Shown here one piece after another: positions 1 through 42,889 of a stretch of 42,889 bases of DNA. Position 1 is the stretch's first letter, and the number at the start of each line of letters is the position of its first letter. The DNA lies in the IMG/VR virus record IMGVR_UViG_3300046829_000089, positions 1-42,889 of that record; one strand, written 5' to 3'. The notes under the pieces are model-generated. The model did no database searches. It saw only the letters and a program-made list of their open reading frames with translations, and had not been told where the DNA came from. This DNA comes from a virus. The translations under genes and the position numbers were made by a program.

Positions 1-127
1 TGCTGGCAAGGGCCGCGACATCTATCGCGCTGTACGCGAGCAAATCAATCGCATGCGTCTGCAAGGCATTGAGCCCAAAGTCGTCTGGGTTGGCCAGGAC
101 ACAGTGGACGCCATCCATGCGCTGTGG
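1..127. repeat. Terminal redundancy, left copy (circular-contig overlap)
   Basis: These 127 bases are identical to 42763-42889. An exact overlap of 127 is what a de Bruijn assembler run at k=127 leaves on a circular contig, so the simplest reading is a circular or circularly permuted genome of about 42,762 bp. A genuine short direct terminal repeat as in T7-type phages cannot be excluded, but the repeat lies inside an open reading frame with no end-like features. Confidence 0.93.
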
Positions 128-304
128 ACTGCGGTCGCCAAAGAATATGACGAAATGATGCCGCCAGAGGTTGCTGGCGTGCCAATGCGCCTAGGTGTTG
201 GCCTTGGGCGCAGTCAATTCCAGTTCGAGTATGACGAGAAGGCCGCGCCACGTCGCGAGCTCAGACAGCGTGCTCGGGATAACCCGATGCCGGACAATGA
301 CTGA
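2..304 (+). CDS. Small protein next to terminase genes, 3' part (continues from the right end)
   Basis: The frame is open from base 2 and closes at TGA 302-304. Joined across the circular junction to the ATG at 42731, it gives a protein of about 111 residues starting MAEPRLALMG. I do not recognise the family. It is charged, with an Arg-rich C-terminus (RRELRQRAR) and no membrane segment. It lies between the small and large terminase genes and its ATG overlaps the small terminase stop (ATGGCTGA), so it is probably translated with that gene. A role in packaging or head assembly is inferred from position only. Confidence 0.8.
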   Translation, partial: AGKGRDIYRAVREQINRMRLQGIEPKVVWVGQDTVDAIHALWTAVAKEYDEMMPPEVAGVPMRLGVGLGRSQFQFEYDEKAAPRRELRQRARDNPMPDND

Positions 305-551
305 CACGTTAGCAGCACGTTAGCCGAACATGTACATGTATACAATGAAACATAGCGCAATCAATGACATAGCATGCGCGCACTGCGCACGTATGTTCAT
401 TATGTAAAATATGAACGAAGGCGTACGAGGCGCGAGTAGGAGTCCCACAAAGGCCGGGGTAGGCCCGGAAACGCGCGCGGCTGTCAGGACCGGTTACGAT
501 GAGACTCTCCGTGCGATCCGGAGTCCCTGAATTTTTCCAGGAATTTTCGCC
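305..551. other. Non-coding leader before large terminase, with palindromes and repeats
   Basis: I see no convincing gene here. Direct repeats of CACGTTAGC lie at 305-313 and 316-324, one helical turn apart. The perfect 12-bp palindrome ACATGTACATGT is at 328-339, and GTTCAT/ATGAAC arms lie at 395-400 and 411-416. A 39-codon ORF (411-530) exists but has no visible ribosome-binding site. The sequence CGGAGTCCCTGA (519-530) recurs exactly at 5756-5767 just before the capsid gene. The area could hold a late promoter, regulatory site or packaging site; no strong sigma70 pair is visible. Confidence 0.5.
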
Positions 552-656
552 ATGAAGACTCACTACCGTTATAACTACCATTTCAAAAAATGGTTGTGGT
601 CTGGCGGATACAACATTCCTTTCCCGCTAATGTCTTTACCAACATCCCTTGCCTGA
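552..656 (+). CDS. Possible 34-residue leader peptide coupled to large terminase
   Basis: ATG at 552 follows an AGGA box at 538-541. The ORF (MKTHYRYNYHFKKWLW...) ends at TGA 654-656, overlapping by 8 bases the TTG at 649 that appears to start the large terminase. The same overlap style joins many genes in this genome, so translating this ORF could supply ribosomes to the weak TTG start. There is no recognisable domain. It may be only a chance ORF. Confidence 0.3.
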   Translation: MKTHYRYNYHFKKWLWSGGYNIPFPLMSLPTSLA

Positions 657-2157
657 CATCACCCTCCCCAACGCCTGGACCGGTCGCTTCTATCAGAAGA
701 AGTTGTGGGATTATTTGATGGCCGGCGGCAAGCGCGCTGCGCCTGTCTGGCACAGACGCGGTGGCAAAGACAAGGTCTGTCTCAACTACACTGCGCCGGC
801 TGCGCATATCCGCCAGGGTGTGTACTGGCACATGCTTCCGGAGGCCAGCCAGGCCCGCAAGGCGATCTGGGATGCGGTGGACGAATTCACCGGTCAGCGC
901 CTGATCGACCAGGCCTTCCCGAAGGAATTGCGCGCGACGACGCGCGAGTCCGACATGTTCATCCGTTTTCACAACGGATCCACATGGCAGGTGGTCGGCA
1001 GCGACAACTACGACAGTCTGATCGGCAGCCCGCCCATTGGCGTCGTATTCAGCGAATTCGCCTACGCAAACCCGATGGCGTGGCAGAAACTGTCGCCCAT
1101 CCTGCTGAACAATAACGGCTGGGCAATTTTCCCGAGCACCCCATACGGGCGCAATCACTATCACGGCCTACACGAAAACGCCAAACTCGATAGCGAGTGG
1201 TTCACGGAAATCCTGACGGTCGAGGACACGGGCGTACTGACGCAGGCGTTTCTAGATCGGCGTGCGCAGCAGGGCAAGGCGTACGTTTACGAAGGCCAGC
1301 TCATCACCAGCATTCACCAATTGCCGTGGTCGCACGTGATCGAGCTCACTAGAATCGAGGTCGCCAGGGAGGAGCGGCAACTTGCCGCGCAACGTGGTCC
1401 TGAGGAAGCGGCGGCGATCATCCAGCAGGAGTATTACTGCAGTTTCAATGCAGCCACGCCAGGCAGTATCTACGGATCGATCCTTGAGGAAATGGAACGC
1501 GCGACGCCGCCACGGATATGCAAAGTTCCGTTCAATCCTGGATTTGCAGTGGACATGGCCTGCGATCTGGGCGCGAGCGAAGGTAATGACATGGCGATCT
1601 GGTGGACGCAACGCATCGGCCGGGAGACGGTTTTCATCGACTGCGACAATGCGGCCAATGTCGGTATTGACTGGTTGGTCGACAAGGCAAATCAACGCCG
1701 GGTGGATCGCAAGTTCAACTATGCGGAAATTCCCTTTGCGCTCCCCCATGACGCCGGCCACCCGCAACCCTCAAACGCTGGTGCCATGTCGTTCGCCCAG
1801 AAGCTGCAGAAGGACTACGGTTATCGCAGCCGAGTTAACGTTGTGACCCCGAGTGTGGCGTGGAGCCTGACCCGCTGCAAGCAGTATCTGGCGCAATGCG
1901 TGTTCGACGCGCAGCACTGCGAAGTGGGTCTGGGAGCGCTGCGCAGCTACCACCGCAAGTACGACCCCAAGCGCCAGAACTATTCCGAATACGCGGTGCA
2001 CGATTGGAGTTCCAACCTGGCTGACGCGTTTCGCACGCACGTCGAGGGTCAGAAGGTTGCTAGACAGTTGCAGCCGGTCAGCGTAGATTACTTTGCGCAA
2101 AAGAAGCGTGGTGAATTCGCTTTGCACGATGAAGACCCACTTGGCAGAGGTTTTTAA
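649..2157 (+). CDS. terL: Terminase large subunit (packaging ATPase-nuclease)
   Basis: This is the DNA-packaging motor, 502 residues. The N-terminal ATPase has a Walker A-like VWHRRGGKD around residues 33-41 (Lys40) and a Walker B-like GVVFSEFA with Ser-Glu at 135-136, a form seen in podophage terminases. The RNase H-like nuclease has acidic residues in CDLGASEGND (Asp306), LPHDAG (Asp368) and VHDWSSNLADAF (Asp452). An in-frame stop at 628-630 leaves TTG 649 as the only start that keeps the conserved N-terminus (ITLPNAW...). No good Shine-Dalgarno precedes it, so coupling to the upstream short ORF is plausible. Confidence 0.95.
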   Translation: MPDITLPNAWTGRFYQKKLWDYLMAGGKRAAPVWHRRGGKDKVCLNYTAPAAHIRQGVYWHMLPEASQARKAIWDAVDEFTGQRLIDQAFPKELRATTRESDMFIRFHNGSTWQVVGSDNYDSLIGSPPIGVVFSEFAYANPMAWQKLSPILLNNNGWAIFPSTPYGRNHYHGLHENAKLDSEWFTEILTVEDTGVLTQAFLDRRAQQGKAYVYEGQLITSIHQLPWSHVIELTRIEVAREERQLAAQRGPEEAAAIIQQEYYCSFNAATPGSIYGSILEEMERATPPRICKVPFNPGFAVDMACDLGASEGNDMAIWWTQRIGRETVFIDCDNAANVGIDWLVDKANQRRVDRKFNYAEIPFALPHDAGHPQPSNAGAMSFAQKLQKDYGYRSRVNVVTPSVAWSLTRCKQYLAQCVFDAQHCEVGLGALRSYHRKYDPKRQNYSEYAVHDWSSNLADAFRTHVEGQKVARQLQPVSVDYFAQKKRGEFALHDEDPLGRGF

Positions 2158-2158
2158 A

Positions 2159-2386
2159 ATGTCCGACACCGAAGTGACCGTCACGCAGTCCGAGTCCAAG
2201 CAGTGGTGGAAGCTGGAATACAAGGGCAGGCATGAGTTCACGGACGAGAACCCGAGCAATGAGGAAAAGCGCGAGTTCCGCAAGAACGTCGACGCCCGCA
2301 TCCGGCAGTCGGCGGCAGATGCCCGGCTCATGGCCAAAGCCAGCGAAGGCGGCAGTACCGTACGTGAAGAACCGGTGAGGGGATAG
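2159..2386 (+). CDS. Small hypothetical protein between terminase and portal
   Basis: 75 residues, starting MSDTEVTVTQ at ATG 2159 behind AGAGG in the end of the terminase gene. It is hydrophilic, with many Lys, Arg and Glu (NEEKREFRKN), probably helical, and has no membrane segment. I do not recognise the family. It sits one base after the large terminase stop and before another small gene and the portal, where podophages often carry small head-assembly accessory genes. Confidence 0.75.
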   Translation: MSDTEVTVTQSESKQWWKLEYKGRHEFTDENPSNEEKREFRKNVDARIRQSAADARLMAKASEGGSTVREEPVRG

Positions 2387-2388
2387 TC

Positions 2389-2580
2389 ATGCACACGCCG
2401 AAGGCTCCAACGATCGCCCCGCCGACGCCTGCGCCCCCGCCGCCGACACTGGACATGGCCGCGCAGAAGCAGCAGCAGTCCGACATCATCCGGCAGCGCC
2501 GCGGCGCGATGAGCAATATCCTTGCAGGTACGAACCCCGCGTCCCCGGTCACTGGGGTCGCTAAGTTGCTCGGCAGCTAG
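2389..2580 (+). CDS. Small proline-rich virion-region protein
   Basis: 63 residues. The first 20 are mostly Pro and Ala (TPKAPTIAPPTPAPPPP), followed by a Gln-rich stretch and a C-terminus (RRGAMSNILAGTNPASP...LLG) of a kind I recall in small proteins encoded near phage portal and capsid genes. GAGGGG just upstream is a good ribosome-binding site. Function unknown; a minor head or connector component is inferred. Confidence 0.7.
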   Translation: MHTPKAPTIAPPTPAPPPPTLDMAAQKQQQSDIIRQRRGAMSNILAGTNPASPVTGVAKLLGS

Positions 2581-2581
2581 T

Positions 2582-4246
2582 ATGGCAGCCGACGCTGGGA
2601 TCATCTGCCAACAGTACCAGCGCATGTACGAGGTGCGCGGGAACTTCAATACGTTGTGGCAGACGGTGTCAGAGCGCGTGATGCCGAACTATTCTGACTT
2701 CACGCAGAAGTGGTCCGAGGGCCAGCGCAAGACCAATCGCGTGTTCGACAGTACGGCCCCGCAGGCGCTTGTGCATGGCGTGGCGGCGCTTGAGAGCATC
2801 CTGTGCCCGGCAAGCGCACGTTGGCATCGGGTCGTACCGCGCAACGCCAAACTCAAGATGGACATCCAGACCATGATCTGGTGCGACCAGGTGACGGACT
2901 GCCTGTTCGATGCCAGATACGCCCCCAGCGCCAATTTCCAGAACCAGATCGGGGAATGCCTGAAACAGCTCATGTGTTTTGGCAACGGCCCCTGGATGGT
3001 CGACGACGTGATGGGGTATGGGCTGCGCTACCGCTGCCTGAACCTGGCCGAGGTCTTCGGCATGGAGAACGCGGCGGGCGTCATCGACACCATCTGCCGC
3101 GTTTTCACGCTGACGGCGAGCGCGGCGATGGACGCAGCCATGCGCGGGATCCTGGATAAGGACAAGCTTCCGACGGAGATTTTGGAGCAGGCAAAGGCCA
3201 ATTCGACGCAGTCGCACGAATACCTGCAGATGATCTGCCCGAACGACGATCGCAACCCGCGCGCCAAGGACTACACGGGAATGGCGTTCAGTAGCTGCAT
3301 CGTGCTCAAGGAGAAAAAGACCCTGGTGCATGAATCCGGCTACCATACGCAGCCGATCATGATTGCGCGCTACAACGTCAATAGCCGTGAGACGTACGGC
3401 CGCGGACCGGGTGTGGATGTGCTGCCGGAAATCCTGGCGCTGAACGAAATGGAGAAGTCGGACATCCGCCAGACCCAGCGCGCGGCCGAGCCGCCATTGC
3501 TGTTGGCGGACGATGGCAGTCTGGGAGCGTTCGATCTGCGCGGCAATAGCATGAACTATGGCACGCTGTCCCCGGATGGCAAGCCTTTGGTGGTGCCGTT
3601 CACCAGCGGCAGCAATTTCGAGGTGACGGAGAAAAAGCTCGAACAAAAGCGCCAGATGGTCTGCCGCGCTTTCCTGAACGACATCTTTTCGATGCTGATC
3701 GAGCGCCCCGGCATGACGGCCACGGAAGTGCTGCAGCGTGCGCAGGAGCAAGGCTACCTGATCGCGCCGATCATTGGACGCATCCAGTCTGAATTGTTCG
3801 GCCCGACCATCACCCGGGAAATCGACATCCTCCACCGCGCAGGCGCATTGCCTCCGCCCCCCGATGCCGTCAAGCGCATGGGCGGGATCGAATTCGACAT
3901 CGTCTACGAGGGTCAGGTGCAGGTCATGCAGCGCCAGGGCAAGGCGCTTGCGATCGCGCAGACCTTCCAGCAGGCGGCGCCGCTGATCCAGGCGGACCCG
4001 ACCGTGCTCAAGCAGATCAACATGGCGCGCACGTTCAAGAACCTGTTCGACTTCAACGGCGCCCCTGCCGACGTCATGAACACGGATGAGGAAATGCAGG
4101 CCAAGGATGCCGCCGAGGCGCAGCAGCAGCAACTGACGAACATGGCACAGATTGCAGGCCCTGCCAGCGCTGCCATCAAGAACCTGGCGCAGGCCCAGCA
4201 AGCCAGTGGCGCGCCAGCCCCTGGTAATGTGCTGAGCGGGGCATGA
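2582..4246 (+). CDS. Portal (head-to-tail connecting protein, T7 gp8-like)
   Basis: 554 residues from ATG 2582, directly after the preceding stop. The N-terminal pattern, helical with RVMPNYSDF then an FDSTAPQA motif followed by ALESILCPASARWH, matches the podophage head-to-tail connector family (portal). The protein forms the ring at the capsid vertex through which DNA is packaged and the tail attaches. The C-terminal 60 residues are rich in Gln and Ala (EAQQQQLTN...). The start has a weak ribosome-binding site. The gene ends in an ATGA overlap with the next one. Confidence 0.9.
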   Translation: MAADAGIICQQYQRMYEVRGNFNTLWQTVSERVMPNYSDFTQKWSEGQRKTNRVFDSTAPQALVHGVAALESILCPASARWHRVVPRNAKLKMDIQTMIWCDQVTDCLFDARYAPSANFQNQIGECLKQLMCFGNGPWMVDDVMGYGLRYRCLNLAEVFGMENAAGVIDTICRVFTLTASAAMDAAMRGILDKDKLPTEILEQAKANSTQSHEYLQMICPNDDRNPRAKDYTGMAFSSCIVLKEKKTLVHESGYHTQPIMIARYNVNSRETYGRGPGVDVLPEILALNEMEKSDIRQTQRAAEPPLLLADDGSLGAFDLRGNSMNYGTLSPDGKPLVVPFTSGSNFEVTEKKLEQKRQMVCRAFLNDIFSMLIERPGMTATEVLQRAQEQGYLIAPIIGRIQSELFGPTITREIDILHRAGALPPPPDAVKRMGGIEFDIVYEGQVQVMQRQGKALAIAQTFQQAAPLIQADPTVLKQINMARTFKNLFDFNGAPADVMNTDEEMQAKDAAEAQQQQLTNMAQIAGPASAAIKNLAQAQQASGAPAPGNVLSGA

Positions 4247-4545
4247 GCGACAAACCCAAGGTCAACCAGGTCAAGCGCGCGTACCAATCGATGTTCCTGG
4301 CACCGAACGGGGACATCCCGGAAGCCAGCAAACTGGTGCTGGCCGATCTGGCAAAGTTCTGCGCCGCCGGGACCAGTCCCAGAAGCATCGGCCCCATCGG
4401 CATCGACACCAACGCGACGATGATGATGCTGGGGCGGCAGGAGGTCTGGTATCACATCAATCGCATCCTGGGTATTCCCGAGCGCGATGTCGTGCAGTTG
4501 GCGATCCCGCCGCGGGACGCTGGTACGGCAAAAACGGACGAATAG
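4243..4545 (+). CDS. Bbp19-like small phage head protein
   Basis: 100 residues, coupled to the portal by ATGA. The pattern RAYQSMFLAPNG...VLADLAKFC...MMMLGRQEVWYHINRIL resembles the small Bbp19-like phage family, named from Bordetella phage BPP-1, in which a VL-DLA segment is followed by a GR-(E)-W helix. It typically lies between portal and scaffold or capsid genes. Its molecular role is not known to me. The family assignment is by motif memory only. Confidence 0.6.
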   Translation: MSDKPKVNQVKRAYQSMFLAPNGDIPEASKLVLADLAKFCAAGTSPRSIGPIGIDTNATMMMLGRQEVWYHINRILGIPERDVVQLAIPPRDAGTAKTDE

Positions 4546-4613
4546 ACTCCCGCCGTGTGGTGGCCGGGAGTACAGGGGAATTACGTGATGATGAGCCGTT
4601 GCTGAAAGGCTCA
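4546..4613. promoter_or_regulatory. Two tandem hairpins between portal accessory gene and scaffold gene
   Basis: ACTCCCG at 4546-4552 pairs with CGGGAGT at 4565-4571 (7 bp, 12-nt loop). TGAGCC at 4592-4597 pairs with GGCTCA at 4608-4613 (6 bp, 10-nt loop). Neither is followed by a T-run, so they are more likely mRNA processing or stability elements, or attenuators, than intrinsic terminators. They sit where the transcript moves from low-copy portal to high-copy scaffold and capsid genes. Confidence 0.5.
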
Positions 4614-4679
4614 CGCTCGCTGCCGGGAACAGCCTGTTGTCTCACGACGATACCGGCATCCCAACTCTAGGAGATTTCG

Positions 4680-5555
4680 ATGAGCGATGCAAGCAGTGGA
4701 GCCGCCTCGGCTGTATTGTCGGGCGACAACTCCGCAGCGGGTGCGACAGGTGCCGCTGGCGGACAGGGTCAGCAAGGTGGAGCAACCGGCGCGTCGGGCG
4801 CAACAGGCGCTGCCGCCAACGACAAGTGGTATTCCGGCGCCCCGCCGGAGCTGCAGGGACTGGTCGAGAAAAAGGGCTGGAAGGATCTGTCCGATTCCCT
4901 CAAGTCCTACGCCGAGCTCGAAAAGCAGTTCCATGGCGACAAGCTGCCGTTGCCGAAGGACGAGAACGACGCCGACGGTTGGGGCAAGGTCTACACGAAG
5001 CTGGGACGCCCTGAGACGCCGGAAGGCTACAAGGCACCGGAAGGGGCCGACGAAGCCACAGTCAAGGCGCTCGCGCCGGAGCTGCACAAGCTCGGCATCA
5101 GCCAGAAGCAGTTCGAGAACCTGGCCAAGCTCGACATCCAGCGCAACCAGCAGGCGGTCACGGCGGAAAACACTCGTTTCCTGGCCGACCAGGATGCGGC
5201 GATGAACAAGCTGCAGACCGAGTGGGGCGCCAAGTTCAATGAGAACATCGAGGTCAACCGGCGCGCTATGCGCAACCTTGGCATCAGCGTCGACGACGCC
5301 AATCGCATGATGCAGTCCGGTGGCACGGAAAAGTTCATGCGCCTGCTCAATCTTGCCGGCGCCGCCGCGCGCGAAGACAATGCCGGTGGCCTGGGTGAGG
5401 CGCAGTTGGGTTTCGGCATGACGCCGAACCGCGCCAAGGCGGAACTGGCGGCGAAGAAGGGCGAACTACTCAAGCGCGCGCACAGCGGCGACAAGAGTGC
5501 GAGCGCGGAGCTCGATCGTCTGTACAGAATAGCCGAAGGCTACGCAGGCGCTTGA
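4680..5555 (+). CDS. Scaffolding / capsid assembly protein
   Basis: 291 residues with a strong AGGAG ribosome-binding site. A Gly/Ala/Gln-rich disordered N-terminus (about residues 1-45) is followed by a segment typical of podophage scaffolds: WYSGAPPELQGLVEKKGWK, SYAELEKQFHGDKLPLPKD and GWGKVYTKLGRPE. The rest is charged and helical, ending in a basic region (AKKGELLKRAHSG). Position immediately before the capsid gene supports a role as the internal scaffold that guides procapsid assembly and is then removed. Confidence 0.85.
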   Translation: MSDASSGAASAVLSGDNSAAGATGAAGGQGQQGGATGASGATGAAANDKWYSGAPPELQGLVEKKGWKDLSDSLKSYAELEKQFHGDKLPLPKDENDADGWGKVYTKLGRPETPEGYKAPEGADEATVKALAPELHKLGISQKQFENLAKLDIQRNQQAVTAENTRFLADQDAAMNKLQTEWGAKFNENIEVNRRAMRNLGISVDDANRMMQSGGTEKFMRLLNLAGAAAREDNAGGLGEAQLGFGMTPNRAKAELAAKKGELLKRAHSGDKSASAELDRLYRIAEGYAGA

Positions 5556-5768
5556 CAAACGCCGCAACGTAGTCGCACTATCGCATCACGAAATTGCCAA
5601 CGAGAATCCTCCGGGCCGGGAACGGGAACCCGGAGGAACTTGAAAAAGCAGATTCGAGCAGACAAACCTCACGGTCCTGCGCAGCCACATACATCTGGGC
5701 CTGCATCGTCAGACAACCCGAAACCATCCCGTCCCCGCCTAAGGGGATAACGTTTCGGAGTCCCTGAC
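5556..5768 (+). promoter_or_regulatory. Capsid gene leader with 8-bp hairpin
   Basis: A 213-base gap. CCTCCGGG at 5608-5615 pairs exactly with CCCGGAGG at 5629-5636 around a 13-nt loop, with no T-run. The capsid start is preceded by CGGAGTCCCTGA (5756-5767), an exact copy of 519-530. I see no sigma70 promoter I would defend. The hairpin may protect or process the abundant capsid mRNA. Confidence 0.5.
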
Positions 5769-6683
5769 GTGATTAATTCCATTCCTACTTGGTTCATTAC
5801 CAAGTTCAGCACCGAAGTCGAATACCTGACGCAGCAGATGCCTGCGCGTTTCTGGGAACGCTCGACCATTCGTACCTACGAAGGCAGCGGCGCGACGGCG
5901 ACCGAGCAGGTCGGCCCGACCGAAATGACCCAGGTCACTGGCGTTGCGCAGCCTGCAACCCAGACCGACACCCCGCTCGATCGGCGCTGGATTTACCCGA
6001 CCAAGTGGTGGATCGGCGATCTGGTCGACACTTTCGAGAAGCTGGAAATCGCGATTTCCCCGGATGGCTACATCGCCACCGACTTCACCTACGCGATGAA
6101 CCGCCGCAAGGATCGCCAGTGGCTGGCGAACTTCTTCGGCAACGCCTTCACCGGCAACACGTCGACCACGGGCAATGCCCCGACCAACACCATCGCCTTC
6201 CCCGCTGGCCAGATTGTGGCGGTGGGTGTTGGCACCGCTGGCGGCTCGACCCCGACAGGACTGAACGTTCCCAAGCTGCGCGCCGCGCGCAAGCAGTTCC
6301 GCGCCAAGGAAGTGCAGCTTGAGTACGATCCGGCCTACTGCGGTATGTCGGCGATCCAGGAAGACGACATGTTGAACCAGGCGCAAGCCATCAGCATGGA
6401 CTTCCAGGACAAGCCGGTGCTGGAAGAAGGTCAGATCACCCGCTTCATGGGTTTCGAGTTTGTCCATTCCGAGCTGTTGCCGACCACGGCCGATCCGTAC
6501 CGCATGTTGCCGGTATGGGTCAAGTCTGGCATGCGTTCGGGCGTGTGGAAGGACAACAACACGCAGATTTACCAGCGCGATGATTTGATCGCACGTCCCT
6601 TCCAGGTCGCGAGCATGCTCATGATCGGAGCCACCCGTCTGCAGGAGTTCAAATGCCAGCAGATCAACTGTTCGGAGGCCTAA
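5769..6683 (+). CDS. Major capsid protein
   Basis: 304 residues starting at GTG 5769 with GGAG nine bases upstream. The N-terminus (INSIPTWFITKFSTEVEYL) and mid-region (RQWLANFFGNAF) fit the HK97-fold coat proteins of podophages with scaffold-type assembly. Position after the scaffold and before the tail genes agrees. Strong third-position G/C bias fits high expression. No N-terminal prohead-protease-type delta domain is obvious, in keeping with a separate scaffold gene. Confidence 0.88.
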   Translation: MINSIPTWFITKFSTEVEYLTQQMPARFWERSTIRTYEGSGATATEQVGPTEMTQVTGVAQPATQTDTPLDRRWIYPTKWWIGDLVDTFEKLEIAISPDGYIATDFTYAMNRRKDRQWLANFFGNAFTGNTSTTGNAPTNTIAFPAGQIVAVGVGTAGGSTPTGLNVPKLRAARKQFRAKEVQLEYDPAYCGMSAIQEDDMLNQAQAISMDFQDKPVLEEGQITRFMGFEFVHSELLPTTADPYRMLPVWVKSGMRSGVWKDNNTQIYQRDDLIARPFQVASMLMIGATRLQEFKCQQINCSEA

Positions 6684-6686
6684 GCC

Positions 6687-7193
6687 ATGGCTGCTGCGAT
6701 CAATCATAACAACGGTACGTTGCTTGCCAATTCGTACGCAACGCCACCGATTGCCAATCAATCCGGCGTCGACAGTGGTCTGCTACAGGTCAAGATTGCC
6801 ACCTGCGCGATTCCGGCGGTGGCAACGGATCTGGCCAACTCGGTCTACACGTTCTGCCAGGTCAATTCGGCGGACATCCCGAGCGGGCTCGATTTCGGCG
6901 CCACAGCACTGACGGCCGGCGCGATCAGCGTCGGTCTGTTCTTGTCGAACAGCCTGACGGTTGCCGCGACCAATTCCGACCACCTGTTTGCCACAAGCAT
7001 CAACTGCGCGTCTGCGGTTGCGCCGGCAGACAAGCGGTTCACGAATCTGTCCATCACCACGGCAGGCCAGCGCGTCTGGCAGCTCCTGGGGCTGGCGAGC
7101 GATCCGGAAGCGGTCTACGACCTGGCCGCTTATTCGACGACCGCAGCGACGGCGGCCGGAACGCTGTACTGCAAATATCAGTACACCCGGTAA
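6687..7193 (+). CDS. Hypothetical capsid-side virion protein
   Basis: 168 residues, rich in Ala, Ser and Thr, beta-prone, with a few Cys and no Trp-rich or membrane region. It starts three bases after the capsid stop with GGAGG in the capsid gene's last codons. Low-complexity Ala/Thr composition (STTAATAAGTLYC) and position suggest a head decoration or head-completion protein. I cannot name a family. Confidence 0.7.
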   Translation: MAAAINHNNGTLLANSYATPPIANQSGVDSGLLQVKIATCAIPAVATDLANSVYTFCQVNSADIPSGLDFGATALTAGAISVGLFLSNSLTVAATNSDHLFATSINCASAVAPADKRFTNLSITTAGQRVWQLLGLASDPEAVYDLAAYSTTAATAAGTLYCKYQYTR

Positions 7194-7199
7194 TCGACC

Positions 7200-7412
7200 A
7201 TGGCCAATCAAACTGTCGGCATCAACGTAGGTGTGACCGATCCGTACAACTTCACGTTGACGGCAAGCGGCACGCTGGTGGGAAGCGCCATCGAGTTGGT
7301 GATCGATCTGACCAAGGTGACGAGCAAGGAACAGGTCTTGCTCGCCTTGGATCAGTTCGAGCTCATTTTCACCGAAACCAAGGCGGCCGGCCTTGCGGTG
7401 TTGCCGCCGTAG
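7200..7412 (+). CDS. Small beta-rich hypothetical protein
   Basis: 70 residues, beginning MANQTVGINVGVTDP, with alternating hydrophobic residues suggesting a small beta-sandwich. It lies in the compact series of capsid-side genes. No recognised motif. A decoration role is inferred from position only. Confidence 0.65.
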   Translation: MANQTVGINVGVTDPYNFTLTASGTLVGSAIELVIDLTKVTSKEQVLLALDQFELIFTETKAAGLAVLPP

Positions 7413-7422
7413 GGGAGGCCCT

Positions 7423-7644
7423 ATGGCACGACGCAAACAAGGCGGCAGTATCTACGTCAGTACCGATCCCAGCGTCACGCTGGCGATCGGTACTCCTGGC
7501 GTCAGCGTGACCATCGGCCGACTTGGCCCCACCATCTACCATTCCGGCGGCGCATCAGGCGGCGGCGGCAGCATCACCACCGAAGACTCCGCTTTCCACA
7601 TCATAACGGAAGACTCGGCCTTCTCGATCATAACGGAGCGATAG
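7423..7644 (+). CDS. Small virion protein with TEDSAF repeats
   Basis: 73 residues from ATG 7423 behind GGGAGG. A basic start (MARRKQGG) and beta-rich middle lead to a Gly-rich linker (GGASGGGGS) and two repeats of TEDSAF-x-II-(T/S) at the C-terminus. These look like stacked short beta-strands joined by a flexible hinge, as in small fibre tips. Function unknown. The previous ORF overlaps the upstream gene, so I chose the internal ATG with the good ribosome-binding site. Confidence 0.65.
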   Translation: MARRKQGGSIYVSTDPSVTLAIGTPGVSVTIGRLGPTIYHSGGASGGGGSITTEDSAFHIITEDSAFSIITER

Positions 7645-7647
7645 GAA

Positions 7648-8520
7648 ATGGCTGACATTCTTGTTTCGGCCATGGGTCAAATCCTGGCCTCGGGCGTGAC
7701 CTTCACCTACGGCATCGATAACTCCGGTGGTTACGGCAAGATGGCGGTCAATGCCGTCAACGGGATTCCAATCCTTGACGTCAACGGTCATCTGTTGCCG
7801 ACCGGCAATGGCACGGCCAATCTGGGTGTTCCCACCTTGCGCTGGCGCGGATTGGTGCTGGCGAAAAATTCAGGGTTCGTCCTGTGGGATGACGGCACTG
7901 GGAATGGCGACAACCTGACGTACCCATCTGCGGTGGGCCCGGCGTTTTTCGACAACACCACCGGCTTCGTACTGCAATTCGACGTGCAGTCCCTGGCTGC
8001 TGATCGCACCATCATCTGGCCCAATGCCGCGGGCACCGTGACCTTGCTCGGCAACACCAGCACCGGCTCTGGGGCTATCGTCCTGGCCACGGCGCCGACG
8101 ATGACCAACCCGGTGGTGGGCACGCAGGCGTTTGGCGACAGTTCCACCAAGGCGGCATCGACCGAGTTTGTCGCGGCCAACTTCTGCGGGTCCGTCAACG
8201 AAACCGCGCTGTCGATCAGCGCCGGTGTGGTCAACGTCAACTGCGCGCTCGGCGACTACTTCACTCTGGCGCTGTCGGCCAATGTGACCAGCATCACGTT
8301 CAGCAACCTGCCCGCTTCCGGCAAGGCGCGCACGATCATGATCCAGACCACGCAGAACGCGAGCTCGGCCAAGACGGTGGCGTTCCCGGCATCCTTCAAG
8401 TGGGCCGGCGGCGTGACTGGCGTGGTGAGCGTGGGCTTGAGCGCGGTGGATCTGCTGGCCATCAGCACATTCGATCAGGGTACGACCTGGCAGGCTACGA
8501 TCGGAAACGGGTTTGCATGA
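7648..8520 (+). CDS. Appendage/decoration protein with tail-fibre-like repeat
   Basis: 290 residues. The middle contains ATAPTMTNPVVGTQAFGD followed by SSTKAASTEFV, a repeat type common in phage tail-fibre proteins (TQ-x-GD-(N/S)STKAA-(S/T)-x-FV). The C-terminal third (VTSITFSNLPASGKA... KWAGGV) is a beta module that recurs in loose form in the long fibre gene of this genome. It probably is a virion surface protein. Its place in the capsid-side gene block rather than next to the fibre suggests a head or collar decoration. Confidence 0.65.
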   Translation: MADILVSAMGQILASGVTFTYGIDNSGGYGKMAVNAVNGIPILDVNGHLLPTGNGTANLGVPTLRWRGLVLAKNSGFVLWDDGTGNGDNLTYPSAVGPAFFDNTTGFVLQFDVQSLAADRTIIWPNAAGTVTLLGNTSTGSGAIVLATAPTMTNPVVGTQAFGDSSTKAASTEFVAANFCGSVNETALSISAGVVNVNCALGDYFTLALSANVTSITFSNLPASGKARTIMIQTTQNASSAKTVAFPASFKWAGGVTGVVSVGLSAVDLLAISTFDQGTTWQATIGNGFA

Positions 8521-9206
8521 GCCCTAATTCTCATCAGCAACTTTTGCTCGGCGGCGCCAGCGGAACCGATCCGTTTTTCGCCAATGTGATTTCGTTGGTG
8601 CATTTCGACGGAACCCCCGGCGACACCACCTACATCGACCAGATTGCCACGCGTACGTGGGGATTCGGTGCTCCTGCGCCGACGTTGAGCAACGTCCAAG
8701 TCAAGTTTGGGCCAACGTCGTTGCTAGTGCCGGGCGCTGGGAATGTTGCCGTGGTAAGTGGCGCGGGTGGCGATGCGTTTGGTTCCAGCGATTTCACGAT
8801 TGAGTTCTGGTTCAACCCGACCACGCTCACCGGTGTCATGATTATCCTGGATTTCCGCAGCGCCAACCCGGACGCGGCGCCGGCCATCTATTTCGATGGC
8901 ACGACGATCAACTATTTCACGGCCAACGCCATTCAGATCACGGGCACGGCGATTTCTACGGGCGCATGGACGTTCATCGCGTTGTCTCGCGTCAGCGGTA
9001 ACACGCGGATGTTTTTCGATGGTATACAGGTGGGGTCGACGTACGTGGACTCCAACGTGTACACCAACGTTCACATGTTGCTCGGCTCCGGGTTCAACGG
9101 TGCCCAGTTCATCAACGGCTTCATCGACGAGTATCGTGTGACCAGCGGCGTGGGGCGCTACACTTCCAACTTCACTCCGCCCACGCTGGCGTTCCCGAAT
9201 AGCTGA
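8517..9206 (+). CDS. LamG/concanavalin A-like lectin-fold virion protein
   Basis: 229 residues, coupled to the preceding gene by ATGA. Features of the laminin-G-like jellyroll are clear: LVHFDGTPGDTT near the start, SSDFTIEFWFNP, GAWTFIALSRVSGNTRMFFDG and GFIDEYRVTSGVGRYTSNFTP at the end. The fold commonly binds glycans. In a capsid-side position it probably decorates the particle and lets it adhere to host or environmental polysaccharide. Which glycan, if any, cannot be read from the sequence. Confidence 0.82.
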   Translation: MSPNSHQQLLLGGASGTDPFFANVISLVHFDGTPGDTTYIDQIATRTWGFGAPAPTLSNVQVKFGPTSLLVPGAGNVAVVSGAGGDAFGSSDFTIEFWFNPTTLTGVMIILDFRSANPDAAPAIYFDGTTINYFTANAIQITGTAISTGAWTFIALSRVSGNTRMFFDGIQVGSTYVDSNVYTNVHMLLGSGFNGAQFINGFIDEYRVTSGVGRYTSNFTPPTLAFPNS

Positions 9207-9208
9207 CC

Positions 9209-9850
9209 ATGGCCATTTCAGACGTCGACATCGCCAACCTGGCCCTGCAGAAGCTGGGCCAGCAGCCCATTGTGTCGTTCGATCAGCCGACGCCGCGCGC
9301 CGCCGCGTTCAACCGCTGCTATGGGATGTATCGCGACAAGATGCAGCGCCGGCGCTGGAACTTCAACCGCGCCTACACGAACCTGCCGGCACTGACCGCG
9401 GTGCCGCCATTCGAGTACCAGTACGCGTACCAGCTCCCCGACGACTACCTGCGCCTGGAACTGGCGTCGCAGGTACAGCCGAACATCGGTTCGCCATTGA
9501 ACGTCATCAGTATGCCGGGTGTGAGCTTGGCTGATTACAATGGTGGTCGCACGCAGGACTACCGAATTGTCGGCAAGCAGATCTGGTCGAACATCCCGCC
9601 GCCGTTGTCGATCATCTACGGCAAGCGCGAGACGGACCCCAACATGTTCGATGCCGCTTTCACGACCGCATTTGCCAGTTATCTTGCATGGGAGCTGTGC
9701 GAGCTCATCACCAATTCCAATGCAAAAAAGGCCACGCTGGCCCAGGAATTCAAGGAAGCGGTCTGGGAAGCGCTGAACGCCAAAGCCATCGAGTTGCCAC
9801 CGGAGACGATTCCAGACGATACTTGGATGCTGGCGCGCATCGGCAGCTAA
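9209..9850 (+). CDS. Tail tubular protein A (T7 gp11-like)
   Basis: 213 residues. The N-terminus VDIANLALQKLGQQPI followed by RRRWNFNRAYTNL and later YQYAYQLPDDYLRLE are hallmarks of podophage tail tubular protein A, which attaches below the portal and starts the tail tube. It is directly followed by tail tubular B, as in T7. The C-terminal FTTAFASYLAWELCELITNS segment also fits. Length is close to the family norm. Confidence 0.92.
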   Translation: MAISDVDIANLALQKLGQQPIVSFDQPTPRAAAFNRCYGMYRDKMQRRRWNFNRAYTNLPALTAVPPFEYQYAYQLPDDYLRLELASQVQPNIGSPLNVISMPGVSLADYNGGRTQDYRIVGKQIWSNIPPPLSIIYGKRETDPNMFDAAFTTAFASYLAWELCELITNSNAKKATLAQEFKEAVWEALNAKAIELPPETIPDDTWMLARIGS

Positions 9851-9859
9851 GGAGTTCGC

Positions 9860-12493
9860 ATGGCAGCCTCACTGGTCTGGTCCTCGTTCAATGCGGGCGA
9901 ACTATCCCCGCTGATCGAGGGCCGGGTCGACCTGCCGCAGTACATGAAGGGCGGACGCATCTGCCTGAACATGATACCGACCGTGCAGGGCCCCGCGCTA
10001 CGCCGCGGCGGTAGCCGCTTCATCGGTCATTCCAATCAGGGCAGCTCATTCGACCCCAGCGTGATCCTGCGCTTTTCACGCAGTCAGACCGAATCCTACG
10101 TCCTGGAATTCACCGACAAGAAGCTGTATTTTTTCTTCAACGGTGGCCTGGTGTTGGATGCGTTCAACAACCCCTATTTCATCCCGACGCCGTACGCGCA
10201 GGCGGACCTGTTCAATGCCGATGGCTCCCCGGCAGTCGTTGGCGCCGAGTCGATCGACGTCATCTACCTGACGCATCCGAAATACCCGCCGCAGGTGCTG
10301 TCGTTTTTTGGCGCGACCAACTGGACGCTGTTCCCGTTCGCCAATGTCGACGGCCCGTGGAACGACGAGAATGCAGACCTGTTGTCCACGGTGCATGTCG
10401 CGGGAACGATCACGATCGGCAGCACGGTCATCATCACGGCGTCGAAAGACATTTTCCAGGCGGGCCATGTGGGCGCGCTGTTCCGCATCCATCAGCAGGA
10501 TCTGACGTCGATCAAGCCCTGGTCGCCCGGCATCAAGACGCCCGTGGTATCCGTTGGCGTGCAACGGCGTAGCGGCAACATCACCTACCAGTGCGAATCC
10601 GTCGATCCCGGCGTGGCGCCATTCAGCGCCGCGGGCCCGCCACTGTTTGTGCAGGCCGGCCCGAATACGCTGGTGCACACGGAAGGCAATGCGTGGGATG
10701 GTGACCAGTCTACCGTCATCGACCCCATCGGATCGACTTCGTGGTACTCGACCGGCATGGAGTGGTCGTATCAGGATTGTGGTTACGGGGTCGTGTTGAT
10801 CCAGTCATTTTCAACGACCAAGGTGGTGACGGGCGTGGTGCTGCGCCAGTTGCCGCAGGCGGTCGTCGGCATCCCCGGCGCGACCAATCGCTGGGAAATG
10901 GGGGCGTGGAGCACGGCGCAAGGTTTTCCGGCCATTTCCTGCTTCTTCCGCCAGCGCCTGACCTTCTTCGGGCGCAACCTGATGTGGGCGTCGGTGGTTG
11001 GCGACTTTACCAATTTCGCCGACAAGAGTTTCGGCGAGGTGTTGCCGGATTCGGCGATCACGGAACCGTTCCTGTCTGACCAGGTCAACGACGTCGCCTG
11101 TGTCTCACCGGCTGATACGCTGTTCGTCGGCACCAGCGGTGGCGAGTTCCTGGTGGCGCAGCAGTCGATTTCCGATCCACTGGGCCCCGGCAATATCCAG
11201 ATCCCGCAGCAGTCGCAGTACGGTTGCCGCGCCGTTCAGCCCATCCGCGTGCAGCAATATACGTTGTTCGTGACCAAGAACGGGCGCGTGCTGCGCGAGT
11301 CCACGTTCGCATTCAACGCCGGGCCGAACGGCTCCTACACATCGCAGGATGTTGTCGTTTTGTCCGAGCACATCACCAATGGCGGTATCATCGCCATGGC
11401 GTTCGCCAAGAATCCGTTCATGACCATTTTCATGGTACTCGGCAATGGCGCGCTCATTTCTTTCACCTACAGCCCCGAGCAGACGGTCAAATCTTGGGCG
11501 CGGCATGACCTGGGCAGCCATGGCAAAGCGGTAGCGATCTGCGTCGTGCCGAACGGCACCGGTGACTGGGATGACGTGTACGTCGAAGTCGCGCGCGCCA
11601 CGAACGACGGCACCGGCCATATCCAGTACAGCATCGAGCGCATCGAGCAGCCGTACTACAACCTGCCCGGCGACCGGCAGCAGAATGCGTTCTACGTCGA
11701 TTGCGGACTGACACTCAACAACACCATCAATGCCGACCTGACGCCCGACCCCGGCGCGCTGGTCGTGGGCTCGACTGGCGTATTGTTCCAGGTATCGACC
11801 GACGTGTTTGCCCCGACTGACGAGGGCCGTTTCATCCACTACGATTTCCTGGGCACGCAGGTGGGTCCGGATGGTCTGGAATACCCGCTGGGGCTCAAGG
11901 CTATTGCCAAGATCACGCAGTACATTTCCCCGCTGATCGTGGCGGCGGACATCGACGTGGCGTGGCCTAGCGTGGCACTGATCCCGGCCAACGCCTGGCG
12001 CATGACGGTGACGCGATTCGCCGGCAACCCTGCGTGGAACGGGTCGACGATTTCGATCCTGGCCGATGGCGCGTGCCAGCCGGATCAGTCCTACACCAAC
12101 CTGGACGACTTCGTGACGTTGCAGTTCCCGGCCAGTGTCGTGCAATGCGGAATCAAATCCCCCGCGGTGTTCCAGACCATGAAGCCCGAAGGTGGCGACC
12201 CCACCGGGTCCAACATGGGCAAGCTCAAACGCAACGTGCGCTACACCCTGCGCTTGCTGAATACGCTGGGTCCGCAAGTGGGGCGCGATCTGGACAGCAT
12301 GATCGAAATCGAACTGCGCGAACCCGATGTGCCCAACGACGACCCGCCGCCGATATTCACCGGCGACACGCCGCGCGACATGTTCAACGGCGAGTGGGAC
12401 CGTGAGGGGCGTGTCATGGTGACGGCGCCACAGCCGTTGCCGTTGACCTTGTGCGCGATTGCCACGTCCTTTGCCGAGGAGCCTGACGGCTGA
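9860..12493 (+). CDS. Tail tubular protein B / nozzle (T7 gp12-like)
   Basis: 877 residues. The start SLVWSSFNAGELSPLIEGRVDLPQ and GGSRFIGHSNQG are the classic opening of tail tubular protein B, the large beta-propeller nozzle at the end of the short tail. The region around SCFFRQRLTFFGR and WASVVGDFTNF is also typical. The preceding gene is tail tubular A and the following is the gp13 analogue. The stop overlaps the next ATG by one base (TGATG). Confidence 0.93.
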   Translation: MAASLVWSSFNAGELSPLIEGRVDLPQYMKGGRICLNMIPTVQGPALRRGGSRFIGHSNQGSSFDPSVILRFSRSQTESYVLEFTDKKLYFFFNGGLVLDAFNNPYFIPTPYAQADLFNADGSPAVVGAESIDVIYLTHPKYPPQVLSFFGATNWTLFPFANVDGPWNDENADLLSTVHVAGTITIGSTVIITASKDIFQAGHVGALFRIHQQDLTSIKPWSPGIKTPVVSVGVQRRSGNITYQCESVDPGVAPFSAAGPPLFVQAGPNTLVHTEGNAWDGDQSTVIDPIGSTSWYSTGMEWSYQDCGYGVVLIQSFSTTKVVTGVVLRQLPQAVVGIPGATNRWEMGAWSTAQGFPAISCFFRQRLTFFGRNLMWASVVGDFTNFADKSFGEVLPDSAITEPFLSDQVNDVACVSPADTLFVGTSGGEFLVAQQSISDPLGPGNIQIPQQSQYGCRAVQPIRVQQYTLFVTKNGRVLRESTFAFNAGPNGSYTSQDVVVLSEHITNGGIIAMAFAKNPFMTIFMVLGNGALISFTYSPEQTVKSWARHDLGSHGKAVAICVVPNGTGDWDDVYVEVARATNDGTGHIQYSIERIEQPYYNLPGDRQQNAFYVDCGLTLNNTINADLTPDPGALVVGSTGVLFQVSTDVFAPTDEGRFIHYDFLGTQVGPDGLEYPLGLKAIAKITQYISPLIVAADIDVAWPSVALIPANAWRMTVTRFAGNPAWNGSTISILADGACQPDQSYTNLDDFVTLQFPASVVQCGIKSPAVFQTMKPEGGDPTGSNMGKLKRNVRYTLRLLNTLGPQVGRDLDSMIEIELREPDVPNDDPPPIFTGDTPRDMFNGEWDREGRVMVTAPQPLPLTLCAIATSFAEEPDG

Positions 12494-12915
12494 TGGAAGT
12501 CAGAGAGTTTCATCCCTACGATCTGCAGTCCCTGAATGTGCCGCTATTCACGATGCGCCTGGGTGGTCCCTCGGCGACAGAGCATGCGATCGCGCTCAAG
12601 GAAGCCGGCGATTGCTTCACCGCGACCGTCAACGGCGACCCCATCGCCAGCATTGGCCTGATCCACTTCTGGCCGGGGCGCAAGTACGTGTGGGCGTATC
12701 TGGCGCCGGATTTCTGCAGGAACGCGCTGAGCCTGACGCGGGCTATCCATCGCTGGTTGAAGTACCATGGCGACGGGAGAATCGAAACCGCCATCGACCC
12801 CTTGGACGCCAAAGCCATCCGCTGGGCCGAGCGGTTCGGCTTCAAGTGCGAGGGGCTGATGGTGAAATATCTGGAAACCGGCCAGGATATGTACCTGTAC
12901 GCGCGAGTGAGGTAG
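12493..12915 (+). CDS. GNAT-like protein, T7 gp13 (internal virion protein A) analogue
   Basis: 140 residues. The C-terminal pattern KAIRWAERFGFKCEGLM followed by GQDMYLYARV is the end of a GNAT acyltransferase fold, while the acetyl-CoA-binding R/QxxGxG/A motif is not evident. T7 gp13 is about the same length, occupies the same place (between gp12 and gp14) and resembles acetyltransferases. I infer an assembly role rather than confirmed catalysis. Confidence 0.78.
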   Translation: MEVREFHPYDLQSLNVPLFTMRLGGPSATEHAIALKEAGDCFTATVNGDPIASIGLIHFWPGRKYVWAYLAPDFCRNALSLTRAIHRWLKYHGDGRIETAIDPLDAKAIRWAERFGFKCEGLMVKYLETGQDMYLYARVR

Positions 12916-12917
12916 GT

Positions 12918-13466
12918 ATGGCACCGATCGTCATCATGGGCGCAATGGCGGCGATTTCCGCCATCGGGGCTATTTCTGCAGGCAAGGCGCAATCGGCTTC
13001 CTACAAGTCGCAGCAGAGCGCGGCCAACTACAATGCGACCGTCAACCGCGACAACGCCATGTCAGCCGAGGCCGCGGGTAGCGCCAACGAATTGGCCATG
13101 CGCCGGCAGAACGATCAGATTCTTGGCAAGGAACGCGCGAGCGCGATCGAGGGTACGGGCAGCACGAGCGGCACAACGGCTGGCGTGCTTGCGCAGAACG
13201 GCGCCGATCTGGAACTGAACGCGCTCAATGAACGCTATCGTTCGACCATGCAAGGTCGTGGCTTGCTGGCAGCCGGGCAACTGGATGAGTTCCAGGCCAA
13301 TGTTGCTGGACAGAACGCAAGTGCGGCACGTAGCGCCAGCTACATCGGCGCAGCCAGCAGCGCGCTGAGTTCGTTCTCGAATTACAGTTCCTACCGCTAC
13401 CTGACGGCCGGTGGTACGAGTTCAAACGCATTTGCCGGCTCATCTGCTGGCGGTTGGGGCGGCTGA
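12918..13466 (+). CDS. Internal virion protein B (T7 gp14-like)
   Basis: 182 residues from ATG 12918 with GAGGTAGGT upstream. A hydrophobic N-terminus (VIMGAMAAISAIGAISAG) is followed by a long Ala/Gln/Asn-rich helical region (SYKSQQSAANYNATVNRDN) and a Gly/Ser-rich tail. This matches T7 gp14, which is ejected and forms the outer-membrane part of the DNA channel. Gene order supports it. TGATG overlap with the next gene. Confidence 0.82.
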   Translation: MAPIVIMGAMAAISAIGAISAGKAQSASYKSQQSAANYNATVNRDNAMSAEAAGSANELAMRRQNDQILGKERASAIEGTGSTSGTTAGVLAQNGADLELNALNERYRSTMQGRGLLAAGQLDEFQANVAGQNASAARSASYIGAASSALSSFSNYSSYRYLTAGGTSSNAFAGSSAGGWGG

Positions 13467-16093
13467 TGCCCCAGATCACCTACGATCCGACCACGGTCCC
13501 GGCATCGGGTTCCGACGCCGCGCCGAACGCGCAGGGCGCCAATTTCACGCCAGCCGTGGGTCAGGCGCTGGAAGGCCTGGGCCAGCAAGGTAGTCGCTTG
13601 GCCAGCGACATGGCGCGCATCGACTACCAGCGCAAGCAGGCGGATCAAGTCACGTCGCTGACCAAAAATCTAATGGATGGCGACGAGCAGTTCAACAAAA
13701 TCACGGAGCAGTTGAAGGCGACGTCGGGCCAACCTAATTCCGGAATTGCCGAGAATGGTGATGGGTACGTCAGCAAACTCAAGGAGCAATTTGAACCGTG
13801 GGCCAACAAACTCGTGGATCAGCAAACTGATCCGCGTGTCCAGCGCATTGCGATAGAACGCATCGGTGCTATGCACAATCGATTGTTCAACAATGCCGTA
13901 AATTGGGAAATGGCTACGGGACGCGCGTGGCGCATCAGCGGTATCGATGATGGCATCACTCACGACGCGACGGCGGTACAGCAAGACCCTTCTCAATACG
14001 ATGAACGGTTAAAGGGCCAACTCGACACGATCAATACGCTGTCTGGCGAACTTCATCCGGAAGATAAAATCGCTTTGCGCAAGCGGGCCCAGCAGCAGCT
14101 TGCCGAGGGCGCGAGCCTGGGGTTTGTGCAGGCGATGCCAAGCAAGGCCGCGGCGATCCTGACGGGCGAGCATCCGTTGCCGCCTGATAGCATTCAGGCA
14201 AAGATCGTCGCCGAGGCCAAATCGAAAGGCGTTGACCCAAACACGGCGCTTGCGCAGGCGCAGCTTGAATCAAGCATGCGGCCAGATGTCGGTAGCAATG
14301 TTCCGGGACATACCGCGCGCGGGTTGTTTGGGCAGATCGATTCATCGTGGGCGCAATACAGCGGAGGGGCGGATCGTGGCGATGTGGACGCGCAAGTTAA
14401 GTCGGGCATTGCTCAAATGGCCGATAGCCAAAAGGCGCTACGCCAAAGTCTCGGTCGCGACCCTACGCCGTACGACCAGCGATTGGCCCACTGGTTCGGT
14501 ATTGGAGCTGCTCCTGCAATTATTCGCGCACCCGATTCCCAACCATTCGGCGAGCTACTTACGAAGGCTGGATACCGCGAACCTTCCAAGGTGCTATCCC
14601 AAAACGGCCTCAACGCGCAATCCACCGTAGGCGACGTCAAGCACCTGGTCCAGGTCAACATGGACAAGGCGATGACCGCGACTGCCGGTTTCGCCAACGC
14701 GCCGGAACCGGACAAGGGTTCGACTACCGACAACATGCCGGCGTTCCTGGCGCAACTGACGCCACCAGGGCGCGCAGCGATGCTGTCGCATGCACAAACC
14801 CTGATGCGCAAGGATCGGTCGGTCGAGCGCACGCAGATCGAGGCGCAGTTCAATGACGCGAGCGCAGCGTGGGAACGCGGCGAAGGCGCCAAAGACCCGC
14901 CGAGTCTGGCGCAGTGGCAAAGCGCGTACGGGCCTCAGATCGGGCTCATGAAGTACCAGCATCAATCGCAGCTACAGGATTTCGGAGCGCAGTACGCGAA
15001 GGTCGCAACCGCCAATCCCGAGCAGCAGCAGGCGATCTACGAATCCAGCAAGGGCTCGACAAGCGCGACCGGCATGCAGTTGCACGACATGATCGGTCAG
15101 GCCATCAATCGCGTGAACACCGAGCGTGCTGCGGATCCGGTGGGATTCGATCAGGTCAAGGGGCTCAAGACCACGACGCCGCTGGATTTCAGCGATCCCA
15201 GCAAACTCGTGCCGCAACTGAGCGCGCGGTACGAACAGTCGGCGCAGATCGCGCAGCAGTTCGGTACGCCTTATGAACCGCTGTCGAAAGACGAAGCGCT
15301 CAAGTTTTCCAACTTTGTCGCCAATGCCAAGCCGTCGCAGGTGCAGGACTATCTGGCCTCGGCGAAGGTTGCAGCGAACGCGAACCCAGAACACTACATG
15401 GCCCTGCTCGGCCAGATCGCGCCGAACCATCCAGCGATAGCTCATGCGGGCGCGATCGCAGATCAGAATCCGCAAGCCGCGGCGATGGTGTTGCAGGGCG
15501 CGGCGATGCTCAAGCCGCAGGGCGAGAAAAAGGAAGTCAGTATCGTCATGCCACCAGAAGGAGCGTTCCGCAAGGCGTGGCAAGATACTGGGGCGACCGA
15601 GGCCTACGCCGGCAATCAGCGCGAATCCGACATGGCGATGCAGGCCGCGATGGCGTACTACACGGCCGCCTACCCCATCAGCCAGCGCAACGACAAGACG
15701 GTGGACGCTGACACGTGGAAGAAGGCCGTGGAAGCAACTACCGGTGGGGTGATCGAGTATGGCACCGGCAAGACTCTGGCGCCGTACGGCATGAAGCCGT
15801 CCGATTTCCCGGACGCGGTGTCGAAGGTGTGGCCAACGATCATGTCGCAGGCCGGGCTCGACCCGAAAGACCATTCGCCGCAGTCCTACACGATGACCGA
15901 CATCGGCCCCGGCCAGTACGCCGTCACCAGTGGCAGCGGCTACCTTCCTGGCAAGGACGGTCAGCCGGTCGTGTTCGATCTGCTCAAGGGCCAGCTCATG
16001 ACCGGAAACCAGGAGTTGCCGCCGCCGATTCCGAGGAAACCGGAGAAGGTCGCCACCGATTCTCTGCCGATGATGCGGGGACGCGGTCGATGA
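13466..16093 (+). CDS. Internal virion protein with lytic transglycosylase domain
   Basis: 875 residues. Residues about 250-360 form an SLT-type transglycosylase: ALAQAQLESSMRP with the probable catalytic Glu268, then ARGLFGQIDSSW, DAQVKSGIAQMAD and YDQRLAHWFG. T7 gp16 has the same enzyme at its N-terminus and opens the murein during DNA ejection; here it sits in the gp15 position. The rest is Ala/Gln-rich helical sequence, as in ejection proteins. Part of the gene (about 13660-14640) looks less GC-rich than its flanks, which may mark a recombined segment. Confidence 0.88.
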   Translation: MPQITYDPTTVPASGSDAAPNAQGANFTPAVGQALEGLGQQGSRLASDMARIDYQRKQADQVTSLTKNLMDGDEQFNKITEQLKATSGQPNSGIAENGDGYVSKLKEQFEPWANKLVDQQTDPRVQRIAIERIGAMHNRLFNNAVNWEMATGRAWRISGIDDGITHDATAVQQDPSQYDERLKGQLDTINTLSGELHPEDKIALRKRAQQQLAEGASLGFVQAMPSKAAAILTGEHPLPPDSIQAKIVAEAKSKGVDPNTALAQAQLESSMRPDVGSNVPGHTARGLFGQIDSSWAQYSGGADRGDVDAQVKSGIAQMADSQKALRQSLGRDPTPYDQRLAHWFGIGAAPAIIRAPDSQPFGELLTKAGYREPSKVLSQNGLNAQSTVGDVKHLVQVNMDKAMTATAGFANAPEPDKGSTTDNMPAFLAQLTPPGRAAMLSHAQTLMRKDRSVERTQIEAQFNDASAAWERGEGAKDPPSLAQWQSAYGPQIGLMKYQHQSQLQDFGAQYAKVATANPEQQQAIYESSKGSTSATGMQLHDMIGQAINRVNTERAADPVGFDQVKGLKTTTPLDFSDPSKLVPQLSARYEQSAQIAQQFGTPYEPLSKDEALKFSNFVANAKPSQVQDYLASAKVAANANPEHYMALLGQIAPNHPAIAHAGAIADQNPQAAAMVLQGAAMLKPQGEKKEVSIVMPPEGAFRKAWQDTGATEAYAGNQRESDMAMQAAMAYYTAAYPISQRNDKTVDADTWKKAVEATTGGVIEYGTGKTLAPYGMKPSDFPDAVSKVWPTIMSQAGLDPKDHSPQSYTMTDIGPGQYAVTSGSGYLPGKDGQPVVFDLLKGQLMTGNQELPPPIPRKPEKVATDSLPMMRGRGR

Positions 16094-18249
16094 GTTTCGG
16101 TCTGTTCCCGCAGGAGCAGAACAACGCGCTCGACGCAATCCAGCGCATGGGCCCGGCTGGCCCGCCGCAGCCGGGATTCTTTTCCGGCATCCCCACGGCG
16201 GTCGCTACCGGTGTTGGCGAAGGCGCGCTGAAAACGGCAGCGCCGCTGGTAGAGGAATCCGGCGTCGACATGCTGGGCGCGCTGTCGCCATCGCCTGATT
16301 TCTACACGGCACCGGCGCAGCCACCGGTGGAGCATACGCAAGAGGAAATCGATGCACATACCCGCCAAGCGGCGCAGGACGGTATCGAGCAATTCCGGCC
16401 AAACCCCAACATCACCGGCTTTGCTGGGAACATCCTGCATAGCGTGGCCAGCGTCGGCGTGCGTGCGGTAGCCGGCGCCGAGCTCGCAGGCCCCATCGGC
16501 GCGGCAGTAGTTGCTGGCGGCACCGAAGGCTACAACACCAGCGAAAGCATGCAACTGCGCGGTGTCGACAAAAACCTTGCCCACGCCTTGGGCGCCGCCG
16601 ATAGCCTCATGACCGGCGTCGGCGTGGGTACGCCGTTCCTGTCGGGCGTCGGGAAAACGCTGGCAACGCGCGCGGTTTCCGGCGCAACGATCAACGTCCT
16701 GTTCGGCGCCGCCGATCGCGCGGCCATGCACACGGCGCTTGCGGAGAACGGCTATGACGCGATGGCTAAGCAATATGCTGTGCTGGATGGCCAAGCGCTG
16801 GCCAGCGATGCCATCCTCGGCACCTTCTTTGGTGGCATTGGCCATTTCCACGCCGCCCCGTCCGTTGTTGACGCCGCGCACGTAGCGGCGGATGCCGCCC
16901 ATGTCGAAGGCGCCGCCAATGGCGTGCCCACCGACCCCATCAGCCGCAACAATCACGTCGACAATATGACGGCCGCCGCGCGCGCGCTGATGAACGACGA
17001 ACCAGTGGCGGACCTGAAACCTGTCGACACCATCCCCAATCCTGCGCAGGACGCGCTCAGAGCCGCGGCGGCTGATGCCCATATGCAAGCAGCGGCCGAG
17101 GCTGTCGCCGAGGCGGGCATGGGCGCGGAGACGCCTGCGTTCACGGGAATCGAACGTCGTTCCGACATGATCGAGTCCGCGCGCCTGGCAGAACTGACGA
17201 ACAAGCACAACACCGACAGTCTCACGCCGGCTGAGACAACAGAGTGGGCGACCCTGTTGAACCGGGACCGGCTGAGCACGACCGTCGCCGGGCGCCGGAT
17301 CCAGGGCGTCGGTAGTTACGCGGCCTACACGGAAATGCTGGCGCGCGGGGAAGGCAAGCCCGTCGTCGGGTTCGCCGATGCCGACATGCTGCATGCGACC
17401 AACGAAGCCCATGGCTACCCGGTGGGCGATGCCCTGATCCGCACGCTGGGCGAGACGCTGGCCCACTACTTCGGCGAAGGCAATGTATTCCGCCGCGCCA
17501 GCGATACTGGCGGCAGCGACGAGTTCATCACGCATGCCAACACCGAGGCCGAGCACACGGCAAACATGCAAAAGGCCCAGCAGTATCTGGAAAACCATAC
17601 GCTGCGGGCGTACGATAAAGTGACTGGGGAAATCATCGGCGAAAAGAAAGGGGCAGGATTCAGCCATGGCAAAGGAACCGACGAAGCAAGCGCCGCAGCG
17701 AACGCCAAACTCGACAAGCAACGTCGTGCAGATGCCGGGCTCCGGTCCGACCGTGGGACAGTGGCTGAGAAGCCTGGGGCCACGGGTGGGAAGGGTGGAA
17801 GTGCTCAAGCCGCCCGGCCCAAAACCGCAGTAGAGGCAATCAGCAAACTTACCCAAGCCCTCAAGAGACTGGTGGAAACCGATGGCAAAGACGCGGCTTC
17901 ACATGCAACTGCGCGTGCGATCATGGGACATACGACAGACGCCGGATGGTCTGGTATTGATCGCGCCGCTGTCGATCGCGCAGGCCCAGGAGCTGACAAA
18001 GCACTCGCGGCTGCGCTTGTTCACGAACAACCTGCCGGCGAAACCGGAAGCCTCGACCCCGCTACCAGAGAGTCCGTCGACCAGGCCCAATCCGTCATCG
18101 ACCGGCGCCCCGATACCGTCATCCCCGGTGCTGATGGAGTCCCGGTTGCCGGGCATGATGCGCTGAATCAGGCGCTGGAAGGGGTCGCAGCCGCCAAGCA
18201 AGAGGGCGTGCTGCATCAAATCGCTGCGGCGTGTTTTGGGAGGGGATGA
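16090..18249 (+). CDS. Internal virion protein with degenerate GGDEF (diguanylate cyclase-like) domain
   Basis: 719 residues from ATG 16090 (ATGA overlap). The N-terminal 300 residues are Gly/Ala-rich with hydrophobic stretches, as in ejection proteins. Residues about 395-520 align with a GGDEF domain: GFADADMLHATNEAHGYPVG at 427-446 lines up without gaps with the consensus D-x-D-x-F-K-x-I-N-D-x-x-G-H-x-x-G-D (D430, D432, N438, G442, G446, D447), and TGGSDEF at 473-479 replaces GG(D/E)EF with one inserted residue. GAGFSHGKGTDEASAAANAK fits the domain's last strand and helix. The inserted Ser makes normal cyclase activity uncertain. The Ala-rich C-terminus ends in AACFGRG. Two out-of-frame ORFs lie inside the 3' third. 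Confidence 0.8.
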   Translation: MSFGLFPQEQNNALDAIQRMGPAGPPQPGFFSGIPTAVATGVGEGALKTAAPLVEESGVDMLGALSPSPDFYTAPAQPPVEHTQEEIDAHTRQAAQDGIEQFRPNPNITGFAGNILHSVASVGVRAVAGAELAGPIGAAVVAGGTEGYNTSESMQLRGVDKNLAHALGAADSLMTGVGVGTPFLSGVGKTLATRAVSGATINVLFGAADRAAMHTALAENGYDAMAKQYAVLDGQALASDAILGTFFGGIGHFHAAPSVVDAAHVAADAAHVEGAANGVPTDPISRNNHVDNMTAAARALMNDEPVADLKPVDTIPNPAQDALRAAAADAHMQAAAEAVAEAGMGAETPAFTGIERRSDMIESARLAELTNKHNTDSLTPAETTEWATLLNRDRLSTTVAGRRIQGVGSYAAYTEMLARGEGKPVVGFADADMLHATNEAHGYPVGDALIRTLGETLAHYFGEGNVFRRASDTGGSDEFITHANTEAEHTANMQKAQQYLENHTLRAYDKVTGEIIGEKKGAGFSHGKGTDEASAAANAKLDKQRRADAGLRSDRGTVAEKPGATGGKGGSAQAARPKTAVEAISKLTQALKRLVETDGKDAASHATARAIMGHTTDAGWSGIDRAAVDRAGPGADKALAAALVHEQPAGETGSLDPATRESVDQAQSVIDRRPDTVIPGADGVPVAGHDALNQALEGVAAAKQEGVLHQIAAACFGRG
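17666..17833 (+). CDS. Possible overprinted small ORF inside the GGDEF virion gene (first)
   Basis: 55 codons in the +2 frame relative to the host gene: ATG 17666, TAG 17831-17833. An AGGA box lies eight bases upstream. The product starts MAKEPTKQAPQRTP and ends LKPPGPKPQ: basic, Pro-rich, no known domain. By my hand count about three quarters of its codons end in G or C, against about 60 percent in the host frame over the same bases, as expected if this frame is under coding selection. Unproven. Confidence 0.4.
   Translation: MAKEPTKQAPQRTPNSTSNVVQMPGSGPTVGQWLRSLGPRVGRVEVLKPPGPKPQ
17882..18166 (+). CDS. Possible overprinted small ORF inside the GGDEF virion gene (second)
   Basis: 94 codons in the same alternative frame, starting at ATG 17882 behind GGTGGA. 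It starts MAKTRLHMQLRVRSWDIRQT, continues with DGLVLIAPLS and ends Pro/Ser-rich (PSSTGAPIPSSP). My hand count gives 74 of 94 codons ending in G/C here and about 52 of 95 in the host frame, so this frame has the third-position signature of genes in this genome. No family recognised and no membrane segment. Could be a true nested gene or the relic of a frameshifted gene. Confidence 0.45.
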   Translation: MAKTRLHMQLRVRSWDIRQTPDGLVLIAPLSIAQAQELTKHSRLRLFTNNLPAKPEASTPLPESPSTRPNPSSTGAPIPSSPVLMESRLPGMMR

Positions 18250-20756
18250 TGCGTAGCGACTGCATCGATGCCGTTACCCGCGCCGCCGGTCGCGCCCTGA
18301 CTGCGGGGGAGCTGCGCGACATCGAGGGACGCCTGCTCAGCGCGGTGCGCCTGAACGCGCGCGAAGACCGCGCCACGATAGCCAGCCAATCCCCCGGCGA
18401 ACGCCTGCAGACGGCCGCAGAGCGCGTGGCCAAGGATCTGCAGGCCGAGGCCGAGCGCAACGCGCGCAACGTGGCGGCGCAGATCATTGCGCATGATCGT
18501 AACCAGCAGTTCATCGACACCTACGGACCCAAGGTCGGCGGCGCCATGAATGCGGTACGGCGCCTGCTCGCGGACAACCTCGACGGCAAGGGCAATGTGC
18601 GCAGTCTCGAACAGCGCCGCAATGGCATTGCGCGCTACTACAACGGCAAGATCGCGCCGGTGGTTGCCGCGACGCAGCAGTACCTTGGATTCTGGACGAA
18701 CAAGCAGGCCGTGCGCGATGTGCTGCGGGAACTGTATGGCGAGGACAGCAAGAACCCGGCAGCCAAGGCGGCAGCGAAAGCATGGTCTGACAATGTCGCC
18801 GAGCCATTGCGGCAGCAGTTCAATGCGGCCGGTGGCGCAATCCGACAACTGAAAAACTGGGCGGTACCGCAGAGCCATAGTCAGGTCAAGGCGGCGCGCG
18901 CAGGACTAGAAAAATGGACCGCTGACGTGTTGCCGCGGCTGGATCGCGAGGCCTACGTCAATGCTGACGGCAGTCTCATGAACGATGCGCAGGTCACGGA
19001 AGTGCTGCGGCAATCGTACGACTCGATTTCTACCGATGGCGCCAACCAGATCCAGCCCGGCCAGCATCAAGGCGCCGGTGCGATAAAGAATCGCGGCCAG
19101 GATGAGCGCGTCCTGCACTTCGCCAATGCCGATGCCTACATGGACTACCAGGCCAAGTACGGCGAGCGCAGCCTCTTGGAAACCATGACCGGCCACATCC
19201 AGGGCATGGCCAAGCAGATCGCGACCTTGGAGACATTCGGACCCAACGGCGAGGCAGGATTCCGGCAACTGCTAGATACCGCTTATCAGGCAGACGCTAC
19301 CGCTCGTCGGGAAAGTTTGGGCAAGCTCAAGGGACAACTGGCGACAACCGAAACCCAGTTCATGCTGTCGTCTGGCAAGATGGGTGCGATGGGCAACCCG
19401 AACCTGGCCCACAAGTTCGACATCGCAAAGACGCTCATGGTCTTGCCCAAGCTCGGCAGCGCGACGCTGAGCGCGATCACTGACGGCAGCAACATGCGCG
19501 CGGTGGCGCGTGCGTGGAATATCCCGGCGTTCAAGATGTGGCAGGCGAGCCTGAAAGCCTGGACGAGCGCCGACTTCCGCCAGACTATGCGCGCCAACGG
19601 TGTCGGTGTCGAAGCGGTCACGCACGCGATCAGCCGCTATGGCGAGGAAACCTTCGGCCACGGCATGCCGAGCGCAGTCGCCAATACCTTGTTCCGGGTA
19701 TCAGGCCTCAACTTCCTCGACAACGTCCGCCGCACCGGTGCCGGTGCCATGCTGATGGACAAGCTCGGTGGCCTTGTCTCAGCGCATGAGACGATGGAAT
19801 CGATGTCTGCACATGATCGGCAATTGCTCGAAAGTCGCGGGGTGATAAGTTCCACATGGAACATCTGGCGGCAGGCGGAATTGAGCGATGGCATGTTGAC
19901 GCCGGATGCGATCGGCCGTATCGATGGCCTGAGCAACGGCGCGCGCCGGGATGCGTTGCAGCATCTGGTCGGCACCGTCTTCATGGACGAGGGCACGGTC
20001 GTGCCGATGATGAAGGACTGGGCGCGGGGTTCGGTGCAGTCGGTACTGGGCGCGGCAAAGCGCGGTACGTGGGGCGGCGAGCTGGTCAACTCGATCCTGC
20101 AGTTCAAGTCGTTTCCCGTGGCGATGATGGCAAACCACTGGCAGCGGCTGCAGTCGATGCCGTCGCCGGCGGGCAAGATCCTGTACGCTGCGGAACTGAT
20201 CGCGTCGAGCACGATCCTGGGCGCGTTGTCGGTGCAGATGAAATCGCTCGCCAGCGGCAGCAACCCGCAGGACATGACGGACAAGAAGTTTGCCGCGCGT
20301 GCATGGATCCAGGGCGGTAGCACGGGGTTGCTGGGCGACATCATTGGCAACGCCTTGGTGTCGCCTTACAAGGAACACCTGACGGACATGCTGGGGCCGG
20401 TGGTATCCAGCGCCAGCGAGTTGTACGACCTCGGGCGCAGCGCCAAGGAGGCGGCGACCGATCCTAGCAAGCGCAATCAGTTCGGCGATGCCGCGGTGCG
20501 CTTTGCCAAGAACATGACGCCGTTTCAGAACCTGTGGTACACGAAGCAGGTCACGGACCATCTGATCTTTCAGCGTCTGCAGGACTACTACTCGCCGGGC
20601 TACAGCCAGCGCAGTCAGCAACGCGCACAAACCAATTTCGGTTCGACGCCATGGTGGAAGCCATCGACTGCCGCCGCGCCGAGCCAATTGCTGACCGGAA
20701 AAGGCGTAACATCCCCGACAGTGCCCAACCTGAATACCGCTACCGGAAACCGCTGA
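18246..20756 (+). CDS. Large internal virion / ejection protein
   Basis: 836 residues from ATG 18246, overlapping the previous stop; the adjacent ATG at 18249 is better spaced from GGGAGG and may be the true start. The protein is helical and Ala/Arg-rich. Segments such as LLETMTGHIQGMAKQIATLE, QFKSFPVAMMANHWQRL and FAKNMTPFQNLWYTK are of a type I associate with very large phage ejection and polyvalent proteins. By position it replaces T7 gp16. A hydrophobic stretch (AELIASSTILGALSVQM) could insert in the host membrane during DNA entry. No enzymatic motif recognised. Confidence 0.8.
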   Translation: MMRSDCIDAVTRAAGRALTAGELRDIEGRLLSAVRLNAREDRATIASQSPGERLQTAAERVAKDLQAEAERNARNVAAQIIAHDRNQQFIDTYGPKVGGAMNAVRRLLADNLDGKGNVRSLEQRRNGIARYYNGKIAPVVAATQQYLGFWTNKQAVRDVLRELYGEDSKNPAAKAAAKAWSDNVAEPLRQQFNAAGGAIRQLKNWAVPQSHSQVKAARAGLEKWTADVLPRLDREAYVNADGSLMNDAQVTEVLRQSYDSISTDGANQIQPGQHQGAGAIKNRGQDERVLHFANADAYMDYQAKYGERSLLETMTGHIQGMAKQIATLETFGPNGEAGFRQLLDTAYQADATARRESLGKLKGQLATTETQFMLSSGKMGAMGNPNLAHKFDIAKTLMVLPKLGSATLSAITDGSNMRAVARAWNIPAFKMWQASLKAWTSADFRQTMRANGVGVEAVTHAISRYGEETFGHGMPSAVANTLFRVSGLNFLDNVRRTGAGAMLMDKLGGLVSAHETMESMSAHDRQLLESRGVISSTWNIWRQAELSDGMLTPDAIGRIDGLSNGARRDALQHLVGTVFMDEGTVVPMMKDWARGSVQSVLGAAKRGTWGGELVNSILQFKSFPVAMMANHWQRLQSMPSPAGKILYAAELIASSTILGALSVQMKSLASGSNPQDMTDKKFAARAWIQGGSTGLLGDIIGNALVSPYKEHLTDMLGPVVSSASELYDLGRSAKEAATDPSKRNQFGDAAVRFAKNMTPFQNLWYTKQVTDHLIFQRLQDYYSPGYSQRSQQRAQTNFGSTPWWKPSTAAAPSQLLTGKGVTSPTVPNLNTATGNR

Positions 20757-20757
20757 C

Positions 20758-23700
20758 ATGACGATTCTGACTTCTTACCAGCCAATCTCATATTCCGGCG
20801 ACGGCACCAGTACCAATTTTCCGATCACTTGGCCCTACCAATCCTTCGGGCAGATCGTCGTCGCGACCAAGGTCATCGCCACAGGAGTCAGCACGCCGGC
20901 CGTCTACGGCACTGACTACACCGTCAGCCCGACCGGCAACTCCCCGGCTGCCACCGGCACCGTGGTGCTGACAGTGGCGCTGCCGGTGGGTAGCGATGTC
21001 CTCATCAGCCGCAACACGTCCGTCACACAGAATACGAAGTGGACGCCGAACGATCCCAACCCCTCGACAGCGACCGAGAACGCGGTCGACAAGTCGACGA
21101 TGATCGCGCAGGAGCAGCAGTACGAAATCGACAATTTTTCCGGCGGCAGCAGCACCGGCATTGTCACGACAGCGGTATTCGCCATTGCGCCGATCGGCAT
21201 TGGCCAGAGCATTTTTGTCAACGATGTGTCGAGCCTGCATCCGGGCAATGTGATCCAGGTCAGCAACATCACCAATACCATGATCGGCCAGATTAGCAGC
21301 ATGAACATCCCGGCGCTGCAATTGATCGTGGTGACGCTGGCGATCACCAGCGGCGTTGCGGGCAACACAATGCCAATCGGGTCGCCGGTGCAGCTTAGTA
21401 TCGTTCCGGGGACGGGCACAACGATCACGGTGCAAGATGCCATTGTCGCGCCATCGACGGTGACGGGATTGGAGTTTACGGGTCAGCCCGCGATATTCGA
21501 GCAAAACCCCGTGCAAATGTATGTCACCGGCGTCACCGCCGGTGTGGCCACTATTGCCGGCAATGTTGACCCCGGTGCATTGCACCCGGATACGTTGCAA
21601 TTGCCTATTGCATTCCAAGGCAATGGCGACCAAATAATAGTACTTGATTCGACAAGCAATGTTGGTCGAGTGTCGGGGCCTGGGGCTATTAACCATGGAT
21701 TTGTACTGACCGATTCCCCTATCACTGGCCACTTGGTTTGGAAACAACTCGACGCCGGCTTGTCACTGCTGCCGAGCACGCTTCTGCCTACGGCGCTGCT
21801 GGCAACCAATTCACCCAGCGACACACAGATCCCCAGTTACGATCTGGCCACTGGCCATTGGACATGGGTCAACCCCGGCGGGGGTGGCAGCGTTCCCGGC
21901 TCCGGAACCTCTGGAAACTTCCTGCGCGGCCCAGGCCTGACCAGCGCCGACTGGTCCCATGTCCTGAACACCAGCGCGATCGACGGGTTCGTTCTTGCCA
22001 ATGCCGAGACGAACGGCACCTACGGCACCATCATCAGCAACTACGCGATCACGCCGAGCCCGTTCCACTGGAATGTGCTGATTGGTCAGGCGTTGCGGAC
22101 ATCGGGTAGCTGGGCCCCGGCCGCGGGCGGCATGGTCATCCTGTCGTCGCCAACGATGATTACCGAATCCGGCACGGCTATCAACTACCAGCAGCTTGAG
22201 ACGCCGAATCAGGAAGGCCTGCAGACGCTGGGGACAACGTGTGGCTACATCCGGGCTGCTGCCGGTGTGCGCATGAAGCACGGGCCATGGCAGTTCGCCT
22301 ACACCATCCCCAGCACGACTGGCACGGTGGCGCTCGACCTCATCAACGGCAGTTACCAGCGCCAGGCCAGTGTCAGTGGCAACATCACCTACACGATTGC
22401 CGACACCACCAGCGTGCCGAGTCTAAGCGGGTTCCAGTTCGCCAGCGAACTCACGATCGAAATCAACGCGCCGGGCGCCAACACCATCACATGGCCCGGC
22501 AACGTGACCTGGGCCAACGGCGGCAGCGCGCCGACGCTGAACACGACCGGCATCAACATCGTGCGGCTGGTGCGGCGCCAGGGCCTGACCCAGTTCGTCG
22601 GCTATGTCGAGGGCGGCACATTCAGCCTGACCGCCGGCATCATCAATTCGACAACCTACTTCGCCGCACTGTCGGTACCGATCAGCGCCATCAATGCGTC
22701 GGGTACGCCCAGTTCCAGCACGGTACTGTTCGGCAACGGCACATGGGGTACGCCCACGGGGTCGATCATTGCCCAGAATATCGGCTCGACCATTAGTGGC
22801 GGGCCCTTCACGACGCTCAATTTTGCTTCCAATATTTCCGGAACCAATGCCGGCGGCGGCGTGCTGAACATTTCCGCATCCGGCGGTGGCGGACCGGCTG
22901 GGCAGCAGAACCTGTCGTGGGATGCGAACGGCACCTCGATCCATTCCAGCACCGGCGGCTTGCAGTCCGCAGGGCAGTTCGCCGTCATCAATGTCGCCGG
23001 CACCGGCGTCACGGGCACATGGTCAAGTTTCATCCCGTCGCAGTTGACGCTCAAGGTCAACGACGGCGTCGGTGTCAACGTCGTCAACTACGGCGCGGAC
23101 CCGACGGGCGTCACCGATTCCACGGCCGCGTTCACTGCCGCCTATGCCGCGGCGGCTTCCACATCCGGCAACGGCAAGACCATGCGTATCCCGGCCGGGT
23201 CGTATTCGATCAATGCCACGCTATCGTTCGGCAGCAACGTCAACATCATCGGCGATGGCTGCTGGGCCGGCACCTTCGGCACGGTCAACAACACCACCAT
23301 CACCTACACCGGCGGAAGCGCCATCACGATGATGCGGTTCCCGTCTCTTATGAACGGCGTCAAGATCGGCGGCTTCACCCTGGACGGCGGCGGCAACGCG
23401 CTGGTGTGCATGGAAATCAACAATGCGCAGTCGTGCGTGTTCGAGGATATTTCCGTCCGCAATTTTTCCAGCAGCGGCTCGGCGATCGGCATCTACATCA
23501 ACTGCAACACGCAGATCATTGCCGGCAATGTCTTCCAGCGCATGCTGTCGCAGACCAGCAGCTACGGCGCGACGACGGCAGCGACCGGTGGTGTGGCGTG
23601 GAAAATCTGGACAACGGTGTGGGCATCAAATACGCATGATGTAACGCAGAACCGATTCAGCGAATGCACGGCCGAGCATTCCAACATCGGTTTCTACATC

Positions 23701-24309
23701 GGGTTTGCCGATGGCAATGTGTTCGATCACTGCCTTGGGTTCCATCTGACCGCGCCCAGCTATCGTATTAACAACGCCTACGACATCAACTACGATTTCG
23801 TGCTCGACTCACAAGATAGTTTGTCGACCGGCAGCCCAGCAGGCAATGCGTTCAATGGCGAAAACTTTTTTAACTACCCCGGCGGCAGCTTCCGCGCGCT
23901 GGCTTCGGTAAACGCCGGGCTTGGCCCGAAGGCAACACTGACGTATTGGGATCTTGGCGATGGTACGTGGCCCGCGCGCGTCGACGGCAACATTGCTTCC
24001 CAGAGCTGGATTCATTGGATCGTCACTAACATCAATTGGAATGGCACCGGGAACATTTTCTCCGGCATCCCGCACATGAATTTCGCTGATGTCGTCACCT
24101 ATGGTCCGGGCTCTGTGACAACCGAATCCACGCTCAACGGCACCGTACCTTCTGCACCTGGACTGCGTGTCGTCACCGGCTGGGATACACAGCAAGGTGG
24201 CGGACCCTATCAGATGGTCGAAAGCCCTGGCAGCGGCGGCACCGTGTTCGCGCCGAAGAAACTGGGAAGCGCGACGATTTCCGGCAGCCTGGTGGTGACG
24301 CTGAATTAA
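20758..24309 (+). CDS. Tail fibre / tailspike with pectate-lyase-like beta-helix (probable depolymerase)
   Basis: 1183 residues. Residues 1-125 resemble the T7 gp17 N-terminal attachment domain (SYSGDGTSTNFPITWPYQ, AVYGTDYTV, DVLISRNTSVTQ). The middle is Gly/Thr-rich beta sequence with repeat modules. From about residue 775, VVNYGADPTGVTDSTAAF and RIPAGSYSINATL, then MNGVKIGGFTLDGGGN, are the signature of the pectate-lyase-3 right-handed beta-helix used by tailspikes that bind or cleave capsule or O-antigen. A short stretch near 21590-21730 is AT-richer, suggesting module exchange. It ends convergently with the leftward operon, sharing TTAA. Confidence 0.88.
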   Translation: MTILTSYQPISYSGDGTSTNFPITWPYQSFGQIVVATKVIATGVSTPAVYGTDYTVSPTGNSPAATGTVVLTVALPVGSDVLISRNTSVTQNTKWTPNDPNPSTATENAVDKSTMIAQEQQYEIDNFSGGSSTGIVTTAVFAIAPIGIGQSIFVNDVSSLHPGNVIQVSNITNTMIGQISSMNIPALQLIVVTLAITSGVAGNTMPIGSPVQLSIVPGTGTTITVQDAIVAPSTVTGLEFTGQPAIFEQNPVQMYVTGVTAGVATIAGNVDPGALHPDTLQLPIAFQGNGDQIIVLDSTSNVGRVSGPGAINHGFVLTDSPITGHLVWKQLDAGLSLLPSTLLPTALLATNSPSDTQIPSYDLATGHWTWVNPGGGGSVPGSGTSGNFLRGPGLTSADWSHVLNTSAIDGFVLANAETNGTYGTIISNYAITPSPFHWNVLIGQALRTSGSWAPAAGGMVILSSPTMITESGTAINYQQLETPNQEGLQTLGTTCGYIRAAAGVRMKHGPWQFAYTIPSTTGTVALDLINGSYQRQASVSGNITYTIADTTSVPSLSGFQFASELTIEINAPGANTITWPGNVTWANGGSAPTLNTTGINIVRLVRRQGLTQFVGYVEGGTFSLTAGIINSTTYFAALSVPISAINASGTPSSSTVLFGNGTWGTPTGSIIAQNIGSTISGGPFTTLNFASNISGTNAGGGVLNISASGGGGPAGQQNLSWDANGTSIHSSTGGLQSAGQFAVINVAGTGVTGTWSSFIPSQLTLKVNDGVGVNVVNYGADPTGVTDSTAAFTAAYAAAASTSGNGKTMRIPAGSYSINATLSFGSNVNIIGDGCWAGTFGTVNNTTITYTGGSAITMMRFPSLMNGVKIGGFTLDGGGNALVCMEINNAQSCVFEDISVRNFSSSGSAIGIYINCNTQIIAGNVFQRMLSQTSSYGATTAATGGVAWKIWTTVWASNTHDVTQNRFSECTAEHSNIGFYIGFADGNVFDHCLGFHLTAPSYRINNAYDINYDFVLDSQDSLSTGSPAGNAFNGENFFNYPGGSFRALASVNAGLGPKATLTYWDLGDGTWPARVDGNIASQSWIHWIVTNINWNGTGNIFSGIPHMNFADVVTYGPGSVTTESTLNGTVPSAPGLRVVTGWDTQQGGGPYQMVESPGSGGTVFAPKKLGSATISGSLVVTLN

Positions 24310-24656
24310 CCCTTCCGTGCGGCATCGATGGCGACGTCAACTTGTTCAACATCAAAATGGCGCTGTACGTGATGCCATCGCTCCGCATCCACCTTCATCG
24401 CATCCCGCGCAGCTTCGGCGGCTTTCTTTGAATTGCGCAGGTAAGAAATTTCTTCTTGTACGCGTTCGGCCAACCCTAGTAACGTGATGTAGTCAATTTC
24501 AGCGCCCAGCGCAGAATATAGGATTGCCGTTGTTTCCTGCCATTCTTTCTCTGCCGCCTCCCTATCCGCGAGCAGGGCCAGCACCATATTTGCAATATCA
24601 CTTTGCCTATCTGACACCAAAGCAATGATGCTTTCCCGATCTGTCTTCACGGTCAT
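24306..24656 (-). CDS. Hypothetical coiled-coil protein, last gene of the leftward operon
   Basis: 116 residues, charged and helical, with heptad-like runs (LALLADREAAEKEWQET, RNSKKAAEAARDAMKVDAER). ATG 24656 overlaps the previous stop (ATGA). Its stop shares TTAA with the end of the tail-fibre gene, so late and early transcripts converge here with no obvious terminator. No family recognised. Confidence 0.75.
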   Translation of the reverse strand: MTVKTDRESIIALVSDRQSDIANMVLALLADREAAEKEWQETTAILYSALGAEIDYITLLGLAERVQEEISYLRNSKKAAEAARDAMKVDAERWHHVQRHFDVEQVDVAIDAARKG

Positions 24657-24823
24657 GGCACTCTCCGGTACTTGCGGATGCGGACCCCATGATCCGTTAT
24701 TCCGAAGTAGTAGCTACGAAAATAGCGCGCGCTGTATCTGGTAATGTAAGATTGCTCTGGAATCCAGTTGCCTGACTTTGTTTGCACCTCAATAACCCAC
24801 ACATGCGGCTCAGTCTTCTTCAT
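24653..24823 (-). CDS. Small basic aromatic protein
   Basis: 56 residues starting MKKTEPHVWVIEVQTKSGNW behind GAGGAC, ending IRKYRRVP. It is rich in Tyr, Arg and Trp (YSARYFRSYYFG) and probably forms a small beta-rich fold. ATGA overlap with the next gene supports translation. I have seen similar short early phage proteins that open with a W-x-IE-x-(Q/K) strand, but give no function. Confidence 0.65.
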   Translation of the reverse strand: MKKTEPHVWVIEVQTKSGNWIPEQSYITRYSARYFRSYYFGITDHGVRIRKYRRVP

Positions 24824-24876
24824 GGTCCGTCCTCAGCTTAATCATGTGGATCATCCTTTTGGATAGAGCGCGAACA

Positions 24877-25104
24877 TCACGCGGCGGTGGGGTTTGCCTT
24901 ACTAATTGGCGTCTCGAATTTCTTCAATGCAATTGCCATTTTGTGTTCTATGTACTCTGGTTTATTTCGACCACGTACATTCCACGAAAAATCACCGACA
25001 ACATATTTGATACCACCGGCATCAGTGGCGATGCGTTCCGTGCAAAACGCACCATTGCGCATATACCAATCAATTTCGCGGCTGCAATGTTCGATGTAGT
25101 CCAT
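24877..25104 (-). CDS. Hypothetical early protein
   Basis: 75 residues, starting MDYIEHCSREIDWYMRNG, with GGGA upstream of the ATG. Mixed charged and aromatic; no membrane segment or known motif. It is separated by 54 bases from the next gene, one of the few non-overlapping joints in the operon. That gap contains only a weak ATCC/GGAT hairpin. Confidence 0.65.
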   Translation of the reverse strand: MDYIEHCSREIDWYMRNGAFCTERIATDAGGIKYVVGDFSWNVRGRNKPEYIEHKMAIALKKFETPISKANPTAA

Positions 25105-25116
25105 AAGTAATCCCGG

Positions 25117-25392
25117 TCAATCAGGCCGAGGGCTGTTCGCGCTCTTGCCATCATCCCGATGGGGTTGGGTGGCGAGTGCGTATTTGCGAAAGTCGGTATC
25201 GCCGGTTTGCTTGTGCGCGAGATTGCCGACATGATTCGTAATGAACATTCCTTTAGGCAGGAATGTGCGTGGAAAGACATCGTGCCATTTGCCGTCAGGA
25301 GCGCATGCGCTGCACACACGATCAGGATGCTTCCACGGGCACAGTGCAGTGTTCTCGCAGCATCCACACTCAGGGCATTGAAATAGGCTCAC
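25117..25392 (-). CDS. Cys-rich putative zinc-ribbon early protein
   Basis: 91 residues from GTG 25392 with AGGAG six bases upstream. The N-terminal half has FQCPECGCCENTALC, then CPW, HPDRVCSAC: several CxxC pairs that can bind zinc, followed by a basic C-terminal tail. Several small early phage proteins of this kind bind host transcription or replication factors; that is inference. The longer frame start (25470) lies inside the neighbouring gene and lacks a good ribosome-binding site. Confidence 0.68.
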   Translation of the reverse strand: MSLFQCPECGCCENTALCPWKHPDRVCSACAPDGKWHDVFPRTFLPKGMFITNHVGNLAHKQTGDTDFRKYALATQPHRDDGKSANSPRPD

Positions 25393-25400
25393 GTCGTCTC

Positions 25401-25733
25401 CTAATCGGTAGCGGGCTTCGCAAGCGGTGGGGTGGGATAGTCTCGCGATTCGATGCCGCCTAGCTTCCATTCGGTTACAGCCATGCGCAGGAAGAAAAGC
25501 TCGACCTTACGCGCTGCGTCGTATATTTCCTTCGGGATCATCGAGGGGTCGAATGGGACAAACGGTGCCGCAGCGCTCTCACACAAAGGCTCAGCGGCCT
25601 CCTGGCGCTGCTTGAGGGTGGCGTAATCGCGGAGCGCTTGTGCAGATGCTTCCAAAGTCATCGCATCGATACCGGTTGCGTGAATCGTGGTCAGGCAGTA
25701 CGCCAGTTCCTGCAACTCTGCTGCTGTCGTCAC
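25401..25733 (-). CDS. Hypothetical early protein
   Basis: 110 residues starting at GTG 25733, which overlaps the previous stop as GTGA and follows GGAGAC. Helical N-terminus (AAELQELAYCLTTIHATG), a Pro-containing hinge (FVPFDPSMIP) and a helix (EVKRAADYIEK-like in pattern: IYDAARKVELFFLRMAVTE). No recognised family. Confidence 0.7.
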   Translation of the reverse strand: MTTAAELQELAYCLTTIHATGIDAMTLEASAQALRDYATLKQRQEAAEPLCESAAAPFVPFDPSMIPKEIYDAARKVELFFLRMAVTEWKLGGIESRDYPTPPLAKPATD

Positions 25734-26620
25734 TTGTCTGTCTCCAAAGGGGCAATAGGTGGGGTTGGATGCCGTACTTTTTGTATTTTGCATTCCGTTT
25801 CCCAAGCCTCACGCAAGAACCCCTTGGGCCAGCGCAGCTCGTCTTCGTAGCCAAGTCCGACCGGAAGCAGTTCGCACGTTTTCGGATCGCGATAGAACAC
25901 CTTGATTCGCTTCTCAAGGCTCGGGTCTTCGGCAACGCGAAAGCGCAACTGATGCAGGTACATCTCGGAAGTTGTTGTAGTTATTTCCATACCGCCTTTG
26001 CGAATCAGCGCCAATGCCGCATCTGCCATCGCTGCGCCGTTGTCGTGCTCAAGGATCAGCGTCAGCTCCGCAGTCGGAGTGAACGCCACCGCAGCGCTCG
26101 CCTCTACACCCGCTGGCTTGGGTCGGGATGAGAGTAAGGAACGCGCAGCGGATTCTAGTGCCGGGTCGAGCCAGTCCCGTCGTGTTGGCAGTGCGGCAAT
26201 AATCTGACTCAGCAACCAGCGCGCATCCGTTACCTCACCCCTTGGCATTTCAGGTGTAACTGACTGCGCTCGCGTGGATCGCGCCTGTTCTTCTGGTGTC
26301 GGCGGCGATTGGTATTTGTAATCAGCACGAGTGTTCTGCAATTTCGTGATTGCATACTCCACCAAAGCATCCTCCATCGTTCGACTAGAGCCAACATCAA
26401 TGCAAGGATTACCCAGCGCACTCGACAATTTCAACAACGCCTTAAACGCATCGCTGCTATCATCTATTGGCGTTTCAGCGGACGGCGCAGTGAGGGCGGA
26501 GAGGCGGTCGGCCCAGCCGCACAGAACATTCGGATGCAGATGGATGTAACCGTAGCCGTGAAGCTGCGCATTCGCATCGCGCATCTCTCGCACTATCGCT
26601 TCCAGTTCATGCTTACTCAT
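25730..26620 (-). CDS. Hypothetical early protein, possibly multi-module
   Basis: 296 residues from ATG 26620 (ATGA overlap). It begins MSKHELEAIVREMRDANAQL followed by GWADRLSAL, a short helical module common in small phage early proteins. A central region carries EEQARSTRAQSVTPE. The C-terminal half includes EMYLHQLRFRVAEDPSLEKR and ELLPVGLGYEDELRWPKGF. Low-complexity Pro/Ala stretches separate the blocks, so the gene may be a fusion of small early-gene modules. Function unknown. Confidence 0.7.
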   Translation of the reverse strand: MSKHELEAIVREMRDANAQLHGYGYIHLHPNVLCGWADRLSALTAPSAETPIDDSSDAFKALLKLSSALGNPCIDVGSSRTMEDALVEYAITKLQNTRADYKYQSPPTPEEQARSTRAQSVTPEMPRGEVTDARWLLSQIIAALPTRRDWLDPALESAARSLLSSRPKPAGVEASAAVAFTPTAELTLILEHDNGAAMADAALALIRKGGMEITTTTSEMYLHQLRFRVAEDPSLEKRIKVFYRDPKTCELLPVGLGYEDELRWPKGFLREAWETECKIQKVRHPTPPIAPLETDK

Positions 26621-26841
26621 GGGGTGCGCTCCGGGGTAAATTCGTGGTGCCAAGGTTCGCCACCAACTTTTTGCCCGAACAACGGTCCATGAAGTGAGCA
26701 GTGCTTGCGCTCGCCGCAAACTGCGCATTTTCCACAATGACACCTGCGCATATATGGACTCGACGGACAGATAGAATCAACCGATTTGCCGGCAACAGGC
26801 CGCACGATAGGATGATCCTGCCACGCCCACTGCTTAGCCAT
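26617..26841 (-). CDS. Small Cys/His-rich putative zinc-binding protein
   Basis: 74 residues with a strong ribosome-binding site (GGAGAAGGGG). The centre reads CHCGKCAVCGERKHCSLHG, a dense Cys/His cluster able to bind one or two zinc ions. An HxxF-type tail follows. Coupled to the next gene by ATGA. Role unknown; host-factor binding or nucleic-acid binding is possible. Confidence 0.7.
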   Translation of the reverse strand: MAKQWAWQDHPIVRPVAGKSVDSICPSSPYMRRCHCGKCAVCGERKHCSLHGPLFGQKVGGEPWHHEFTPERTP

Positions 26842-26868
26842 TCCCCTTCTCCTGTCCTGTTGTGTGGC

Positions 26869-27069
26869 TCACGGCTTCCCCCTTACGTGTGACGGATAAG
26901 CCTCGTCGCGCGCATCGTATTCGCAGTCGGTGCATTCCCAGCCGGTGTCTAGTTCGCCGCCGCATTCCGGGCATTTGTCGTCGCGTGCGAACAATCTGCG
27001 AACAGCCGGATTCTTAATCGGAAACTCTGTTTCGCGGATGATCTTTGCAGTGTCTTCGCCGTCAGCCAT
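26869..27069 (-). CDS. Small zinc-ribbon protein
   Basis: 66 residues from ATG 27069 behind GGAGAGGGG. CPECGGELDTGWECTDCEY is a textbook zinc ribbon (two CxxC pairs 11 residues apart). The N-terminal half is charged. The ATG lies inside the end of the previous gene (ATGGCTGA overlap). Such ribbons bind nucleic acid or proteins; the partner is unknown. Confidence 0.75.
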   Translation of the reverse strand: MADGEDTAKIIRETEFPIKNPAVRRLFARDDKCPECGGELDTGWECTDCEYDARDEAYPSHVRGKP

Positions 27070-27670
27070 TCCCCTCTCCTTGTGCGGTTGTGGATGCAAT
27101 ACTGATTAGCAGGTCACGGAATGCGATTGGCGTCCGCTGGCGATGTGCGGAACACATATTGCCGATTACCCCGCAGCGTCTCGCGGATTCGTAGCCACGC
27201 TCACCCAGGCGCTTCGCAGGCAGGCGCTGTCCGGAATGTCCCCAAATCAGGTTGCGCGGCCTTTCGCCGACGACGTACAGCCAAGTGGCCTTGCGCGCCT
27301 TATGGCCGTAATGGCCTTGTTCGATCTGGCAGACCCAGCCTTGCCCGGATTGAGACCAGCCGCCGCGATTCAATGGGGTAGCAAGCCCGAACGCTGGGAA
27401 CGCTTTCGAGTGCGCTGGATGCTCAAGCACGCCGCCATAGAGCTGCACGGCACCGAGCGCTGCGTTAAAGCATCCATCATCGTCACCGGTGATCTGATCC
27501 TGCTTCTGCATCGATCCCTTGGCAAACCGTCCCCAGCGCTGACACGGCGGATGCGCCACAACCGGATACGGGCCTGCATACAACCTGGCGTCACGCGCCT
27601 TGTCCCACGGATCGACGTTCGGCAATCCGAAGTAGCAGCCGCCAGTTTCAACAAATAGGGCAGCGATCAC
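27062..27670 (-). CDS. Compact DNA cytosine-methyltransferase-like protein (PPCQ motif)
   Basis: 202 residues from GTG 27670 (GTGA overlap, GGGTGGGAA upstream). ALFVETGGCYFGL near the start resembles motif I of C5-cytosine methyltransferases. VVAHPPCQRWGRF (Pro41-Pro42-Cys43) matches catalytic motif IV, and GGVLEHPAHS matches the ENV/EHP motif VI. GHYGHKARKATWLY resembles the motif near the DNA-recognition region. The usual target-recognition domain is missing and the protein is about half the normal length. It could modify phage DNA against restriction, or be a non-catalytic relative. The family recurs in phages, usually unnamed. Confidence 0.62.
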   Translation of the reverse strand: MIAALFVETGGCYFGLPNVDPWDKARDARLYAGPYPVVAHPPCQRWGRFAKGSMQKQDQITGDDDGCFNAALGAVQLYGGVLEHPAHSKAFPAFGLATPLNRGGWSQSGQGWVCQIEQGHYGHKARKATWLYVVGERPRNLIWGHSGQRLPAKRLGERGYESARRCGVIGNMCSAHRQRTPIAFRDLLISIASTTAQGEGNG

Positions 27671-28161
27671 TTCCCACCCTCGGTTGTGGATGCGGGATTC
27701 GTATGAAGCGGGATTGAGTAGTCTTCCTCGCGCTGCGGGGAGGGGGTAGGTTCGCCGCACAAGTTATGATCCATGTGCAGACGACAATCGTCGTAGGAGT
27801 ATCCGCATTTTGGACACCGCGGTGCTTCACCCAAGCTCACAGATGCGTCACTAGGGGCTGCGACTACGTAAGGTTCGATCTGCCGGCGCAGTCCACCGGG
27901 CCCACACGATGCCAGCAGCATCCAGTTACGCAACGTTTCCAGCGGCACGGATACGCACCCCTCTTGCGAGTTGCCGGAAGGGCGGGCGTCGTACTGTTCC
28001 TGTAACAGTTTTGGAATTTCAGCATGCAGCGCATGAGCGCCGGCAGGGTCTTGAATATTGCCGTTGCTGCGCTTCCACTTCGGATTCTTGCTGGCGAACA
28101 GTGCCACGATGTATTGGCAGCCGCGCAACGCCTCCGCCATTCTCGCCATCAGATCATTCAC
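27667..28161 (-). CDS. Hypothetical early protein with C-terminal zinc finger
   Basis: 164 residues from GTG 28161, overlapping the previous stop (GTGA) with AGGAGG upstream. N-terminal helix (MARMAEALRGCQYIVALFAS) and near the end CPKCGYSYDDCRLHMDHNLC, a Cys/His cluster fit to bind zinc. An odd LETLRNWMLLASCGPGG segment lies between. No named family. Confidence 0.72.
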   Translation of the reverse strand: MNDLMARMAEALRGCQYIVALFASKNPKWKRSNGNIQDPAGAHALHAEIPKLLQEQYDARPSGNSQEGCVSVPLETLRNWMLLASCGPGGLRRQIEPYVVAAPSDASVSLGEAPRCPKCGYSYDDCRLHMDHNLCGEPTPSPQREEDYSIPLHTNPASTTEGGK

Positions 28162-28631
28162 GATTGTTCCTCCTGTTGACGCCCAGCACTGCCGGTGTAG
28201 GTGATGGCGTCTTCGATGAGCGGGGAAGTCATTTCGCCCTGGTACGGCATGCTGTGGTTTTGAGCGCAGAAGAAAACGCTAGTCATCGCAGGGGAAATAA
28301 GTATCCGTTTCACTTCACCGAGCGCCCAGTTCTTCCGTTCGACCGCAGCAGTTAACTCCCCATTCCTTCGCACGAGCTCATCCCGTTCAAGAGCTGTCTT
28401 ACCGTTGTCGTCACCAACAAGGTCTAGCCAATACTGGCGATATGTATCCCTCTCTCGCACGAGTTCGGCCACGGCGGTGCGGGCTTGGCGCAGGCGATCG
28501 ACTGCTTCCGTGGGATCGGCTGAAACGCCTTTTAGTCCCATCATTCCAGTAATCGTCGGCAACGCTGCAATTTCGTCGTCCAAAACTTTCAGCACCCGTT
28601 CTGCCGTCATCGGGGTAGGTTGTGGGGTCAT
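28158..28631 (-). CDS. Hypothetical helical early protein
   Basis: 157 residues from ATG 28631 (ATGA overlap, CGGAG upstream). Mostly helical: ERVLKVLDDEIAALPTITG, then a probable coiled coil around RQARTAVAELVRERDTYRQ and ERDELVRRNGELTAAVER. No enzymatic motif seen. Shares the DRLRQAR-type helix pattern common in small phage early proteins. Confidence 0.7.
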   Translation of the reverse strand: MTPQPTPMTAERVLKVLDDEIAALPTITGMMGLKGVSADPTEAVDRLRQARTAVAELVRERDTYRQYWLDLVGDDNGKTALERDELVRRNGELTAAVERKNWALGEVKRILISPAMTSVFFCAQNHSMPYQGEMTSPLIEDAITYTGSAGRQQEEQS

Positions 28632-28813
28632 GGCCGGACTCCGCTGCGCTTGCACAGAAGATCAATTGTTTCCTGAGTGAACTTACTGTCGTGTTCGTGC
28701 CCAAACCATTCGCAAGCCGCGACTACGCCAAACTTGCGAATCGCATTGTTGAACTCGTCGTCGGGGCAAAAAACTTCGACAGGTGGAATTTCGTTTGCTG
28801 CGCCGTACTTCAT
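28628..28813 (-). CDS. Small hypothetical early protein
   Basis: 61 residues from ATG 28813 behind GAGAGGA. Contains VEVFCPDDEFNNAIRKFGVV and CEWFGHEHDSKFTQETI, suggesting a compact alpha/beta fold. The frame extends upstream to 28864 but the internal ATG has the better ribosome-binding site. Function unknown. Confidence 0.68.
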   Translation of the reverse strand: MKYGAANEIPPVEVFCPDDEFNNAIRKFGVVAACEWFGHEHDSKFTQETIDLLCKRSGVRP

Positions 28814-28842
28814 ACCATCCTCTCTATCGCGGTGCGTTTTGG

Positions 28843-29091
28843 TTACGGTAGCCGTTCCCAGCATGCCGAGCTGTCGGTGAAGTCAGAACAAAAAATTCTA
28901 TCGCTGGTGTAGTCGAGCGCAATCGCGCCGCCGGCACCGAAGACCATTGACGAGTACATGCTTTGCACGGTGTAGGTCGCGCCGTTGGCGTGGATAGTGA
29001 GCGTGACAGGGAGCGGCGTGACAACGGCAGCGAGCGCGTAGGCAACGCCGAGCAGGTAGGAGGCTGCGATGGCGAGCAGTAGTCGTTTCAT
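28843..29091 (-). CDS. Small secreted early protein with signal peptide
   Basis: 82 residues. MKRLLLAIAASYLLGVAYAL is a Sec-type signal peptide with a likely cut after ALA. The mature part of about 60 residues is beta-rich with two Cys (IFCSDFTDSSAC) that could form a disulphide in the periplasm. Coupled by ATGA. An early-expressed secreted protein suggests envelope modification or superinfection exclusion; this is inference. Confidence 0.72.
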   Translation of the reverse strand: MKRLLLAIAASYLLGVAYALAAVVTPLPVTLTIHANGATYTVQSMYSSMVFGAGGAIALDYTSDRIFCSDFTDSSACWERLP

Positions 29092-29255
29092 GGCCGATTC
29101 ATCGCAAAGTAGATGACATATATCCAGGAAAGTAACCCTTGGAATATCGCCCACAAAATAGAATGGTTAACGCTCCATGAAATAGTTACAGCTAAAACGC
29201 AGCCAATCTCCAAGCCTGATTCGATTGCTTGGTTTGCGTCCGATTTATTACCCAT
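29088..29255 (-). CDS. Small membrane protein
   Basis: 55 residues from ATG 29255 with a strong GAGGAGG site. Two hydrophobic stretches, LEIGCVLAVTISWSV and ILWAIFQGLLSWIYVIYF, suggest two membrane passes or a hairpin. Translationally coupled to the secreted protein that follows. Function unknown. Confidence 0.68.
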   Translation of the reverse strand: MGNKSDANQAIESGLEIGCVLAVTISWSVNHSILWAIFQGLLSWIYVIYFAMNRP

Positions 29256-29258
29256 GAT

Positions 29259-29393
29259 TCAAACCTCCTCGATAAAAAGTATGGCGCAGATCGACGCGAC
29301 AACGGTCCAGAATATCAGCAACCCCGCGCATTCGAGCCAGTGACGCAGGCGCTTGCGATGGGCGCTGCGAACGACGGTGAGCCAGGTGGACAT
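29259..29393 (-). CDS. Very small single-pass membrane protein
   Basis: 44 residues. A basic N-terminus (RSAHRKRLRHW) is followed by one membrane helix, GLLIFWTVVASICAILFI, and a short acidic end, so the N-terminus should stay inside. ATG 29393 overlaps the nuclease stop (TGATG). It heads the group of three small membrane or secreted proteins. Confidence 0.65.
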   Translation of the reverse strand: MSTWLTVVRSAHRKRLRHWLECAGLLIFWTVVASICAILFIEEV

Positions 29394-30220
29394 CAGAATG
29401 CTCCGTCGTAGTTTTTCAACAATTTCCACAATTGTAGCGCGGCAGCGAAGATGCGCCAGCCATGGTACATTTCCGCGGCAGAGAATATACGCCCACTTAC
29501 CGATCCCGGATGTGTGCGCGAGATAAAAATCGCCGCAGCCTGTTTGAATGTGCTGGGCTCGTTTGGATCGGCAAGGCCAAGTCCGACAAGGTACGGTGCG
29601 AGCTGCCAATTTTGATCGTAGTCGCATCGCTTGTCCTTTACCTCGCCATCTTGAGTCAGGCGTGCATAAACATGATCGCCGTCGGTCCACAGCTCCCCAT
29701 CTTTTCCTTTGTGGTCGGCTGCTACAAAAACCTCGGTAGAATGCAGATCGCAAGATCCTCCAAACCCCAACGGATGCGCAAAACTTTTTTCGCTTACCCA
29801 GTCATTTACGTTTGGAAACAAACGCGCAATTTCAACCAATGTTGCTTTGACGTGAGGCTGATATTTTTCTGGAAAGTCACGACCGGAGAAATGATCGTCA
29901 ACTGCGCAATGGATACGGGTGCCTTCGGCAGCAGCATCCTGCGATTGTTGACGGCTGTCCTGTTTGACGCGCTCCAGATAGGCCAGCTCCGGCTCATCGG
30001 GTATCCTGGGTAGCGTCAACGCCGCCAAAATACCTTGCTCGACGCGCCAATTGTTCAGTGCTTCCTTGTCGATCACGCGCAACACTGTCGTCACCGACGG
30101 CACTGCCTTTAGACGACGATCCCAGCGCAAATTGAAGTCACGCTTGCCACCCGTCTTGTTGGCGACCTGATGGCAGGGTGAGCCGTCACGCAGATACCAG
30201 TGGCCGCCAGAATCAGACAT
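29393..30220 (-). CDS. RecB/Cas4-like PD-(D/E)XK exonuclease
   Basis: 275 residues. The nuclease core is readable: GTRIH (residues 100-104), GFGGSCDL with Asp158, then VAADHKGK with the D-x-K pair at 169-171, and a Q-x3-Y motif in NWQLAPYL (206-210). This order is typical of RecB/Cas4-type phage exonucleases acting in recombination, DNA repair or host DNA degradation. It lies close to the SSB-tipped protein in the same operon. The N-terminal 90 residues may help bind DNA. Its start overlaps the previous gene. Confidence 0.85.
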   Translation of the reverse strand: MSDSGGHWYLRDGSPCHQVANKTGGKRDFNLRWDRRLKAVPSVTTVLRVIDKEALNNWRVEQGILAALTLPRIPDEPELAYLERVKQDSRQQSQDAAAEGTRIHCAVDDHFSGRDFPEKYQPHVKATLVEIARLFPNVNDWVSEKSFAHPLGFGGSCDLHSTEVFVAADHKGKDGELWTDGDHVYARLTQDGEVKDKRCDYDQNWQLAPYLVGLGLADPNEPSTFKQAAAIFISRTHPGSVSGRIFSAAEMYHGWRIFAAALQLWKLLKNYDGAF

Positions 30221-30386
30221 TGTGGGTTTCCTCCGAAAGACGTGCAGATTGAATTATTTGTGCCCAGTCCAAAAGTTCCATTTCTGCTAGGAACAAACGA
30301 TTGTCACGACGATTATCGTTTTTCACGGAAGCATCGTATTCTTTCACAAGGCGATTTAACTGCTGGCGAAACTTTTTTATGTTCAC
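30213..30386 (-). CDS. Small helical early protein
   Basis: 57 residues from GTG 30386 with AGGGG upstream. The GTG overlaps the previous stop (GTGA). Charged helix MNIKKFRQQLNRLVKEYD, then NRRDNRLFLAEMELLDWAQI. No known motif. Its small size and place before the nuclease suggest an accessory role, which I cannot define. Confidence 0.68.
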   Translation of the reverse strand: MNIKKFRQQLNRLVKEYDASVKNDNRRDNRLFLAEMELLDWAQIIQSARLSEETHNV

Positions 30387-30604
30387 GTCTGATCCCCTGC
30401 TGGTGTAACCGCATACGGCGTCGAAATCCACTTCTCCGTGCGGTCGATGTGGTAGTCGCATTTGAACACGCCGATCCGAATGACCTGGTCGCGTCCCTGC
30501 ACTTCATTGATCTTGGTCGCAAGCTCGGCTTCGCTAGAACATTCCAGCGTCTCCGGTTTGCCCTTCTCGGTTTTGTAGGTGACGCGAATCAAGGCGTAGC
30601 ACAC
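30383..30604 (-). CDS. Hypothetical early protein
   Basis: 72 residues if it starts at GTG 30604, which has GGGAG six bases upstream; an ATG at 30640 (84 residues) lacks a ribosome-binding site but cannot be excluded. Product: CYALIRVTYKTEKGKPETLE, a short alpha/beta pattern with VIRIGVFKCDYHIDRTEKW. No family recognised. Confidence 0.65.
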   Translation of the reverse strand: MCYALIRVTYKTEKGKPETLECSSEAELATKINEVQGRDQVIRIGVFKCDYHIDRTEKWISTPYAVTPAGDQT

Positions 30605-30646
30605 AGCATTCTCCCAAAGTTCGGCGCGTCCGTGCGCCATGGTGGA

Positions 30647-31384
30647 TCAGAACGGTATGCTATCGTCTTCGATCGGACCGACGCCGCTGGACTTGTCAGC
30701 CTGCCGCGTCGCCTCTGCATCCGCGAACTGATCGTCAGGATTGCTACTCCCACGTTGCTGGGTTGTTTTGCCGGGACCAGTGCCGGCGTTCTGAGGGTTT
30801 GGCGTCGATGCCTGTGCATGGATCTGTCCGTCGATTTTCTCGCGAAGGAACTTCGGCAACGACTCGTAGCTGTCATCTTTCTCGGTCGAGAACAGCAGCA
30901 ACGGGTTTTCGGCCTTCGGTGACGGCGTACCCTTCGGCAGCGCCATGAAGTTTTTCACGTTGGCATACTTTCCGTCTTCGCTGTGTTCGACCAGGATCAT
31001 GCACGCCTTTCCCAGCACGGTATCGATGTCGAACAGCTCGGCTTCCTGATCCGTCAGCTTGCCGTTGAGCGCATGGATGGCCTTGCGCAGGTTCGCCTTC
31101 TCGTTCATCGATGCGCGCATGTTGGCATAGATGGTCATCGGACCTTCCACGTCCTGCCCGTTCTTCTGGTACGTCGCGCGCTCGGCCGGCACCTCGAACC
31201 GCAGGTACACCGTCGGGCACGGCAGGCCGCGCTGATCGGCTTTGCCTTCCTTGTCCTTGATGCCGGCAAACTTCGGATTGCCGGGCTGCGTACCAACGTC
31301 TACCAACATGTTGAGTACGGCAATGTGCGTGCCTGCCGGGACTTTTTCAAAGTCTTGCCCGGAACCGCCTGTGGGAAATTTCAT
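30647..31384 (-). CDS. Putative single-stranded DNA-binding protein with SSB-type C-terminal tip
   Basis: 245 residues with GAGG upstream. The extreme C-terminus, GPIEDDSIPF, is an acidic tip like that of bacterial SSB (DDDIPF), preceded by a long disordered linker rich in Pro, Gln, Gly and Asn. The N-terminal domain (PAGTHIAVLNMLVDVGTQPG ... TVYLRFEVPAE) is a beta-rich fold found in phage proteins of this kind and differs from the standard SSB signature. Expected role: coat ssDNA and recruit host repair and replication proteins through the tip. The neighbouring nuclease fits. Confidence 0.78.
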   Translation of the reverse strand: MKFPTGGSGQDFEKVPAGTHIAVLNMLVDVGTQPGNPKFAGIKDKEGKADQRGLPCPTVYLRFEVPAERATYQKNGQDVEGPMTIYANMRASMNEKANLRKAIHALNGKLTDQEAELFDIDTVLGKACMILVEHSEDGKYANVKNFMALPKGTPSPKAENPLLLFSTEKDDSYESLPKFLREKIDGQIHAQASTPNPQNAGTGPGKTTQQRGSSNPDDQFADAEATRQADKSSGVGPIEDDSIPF

Positions 31385-31414
31385 GTGTAAAACCTCGCTT
31401 TGTGGATTAGTGGA

Positions 31415-31651
31415 TTAAGTACCGCGCCGGTCCTTGTATTCCTTGACCAGTTCCGCTTCCTCCGGCTCGACCTGATCCGCGGCGTACAGGGCCTCAATTT
31501 CGGCTTCCGTTTTCCATACCATGGGAATAGGGAAAGTGCGACTTAGTGCATCAGCCAGTTGCGTTAGTTGCGCCTTGTGCCACGCGTCGTAGCTGCGTGA
31601 CTTCGGCGGACGGATTTCGTGCGCGTCGTCGAGGCACATTAGCTTCTCCAT
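31415..31651 (-). CDS. Hypothetical early protein
   Basis: 78 residues, coupled to the upstream gene by TAATG. Begins MEKLMCLDDAHEIRPPKSRS, acidic C-terminus (VEPEEAELVKEYKDRRG). Probably helical. I recognise no domain. Confidence 0.68.
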   Translation of the reverse strand: MEKLMCLDDAHEIRPPKSRSYDAWHKAQLTQLADALSRTFPIPMVWKTEAEIEALYAADQVEPEEAELVKEYKDRRGT

Positions 31652-31878
31652 TATTTGCGGCGGCGCGCAACTGCGCGCGCACGTTTCTTCGGTTTAGTAC
31701 GCGACGTGTGACGTTTCTTGATCGCCGGATGCCGATTGCGGCCGCCGTTGGGTTTGTTGTGTTCGTCGGATTGCTTGGCAGCTTCGCTTACCAAAGCGTC
31801 AATGTCGACGCCTTCGAGTACGGCACCCATAGACGTTTTCAATGCCGCCGCCAGATGCTGCAAGAATGTGCGTTTCAT
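31651..31878 (-). CDS. Small protein with strongly basic C-terminal tail
   Basis: 75 residues from ATG 31878; a GTG at 31926 would add 16 residues but has a poorer site. N-terminal helix (TFLQHLAAALKTSMGAVLEG) and a highly basic end (KKRHTSRTKPKKRARAVARR), suggesting DNA or RNA binding through the tail. Function unknown. Confidence 0.66.
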   Translation of the reverse strand: MKRTFLQHLAAALKTSMGAVLEGVDIDALVSEAAKQSDEHNKPNGGRNRHPAIKKRHTSRTKPKKRARAVARRRK

Positions 31879-31932
31879 AAGCGTCCCGCCTTTTCGTTGA
31901 TTGGTCTTTGAATGTTTCTTGGTCACACGGAT

Positions 31933-32169
31933 TTATCCGGCAACGGCAGGGGTGGCTTGATCCGGATGCACTCCTGGAATGGTGGCGTCCAGAATCTCAT
32001 CCTTTGAGACGCCGATCATGTCGTCGGGAGTGCAGACACGGCCTTCGTAACGATCGCGCGTGGAATAGTTCAGGCCCTGCGCAAACGTGTTGGCGCGGCA
32101 GAAAATCACGTCGCCGGTTTTCTTGTCATGGAAACGATACAGGCGCGACTTGGTTTTTGGATCAGACAT
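31933..32169 (-). CDS. Hypothetical early protein
   Basis: 78 residues from ATG 32169 with GAGGT upstream. Starts MSDPKTKSRLYRFHDKKTGD and has a compact alpha/beta pattern (VIFCRANTFAQGLNY, YEGRVCTPDDMIGV). No known domain. The frame extends upstream to 32214 without a ribosome-binding site, so the internal start is preferred. Confidence 0.68.
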   Translation of the reverse strand: MSDPKTKSRLYRFHDKKTGDVIFCRANTFAQGLNYSTRDRYEGRVCTPDDMIGVSKDEILDATIPGVHPDQATPAVAG

Positions 32170-32185
32170 AAAGTACCTCACGTGA

Positions 32186-32383
32186 TTAGCCTTTCGGCAG
32201 AAATTGGGCGGCATCGATAAGACCGCGGGCGATGTGCAGGGCCTCCGTGCGCGACAGCACCATCGCTGCCGGGCCCATGAGCAATGCGATCGGATGAAAA
32301 TGCGTGCGTGCGTCGGCGACGATCTTGAACGTGTCGTGGCCGATGTCGCGGGTGACGGTGCGGACGAGTGTGGATTCGGTCAT
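32186..32383 (-). CDS. Hypothetical early protein
   Basis: 65 residues from ATG 32383 with GAAGGAAGG upstream, overlapping the previous stop (ATGA). Beta-rich start (MTESTLVRTVTRDIGHDTFK) and helix SRTEALHIARGLIDAAQ. No recognised function. Confidence 0.68.
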   Translation of the reverse strand: MTESTLVRTVTRDIGHDTFKIVADARTHFHPIALLMGPAAMVLSRTEALHIARGLIDAAQFLPKG

Positions 32384-32559
32384 TTCCCTTCCTTCAAGAA
32401 GTTGATAATTTCGCACAGGCAATCACGCACAGCTTCATCGGCATCCGCTTCCAACGCATGATCTTCGATCACTTCCAGACGCGCAGCACGGTGGGCTTCA
32501 TTTAAGCCGAAACCCATTGTGCGAAATTCGGTAACATACTGCTCATGCGTTTTGTACAT
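32380..32559 (-). CDS. First gene of the leftward early operon
   Basis: 59 residues, starting MYKTHEQYVTEFRTMGFGLN and acidic towards the end (EADADEAVRDCLCEIINF). GGGAGTC just before the ATG is a strong ribosome-binding site also used in front of other first genes here. It lies about 28 bases downstream of the predicted start of transcription. The leading position means early and high expression; function unknown. Confidence 0.72.
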   Translation of the reverse strand: MYKTHEQYVTEFRTMGFGLNEAHRAARLEVIEDHALEADADEAVRDCLCEIINFLKEGK

Positions 32560-32578
32560 CTGTGACTCCCGGTTGTTG

Positions 32579-32607
32579 TTGACGCGATATGAATCTTAGT
32601 GTATGTT
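32579..32607 (+). promoter_or_regulatory. Rightward promoter, sigma70 (TTGACG-17-TATGTT)
   Basis: TTGACG (32579-32584) and TATGTT (32602-32607) with a 17-base spacer make a good sigma70 promoter reading right into the winged-helix gene and the resolvase/lysis/primase genes, start point near 32614. It overlaps the leftward promoter over most of its length. The short 5' leader is AT-rich and contains the leftward -35 box. Confidence 0.8.
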
Positions 32608-32621
32608 TCGCCCCGTGTCAA
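32593..32621 (-). promoter_or_regulatory. Leftward early promoter, sigma70 (TTGACA-17-TAAGAT)
   Basis: On the minus strand TTGACA (32621-32616) and TAAGAT (32598-32593) are 17 bases apart, a near-consensus sigma70 promoter reading left into the long minus-strand operon, with a start point near 32587. Its elements interleave with those of the rightward promoter, so one polymerase should block the other. Confidence 0.85.
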
Positions 32622-32651
32622 TAAGAATTTTATCCTTAAAAGGAACCACGC

Positions 32652-32855
32652 ATGGCATTCGTCGCCAAGGGAACGCAAAAGGTCGACAAAGGCATCCGCC
32701 AGCGCATCCTGCAATTGCTGAAAGGCAGGCCACGCACTATCCCTGAGCTTGTCAACCTGATCGGGGTCACGCCCAATACGGTGTATGTGTACTTGTGGAA
32801 ACTGCGCAGCGATGGACTGATCGAAGACAAACCCAGAACGTTTAGCCTGAAATGA
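32652..32855 (+). CDS. Small winged-helix DNA-binding protein, candidate regulator
   Basis: 67 residues with AAGGA upstream. IRQRILQLLKGRPRTIPELV, then NLIGVTPNTVYVYLWKLRSDGLIE reads as a winged helix-turn-helix (recognition helix around PNTVYVYLWKLR). Being the first gene behind two overlapping promoters, it is the obvious candidate to regulate that switch, including its own expression. It has no dimerisation or ligand domain, so it would act as a minimal regulator. Coupled to the next gene by ATGA. Confidence 0.75.
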   Translation: MAFVAKGTQKVDKGIRQRILQLLKGRPRTIPELVNLIGVTPNTVYVYLWKLRSDGLIEDKPRTFSLK

Positions 32856-33085
32856 CCGACCTCAACCACACCCGCTACCGCACCCTCAAGTCGACGGGCG
32901 GGCGCGTCTTCTTCACTGTCTGCTGCAAATGCGAAAAGACCCCTGCGCCGTACGGATACAATCACATCCGCACCACCGGCAGCGGCAAGTGGGTCAAGGG
33001 TGTCTGGTTGGGAAAACCCCCAACAGATACGCTGCCGACAGCGAGCTACTACTGCAAGGAGTGTAAGCCATGCGAAACCACCTGA
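32852..33085 (+). CDS. Cys-rich putative zinc-binding protein
   Basis: 77 residues. VCCKCEKTPAPYGY near the middle and YYCKECKPC at the end give two Cys pairs far apart in sequence, a treble-clef or zinc-ribbon pattern. The remainder is basic. Function unknown; nucleic-acid binding is likely from composition and company. Confidence 0.68.
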   Translation: MTDLNHTRYRTLKSTGGRVFFTVCCKCEKTPAPYGYNHIRTTGSGKWVKGVWLGKPPTDTLPTASYYCKECKPCETT

Positions 33086-33162
33086 TTTTCCTGTGCTGGT
33101 GCGTCATCATCGTCGGCGTCGGCTGCAGCATCGCGGCGATTGCAAGTTGGTACTTCCAGTGA
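33070..33162 (+). CDS. 30-residue single-pass membrane peptide
   Basis: ATG 33070 behind AAGGAG, inside the end of the previous gene; stop shared as TGATG with the resolvase start. Nearly the whole peptide is one membrane helix (LIFLCWCVIIVGVGCSIAAI). Too short for common gene finders. Good ribosome-binding site and overlaps on both sides argue that it is real. Role unknown; it sits upstream of the resolvase and endolysin. Confidence 0.55.
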   Translation: MRNHLIFLCWCVIIVGVGCSIAAIASWYFQ

Positions 33163-33704
33163 TGCGAATAACGATCGGCATCGACCCCGGACAATCCGGC
33201 GCCATCGCAATACTTGCAGACGGCGAGCCCATCCAGGTGTTCGACATGCCGGTGAGTGCGCGCAAGACAAGCGGGCAGGAAGTGTCGGCGACCGCGCTCG
33301 TGATCGAGCTGCGCGCGATCCTGCGCAGATCCGAAGGCGCGCACGTATTTGCGGCCATCGAACAGGTGGGCGCGATGCCTGGTAACGGGGGCACATCCAT
33401 GTTCCGGTTCGGCGAGGGCTTCGGCATCGTCAAAGGCGTGCTGAGCGCGCTCGGGATTGGCTACACCCTCATCACGCCGCCACGGTGGAAGAAGTGGGCC
33501 GGCCTCATCGGGGCCGACAAGGACGCCAGCCGCACGCTGGCGATGCAACGATTCCCCGGAGCCGTGCCATGGCTGACGCGCAAAAAAGACGATGGTCGGG
33601 CCGATGCAATATTGCTGGCGCGATTCGCTTGGGAGTCGGAGCAGCACGCGGTTCCGGCATCACCCTTGACCAGCTCCGCCAACTTTCAGGAAGCATCGAT
33701 ATGA
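33162..33704 (+). CDS. RuvC-like Holliday-junction resolvase
   Basis: 180 residues. RNase H-fold motifs: IGIDPGQSGAIAI with Asp8, AAIEQVGAMPGNG with Glu67, and KKDDGRADAILLAR with Asp144 and Asp148, the usual acidic quartet of phage RuvC-type nucleases. It cuts branched DNA arising during replication and recombination, which is needed before packaging. Start set by TGATG overlap with the tiny membrane gene. It may also debranch concatemers for the terminase. Confidence 0.88.
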   Translation: MRITIGIDPGQSGAIAILADGEPIQVFDMPVSARKTSGQEVSATALVIELRAILRRSEGAHVFAAIEQVGAMPGNGGTSMFRFGEGFGIVKGVLSALGIGYTLITPPRWKKWAGLIGADKDASRTLAMQRFPGAVPWLTRKKDDGRADAILLARFAWESEQHAVPASPLTSSANFQEASI

Positions 33705-34213
33705 CCGCCGTCCTCACGCAATGCCCGTACCAGGCCGAGGTTCAGGCCGCCATGACCGCGTACCTGCCGATGTGGCCATGGCAATGGGGCGCGGCGCAGT
33801 TGTGGCAGGAGTCTTTGTACGACCCCAAGGCGAAATCGAGCGCGGGCGCCATGGGCATCGCGCAGTTCATGCCAGACACGTGGCTGGAAGTCGCTGACGA
33901 CCTCGGGTACGCACCCGACGCCAGCCCCTATGACCCGACGCTGGCCATCCCTGCGTACGCGTACTACATGGCGCAGTTGCGCAAGGTCTGGCACGACCCA
34001 CGGCGTGGCGAGGCAGATCGGCGCCGGCTGACGCAGGCCAGCTACAACGCAGGCACGGGCAATATCGTGCATGCGCAGCGCCTGGCGGGCGGCAGCATCG
34101 ACTATGTCGCCATCATCGCCGCACTGCCGCAGGTGACGGGGCAGGCGAATGCGAAACAGACGGCTGACTATGTGGCAAAGATCGCCAAGTGGTATGGGGA
34201 GCTGACGGGATGA
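33701..34213 (+). CDS. Endolysin, SLT-type lytic transglycosylase
   Basis: 170 residues from ATG 33701 (ATGA overlap). AAQLWQESLYDPKAKSSAGA followed by MGIAQFMPDTW contains the catalytic Glu37 and the GAMGIAQFMP motif, and ASYNAGTGNI is the family's last motif. It cleaves murein glycan strands with 1,6-anhydro formation and is the probable host-lysis enzyme. No signal peptide is present, so it would need a holin; a candidate lies at 36032-36277. It is distinct from the virion transglycosylase at 13466-16093. Confidence 0.9.
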   Translation: MTAVLTQCPYQAEVQAAMTAYLPMWPWQWGAAQLWQESLYDPKAKSSAGAMGIAQFMPDTWLEVADDLGYAPDASPYDPTLAIPAYAYYMAQLRKVWHDPRRGEADRRRLTQASYNAGTGNIVHAQRLAGGSIDYVAIIAALPQVTGQANAKQTADYVAKIAKWYGELTG

Positions 34214-34527
34214 ATCTGAACTATTGGAAAACCACGCGCGACGCAGACTATCGACGTGCCGTGGAAGCGGCGGCGAAGGGCGGGGCGAGGATTGAATGTA
34301 TAGCGCTCGATGAGCCAAAGGGTAATCGCTGGACGCTGGTGACATGGGAATCCGTATGGAACTGGTCTCAAATGGACTATCGCGTCGCGCCGGAGGAACC
34401 GGCTAAGCCGCGAGAGTGGTGGATTAGCCCAGGGCGCTCTGGGGTATATGAAGTGTACGACACGCAGAACGAAGCCCAATGTAACTCTTGGGGGCCGAAC
34501 ATCCACGTCCGCGAAATCATCGAATGA
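34210..34527 (+). CDS. Hypothetical Trp-rich protein
   Basis: 105 residues from ATG 34210 (ATGA). Begins MNLNYWKTTRDADYRRAVEA and contains many Trp (WTLVTWESVWNWSQ, PREWWISPG). No family recognised. It lies between endolysin and DUF1353 genes with overlaps on both sides, so it is translated with the lysis block. Confidence 0.7.
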   Translation: MNLNYWKTTRDADYRRAVEAAAKGGARIECIALDEPKGNRWTLVTWESVWNWSQMDYRVAPEEPAKPREWWISPGRSGVYEVYDTQNEAQCNSWGPNIHVREIIE

Positions 34528-34946
34528 GCAACTTCCCCGCCGCCCCCAAACTTTCCCCGATCTGGCATGGTGTGCAGACGGATGGCGTCAACTGGTACTT
34601 GCTCGACGACTTCATCTACTGGTCTGACCTGCTGAACGCGGCGATCACCGTGCCAAAGGGCCGGATCACCGATTTTGCCAGCGTGCCGCGGCCGTTCTGG
34701 AACGTGTACCCGCCGTGGGGCAAGTACGGTTGCGCGGCGATCGTCCACGACGAGCTCTACTGGGTCCAGACAACCACCCGCGAAGTGGCCGACAACATCC
34801 TCAAGGAAGCCATGGTCGCCAGCGGCTGCGACAAGATCACGGTGGCCGAAATCTATGCCGCCGTATCTCTGGCTGGGCAGTTTGCCTGGGACAACAATGC
34901 CCACCTGAAAGCGTCCGGCTACACCAAGCTATTCACCCCGGCCTAA
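34524..34946 (+). CDS. DUF1353 family protein
   Basis: 140 residues. GRITDFASVPRPFWNVYPPW followed by GKYGCAAIVHDELYW is the signature of DUF1353 (TDFASVPR-x-(F/L)W ... Y-x-AA-x-(I/V)HD-x-LY). The family is common in phages near tail or lysis genes and its biochemical role is not settled. Here it follows the endolysin and precedes membrane-protein genes. Confidence 0.85.
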   Translation: MSNFPAAPKLSPIWHGVQTDGVNWYLLDDFIYWSDLLNAAITVPKGRITDFASVPRPFWNVYPPWGKYGCAAIVHDELYWVQTTTREVADNILKEAMVASGCDKITVAEIYAAVSLAGQFAWDNNAHLKASGYTKLFTPA

Positions 34947-34983
34947 ACCAAGCGTACACTCACCCCACAGGAGTTTTTGACCC

Positions 34984-35247
34984 ATGTCAAACATGCAAGC
35001 GATTATCCAGCAGGAAGCCTCGATCCTGAACGTCGTCCTGCAGCAATTGCCGACGCTGGGCATGCTGATCGAAACCGGCGACGACATGACGCAGATCACG
35101 GAAAAGATGGCGAACCTGCTGCGCCTGCAAGGCCAGCCGCCCGAGGGCATTGCCATCCTGATGCCACACCTGGCCGGCTGCTCTGCGCGTCTGCGCGGGG
35201 CGTATGGGGCGCAGGCCTTGCGCGCCGTACCGGACTCGGCGGCGTGA
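34984..35247 (+). CDS. Hypothetical helical protein
   Basis: 87 residues, GGAG in front of the start. Helical and Leu/Gln-rich (AIIQQEASILNVVLQQLP, ITEKMANLLRLQGQPP). No membrane segment. Ends in TGATG with the next gene. Function unknown. Confidence 0.65.
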   Translation: MSNMQAIIQQEASILNVVLQQLPTLGMLIETGDDMTQITEKMANLLRLQGQPPEGIAILMPHLAGCSARLRGAYGAQALRAVPDSAA

Positions 35248-35498
35248 TGGAAGACAAGACGATTGCAGTCATCGCCGTCGTCATATCCTGCATCGTGGCG
35301 GTGTTCACACTGATCGCGGTTTCTCCCAAGGAAATGCTGCGACGCGTTGCCAAGCTGGAAATAGACCGGGCGATAGATCGCAGCGATCTTGAGCACTTGG
35401 AGGAAATTGTGGTGAAAATCGCCAAGAATCTTGACCGTTTGATCGAACAGGGGTTGCTCAACAATGGCAACGGAAACGGACGAAACAACCGCAGATGA
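35247..35498 (+). CDS. Single-pass membrane protein, lysis-region
   Basis: 83 residues. N-terminal membrane helix TIAVIAVVISCIVAVFTLIA then a charged helix (MLRRVAKLEIDRAIDRSDLE) and an Asn/Gly/Arg end. The segment KIAKNLDRLIEQGLLNNGNG resembles one in the next gene. Topology (short inside or outside N-terminus, long soluble tail) fits a holin-associated or spanin-like protein; unproven. Confidence 0.65.
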   Translation: MEDKTIAVIAVVISCIVAVFTLIAVSPKEMLRRVAKLEIDRAIDRSDLEHLEEIVVKIAKNLDRLIEQGLLNNGNGNGRNNRR

Positions 35499-35856
35499 TG
35501 CACGCAGCCGGGATGCCAAATCGTTCGACGCGACCATGGACGTACTCGTCCATATCGCGACGCGGCTTGAGCAATTGCTGGACTCGCAAGGCAACGGAAA
35601 CAACAGCCACAACCAGAGTTTCACGGTATCCAGCGGGGGCTGGGTCAGCATCCTTTGCGCCTGCGTAGCAGTGGTTTGTTTGGGCGTTACAGTGATCGAA
35701 CTGGCGCGACAGGACAGCGCGCTTACACGGGCAACCAATAGCGCCCAGGAACAGGCAACACGGGAGAGGATTGCAACGGAAGGCGAGCTACACGATCTGC
35801 GGGCATGGTCGGACATCTACCGTCAACGCATTCAGAACCTGGAGCAGAAAAAATGA
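35464..35856 (+). CDS. Membrane protein with coiled-coil tail, spanin-like candidate
   Basis: 130 residues; its ATG lies 35 bases inside the previous gene. An acidic N-terminal 60 residues (TDETTADDARSRD, HIATRLEQLLDSQGNGNN) leads to one membrane helix (WVSILCACVAVVCLGVTVIE) and a C-terminal coiled coil (SAQEQATRERIATEGELHDL). A membrane helix followed by a coiled coil near a lipoprotein gene is the pattern of inner-membrane spanins, though the membrane helix is unusually far from the N-terminus. Confidence 0.62.
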   Translation: MATETDETTADDARSRDAKSFDATMDVLVHIATRLEQLLDSQGNGNNSHNQSFTVSSGGWVSILCACVAVVCLGVTVIELARQDSALTRATNSAQEQATRERIATEGELHDLRAWSDIYRQRIQNLEQKK

Positions 35857-36035
35857 GCGTCATCATCATCGGCACCGGCGGCGGTCGCGCAACATTGCGT
35901 CGGATCGACGCAGCACCTGTCGGAACCTTCACCGCCGCGCGTGCGCAGAAATATAATGAGCTGCTGGAAAGATTGGAAAAGATGGCTGACCACGACGGGT
36001 GCCCGCCGGATCCGTGGCCGGAGGATTCGCCATGA
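35853..36035 (+). CDS. Small hypothetical protein
   Basis: 60 residues (ATGA overlap, GGAG upstream). Starts MSVIIIGTGGGRATLRRIDA; helix AARAQKYNELLERLEKMAD; ends in acidic Pro-rich sequence. The IIIGTGGG start resembles a nucleotide-binding loop, but the rest is too short for a Rossmann domain. Function unknown. Confidence 0.62.
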   Translation: MSVIIIGTGGGRATLRRIDAAPVGTFTAARAQKYNELLERLEKMADHDGCPPDPWPEDSP

Positions 36036-36277
36036 AACTTGTCGCTAACTGGCCGGCGAGCTGGCGCTGGGTGTCCATGCAGGTCGGCGCTTTCCAGATG
36101 GCCACACAGGGCTCGATCGCGACGGGTCTGGCGCTGATGCCGGAAGCCACGCGCAACGCCTTCCTGGCAGCCCACGCGATGCAGTACGTGTATTTCACGA
36201 TCGCGGTCACGTTCGTCCAGACGTTCAGCCGTCTGGTTCAGCAGCAACCCCTTCCACCACCGGAGCCAAAACCATGA
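36032..36277 (+). CDS. Putative holin
   Basis: 81 residues, ATGA overlap. KLVANWPASWRWVSMQVGAF followed by GSIATGLALMP and MQYVYFTIAVTFVQTFS gives two hydrophobic segments and a Trp-rich N-terminus, a pattern seen in small phage holin-like proteins. It is the best candidate to release the signal-less endolysin. A Pro-rich C-terminus follows. Assignment rests on topology and position. Confidence 0.6.
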   Translation: MKLVANWPASWRWVSMQVGAFQMATQGSIATGLALMPEATRNAFLAAHAMQYVYFTIAVTFVQTFSRLVQQQPLPPPEPKP

Positions 36278-36495
36278 AGTTGTTTATCATCGTCAAAGCG
36301 CTTGCTGTAACCGCGCTGCTTAGCGGCTGCAATCAGGCCAACGTCAAGGATATTCTGACCAATCTGGACAAGGATTGCGTGCGCCACTACGCCGGCAGCC
36401 TGGCGTCAGGTGTGCCTGCATCTGGCACCGTCACGTTCACGATCGACTGCAAACCCAGCGGCACCCCGCTCACGCCAGCGCCGACAACTCCGTGA
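36274..36495 (+). CDS. Small lipoprotein, candidate outer-membrane spanin or exclusion protein
   Basis: 73 residues. Signal peptide with lipobox ALLSGC (lipid attached to Cys19), then an outer-membrane targeted mature part with two Cys (KDCVRHY, FTIDCK) and a Pro/Thr end (GTPLTPAPTTP). Small phage lipoproteins in lysis blocks are often outer-membrane spanins (Rz1-like, Pro-rich); others block superinfection. The ATGA coupling to the holin candidate favours lysis. Confidence 0.7.
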   Translation: MKLFIIVKALAVTALLSGCNQANVKDILTNLDKDCVRHYAGSLASGVPASGTVTFTIDCKPSGTPLTPAPTTP

Positions 36496-36496
36496 C

Positions 36497-36661
36497 GTGG
36501 ACTGGATCGCTGTAGGCGTAGGCATATCGTTCCTCGCGCTTTTGTGGGGGATTGTCGTACACGTCCGCAACGATCTGGAAACGCGTAAAAAAGTACACAA
36601 TTTGAACAAAAAGCTGAAAAAGATCACCCCGCCCATGCCGCCGTCGCGGCGCAAACCGTAG
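36497..36661 (+). CDS. Small single-pass membrane protein
   Basis: 54 residues if it starts at GTG 36497, one base after the lipoprotein stop; the frame is open upstream to a GTG at 36410 inside the lipoprotein gene. Membrane helix WIAVGVGISFLALLWGIVVH then a basic charged tail (RKKVHNLNKKLKKI). Next to a lipoprotein gene it could be the inner partner of a spanin pair, but the soluble part is short. Confidence 0.55.
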   Translation: MDWIAVGVGISFLALLWGIVVHVRNDLETRKKVHNLNKKLKKITPPMPPSRRKP

Positions 36662-36669
36662 GAGTTTTT

Positions 36670-37239
36670 ATGAGTGTCGAACCGACCAAACCCGCCGCTG
36701 CGGCAGCCGCCAAACCCGCTGCGCCCGCACTCTCGGCCAACGCGCAGCTCTGGACGAAGTGGGTAGCGACCCAGGACGCGACCAACAACCTCGTCGACTT
36801 CAAGACGGGCCAGCTCATGCTGAACCCGCCGCCAGCACCCCCGGCGCCTGTGCCCGTCGACAAGTCCCCGTACCTGCCGATCGGTGACGACCTGTGGCCG
36901 AACTGGGCCCATTGCTATCGCGAGTTCGTCACGACCCTATCCGGCGACGACCGCGGCAAGGCGCAGGCAAACCTGGATCGCGCCAACACGCTCTACCAGG
37001 ACACCGGCGGCATCCAGAGCGGCATGATCGGCGCCTGCTACCAGGCCGACAAGGTCAGCGGCAAGTGGATACTGGACATGGCCAGGCCGATCCTGGGCAC
37101 GGTCAGTTGGCCGGATGCGCTGCTATGGGACGGCAACACCAATGGCGGCACCAAGCGCGGCATCATGATCTGGTGCGAGAAAACCCGCGAGCCGGGCCCC
37201 AATCCTGACGCCGTACCGTTTCCGTTCCCCGGCAAATGA
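36670..37239 (+). CDS. Hypothetical protein with Ala/Pro-rich linkers
   Basis: 189 residues behind AGGAG. An Ala/Pro/Lys-rich N-terminus and a proline run (PPPAPPAPVP) flank a short domain; the C-terminal 110 residues are compact, with several Trp (LWPNWAHCYREF, GKWILDMARPILG). Might be a virion-associated or secreted protein, but has no signal peptide. Coupled to the next gene by ATGA. Confidence 0.7.
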   Translation: MSVEPTKPAAAAAAKPAAPALSANAQLWTKWVATQDATNNLVDFKTGQLMLNPPPAPPAPVPVDKSPYLPIGDDLWPNWAHCYREFVTTLSGDDRGKAQANLDRANTLYQDTGGIQSGMIGACYQADKVSGKWILDMARPILGTVSWPDALLWDGNTNGGTKRGIMIWCEKTREPGPNPDAVPFPFPGK

Positions 37240-37736
37240 GCATCGGCGACCTGTCATTCCACTTTTCCCCGTCGGGCCTGCCGGATCTGAAAGACCTGGA
37301 CGACGCCACCACGCTGCGGCTGGGGGAGTGGAAGATCGAACGCGGGTTTACCATCCCCTACTGCGCGGGCTGGGATGAACGCGAGCGCATCGTCTACGTC
37401 GACCAGGCCGTCCCGGAGACGTGGGAAGTCCAGGGGCGCGTCCTGCAGATCGTCGAGGGCGCGTTGTTCTGGCACGAATCGCTGGAATCGGACATCTGCC
37501 GCGAGTATCCGCCTGAGCACTACGCTGGGGGCCATACGGTTGCCACGTATTTCGAGAACGCGTACGTGACCGCGCATGGCTTTGACGCCAATCGCTACGA
37601 AAACGAGTTCTGGGCACCGCTCATCAAGGCCATAGGCTCGCGCAAATCCTATCCCCGCGTGCCCAAGGGGATGAGCCTGTTGCCCTATACCGACAGCAAA
37701 GACCAGACCACCATCGCCAAGATGAAATTCGTATGA
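37236..37736 (+). CDS. Hypothetical protein with HExxE motif (metallopeptidase-like?)
   Basis: 166 residues. EGALFWHESLESDI contains H-E-x-x-E, and about 25 residues on GGHTVATYFENAYVTAHGFD supplies another His and Glu. This layout (HExxE, then H...E) resembles small phage proteins that may be zinc peptidase relatives; it is not the standard HExxH. Ends in ATGA with the Ig-like gene. Function uncertain. Confidence 0.65.
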   Translation: MSIGDLSFHFSPSGLPDLKDLDDATTLRLGEWKIERGFTIPYCAGWDERERIVYVDQAVPETWEVQGRVLQIVEGALFWHESLESDICREYPPEHYAGGHTVATYFENAYVTAHGFDANRYENEFWAPLIKAIGSRKSYPRVPKGMSLLPYTDSKDQTTIAKMKFV

Positions 37737-38155
37737 GCATCCACACCGACTTACGCAAGATCATCCGCTTACTGCGGCGCCTGCTAGACTCTGTCACGGG
37801 CGCGGCAAGCGTCCAGATCACCTTCCTTACTCCGGAGAACGACATGTCCAATACCGTTACACTCAACGCCAACGCGGTCAACGCACAGACCTCGCAGGCC
37901 ACTGCCACCAACAACCTGGGAACGGCCAGCTACCTGTGGGCCAGCGACAACACTGCGGTTGCCACCGTCGACATCACGGGCCTGGTCACAGGCGTCGCCG
38001 ATCCTTCCGGCAGCGGCACCAACACCTGCAACATCACCGCCACCATCGGCCCCGGCAACCCCGGCGCTGGCACGGTAGGCACGGGCGTCGTCACCGTCGT
38101 CACGACCGCAACGGAAGTCACCGTCACCATCGACTTCGGTCCGCCGACCCCGTGA
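37733..38155 (+). CDS. Ig-like (Big2-type) domain protein
   Basis: 140 residues from ATG 37733 (ATGA). An internal ATG at 37844 has the better ribosome-binding site (GGAG) and would give 103 residues made of just the domain. YLWASDNTAVATVDITGLV then TGVADPSG and CNITATIG are typical of bacterial Ig-like group 2 folds. Such domains on phage particles can bind glycans or mucin weakly. Whether it is virion-bound here is unknown; it lies far from the structural genes. Confidence 0.72.
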   Translation: MSIHTDLRKIIRLLRRLLDSVTGAASVQITFLTPENDMSNTVTLNANAVNAQTSQATATNNLGTASYLWASDNTAVATVDITGLVTGVADPSGSGTNTCNITATIGPGNPGAGTVGTGVVTVVTTATEVTVTIDFGPPTP

Positions 38156-38356
38156 GCGAACGCACCAGCGCAACCGTGTGCCATAACGGGGCGCAGTCCT
38201 GGCGTTGCGGGAAATCCTTACCGGGCGTGACAGGACAATAAAAAACGCCGCTTGTTTAAGGCGGCGTGGATGATGGCGGCAACAAACTGGGAGTCAGTGC
38301 CGAGGCGGAATATACCTGCTTCGGCGTCGCAACACAAGCCGTAGTGGGAGTATCAC
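38156..38356 (+). other. Gap before primase, with possible 29-codon ORF
   Basis: A GTG at 38152 overlaps the Ig-like stop (GTGA) and opens a 29-codon ORF (MSERTSATVCHN...) ending at TAA 38239-38241. I cannot tell whether it is used. A hairpin follows at once (38245-38267), which is an intrinsic terminator only when read on the minus strand. GGGAG at 38346-38350 is the ribosome-binding site of the primase. No sigma70 promoter is evident. Confidence 0.5.
38237..38267 (-). terminator. Rho-independent terminator on the minus strand
   Basis: On the minus strand the stem ACGCCGC/GCGGCGT (7 bp, 9-nt loop, 38267-38245) runs directly into TTTTTT and then ATTG. In the plus direction the U-run would precede the stem, so only leftward transcription is ended. 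The only minus-strand genes upstream are those at 41875-40030, beyond the whole primase gene. Confidence 0.85.
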
Positions 38357-40033
38357 TTGTCAAACACAACACAACTGCCGGGGATGCAATCGCTAGTGCG
38401 ATTCCCCGATGCCCGTGTCATCGTCGTCCAGGGCGCAAACAACTTCGCTGCGGCAACGCGGCTGTTCCCGGCCAATCCCGTGATCGACTGGGATGGTAAG
38501 GAAGCGCTGCCCGTACTCAATCGCGATGCCGTGCTGTGGCCGGCCAATCCCCTGCCGCAACGGCTGGACGCGTACGTCGCGGCGCTCCCGGAATCGGTCA
38601 GCGATGCCAAAAGCCTGACTGTGTTCGCGCCCGGCAATCCTGCAGAATGCTGGACGCCGGCAGAAGTCGAGGCCCGGCATCTGCCCAAGCAATGGATCGT
38701 CCAGCACCTGAAACCCCTGCCAGTGCCAGCGCGCGTGGCGCCGCTGCCCGCGGACGCTCCGGAGCTGGCGCAGGCAAGGGCGGCAGAGACGAAGGTCAAG
38801 AAACCCCGCGCGCTCAAGACACGGCCACCACGTTGGGCAGAGCTGGGGCTCATCCTGTCCGATCACGGCATCCCCGTGCCCACGCTCGACAACGCGGTGC
38901 GCGTGATCGAGCACGACCCCAACATCGCCGGGCATATCTGGTTCGACGTGTTCCTGCAACGCATCCTGCATGACTGGGATCAGGAAATCGTACGCGAGTG
39001 GACGGACGCCGACGACCTGCGGCTGCAACTGTACCTGCAGCGCGATGTGGGCATAGGCAAGATCACCAAGGGCACCGTCAGCGACGCCGCGGCAACCTAC
39101 GCCAAGCGCGAACACCGCAACTGCGCGTACGACTGGCTGGATGGCCTGCAATGGGATGGGTTTCCGTACCTGGAAAACCTGGCCGCGCGCGGGTTTGGCG
39201 CTGACAACACCGAGTACAACGCGGCCGTATGCAGGAACCTCATTTTGTCCATGGTCAAACGCGTGTTCTCACCGGGATGCAAATGCGACTACATGCCTGT
39301 GTTCGAGGGCGCGCAGGGCATCGGCAAATCCATGGCGTTGGGCATCCTCGGGGGCGACTGGTTTGCAGAGCTGCACATCAGTTGGGAAAACAAGGATTTT
39401 TTCGATGCGCTGCAGGGCAAGATGCTGCTCGAAATCGGGGAAATGCACGCATTCAGGCAATCGGATGTGGATAGGATCAAGGGGATCGTTTCATGCGCGT
39501 CAGATCGCTATCGGGCATCGTACGGGCGCCACACGGAAGACTACCCGCGCCAATGCGTGTTCGTAGGCACCACAAACCGCAAGGACTGGAACCGCGACGA
39601 TACGGGCGCCCGGCGATTCTGGCCGATCGTATGCGGGGCAATCGATCATGCGTGGCTGCGCGAACATCGCGACCAGTTGTTTGCCGAAGCCGTATCGCAG
39701 ATCCGCGCGGGCGCCAGATACTGGGATGTGCCGTGGGAGGAAGCCGGGCGCCAGCAGGAAGCGCGACGCGCGCCGGACAGTTGGGAGGATGTGCTGACCG
39801 AGTATGTGATCGGAAAGTCCAGGTTGCTCATGTCTGACGTACTGCGCGATGGCCTCGGGATCGACATTGGCAAGCAGACGCTGGGCGATCAGCAGCGCGC
39901 GGGACGCGTGCTCAAGACCATGGGCTGGCACAACCCGCTGGGGGAACGCGACGAGTCCGGCAAGCGCAAGCGGACCTGGCAACGAATAAGCGCCGGGGAT
40001 GAGCCGGCGCCCGGGGAGTTGTTCGACGACTAA
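38357..40033 (+). CDS. VirE-type primase-helicase (D5-like)
   Basis: 558 residues starting at TTG 38357, with GGGAG six bases upstream. FEGAQGIGKSMALGIL (P-loop, Lys324-Ser325), MLLEIGEMHAF (Walker B) and VGTTNRKDWNRDDTGARRFW with arginine finger are the signature of virulence-associated E / D5-like superfamily 3 helicases. The N-terminal 120 residues (VIDWDGKEALPVLN, RDAVLWPANPLPQR) look like a decayed Toprim primase domain. It should unwind DNA and perhaps prime synthesis for host polymerase. Ends convergently with a minus-strand gene, sharing bases. Confidence 0.9.
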   Translation: MSNTTQLPGMQSLVRFPDARVIVVQGANNFAAATRLFPANPVIDWDGKEALPVLNRDAVLWPANPLPQRLDAYVAALPESVSDAKSLTVFAPGNPAECWTPAEVEARHLPKQWIVQHLKPLPVPARVAPLPADAPELAQARAAETKVKKPRALKTRPPRWAELGLILSDHGIPVPTLDNAVRVIEHDPNIAGHIWFDVFLQRILHDWDQEIVREWTDADDLRLQLYLQRDVGIGKITKGTVSDAAATYAKREHRNCAYDWLDGLQWDGFPYLENLAARGFGADNTEYNAAVCRNLILSMVKRVFSPGCKCDYMPVFEGAQGIGKSMALGILGGDWFAELHISWENKDFFDALQGKMLLEIGEMHAFRQSDVDRIKGIVSCASDRYRASYGRHTEDYPRQCVFVGTTNRKDWNRDDTGARRFWPIVCGAIDHAWLREHRDQLFAEAVSQIRAGARYWDVPWEEAGRQQEARRAPDSWEDVLTEYVIGKSRLLMSDVLRDGLGIDIGKQTLGDQQRAGRVLKTMGWHNPLGERDESGKRKRTWQRISAGDEPAPGELFDD

Positions 40034-40287
40034 GGTCCAGGTTGCTCGGGTTCCCAGCAGGCTGGCACATGAACAGTGTACGGCTCCAATGCTTGGCAGG
40101 CACGGCGGGTTTCCTTGATGCCGGCGGTAATCAGCCGATGCACGCAACCAGATACGCTTTCATTGGGTAAACGGAAACGGTCCAGGTTGTTAAACTGCTC
40201 GGCCGTCATGCGCACGTAGACAATCTTTCCCCCTTTCTCCCTGAATCGCGCAAGGCTGGCAGCGTTGTACTCGGCGCGGGTTTTCAT
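40030..40287 (-). CDS. Putative ribbon-helix-helix DNA-binding protein
   Basis: 85 residues from ATG 40287 (ATGA overlap). KIVYVRMTAEQFNNLDRF, then SVSGCVHRLITAGIKE reads as strand-helix-helix, the pattern of ribbon-helix-helix repressors and antitoxins. No toxin partner is visible. As last gene of a leftward unit next to a multi-site operator region it is a candidate repressor. It overlaps the primase 3' end by four bases. Confidence 0.62.
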   Translation of the reverse strand: MKTRAEYNAASLARFREKGGKIVYVRMTAEQFNNLDRFRLPNESVSGCVHRLITAGIKETRRACQALEPYTVHVPACWEPEQPGP

Positions 40288-40643
40288 GGCTGCACCCGGC
40301 AATTGACGACGACTTGTGCAGGCGTTGCCCATGCCGGGCAATCCCATGCGTACGTGCGCTCGCAACCGAAAGGCGAACACACCCCGTTCGGCAGATACCA
40401 TGCTTGCAGGTACCACGCGCTTGCGCCCGTCTGATCGATCGGCGCCAGGTCAAATGGCTCCATTGAATCGACAAAGACCGTATCGGTATCAGATTGCGTC
40501 CACTGCACCGCGTACAGGCCATTCTGCGGACCGTAGACGGTGCCGGAGTACGTGAGGCTGTCGCTGACAGGCAACAGCACCGTAAATCGCTCAGGGAGCG
40601 CCTGGGCACTGGCAACGGCAGCCAGGATGAGGGCGGGGATCAT
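40284..40643 (-). CDS. Secreted Cys-containing early protein
   Basis: 119 residues from ATG 40643. IPALILAAVASAQA is a short signal peptide with a likely cut after AQA. The mature part has four Cys near the end (CSPFGCERTYAWDCPAW, VNC) that can form disulphides in the periplasm. GGAG nine bases upstream. Expected to act in the envelope; superinfection exclusion is one possibility. Confidence 0.7.
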   Translation of the reverse strand: MIPALILAAVASAQALPERFTVLLPVSDSLTYSGTVYGPQNGLYAVQWTQSDTDTVFVDSMEPFDLAPIDQTGASAWYLQAWYLPNGVCSPFGCERTYAWDCPAWATPAQVVVNCRVQP

Positions 40644-40831
40644 GGGGATTGACTCCGTAGCTGATTGTCGAATTGTTCGCGCATGCGCCGGGCATCCTGC
40701 GCCCACATGCGCAAGCGTGTTTCCAGGGATGCCGTTGGGATATGGTTAGCGTCTCGGCGCATGCTTGGATCAAGCCATTGGCCATCGCAGGACGCGCTAC
40801 CGTCGCGGCTGGGGTATGGGTTGTGCGTCAT
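40640..40831 (-). CDS. Small hypothetical protein
   Basis: 63 residues, coupled at both ends. Begins MTHNPYPSRDGSASCDG; C-terminal helix SLETRLRMWAQDARRMREQF. No known domain. Confidence 0.62.
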   Translation of the reverse strand: MTHNPYPSRDGSASCDGQWLDPSMRRDANHIPTASLETRLRMWAQDARRMREQFDNQLRSQSP

Positions 40832-40832
40832 G

Positions 40833-41264
40833 TCAGCGCGTCCAGTAGTCGATGCCGAAAAAATCTACGGACGTGTAATCCATCTGCAATTCTCTAGCGG
40901 CGCGCTCCCAGTCAATACAATTGTTTGGCCATCTCGCGTCGCTATTGATTGCGCCTATGTCATCGGCAAGCTCTTGAGCGTAAGTCTCAAAATACGAGTC
41001 ACGGATCAGTGTGACCGAATACCAATCGCCGCGCCATTGTTCGTCGCCGCCGTTGCCTTTGCATTCCTCAAGCAACGTATTGAGCATTGCAAGTTCTGCG
41101 GCTTCTTCCGGGAACACTTCCGCCCATCCTTCGGAGTTTTCTGTCTCCGTTCCGTCTGGAGCTGTCAGTGTGCAACGTTCCCGTTCTTCTTCCAATTCCT
41201 CAACGCGCGCGATCACGTCGCGCAGGTCGATTATGTCTTGCATGTTGTCAATTTCGCGTTCCAT
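40833..41264 (-). CDS. Acidic ArdA-like antirestriction candidate
   Basis: 143 residues from ATG 41264 with GGGAGTC upstream. Strongly acidic (RVEELEEERER, VFPEEAAELAM). The C-terminal half, RDSYFETYAQELADDIGAI then CIDWERAARELQMDYTSVDF, is a pattern found in many phage and plasmid genes and resembles part of ArdA, the DNA-mimic that inhibits type I restriction. ArdA function is inferred from acidity and pattern. The gene is complete. Confidence 0.65.
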   Translation of the reverse strand: MEREIDNMQDIIDLRDVIARVEELEEERERCTLTAPDGTETENSEGWAEVFPEEAAELAMLNTLLEECKGNGGDEQWRGDWYSVTLIRDSYFETYAQELADDIGAINSDARWPNNCIDWERAARELQMDYTSVDFFGIDYWTR

Positions 41265-41339
41265 AACGTGACTCCCAGTTAATCGCAGGATTGCGACCGA
41301 TACTGCGCACTCACAAGGGAATGCGCAGGGGCGGGGCAA

Positions 41340-41498
41340 TCAGGCGCGAACCGATCGGTTGAACCGCGCCAGCCATTCGTATGCGGTCAACACTTCATAG
41401 CGCGCGGTATTCACCTTGTCGGCGACGCTACGCTGCCACGTCTCGAAAACAGGTAGGCCAGTGGCGCGATTCACGATAATCCAGCTGTTGCACATCAT
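41340..41498 (-). CDS. Small conserved-type phage protein
   Basis: 52 residues; ATG ATG at 41498/41495 overlaps the previous stop (ATGATG with TGA). Sequence pattern SWIIVNRATGLPVFETW, then VNTARYEVLTAYEWLARFN recurs in my memory in short phage early genes of unknown role. Too short for many gene finders. Confidence 0.68.
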   Translation of the reverse strand: MMCNSWIIVNRATGLPVFETWQRSVADKVNTARYEVLTAYEWLARFNRSVRA

Positions 41499-41875
41499 GG
41501 CGCCACCTTGGCCAGTGCGGCGCCGTTGTCATCGGCGTGCAGATCGCAAATTCTCCCGTGTGCATCATCGCCACGCGAACGATGTTGTTTTGCGGACTCG
41601 TGCAGGACATGGATCACGCTGCGCAATTCCGCCACAAGCTCGTCATGGGCGTTGCAGGCGCGGACGATGAAGGCACAGTCTGCGTTGCGCGTCTCTACGC
41701 CGCCGTATCCGTGGTAGTCGTCGCCGAGAATTTCAAGCGCATAAGGCATATTCTCTACGCGCGGCCCTTGCACCATAGAGCCATACGCATACCCGCGCGG
41801 GTCTATACGATGAGTCCACGGCCCCGGCGTGCGCTGCGTTGCGGCGAGTGTGTTTTGTGTCAATTTTGTACCCAT
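41495..41875 (-). CDS. First gene of the leftward accessory unit
   Basis: 126 residues behind GGGAG. Contains TPGPWTHRIDPRGYAYGSM, then ALEILGDDYHGYGG and ADCAFIVRACNAHDELVAEL, a module common in phage early proteins (PGPW ... A-x-FI-x-x-AxNxHDELV). The function is unknown. Expressed from the TTGACT/TACACT promoter about 45-70 bases upstream. Confidence 0.75.
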   Translation of the reverse strand: MGTKLTQNTLAATQRTPGPWTHRIDPRGYAYGSMVQGPRVENMPYALEILGDDYHGYGGVETRNADCAFIVRACNAHDELVAELRSVIHVLHESAKQHRSRGDDAHGRICDLHADDNGAALAKVAP

Positions 41876-41918
41876 TTTCGACTCCCAATTGTTAAGGCGG
41901 GATGCCTAACATGTGTGT

Positions 41919-41946
41919 AGTGTATAACATGGGTGACGTAAGTCAA
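41919..41946 (-). promoter_or_regulatory. Leftward sigma70 promoter (TTGACT-16-TACACT)
   Basis: On the minus strand TTGACT (41946-41941) and TACACT (41924-41919) with a 16-base spacer drive the unit 41875-40030. The start point should be near 41912, giving a short leader with a GTTAGGC segment and the copy of CAATTGTTAA at 41886-41895. It lies just outside the GGAACA array, so proteins bound there could affect it. Confidence 0.75.
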
Positions 41947-41978
41947 GTGAGGAAAGTGTAAGAAAATGTAAAGATGAT

Positions 41979-42156
41979 GGAACATCGAAGGAACAGTGTT
42001 CGGAACATTGTGGAAACGGCAGTAGATCAAGGGAACAGAGGGAACAGAGTATTGAAGGGGATAGATATATATATATACTACTTATCCCCAACGCGTAGAT
42101 TTTACAGCTACATGGGGTTTTGCCTGTTCCAAGCGTTCCGTCCGTTCCAGTGTTCC
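41979..42156. repeat. GGAACA / (T/C)GTTCC box array around an AT-rich core (candidate origin or operator)
   Basis: GGAACA occurs at 41979, 41990, 42002, 42032 and 42041, with a GGAAAC variant at 42012; the last two extend to GGAACAGAG. On the other side of the core the opposite orientation appears as TGTTCC or CGTTCC at 42125, 42134, 42143 and 42151. Spacing is mostly 9-12 bases, near one helical turn. TGTTC-G-GAACA (41997-42007) is itself palindromic. The array brackets an inverted repeat and a promoter. It is non-coding: the small terminase gene starts downstream. Confidence 0.9.
42052..42089 (+). promoter_or_regulatory. AT-rich core with GGGGATA/TATCCCC inverted repeat and sigma70-like promoter
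   Basis: GGGGATA (42057-42063) pairs with TATCCCC (42083-42089) across 19 bases dominated by an alternating AT run (42065-42077), which should unwind easily. TTGAAG (42052-42057), 16 bases, TATACT (42074-42079) also reads as a rightward promoter for the terminase and late genes. Either DNA unwinding, promoter, or both are possible uses. Confidence 0.7.
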
Positions 42157-42276
42157 AAGGCAATTGTGACAAATGTGAAGACAATTGTTAAATTGGAAGG
42201 CAGGAGCAAGGGCTCGGACCAGCTACTCGCTGGACGACGCTTGCCAAGCGCATCGCGAACGGCTAAATTCGCAAAC

Positions 42277-42738
42277 ATGTTCGATCAAGCAAAAGCGGAC
42301 CAGGTGTGCGAGCGCGTTTACGATGGCTTGCCCATTATCACCGCGTGTCGCGAGGTCGGCGTGCCACGGCAAACGCTGTACGACTGGGAGGCGAAAAACC
42401 AACCCTTCGCCGTACAGCTCGCGCGCGCTCGATCGGCAAATTGTGATGCACTCGTTGACCAATGCCTTGAGATTGCCGACGACGAGACGCACGATTGGGC
42501 GCTGAGCAAAAAAGGCGTCATCTGTGACGAGGTCGCCATTGGTCGCGCGAGACTGCGAGTTGACACTCGTCTCAAGCTGGTCGCCAAGCTGGATCCCAAG
42601 CGCTATGGCGACCGCATCCAGTCCGACGTTGACCTGAACGTCAAGGTGACGCTCGTCAACCCGTTCCAGATCGCACAGGACGCCGCAAGCGCTGCGCTCG
42701 CGCCTGTGGCCATGCTCGACAAGCCAGACAATGGCTGA
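42277..42738 (+). CDS. terS: Terminase small subunit
   Basis: 153 residues if started at ATG 42277. The N-terminal helix-turn-helix (QVCERVYDGLPIITACREVG then VPRQTLYDWEAKN) recognises phage DNA; the middle helix (FAVQLARARSANCDALVDQC) forms the oligomer ring; RLRVDTRLKLVAKLDPKRYG and DVDLNVKVTLVNPF are typical of terminase small subunits. Ribosome-binding site is weak; a TTG at 42241 would give a longer N-terminus. It overlaps the next gene by 8 bases. The box array just upstream could be its packaging target. Confidence 0.88.
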   Translation: MFDQAKADQVCERVYDGLPIITACREVGVPRQTLYDWEAKNQPFAVQLARARSANCDALVDQCLEIADDETHDWALSKKGVICDEVAIGRARLRVDTRLKLVAKLDPKRYGDRIQSDVDLNVKVTLVNPFQIAQDAASAALAPVAMLDKPDNG

Positions 42739-42889
42739 ACCGCGCCTGGCGCTCATGGGCGCTGCTGGCAAGGGCCGCGACATCTATCGCGCTGTACGCG
42801 AGCAAATCAATCGCATGCGTCTGCAAGGCATTGAGCCCAAAGTCGTCTGGGTTGGCCAGGACACAGTGGACGCCATCCATGCGCTGTGG
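42731..42889 (+). CDS. Small protein next to terminase genes, 5' part (continues at base 128)
   Basis: ATG 42731 in the overlap ATGGCTGA opens the frame MAEPRLALMGAAGKGRDIYR and runs off the right end. The continuation is the frame ending at 304 on the left end. See the left-end entry for the joined protein. Confidence 0.8.
   Translation, partial: MAEPRLALMGAAGKGRDIYRAVREQINRMRLQGIEPKVVWVGQDTVDAIHALW
42763..42889. repeat. Terminal redundancy, right copy
   Basis: Identical to 1-127. Removing one copy closes the circle and restores one continuous gene across the junction. Confidence 0.93.

Follow-up and report, generated by a model that had tools for sequence, protein, structure and literature searches.

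The window analyzed here, the whole 42,889 nucleotides of the viral record IMGVR_UViG_3300046829_000089, carries on its plus strand a reading frame (16090..18249) whose 719-residue product, P0001, is by homology a relative of the epsilon15 gp16 ejection protein and holds, between its N-terminal part and its tail, a GGDEF-fold domain of a phage-specific branch. We favor, with some reserve, the reading that this cargo was once a cyclase and is now mainly a nucleotide-binding or fading domain.

The ejection protein and its exchangeable slot

The reading frame starts with an ATG at 16090 and is intact. In a profile search, residues 3-342 of P0001 matched phrog_1145 with an E-value of 3.5e-49, and this predicted helical N-terminal part (16096..17115, plus strand) is common to the ejection-protein family. 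A tblastn search of 50,697 phage records returned homologues of P0001 in 33, every match below 60% identity; epsilon15 gp16, phiV10 p19, Tyrion and Shamal were among them. The protein ends in a family tail (residues 660-719, 18067..18249, plus strand; last residues AACFGRG), which scored 46.1 bits against a profile made from the other 30 family representatives, compared with 11.6 bits for the top of 5000 shuffled sequences.

The gene immediately upstream (13454..16093, plus strand) encodes an epsilon15 gp15-type protein of the ejection cluster with a transglycosylase-like part; it matched the head protein profile phrog_992 (E 1.1e-62) and the transglycosylase profile phrog_4067 (E 3.1e-13), and reached an E-value of only 0.029 with Pfam SLT. 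The downstream gene (18231..20756, plus strand) encodes a gp17-type virion structural protein (phrog_684, E 7.7e-217). P0001 therefore lies between gp15-like and gp17-like genes as epsilon15 gp16 does, and the order in the window, GNAT protein, gp15-like protein, P0001, gp17-like protein and tail fibre, is that of epsilon15. The GNAT-like protein of this virion cluster (12493-12915) is the positional counterpart of epsilon15 gp13 and gave a weak match to phrog_308, an internal virion protein profile. The available text of a review places epsilon15 proteins of the gp16 cluster among ejection proteins (PMC8954989). From family homology, synteny and this listing we infer packaging and ejection of P0001, which is probably injected into the host at infection, judging by its homology to epsilon15 gp16. 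The initial annotation had called it a predicted ejected virion protein; the ejection type is upheld by the gp16 homology, and delivery into the host would follow from that homology only.

We clustered 176 complete frames having the N-terminal part at 70%, which gave 31 representatives of 466 to 1288 amino acids counted from the start of the match. The family tail with a cysteine near its end was present in all 31, and the middle was the variable part. Only two representatives, the window protein and L101, matched the GGDEF profile described below; the other 29, including Shamal and a Klebsiella prophage, did not. The profile score of L101 is inflated because L101 belongs to the profile, but Pfam, which is independent of it, recognized GGDEF in this protein with 40.8 bits (PF00990, E 2.4e-10), in addition to the gp16 N-terminal part and tail; its motif reads SGDEF. 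In nine family records, some of which may be fragments, the only Pfam GGDEF matches were those of the window and L101; the whole records of L020, epsilon15, Shamal and four other family members, again possibly fragments in some cases, had none.

A Pfam cargo scan covering 10 of the 31 representatives found other domains in the same slot: L023 (5752-9471) and L119 (5872-9462) carry ddrB-ParB plus a zeta toxin. Prophage sampling added one further cargo, a zeta toxin alone in L207. Pfam reported nothing above cut-off for L118, L120, L121, L126 and L125. By eye, L118 (5938-8340) resembled an ADP-ribosyltransferase and L126 (5956-7788) a PBECR nuclease, and these assignments were dropped, no Pfam match being above cut-off. 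Four proteins of about 1,250-1,300 amino acids (L120, L121, L123 and L164) have a common insert of about 900 amino acids in the slot, in which a HEILHH/HEFLHH-like motif was seen by eye. Among the 385 genomes in the class of G001, phrog_1145 was found in 1, and among the 369 in that of G002 in 2; these numbers include G001 and G002, both selected because they have it. This family comparison shows a slot between the N-terminal part and the tail of gp16-type proteins in which the predicted domains differ among phages. The intact-looking GGDEF domain of L101 in the same slot suggests that such phages could deliver exchangeable effector domains before expressing any of their genes. Neither the slot nor the L101 version had been noticed in the initial annotation.

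The GGDEF domain, its residues and its history

GGDEF was the sole domain that Pfam recognized in P0001, against the two or more unrelated activities by which polyvalent proteins are defined. The Pfam scores were low: PF00990 gave 20.1 bits (E 1.1e-5) on the window and 17.3 bits (E 0.0044) on the protein, under its curated cut-off of 23.8 bits, which is a threshold of the library and not a property of the fold. A profile built from 17 phage GGDEF domains, the window excluded, matched P0001 with 73.9 bits in a six-frame search of the window (E 3.9e-22), and this match spanned the whole profile (positions 5-161 of 163). The best of 5000 shuffled versions of P0001 scored 9.0 bits against the same profile, of which several members, for example L101, L102, L103 and L108, pass the Pfam cut-off. 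The degenerate GGDEF domain proposed initially is thus supported. It was located correctly, but it is larger than had been described, extending over about residues 396-556 (17275..17757, plus strand), because the C-terminal block GFSHGKG...LDKQRRADAGLRSDRG belongs to it too.

When the GGDEF stretch was compared with the 50,697 phage records by tblastn, 31 records had weak matches, 30 of them Pseudomonas and Bordetella phages. Three of the matched records were inspected; they are Yuavirus or Vojvodinavirus genomes with a stand-alone GGDEF-like protein. Alignments made from the stand-alone phage domains led to further phage GGDEFs in viral contigs, mostly within giant reading frames. In viral and genome contigs, single-protein scans revealed no close relative, whether the query was P0001 or its GGDEF part. 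In plasmids, tblastn of the domain gave no more than 10 matches, all weak and for the most part to ordinary GGDEF/EAL proteins, and the L101 domain gave none at an E-value of 1e-12.

An AlphaFold2 model of the domain, made from an 18-row alignment, had a mean pLDDT of 85.3. Foldseek returned 51 PDB matches with E-values of 0.001 or less, the best 50 of the 51 all being GGDEF or GGDEF-bearing chains, and VIA-align gave Z-scores of 15.6 to DgcB (6tts_B; rmsd 3.9, 147 residues aligned) and 15.5 to 3ign (rmsd 2.4, 139 aligned). The predicted fold has the GGDEF core in all three analyses, though the fold match partly depends on the sequence match since the alignment contained GGDEF relatives. The full-length model of P0001 (8 rows, L101 being the only other GGDEF row) had a mean pLDDT of 51 and was too poor for structure searching; the GGDEF stretch was its best-predicted part, with a strand and helix order identical to that in the domain model. 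Residues 586-657 (17845-18060), which lie between the GGDEF domain and the tail, had no recognized relative and were modeled at low confidence at full length. By profile match and predicted fold, the GGDEF-fold domain of P0001 is genuine, beyond a chance motif.

All residues listed in the initial annotation, the two Asp, the Asn, the G...GD and GGSDEF, are found in the 719-residue frame, and the relatives keep the D, N, GD and DEF positions. The sequence FADADML starts at residue 428, so that its ADADML contains Asp430 and Asp432; Asn438, Gly442 and Gly446-Asp447 follow, and GGSDEF occupies residues 474-479. In the segment DADMLHATNEAHGYPVGD (17377..17430, plus strand), the metal Asp430, together with Asp432, Asn438 and Gly446-Asp447, is kept, whereas Lys is replaced by His435 and the Asp of ND by Glu439. 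The long hairpin RRASDTGGSDEF (17491..17526, plus strand) keeps Asp477-Glu478-Phe479; its turn is longer than that of the relatives by 4-5 residues, and Ser476 takes the place of the invariant Gly that directly precedes DEF. The motif had been described as carrying an inserted Ser; it does deviate, but by these two changes rather than by one inserted residue, and the GG(D/E)EF signature is absent. The element RRIQGVGSYAAY replaces DxLTGLxNRR, LTG..NRR not being kept. The C-terminal block of the phage branch (17656..17757, plus strand) has Lys543, Arg552 and Arg555 at its invariant K, R and R-G columns.

At the columns that are nearly invariant among 14 relatives, the window copy keeps 15 of 20 residues, and it has the majority residue at 29 of 118 other columns (Fisher p 2.3e-5). 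The residues kept are the strand-1 Asp430, Asn438, Gly442, Gly446-Asp447, Asp477-Glu478, Lys543 and the G-R..R-G of the C-terminal block; those lost are the T of LTG, the Lys after DxDxL (His435), the Asp at Glu439, the Gly before DEF (Ser476) and one Pro. Under the same rule, L101 keeps 20 of 20, L113 19 of 21 and L104 20 of 22. We take the strand-1 metal Asp (Asp430) and the acidic pair of the signature (Asp477-Glu478) to have the roles that they have in PleD, and Asn438 and Asp447 presumably contact guanine as they do there; all of these residues are present. This pattern of kept and lost residues suggests a nucleotide site that is still somewhat constrained but in which catalysis has been damaged. 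Two ideas about the long turn were set aside. An RxxD (RASD) within it, considered as a product-inhibition site, has a spacing to GGSDEF that differs from that of such a site, and a tandem duplication as the source of the extra residues would have only a 7-of-8 match at 15-base spacing, noted by eye, in its favor and is not claimed. Viral contigs searched with a degenerate nucleotide pattern of the long hairpin gave 0 matches, and the turn has so far been seen in the window only. There is a single window-type sequence among those searched.

In a tree of 45 domains, a split supported at 97/97 parted the 21 phage rows from the 24 bacterial ones. The window domain and 17 further phage domains formed a set of 18 (98/87), within which its exact place is unsure, and L101 fell, with weak support, next to the giant protein L100 (84/75). 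The end branch of the window domain was 4.31, compared with 0.77 for L101 and a median of 0.91. In the tree of the N-terminal part, the window and L020 were sisters (100/97), with end branches of 0.40 for the window and 0.96 for L101. Comparison of 4.31 with 0.40 indicates that it is the GGDEF domain of the window, and not its ejection part, that has diverged fast. L020, the closest protein to the window by its N-terminal half (46% identity in 305 columns), has no GGDEF. A tree in which window and L101 were constrained together was not rejected (AU p 0.514). Both a single gain of the cargo followed by loss in L020 and separate gains in the window and L101 are compatible with the trees. On this phylogeny, the window domain is a very divergent member of a phage-specific branch that occurs chiefly in giant polyvalent proteins.

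What the cargo may do

We consider it fairly probable that P0001 is the gp16-type ejection protein of an epsilon15-like phage and that its phage-branch GGDEF cargo was formerly a cyclase and now mainly binds nucleotide or fades. The N-terminal helical part and the tail would probably act in packaging and in crossing the host envelope. The cargo would have entered the gp16 slot from the phage-specific branch, and the ancestral domain was probably a working diguanylate cyclase that was injected along with the DNA and raised a cyclic nucleotide at once; the domain of L101 may still act in this way. The window copy could now bind GTP or c-di-GMP and synthesize little if anything, because the catalytic turn and invariant residues have changed and the metal and guanine contacts remain, or it could be heading for loss. 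It is probably inactive as a diguanylate cyclase, and nucleotide binding by it is plausible from its residues. Among the roles suggested at first, synthase, sensor or decoy, synthesis of c-di-GMP thus becomes unlikely with the loss of invariant positions, and the better fit is a role in sensing or binding, or a vestigial one. For the proposed effects on biofilm, motility or CBASS, the analysis turned up evidence neither for nor against; the defense models of PADLOC, which could have supported a defense link directly, matched none of P0001, L101, L118 and L119.

A wider proposal, which we offer tentatively and hold to be rather doubtful, is that gp16 is a delivery platform with swappable cargo, that one such cargo is a synthase setting host c-di-GMP or another dinucleotide before phage genes are expressed, and that the window copy serves as a sensor or sponge. 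The available text of a P22 study reports that about 12 copies of gp16 are injected (PMC8402733). By our rough estimate from turnover rates, a dozen functional cyclases could bring c-di-GMP to a physiological level in minutes, which makes the cyclase version in L101 stoichiometrically not implausible.

The window domain might instead be a dead remnant, a mere spacer in a slot that tolerates anything. The rapid divergence confined to this copy, the complete lack of GGDEF in its sister L020 and the merely helical or low-complexity middle seen by eye in many relatives would all suit such a remnant, but active-site columns are retained far more than others, the reading frame is unbroken and the fold prediction is of high confidence, and we regard this explanation as unlikely.

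Quite improbable, in our judgment, is that the window domain is an active cyclic-nucleotide synthase, of which about a dozen injected copies would raise c-di-GMP or a related dinucleotide in the first minutes and alter the host's behavior or saturate a defense sensor. Some GGDEF proteins with altered motifs are active. The metal Asp, Asn, GD, DE, Lys and GxRxxRG block are kept, the slot of L101 holds a domain that looks intact, and the P22 copy number is in line with such a role; against this, the Gly before DEF has become Ser, Lys has become His, LTG..NRR is lost, the turn is longer and the GGDEF branch is very long. The company kept by the giant-protein domains bears on this as well. The inorganic pyrophosphatase PF18823 was found near the phage-type GGDEF, on either side, in 7 of 14 distinct giant proteins, several of them partial stretches (L233, L234, L235, L237, L239, L240 and L107), and, with near-duplicates counted, a profile made from these seven matched 11 of 28 giant frames. 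The adjacency fits a cyclase reaction that releases PPi, with 7/14 and 11/28 being counts that have no fair background, and the available text of Iyer et al. (2017, PMC5512222) gives PPi clearance as one option for this type of domain generally. The same profile had no match in L101 or in the window protein, and the missing pyrophosphatase weighs against synthesis by the window copy.

There is next to no chance that P0001 is a helical virion protein without kinship to GGDEF that resembles it by accident, as the sub-threshold Pfam score might suggest, given 73.9 bits to a window-free profile against 9.0 bits for the best of 5000 shuffles, a GGDEF fold at Z 15.6 and the placement inside the phage branch.

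Relation to known systems

The protein shares its N-terminal half, its C-terminal tail and the gene order gp12-GNAT-gp14-gp15-gp16-gp17-tail fibre/spike with epsilon15 gp16 and phiV10 p19 (phrog_1145, Uetakevirus). Unlike the window, epsilon15 and Shamal have no GGDEF anywhere in their whole records. Compared with the bacterial proteins PleD, DgcB, WspR and DosC, the domain has the same fold and the metal Asp, Asn, GD and DE positions, but it lacks the GG(D/E)EF and DxLTGLxNRR of bacterial diguanylate cyclases, with which it has 11-21% identity in structural alignments. The GGDEF-like proteins of YuA (gp44) and of Bordetella phages CN1 and MW2 (Yuavirus, Vojvodinavirus) belong to the same branch, with about 30% identity to the window domain; they are encoded by a separate gene of about 155 amino acids outside the virion block and have an SGDEF or AGDEF motif, whereas the window domain is fused.

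A further precedent is the GGDEF of phage polyvalent proteins, already reported by Iyer et al. (2017, PMC5512222). The GGDEF domains of the giant phage frames found here share the branch and the C-terminal block with that of the window, and the frames of L108 and L244 additionally carry LPD22, which takes its name from polyvalent proteins. Both the polyvalent proteins and the window ejection protein are probably packaged and injected, but the former are giants of 1,000-3,800 amino acids, whereas the window GGDEF stands alone in an ejection protein of 719. Neither epsilon15 and phiV10 nor ejection and pilot proteins turned up in a term search of that article, and its available text gives no assay for the polyvalent-protein GGDEFs. 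The partially covered literature that we searched did not contain a GGDEF in an epsilon15-type ejection protein, swapped cargoes in the slot or a worn copy.

The gp16 family is small, has laboratory phages as its type members and offers a simple test bed, with one protein and one slot in which an intact-looking version (L101), a worn version (the window) and cargo-free natural controls can be compared. If the cargo acts, nucleotide signaling would be brought by the virion itself. Taken together, GGDEF domains in injected phage proteins are already known from the available text of PMC5512222, and what is apparently new is a single GGDEF cargo in an ejection protein of the epsilon15 type.

Follow-up and report, generated by a model that had tools for sequence, protein, structure and literature searches.

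The intergenic region upstream of the small terminase gene of this phage carries short boxes in two opposed sets around an AT-rich core, and the question it raises is what such an arrangement does. An earlier note on this DNA had left three functions open, namely an iteron origin with an unwinding element, a multi-site operator looping over a promoter, and the pac site bound by the small terminase. The analysis of the window (the whole stretch of 42,889 bases, a single IMG/VR record) and of related loci points to the first of these: the array is most probably the replication origin of the phage, read by its own VapE helicase.

Exact matching located GGAAC on the plus strand at 41979, 41990, 42002, 42032, and 42041, with all five copies reading GGAACA, and GTTCC at 42126, 42135, 42144, and 42152, preceded by T in two cases and by C in the other two. 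Every forward copy precedes every reverse copy. None of 5,000 dinucleotide shuffles of the intergenic region reached the nine copies found within 178 bp (mean 0.79, maximum 5), and none of 1,000 shuffles did so when any 5-mer was free to win (maximum 7). Outside the array, no 213-bp stretch of the window contained more than four copies; an equal density of GGAAC in the rest of the genome, which would have spoken against the array, was thus not found. These results confirm that the five GGAACA boxes on the left and the four inverted (T/C)GTTCC boxes on the right, as first described, are real and not a product of chance. Two details of that description were adjusted. The array was present in the proposed interval of 41979–42191, but in its strict form it stops at 42156, and the spacing of about one helical turn holds loosely, with outer boxes 11–12 bp apart and inner boxes about 9 bp apart.

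The first 127 bases of the record (1–127) recur exactly at its end (42763–42889), which fits a phage genome of 42,762 bp that is permuted or was assembled as a circle. Its structural genes, including those for TerS, a head-tail connector (PF12236), and a tail-fibre-like protein, indicate that the window is not a satellite. A DNA similarity search against named phages returned weak matches in neighbouring genes and no others. The TerS gene begins about 120 bp after the last box, whereas the stop of the VapE-like helicase gene (40033) and the first box are 1.95 kb apart, with three opposite-strand ORFs between them (Table 1). One of these ORFs (40833–41339, minus strand) encodes an ArdA-like antirestriction protein (phrog_25535, E = 8e-55; PF07275, E = 4.3e-5, below the curated cut-off). 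Shortly before the helicase gene, 37733–38155 encodes a protein with an Ig-like Big_2 domain and 37236–37736 gives a weak match to cellulases (both plus strand), and a RuvC-like Holliday junction resolvase (33000–33704, plus strand; phrog_1770, E = 5.8e-36) is 80% identical in the relative G001. The cumulative GC skew of the window, suggested earlier as a check, has its minimum at 38966 and its maximum at 20454. The skew agrees weakly with an origin close to the array: it is shallow, and its minimum lies 3 kb away.

Table 1. Positions of the array, its core, and the genes discussed in the text.
Feature	Position	Strand	Basis or remarks
VapE-like (PF05272) helicase, likely initiator	38357..40033	+	PF05272 E = 1e-67; PHROG helicase E = 3.4e-90
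Helicase C-terminal domain, predicted winged helix, proposed box reader	39773..40030	+	AlphaFold
Three opposite-strand genes between helicase and array	40033..41875	-	ORF list: 40030-40416; 40833-41339; 41495-41875
Left half-array, outer group: three GGAACA boxes	41979..42007	+	Pitch 11-12 bp; exact matches
Left half-array, inner group: two GGAACA boxes (42032, 42041)	42032..42046	+	Pitch 9 bp; exact matches
Core with AT run TATATATATATA (about 42065-42077), candidate melting site	42047..42124	.	Sequence, GC minimum, promoter scan
Right half-array: four (T/C)GTTCC boxes, opposed to left half	42125..42156	-	Pitch 9, 9, 8 bp
Small terminase TerS, Sf6 type	42277..42738	+	phrog_1482 E = 1.8e-26; PF20901 E = 6.9e-28
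Terminase-large-like protein	649-2157		Homologues in other phages annotated as terminase

Searching viral contigs with a single helicase sequence returned nothing, and the relatives were obtained from alignments. Four helicase-encoding relatives carried significant arrays, each beyond 1,000 local shuffles with any 5-mer allowed, and the box word was different in each. In G001 (identity to the window of 75% in TerL, about 51–54% in the helicase, and 42–43% in TerS), the word is GGATACC, and five ATACC boxes followed by four GGTAT boxes lie upstream of terS in an intergenic region without DNA similarity to that of the window. In G049 (60% identity in the portal, 49% in TerL, 52% in the helicase, and 32% in TerS), the word is CTACCTTG, and the left boxes are followed by inverted copies and then by terS. 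Despite the different words, the spacing of the left half is near-identical: 11, 12, 30, and 9 bp in the window and 10, 13, 32, and 9 bp in G049. The boxes of G025 (GTTACC) lie between the helicase stop and terS, and the word of G013 is ATGACACT. A fifth relative, G003, has a weaker, low-complexity CTTCC/GGAAG array, the two-letter word of which was left out of the shuffle test. Several closely related helicase loci (L194, L197) contained no array in the contig sequence scanned. The end of the G049 contig also contains a long GCGGCG/GTAGGC tandem repeat (L191:8620–8780). In the four relatives, each with its own word, the layout is thus largely preserved as the word turns over. The earlier note had made its reading depend on box spacing being conserved in relatives; the layout is largely kept, but the sequence of the boxes is not.

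The location of the array could also point to a pac site, in which case TerS would bind the boxes upstream of its own gene and headful packaging would start there. This reading has in its favour that the array precedes terS not only in the window but also in G001, G049, and G025, and that the DNA-binding part of TerS is divergent among these relatives and could match divergent boxes. The wider comparison argues against it. Arrays immediately follow the helicase gene in several VapE-helicase phages with seemingly unrelated packaging genes, namely Kosakonia phage Kc259 (GGAACAT), Pseudomonas phage Haddon (GGGACAG), Marinobacter phage PS3 (TGGTCACC), and Staphylococcus phage phi2 (GATGCAACA); no clear array was seen in Acidovorax phage Aval. 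The word of Kc259 is the core word of the window, yet its packaging module is a different one. The array adjoins the 3′ end of the helicase gene in G025, Kc259, Haddon, PS3, and phi2, but not in the window. Among 155 helicase loci, the strongest 6-mer cluster starts between −60 and +700 bp of the helicase stop in 97 (45 of 76 from GTDB and 52 of 79 viral), as against about 5% expected under uniform position; these loci include many close Pseudomonas relatives, and the counts are not independent. Non-redundant subsets of 28 and 15 loci gave the same picture as the full GTDB and viral sets. Similar arrays thus follow the helicase gene, far from terS, in other phages and in prophages of many bacteria.

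Records related to the window through TerL were analyzed in the same respect. Forty-six of 51 lacked PF05272, three had it above the curated cut-off, and two had weak matches. An inverted-array scan of the TerL loci highlighted the window, G001, G013, and BUCT555, and no such inverted array was found in TerL loci lacking PF05272, with the possible exception of BUCT555, which has a weak PF05272 match. In this Stenotrophomonas phage, GGGGTC/GACCCC clusters lie near one end (L008:340–546). Some VapE-negative TerL loci, many of them GC-rich, contain 6-mer clusters. One PF05272-negative relative carries nine GGGACA copies (L020:461–597), which probably lie inside a coding gene and are reminiscent of internal iterons of the lambda O type. 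No match to a window-like TerS was found in eight close helicase relatives with arrays beside the helicase; several of these are fragments, and TerS diverges fast.

Across the wider phages and prophages, the array is tied to the helicase gene and not to terS. Conservation with TerS rather than with other genes, as a pac site would show, was not observed. Because arrays accompany the helicase gene even where the packaging module seems unrelated, and the inverted-array scan found none in TerL relatives without PF05272 (BUCT555 possibly excepted), a pac site is disfavoured and appears very unlikely, and TerS is probably a neighbour of the boxes rather than their reader. The same linkage supports the iteron origin with an unwinding element that had been one of the initial proposals.

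The AT-rich core between the half-arrays is real. Its minimum GC content over 24 bp is 0.12, which is among the lowest 0.01% of the 24-bp stretches sampled in the window. The inverted pair GGGGATA (42057–42063) and TATCCCC (42083–42089), between which the AT run had been reported, is also present. A comparable 7-bp inverted pair occurred in 15.5% of shuffles, and the GGGGATA/TATCCCC pair was not seen in the relatives; it is therefore probably incidental, and it was rejected as a core palindrome. A sigma-70-like match (TTGAAG-16-TATACT, 42052–42079) lies inside the core, and the promoter scan gave five promoter-like matches in the array region compared with 0.7 expected. In a divergent intergenic region, such matches would suit a multi-site operator, with a repressor or activator on both half-arrays looping over or covering promoters between the leftward gene and the terminase operon. 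The array recurs, however, after convergent or unrelated neighbours while remaining tied to the helicase gene, which does not fit a promoter-specific role. We therefore consider an operator unlikely as the main function, and the looping proposed earlier may be retained as a role alongside that of the origin.

The helicase is the likely initiator at the array. Its start codon is uncertain, as the frame is open from 38345 and an ATG occurs at 38384. The full helicase model (pLDDT 84) had its best PDB match in PriRep1 with dsDNA (7pds, E = 5.3e-28), an entry with six chains, and the SaPI5 primase-helicase was a lower-ranked fold match. A PDB sequence search with the helicase also returned 7pds (“similar to D. 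nodosus vapE”). The C-terminal domain had pLDDT values mostly of 85–95 within the full model and 82 when modelled alone. It is predicted to be a small helix-helix-helix-strand fold, the weak fold matches of which are mostly winged-helix proteins (best E = 0.018); the domain model alone gave no PDB fold match at E ≤ 0.001 and no PDB sequence match. In the aligned N-terminal part (38384–38800), the window reads VQGANN...WPANPLPQ and G001 reads VQGKDN...WLNNPLPQ, while the TOPRIM-like primase part of G003 reads VEGEKA...WPDADKPG. Likely catalytic acidic residues are missing in the window and G001, and the primase part therefore looks inactive in this clade, as judged from the alignment.

The earlier note had named TerS, a winged-helix protein (32652), and the protein at 40030 as candidate binders. 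The likely binder of the array is instead the predicted winged helix at the C-terminus of the helicase (about 39773–40030). In a partial Mantel test that corrected for the AAA+ domain, box similarity was correlated with the identity of the winged helix (partial r 0.18, p = 0.001); the reversed test scored the AAA+ domain similarly (partial r 0.15, p = 0.008). Because the AAA+ domain tracks the boxes almost as closely, covariation does not pin down the reading domain, and it was dropped as proof of a winged-helix-specific contact. An origin bound by a phage or host initiator other than the VapE helicase was also considered. The window array is not adjacent to the helicase gene, and further DNA-binding proteins are encoded in the window (e.g., the HTH protein at 32652); against this, it is the helicase gene that recurs together with such arrays across unrelated genomes, and no canonical cluster of DnaA boxes was noticed in an informal look. 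A different initiator is thus highly improbable.

The helicase loci further share elements of layout. Of 43 non-redundant arrays, 38 have their innermost boxes opposed across the core (25 of 28 in the first set and 13 of 15 in the independent set), and the core length in the 28 loci is 65–140 bp. In these loci, the next boxes occur at about 9 and 18 bp, with ratios of same to opposite orientation of 48:1 and 35:2; the corresponding ratios in the 15 validation loci were 20:0 and 14:1. The arrangement of the outer group varies, with at least two patterns. In one (e.g., PS3, L189, and L123), a box at about 51 bp is inverted and two further boxes lie at about 73 and 83 bp; in the other (window, G049, L119, L200, and L201), boxes of the same orientation form a group with an 11–12-bp pitch some 30 bp outside the inner ones. 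The outer slots were defined post hoc from the first set, and in the validation set they held 62 of 108 boxes compared with a null mean of 53 and a maximum of 65, which is not significant. Fixed outer positions were consequently dropped as a general rule, and the inner 9- and 18-bp positions and the opposed orientation are the parts upheld independently. Six boxes are common in well-preserved halves and suggest one hexamer per half, but the window has five and four.

These features allow a mechanism to be proposed. The helicase (about 38357–40033) would be a self-loading initiator of the VapE/SaPI-Rep type, and its C-terminal winged helices would read the GGAAC boxes. One helicase assembly would occupy each half-array, with the AT-rich core between the two opposed assemblies, and melting of the core would allow two helicases to be loaded in opposite directions. 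We infer the binding of the boxes, the melting of the core, the loading of two hexamers, and the start of replication at the array from the comparisons above. It is also possible, if rather doubtful at this stage, that VapE-type helicases of phages and prophages share one origin grammar, in which two mirror half-sites, the best-preserved with six boxes each (inner boxes 0, 9, and 18 bp from the core and outer boxes about 30 bp further), would take one winged helix per box and two head-to-head hexamers. The word would turn over freely on a kept ruler, as between the window and G049.

Several known systems resemble this design in part. Iteron plasmid origins of the RepA type combine direct-repeat iterons with a RepA-type initiator gene. 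The window repeats form two opposed sets, and no RepA-type gene was found among the window proteins scanned, which represent part of the ORFs. Origins of the lambda O type share short repeated boxes beside an AT-rich region; their iterons lie inside an O-like gene and are linked to an O-type protein. The window array, in contrast, is intergenic, mirror-symmetric, and linked to a helicase. The alpha protein of phage P4 is an origin-recognising primase-helicase, and its repeat-based ori and crr sites can lie apart. The likeness of this system to the window is one of description and serves as a lead only. Alpha and its cognate ori are mentioned in PMC6092414. The putative origin of SCCmec Cch2 (AAGTG iterons) likewise combines iterons with a self-loading helicase, and the C-terminal domain of Cch2 binds its own iterons, which lie downstream of the helicase gene (PMC7581432). 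Cch2 has three iterons as direct repeats only, whereas the window has nine boxes in two opposed half-arrays.

The origins of SaPIs and other PICIs provide the closest frame for the window array in layout and initiator. In Escherichia coli PICIs, the origin always has two iteron sets flanking an AT-rich region, and a rep-ori segment drove plasmid replication (PMC6092414). The window has the same two sets around an AT-rich region, and its likely initiator, like theirs, is a self-loading helicase of the Rep/VapE/D5 kind (PF05272 in the window, with PriRep1 7pds as the best fold match). In helicase-family initiators of the SaPI/PICI type, the C-terminal domain reads the iterons (PMC6092414; PMC7581432). 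However, the SaPI/PICI origin lies directly 3′ of the initiator gene, while the window array is 1.95 kb away, just upstream of terS and with GGAACA as its word, and SaPIs and PICIs are satellites without their own structural genes, while the window is a phage that encodes a terminase, a portal, and tail proteins itself. Because the layout and the initiator family agree but the adjacency and the satellite lifestyle do not, the window array was filed as working like a PICI origin without being one itself. The origin and the initiator gene would accordingly be separable, as in the window, and the arrays offer a practical route for locating origins in phages with VapE helicases. The fast turnover of the word with a kept layout makes helicase-origin specificity directly testable, as is competition between phages and satellites for origins. 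Earlier descriptions of such origins in phages may exist beyond the open-access literature. A type of origin that PMC6092414 describes as peculiar to phage satellites would extend to whole phages and many prophages.
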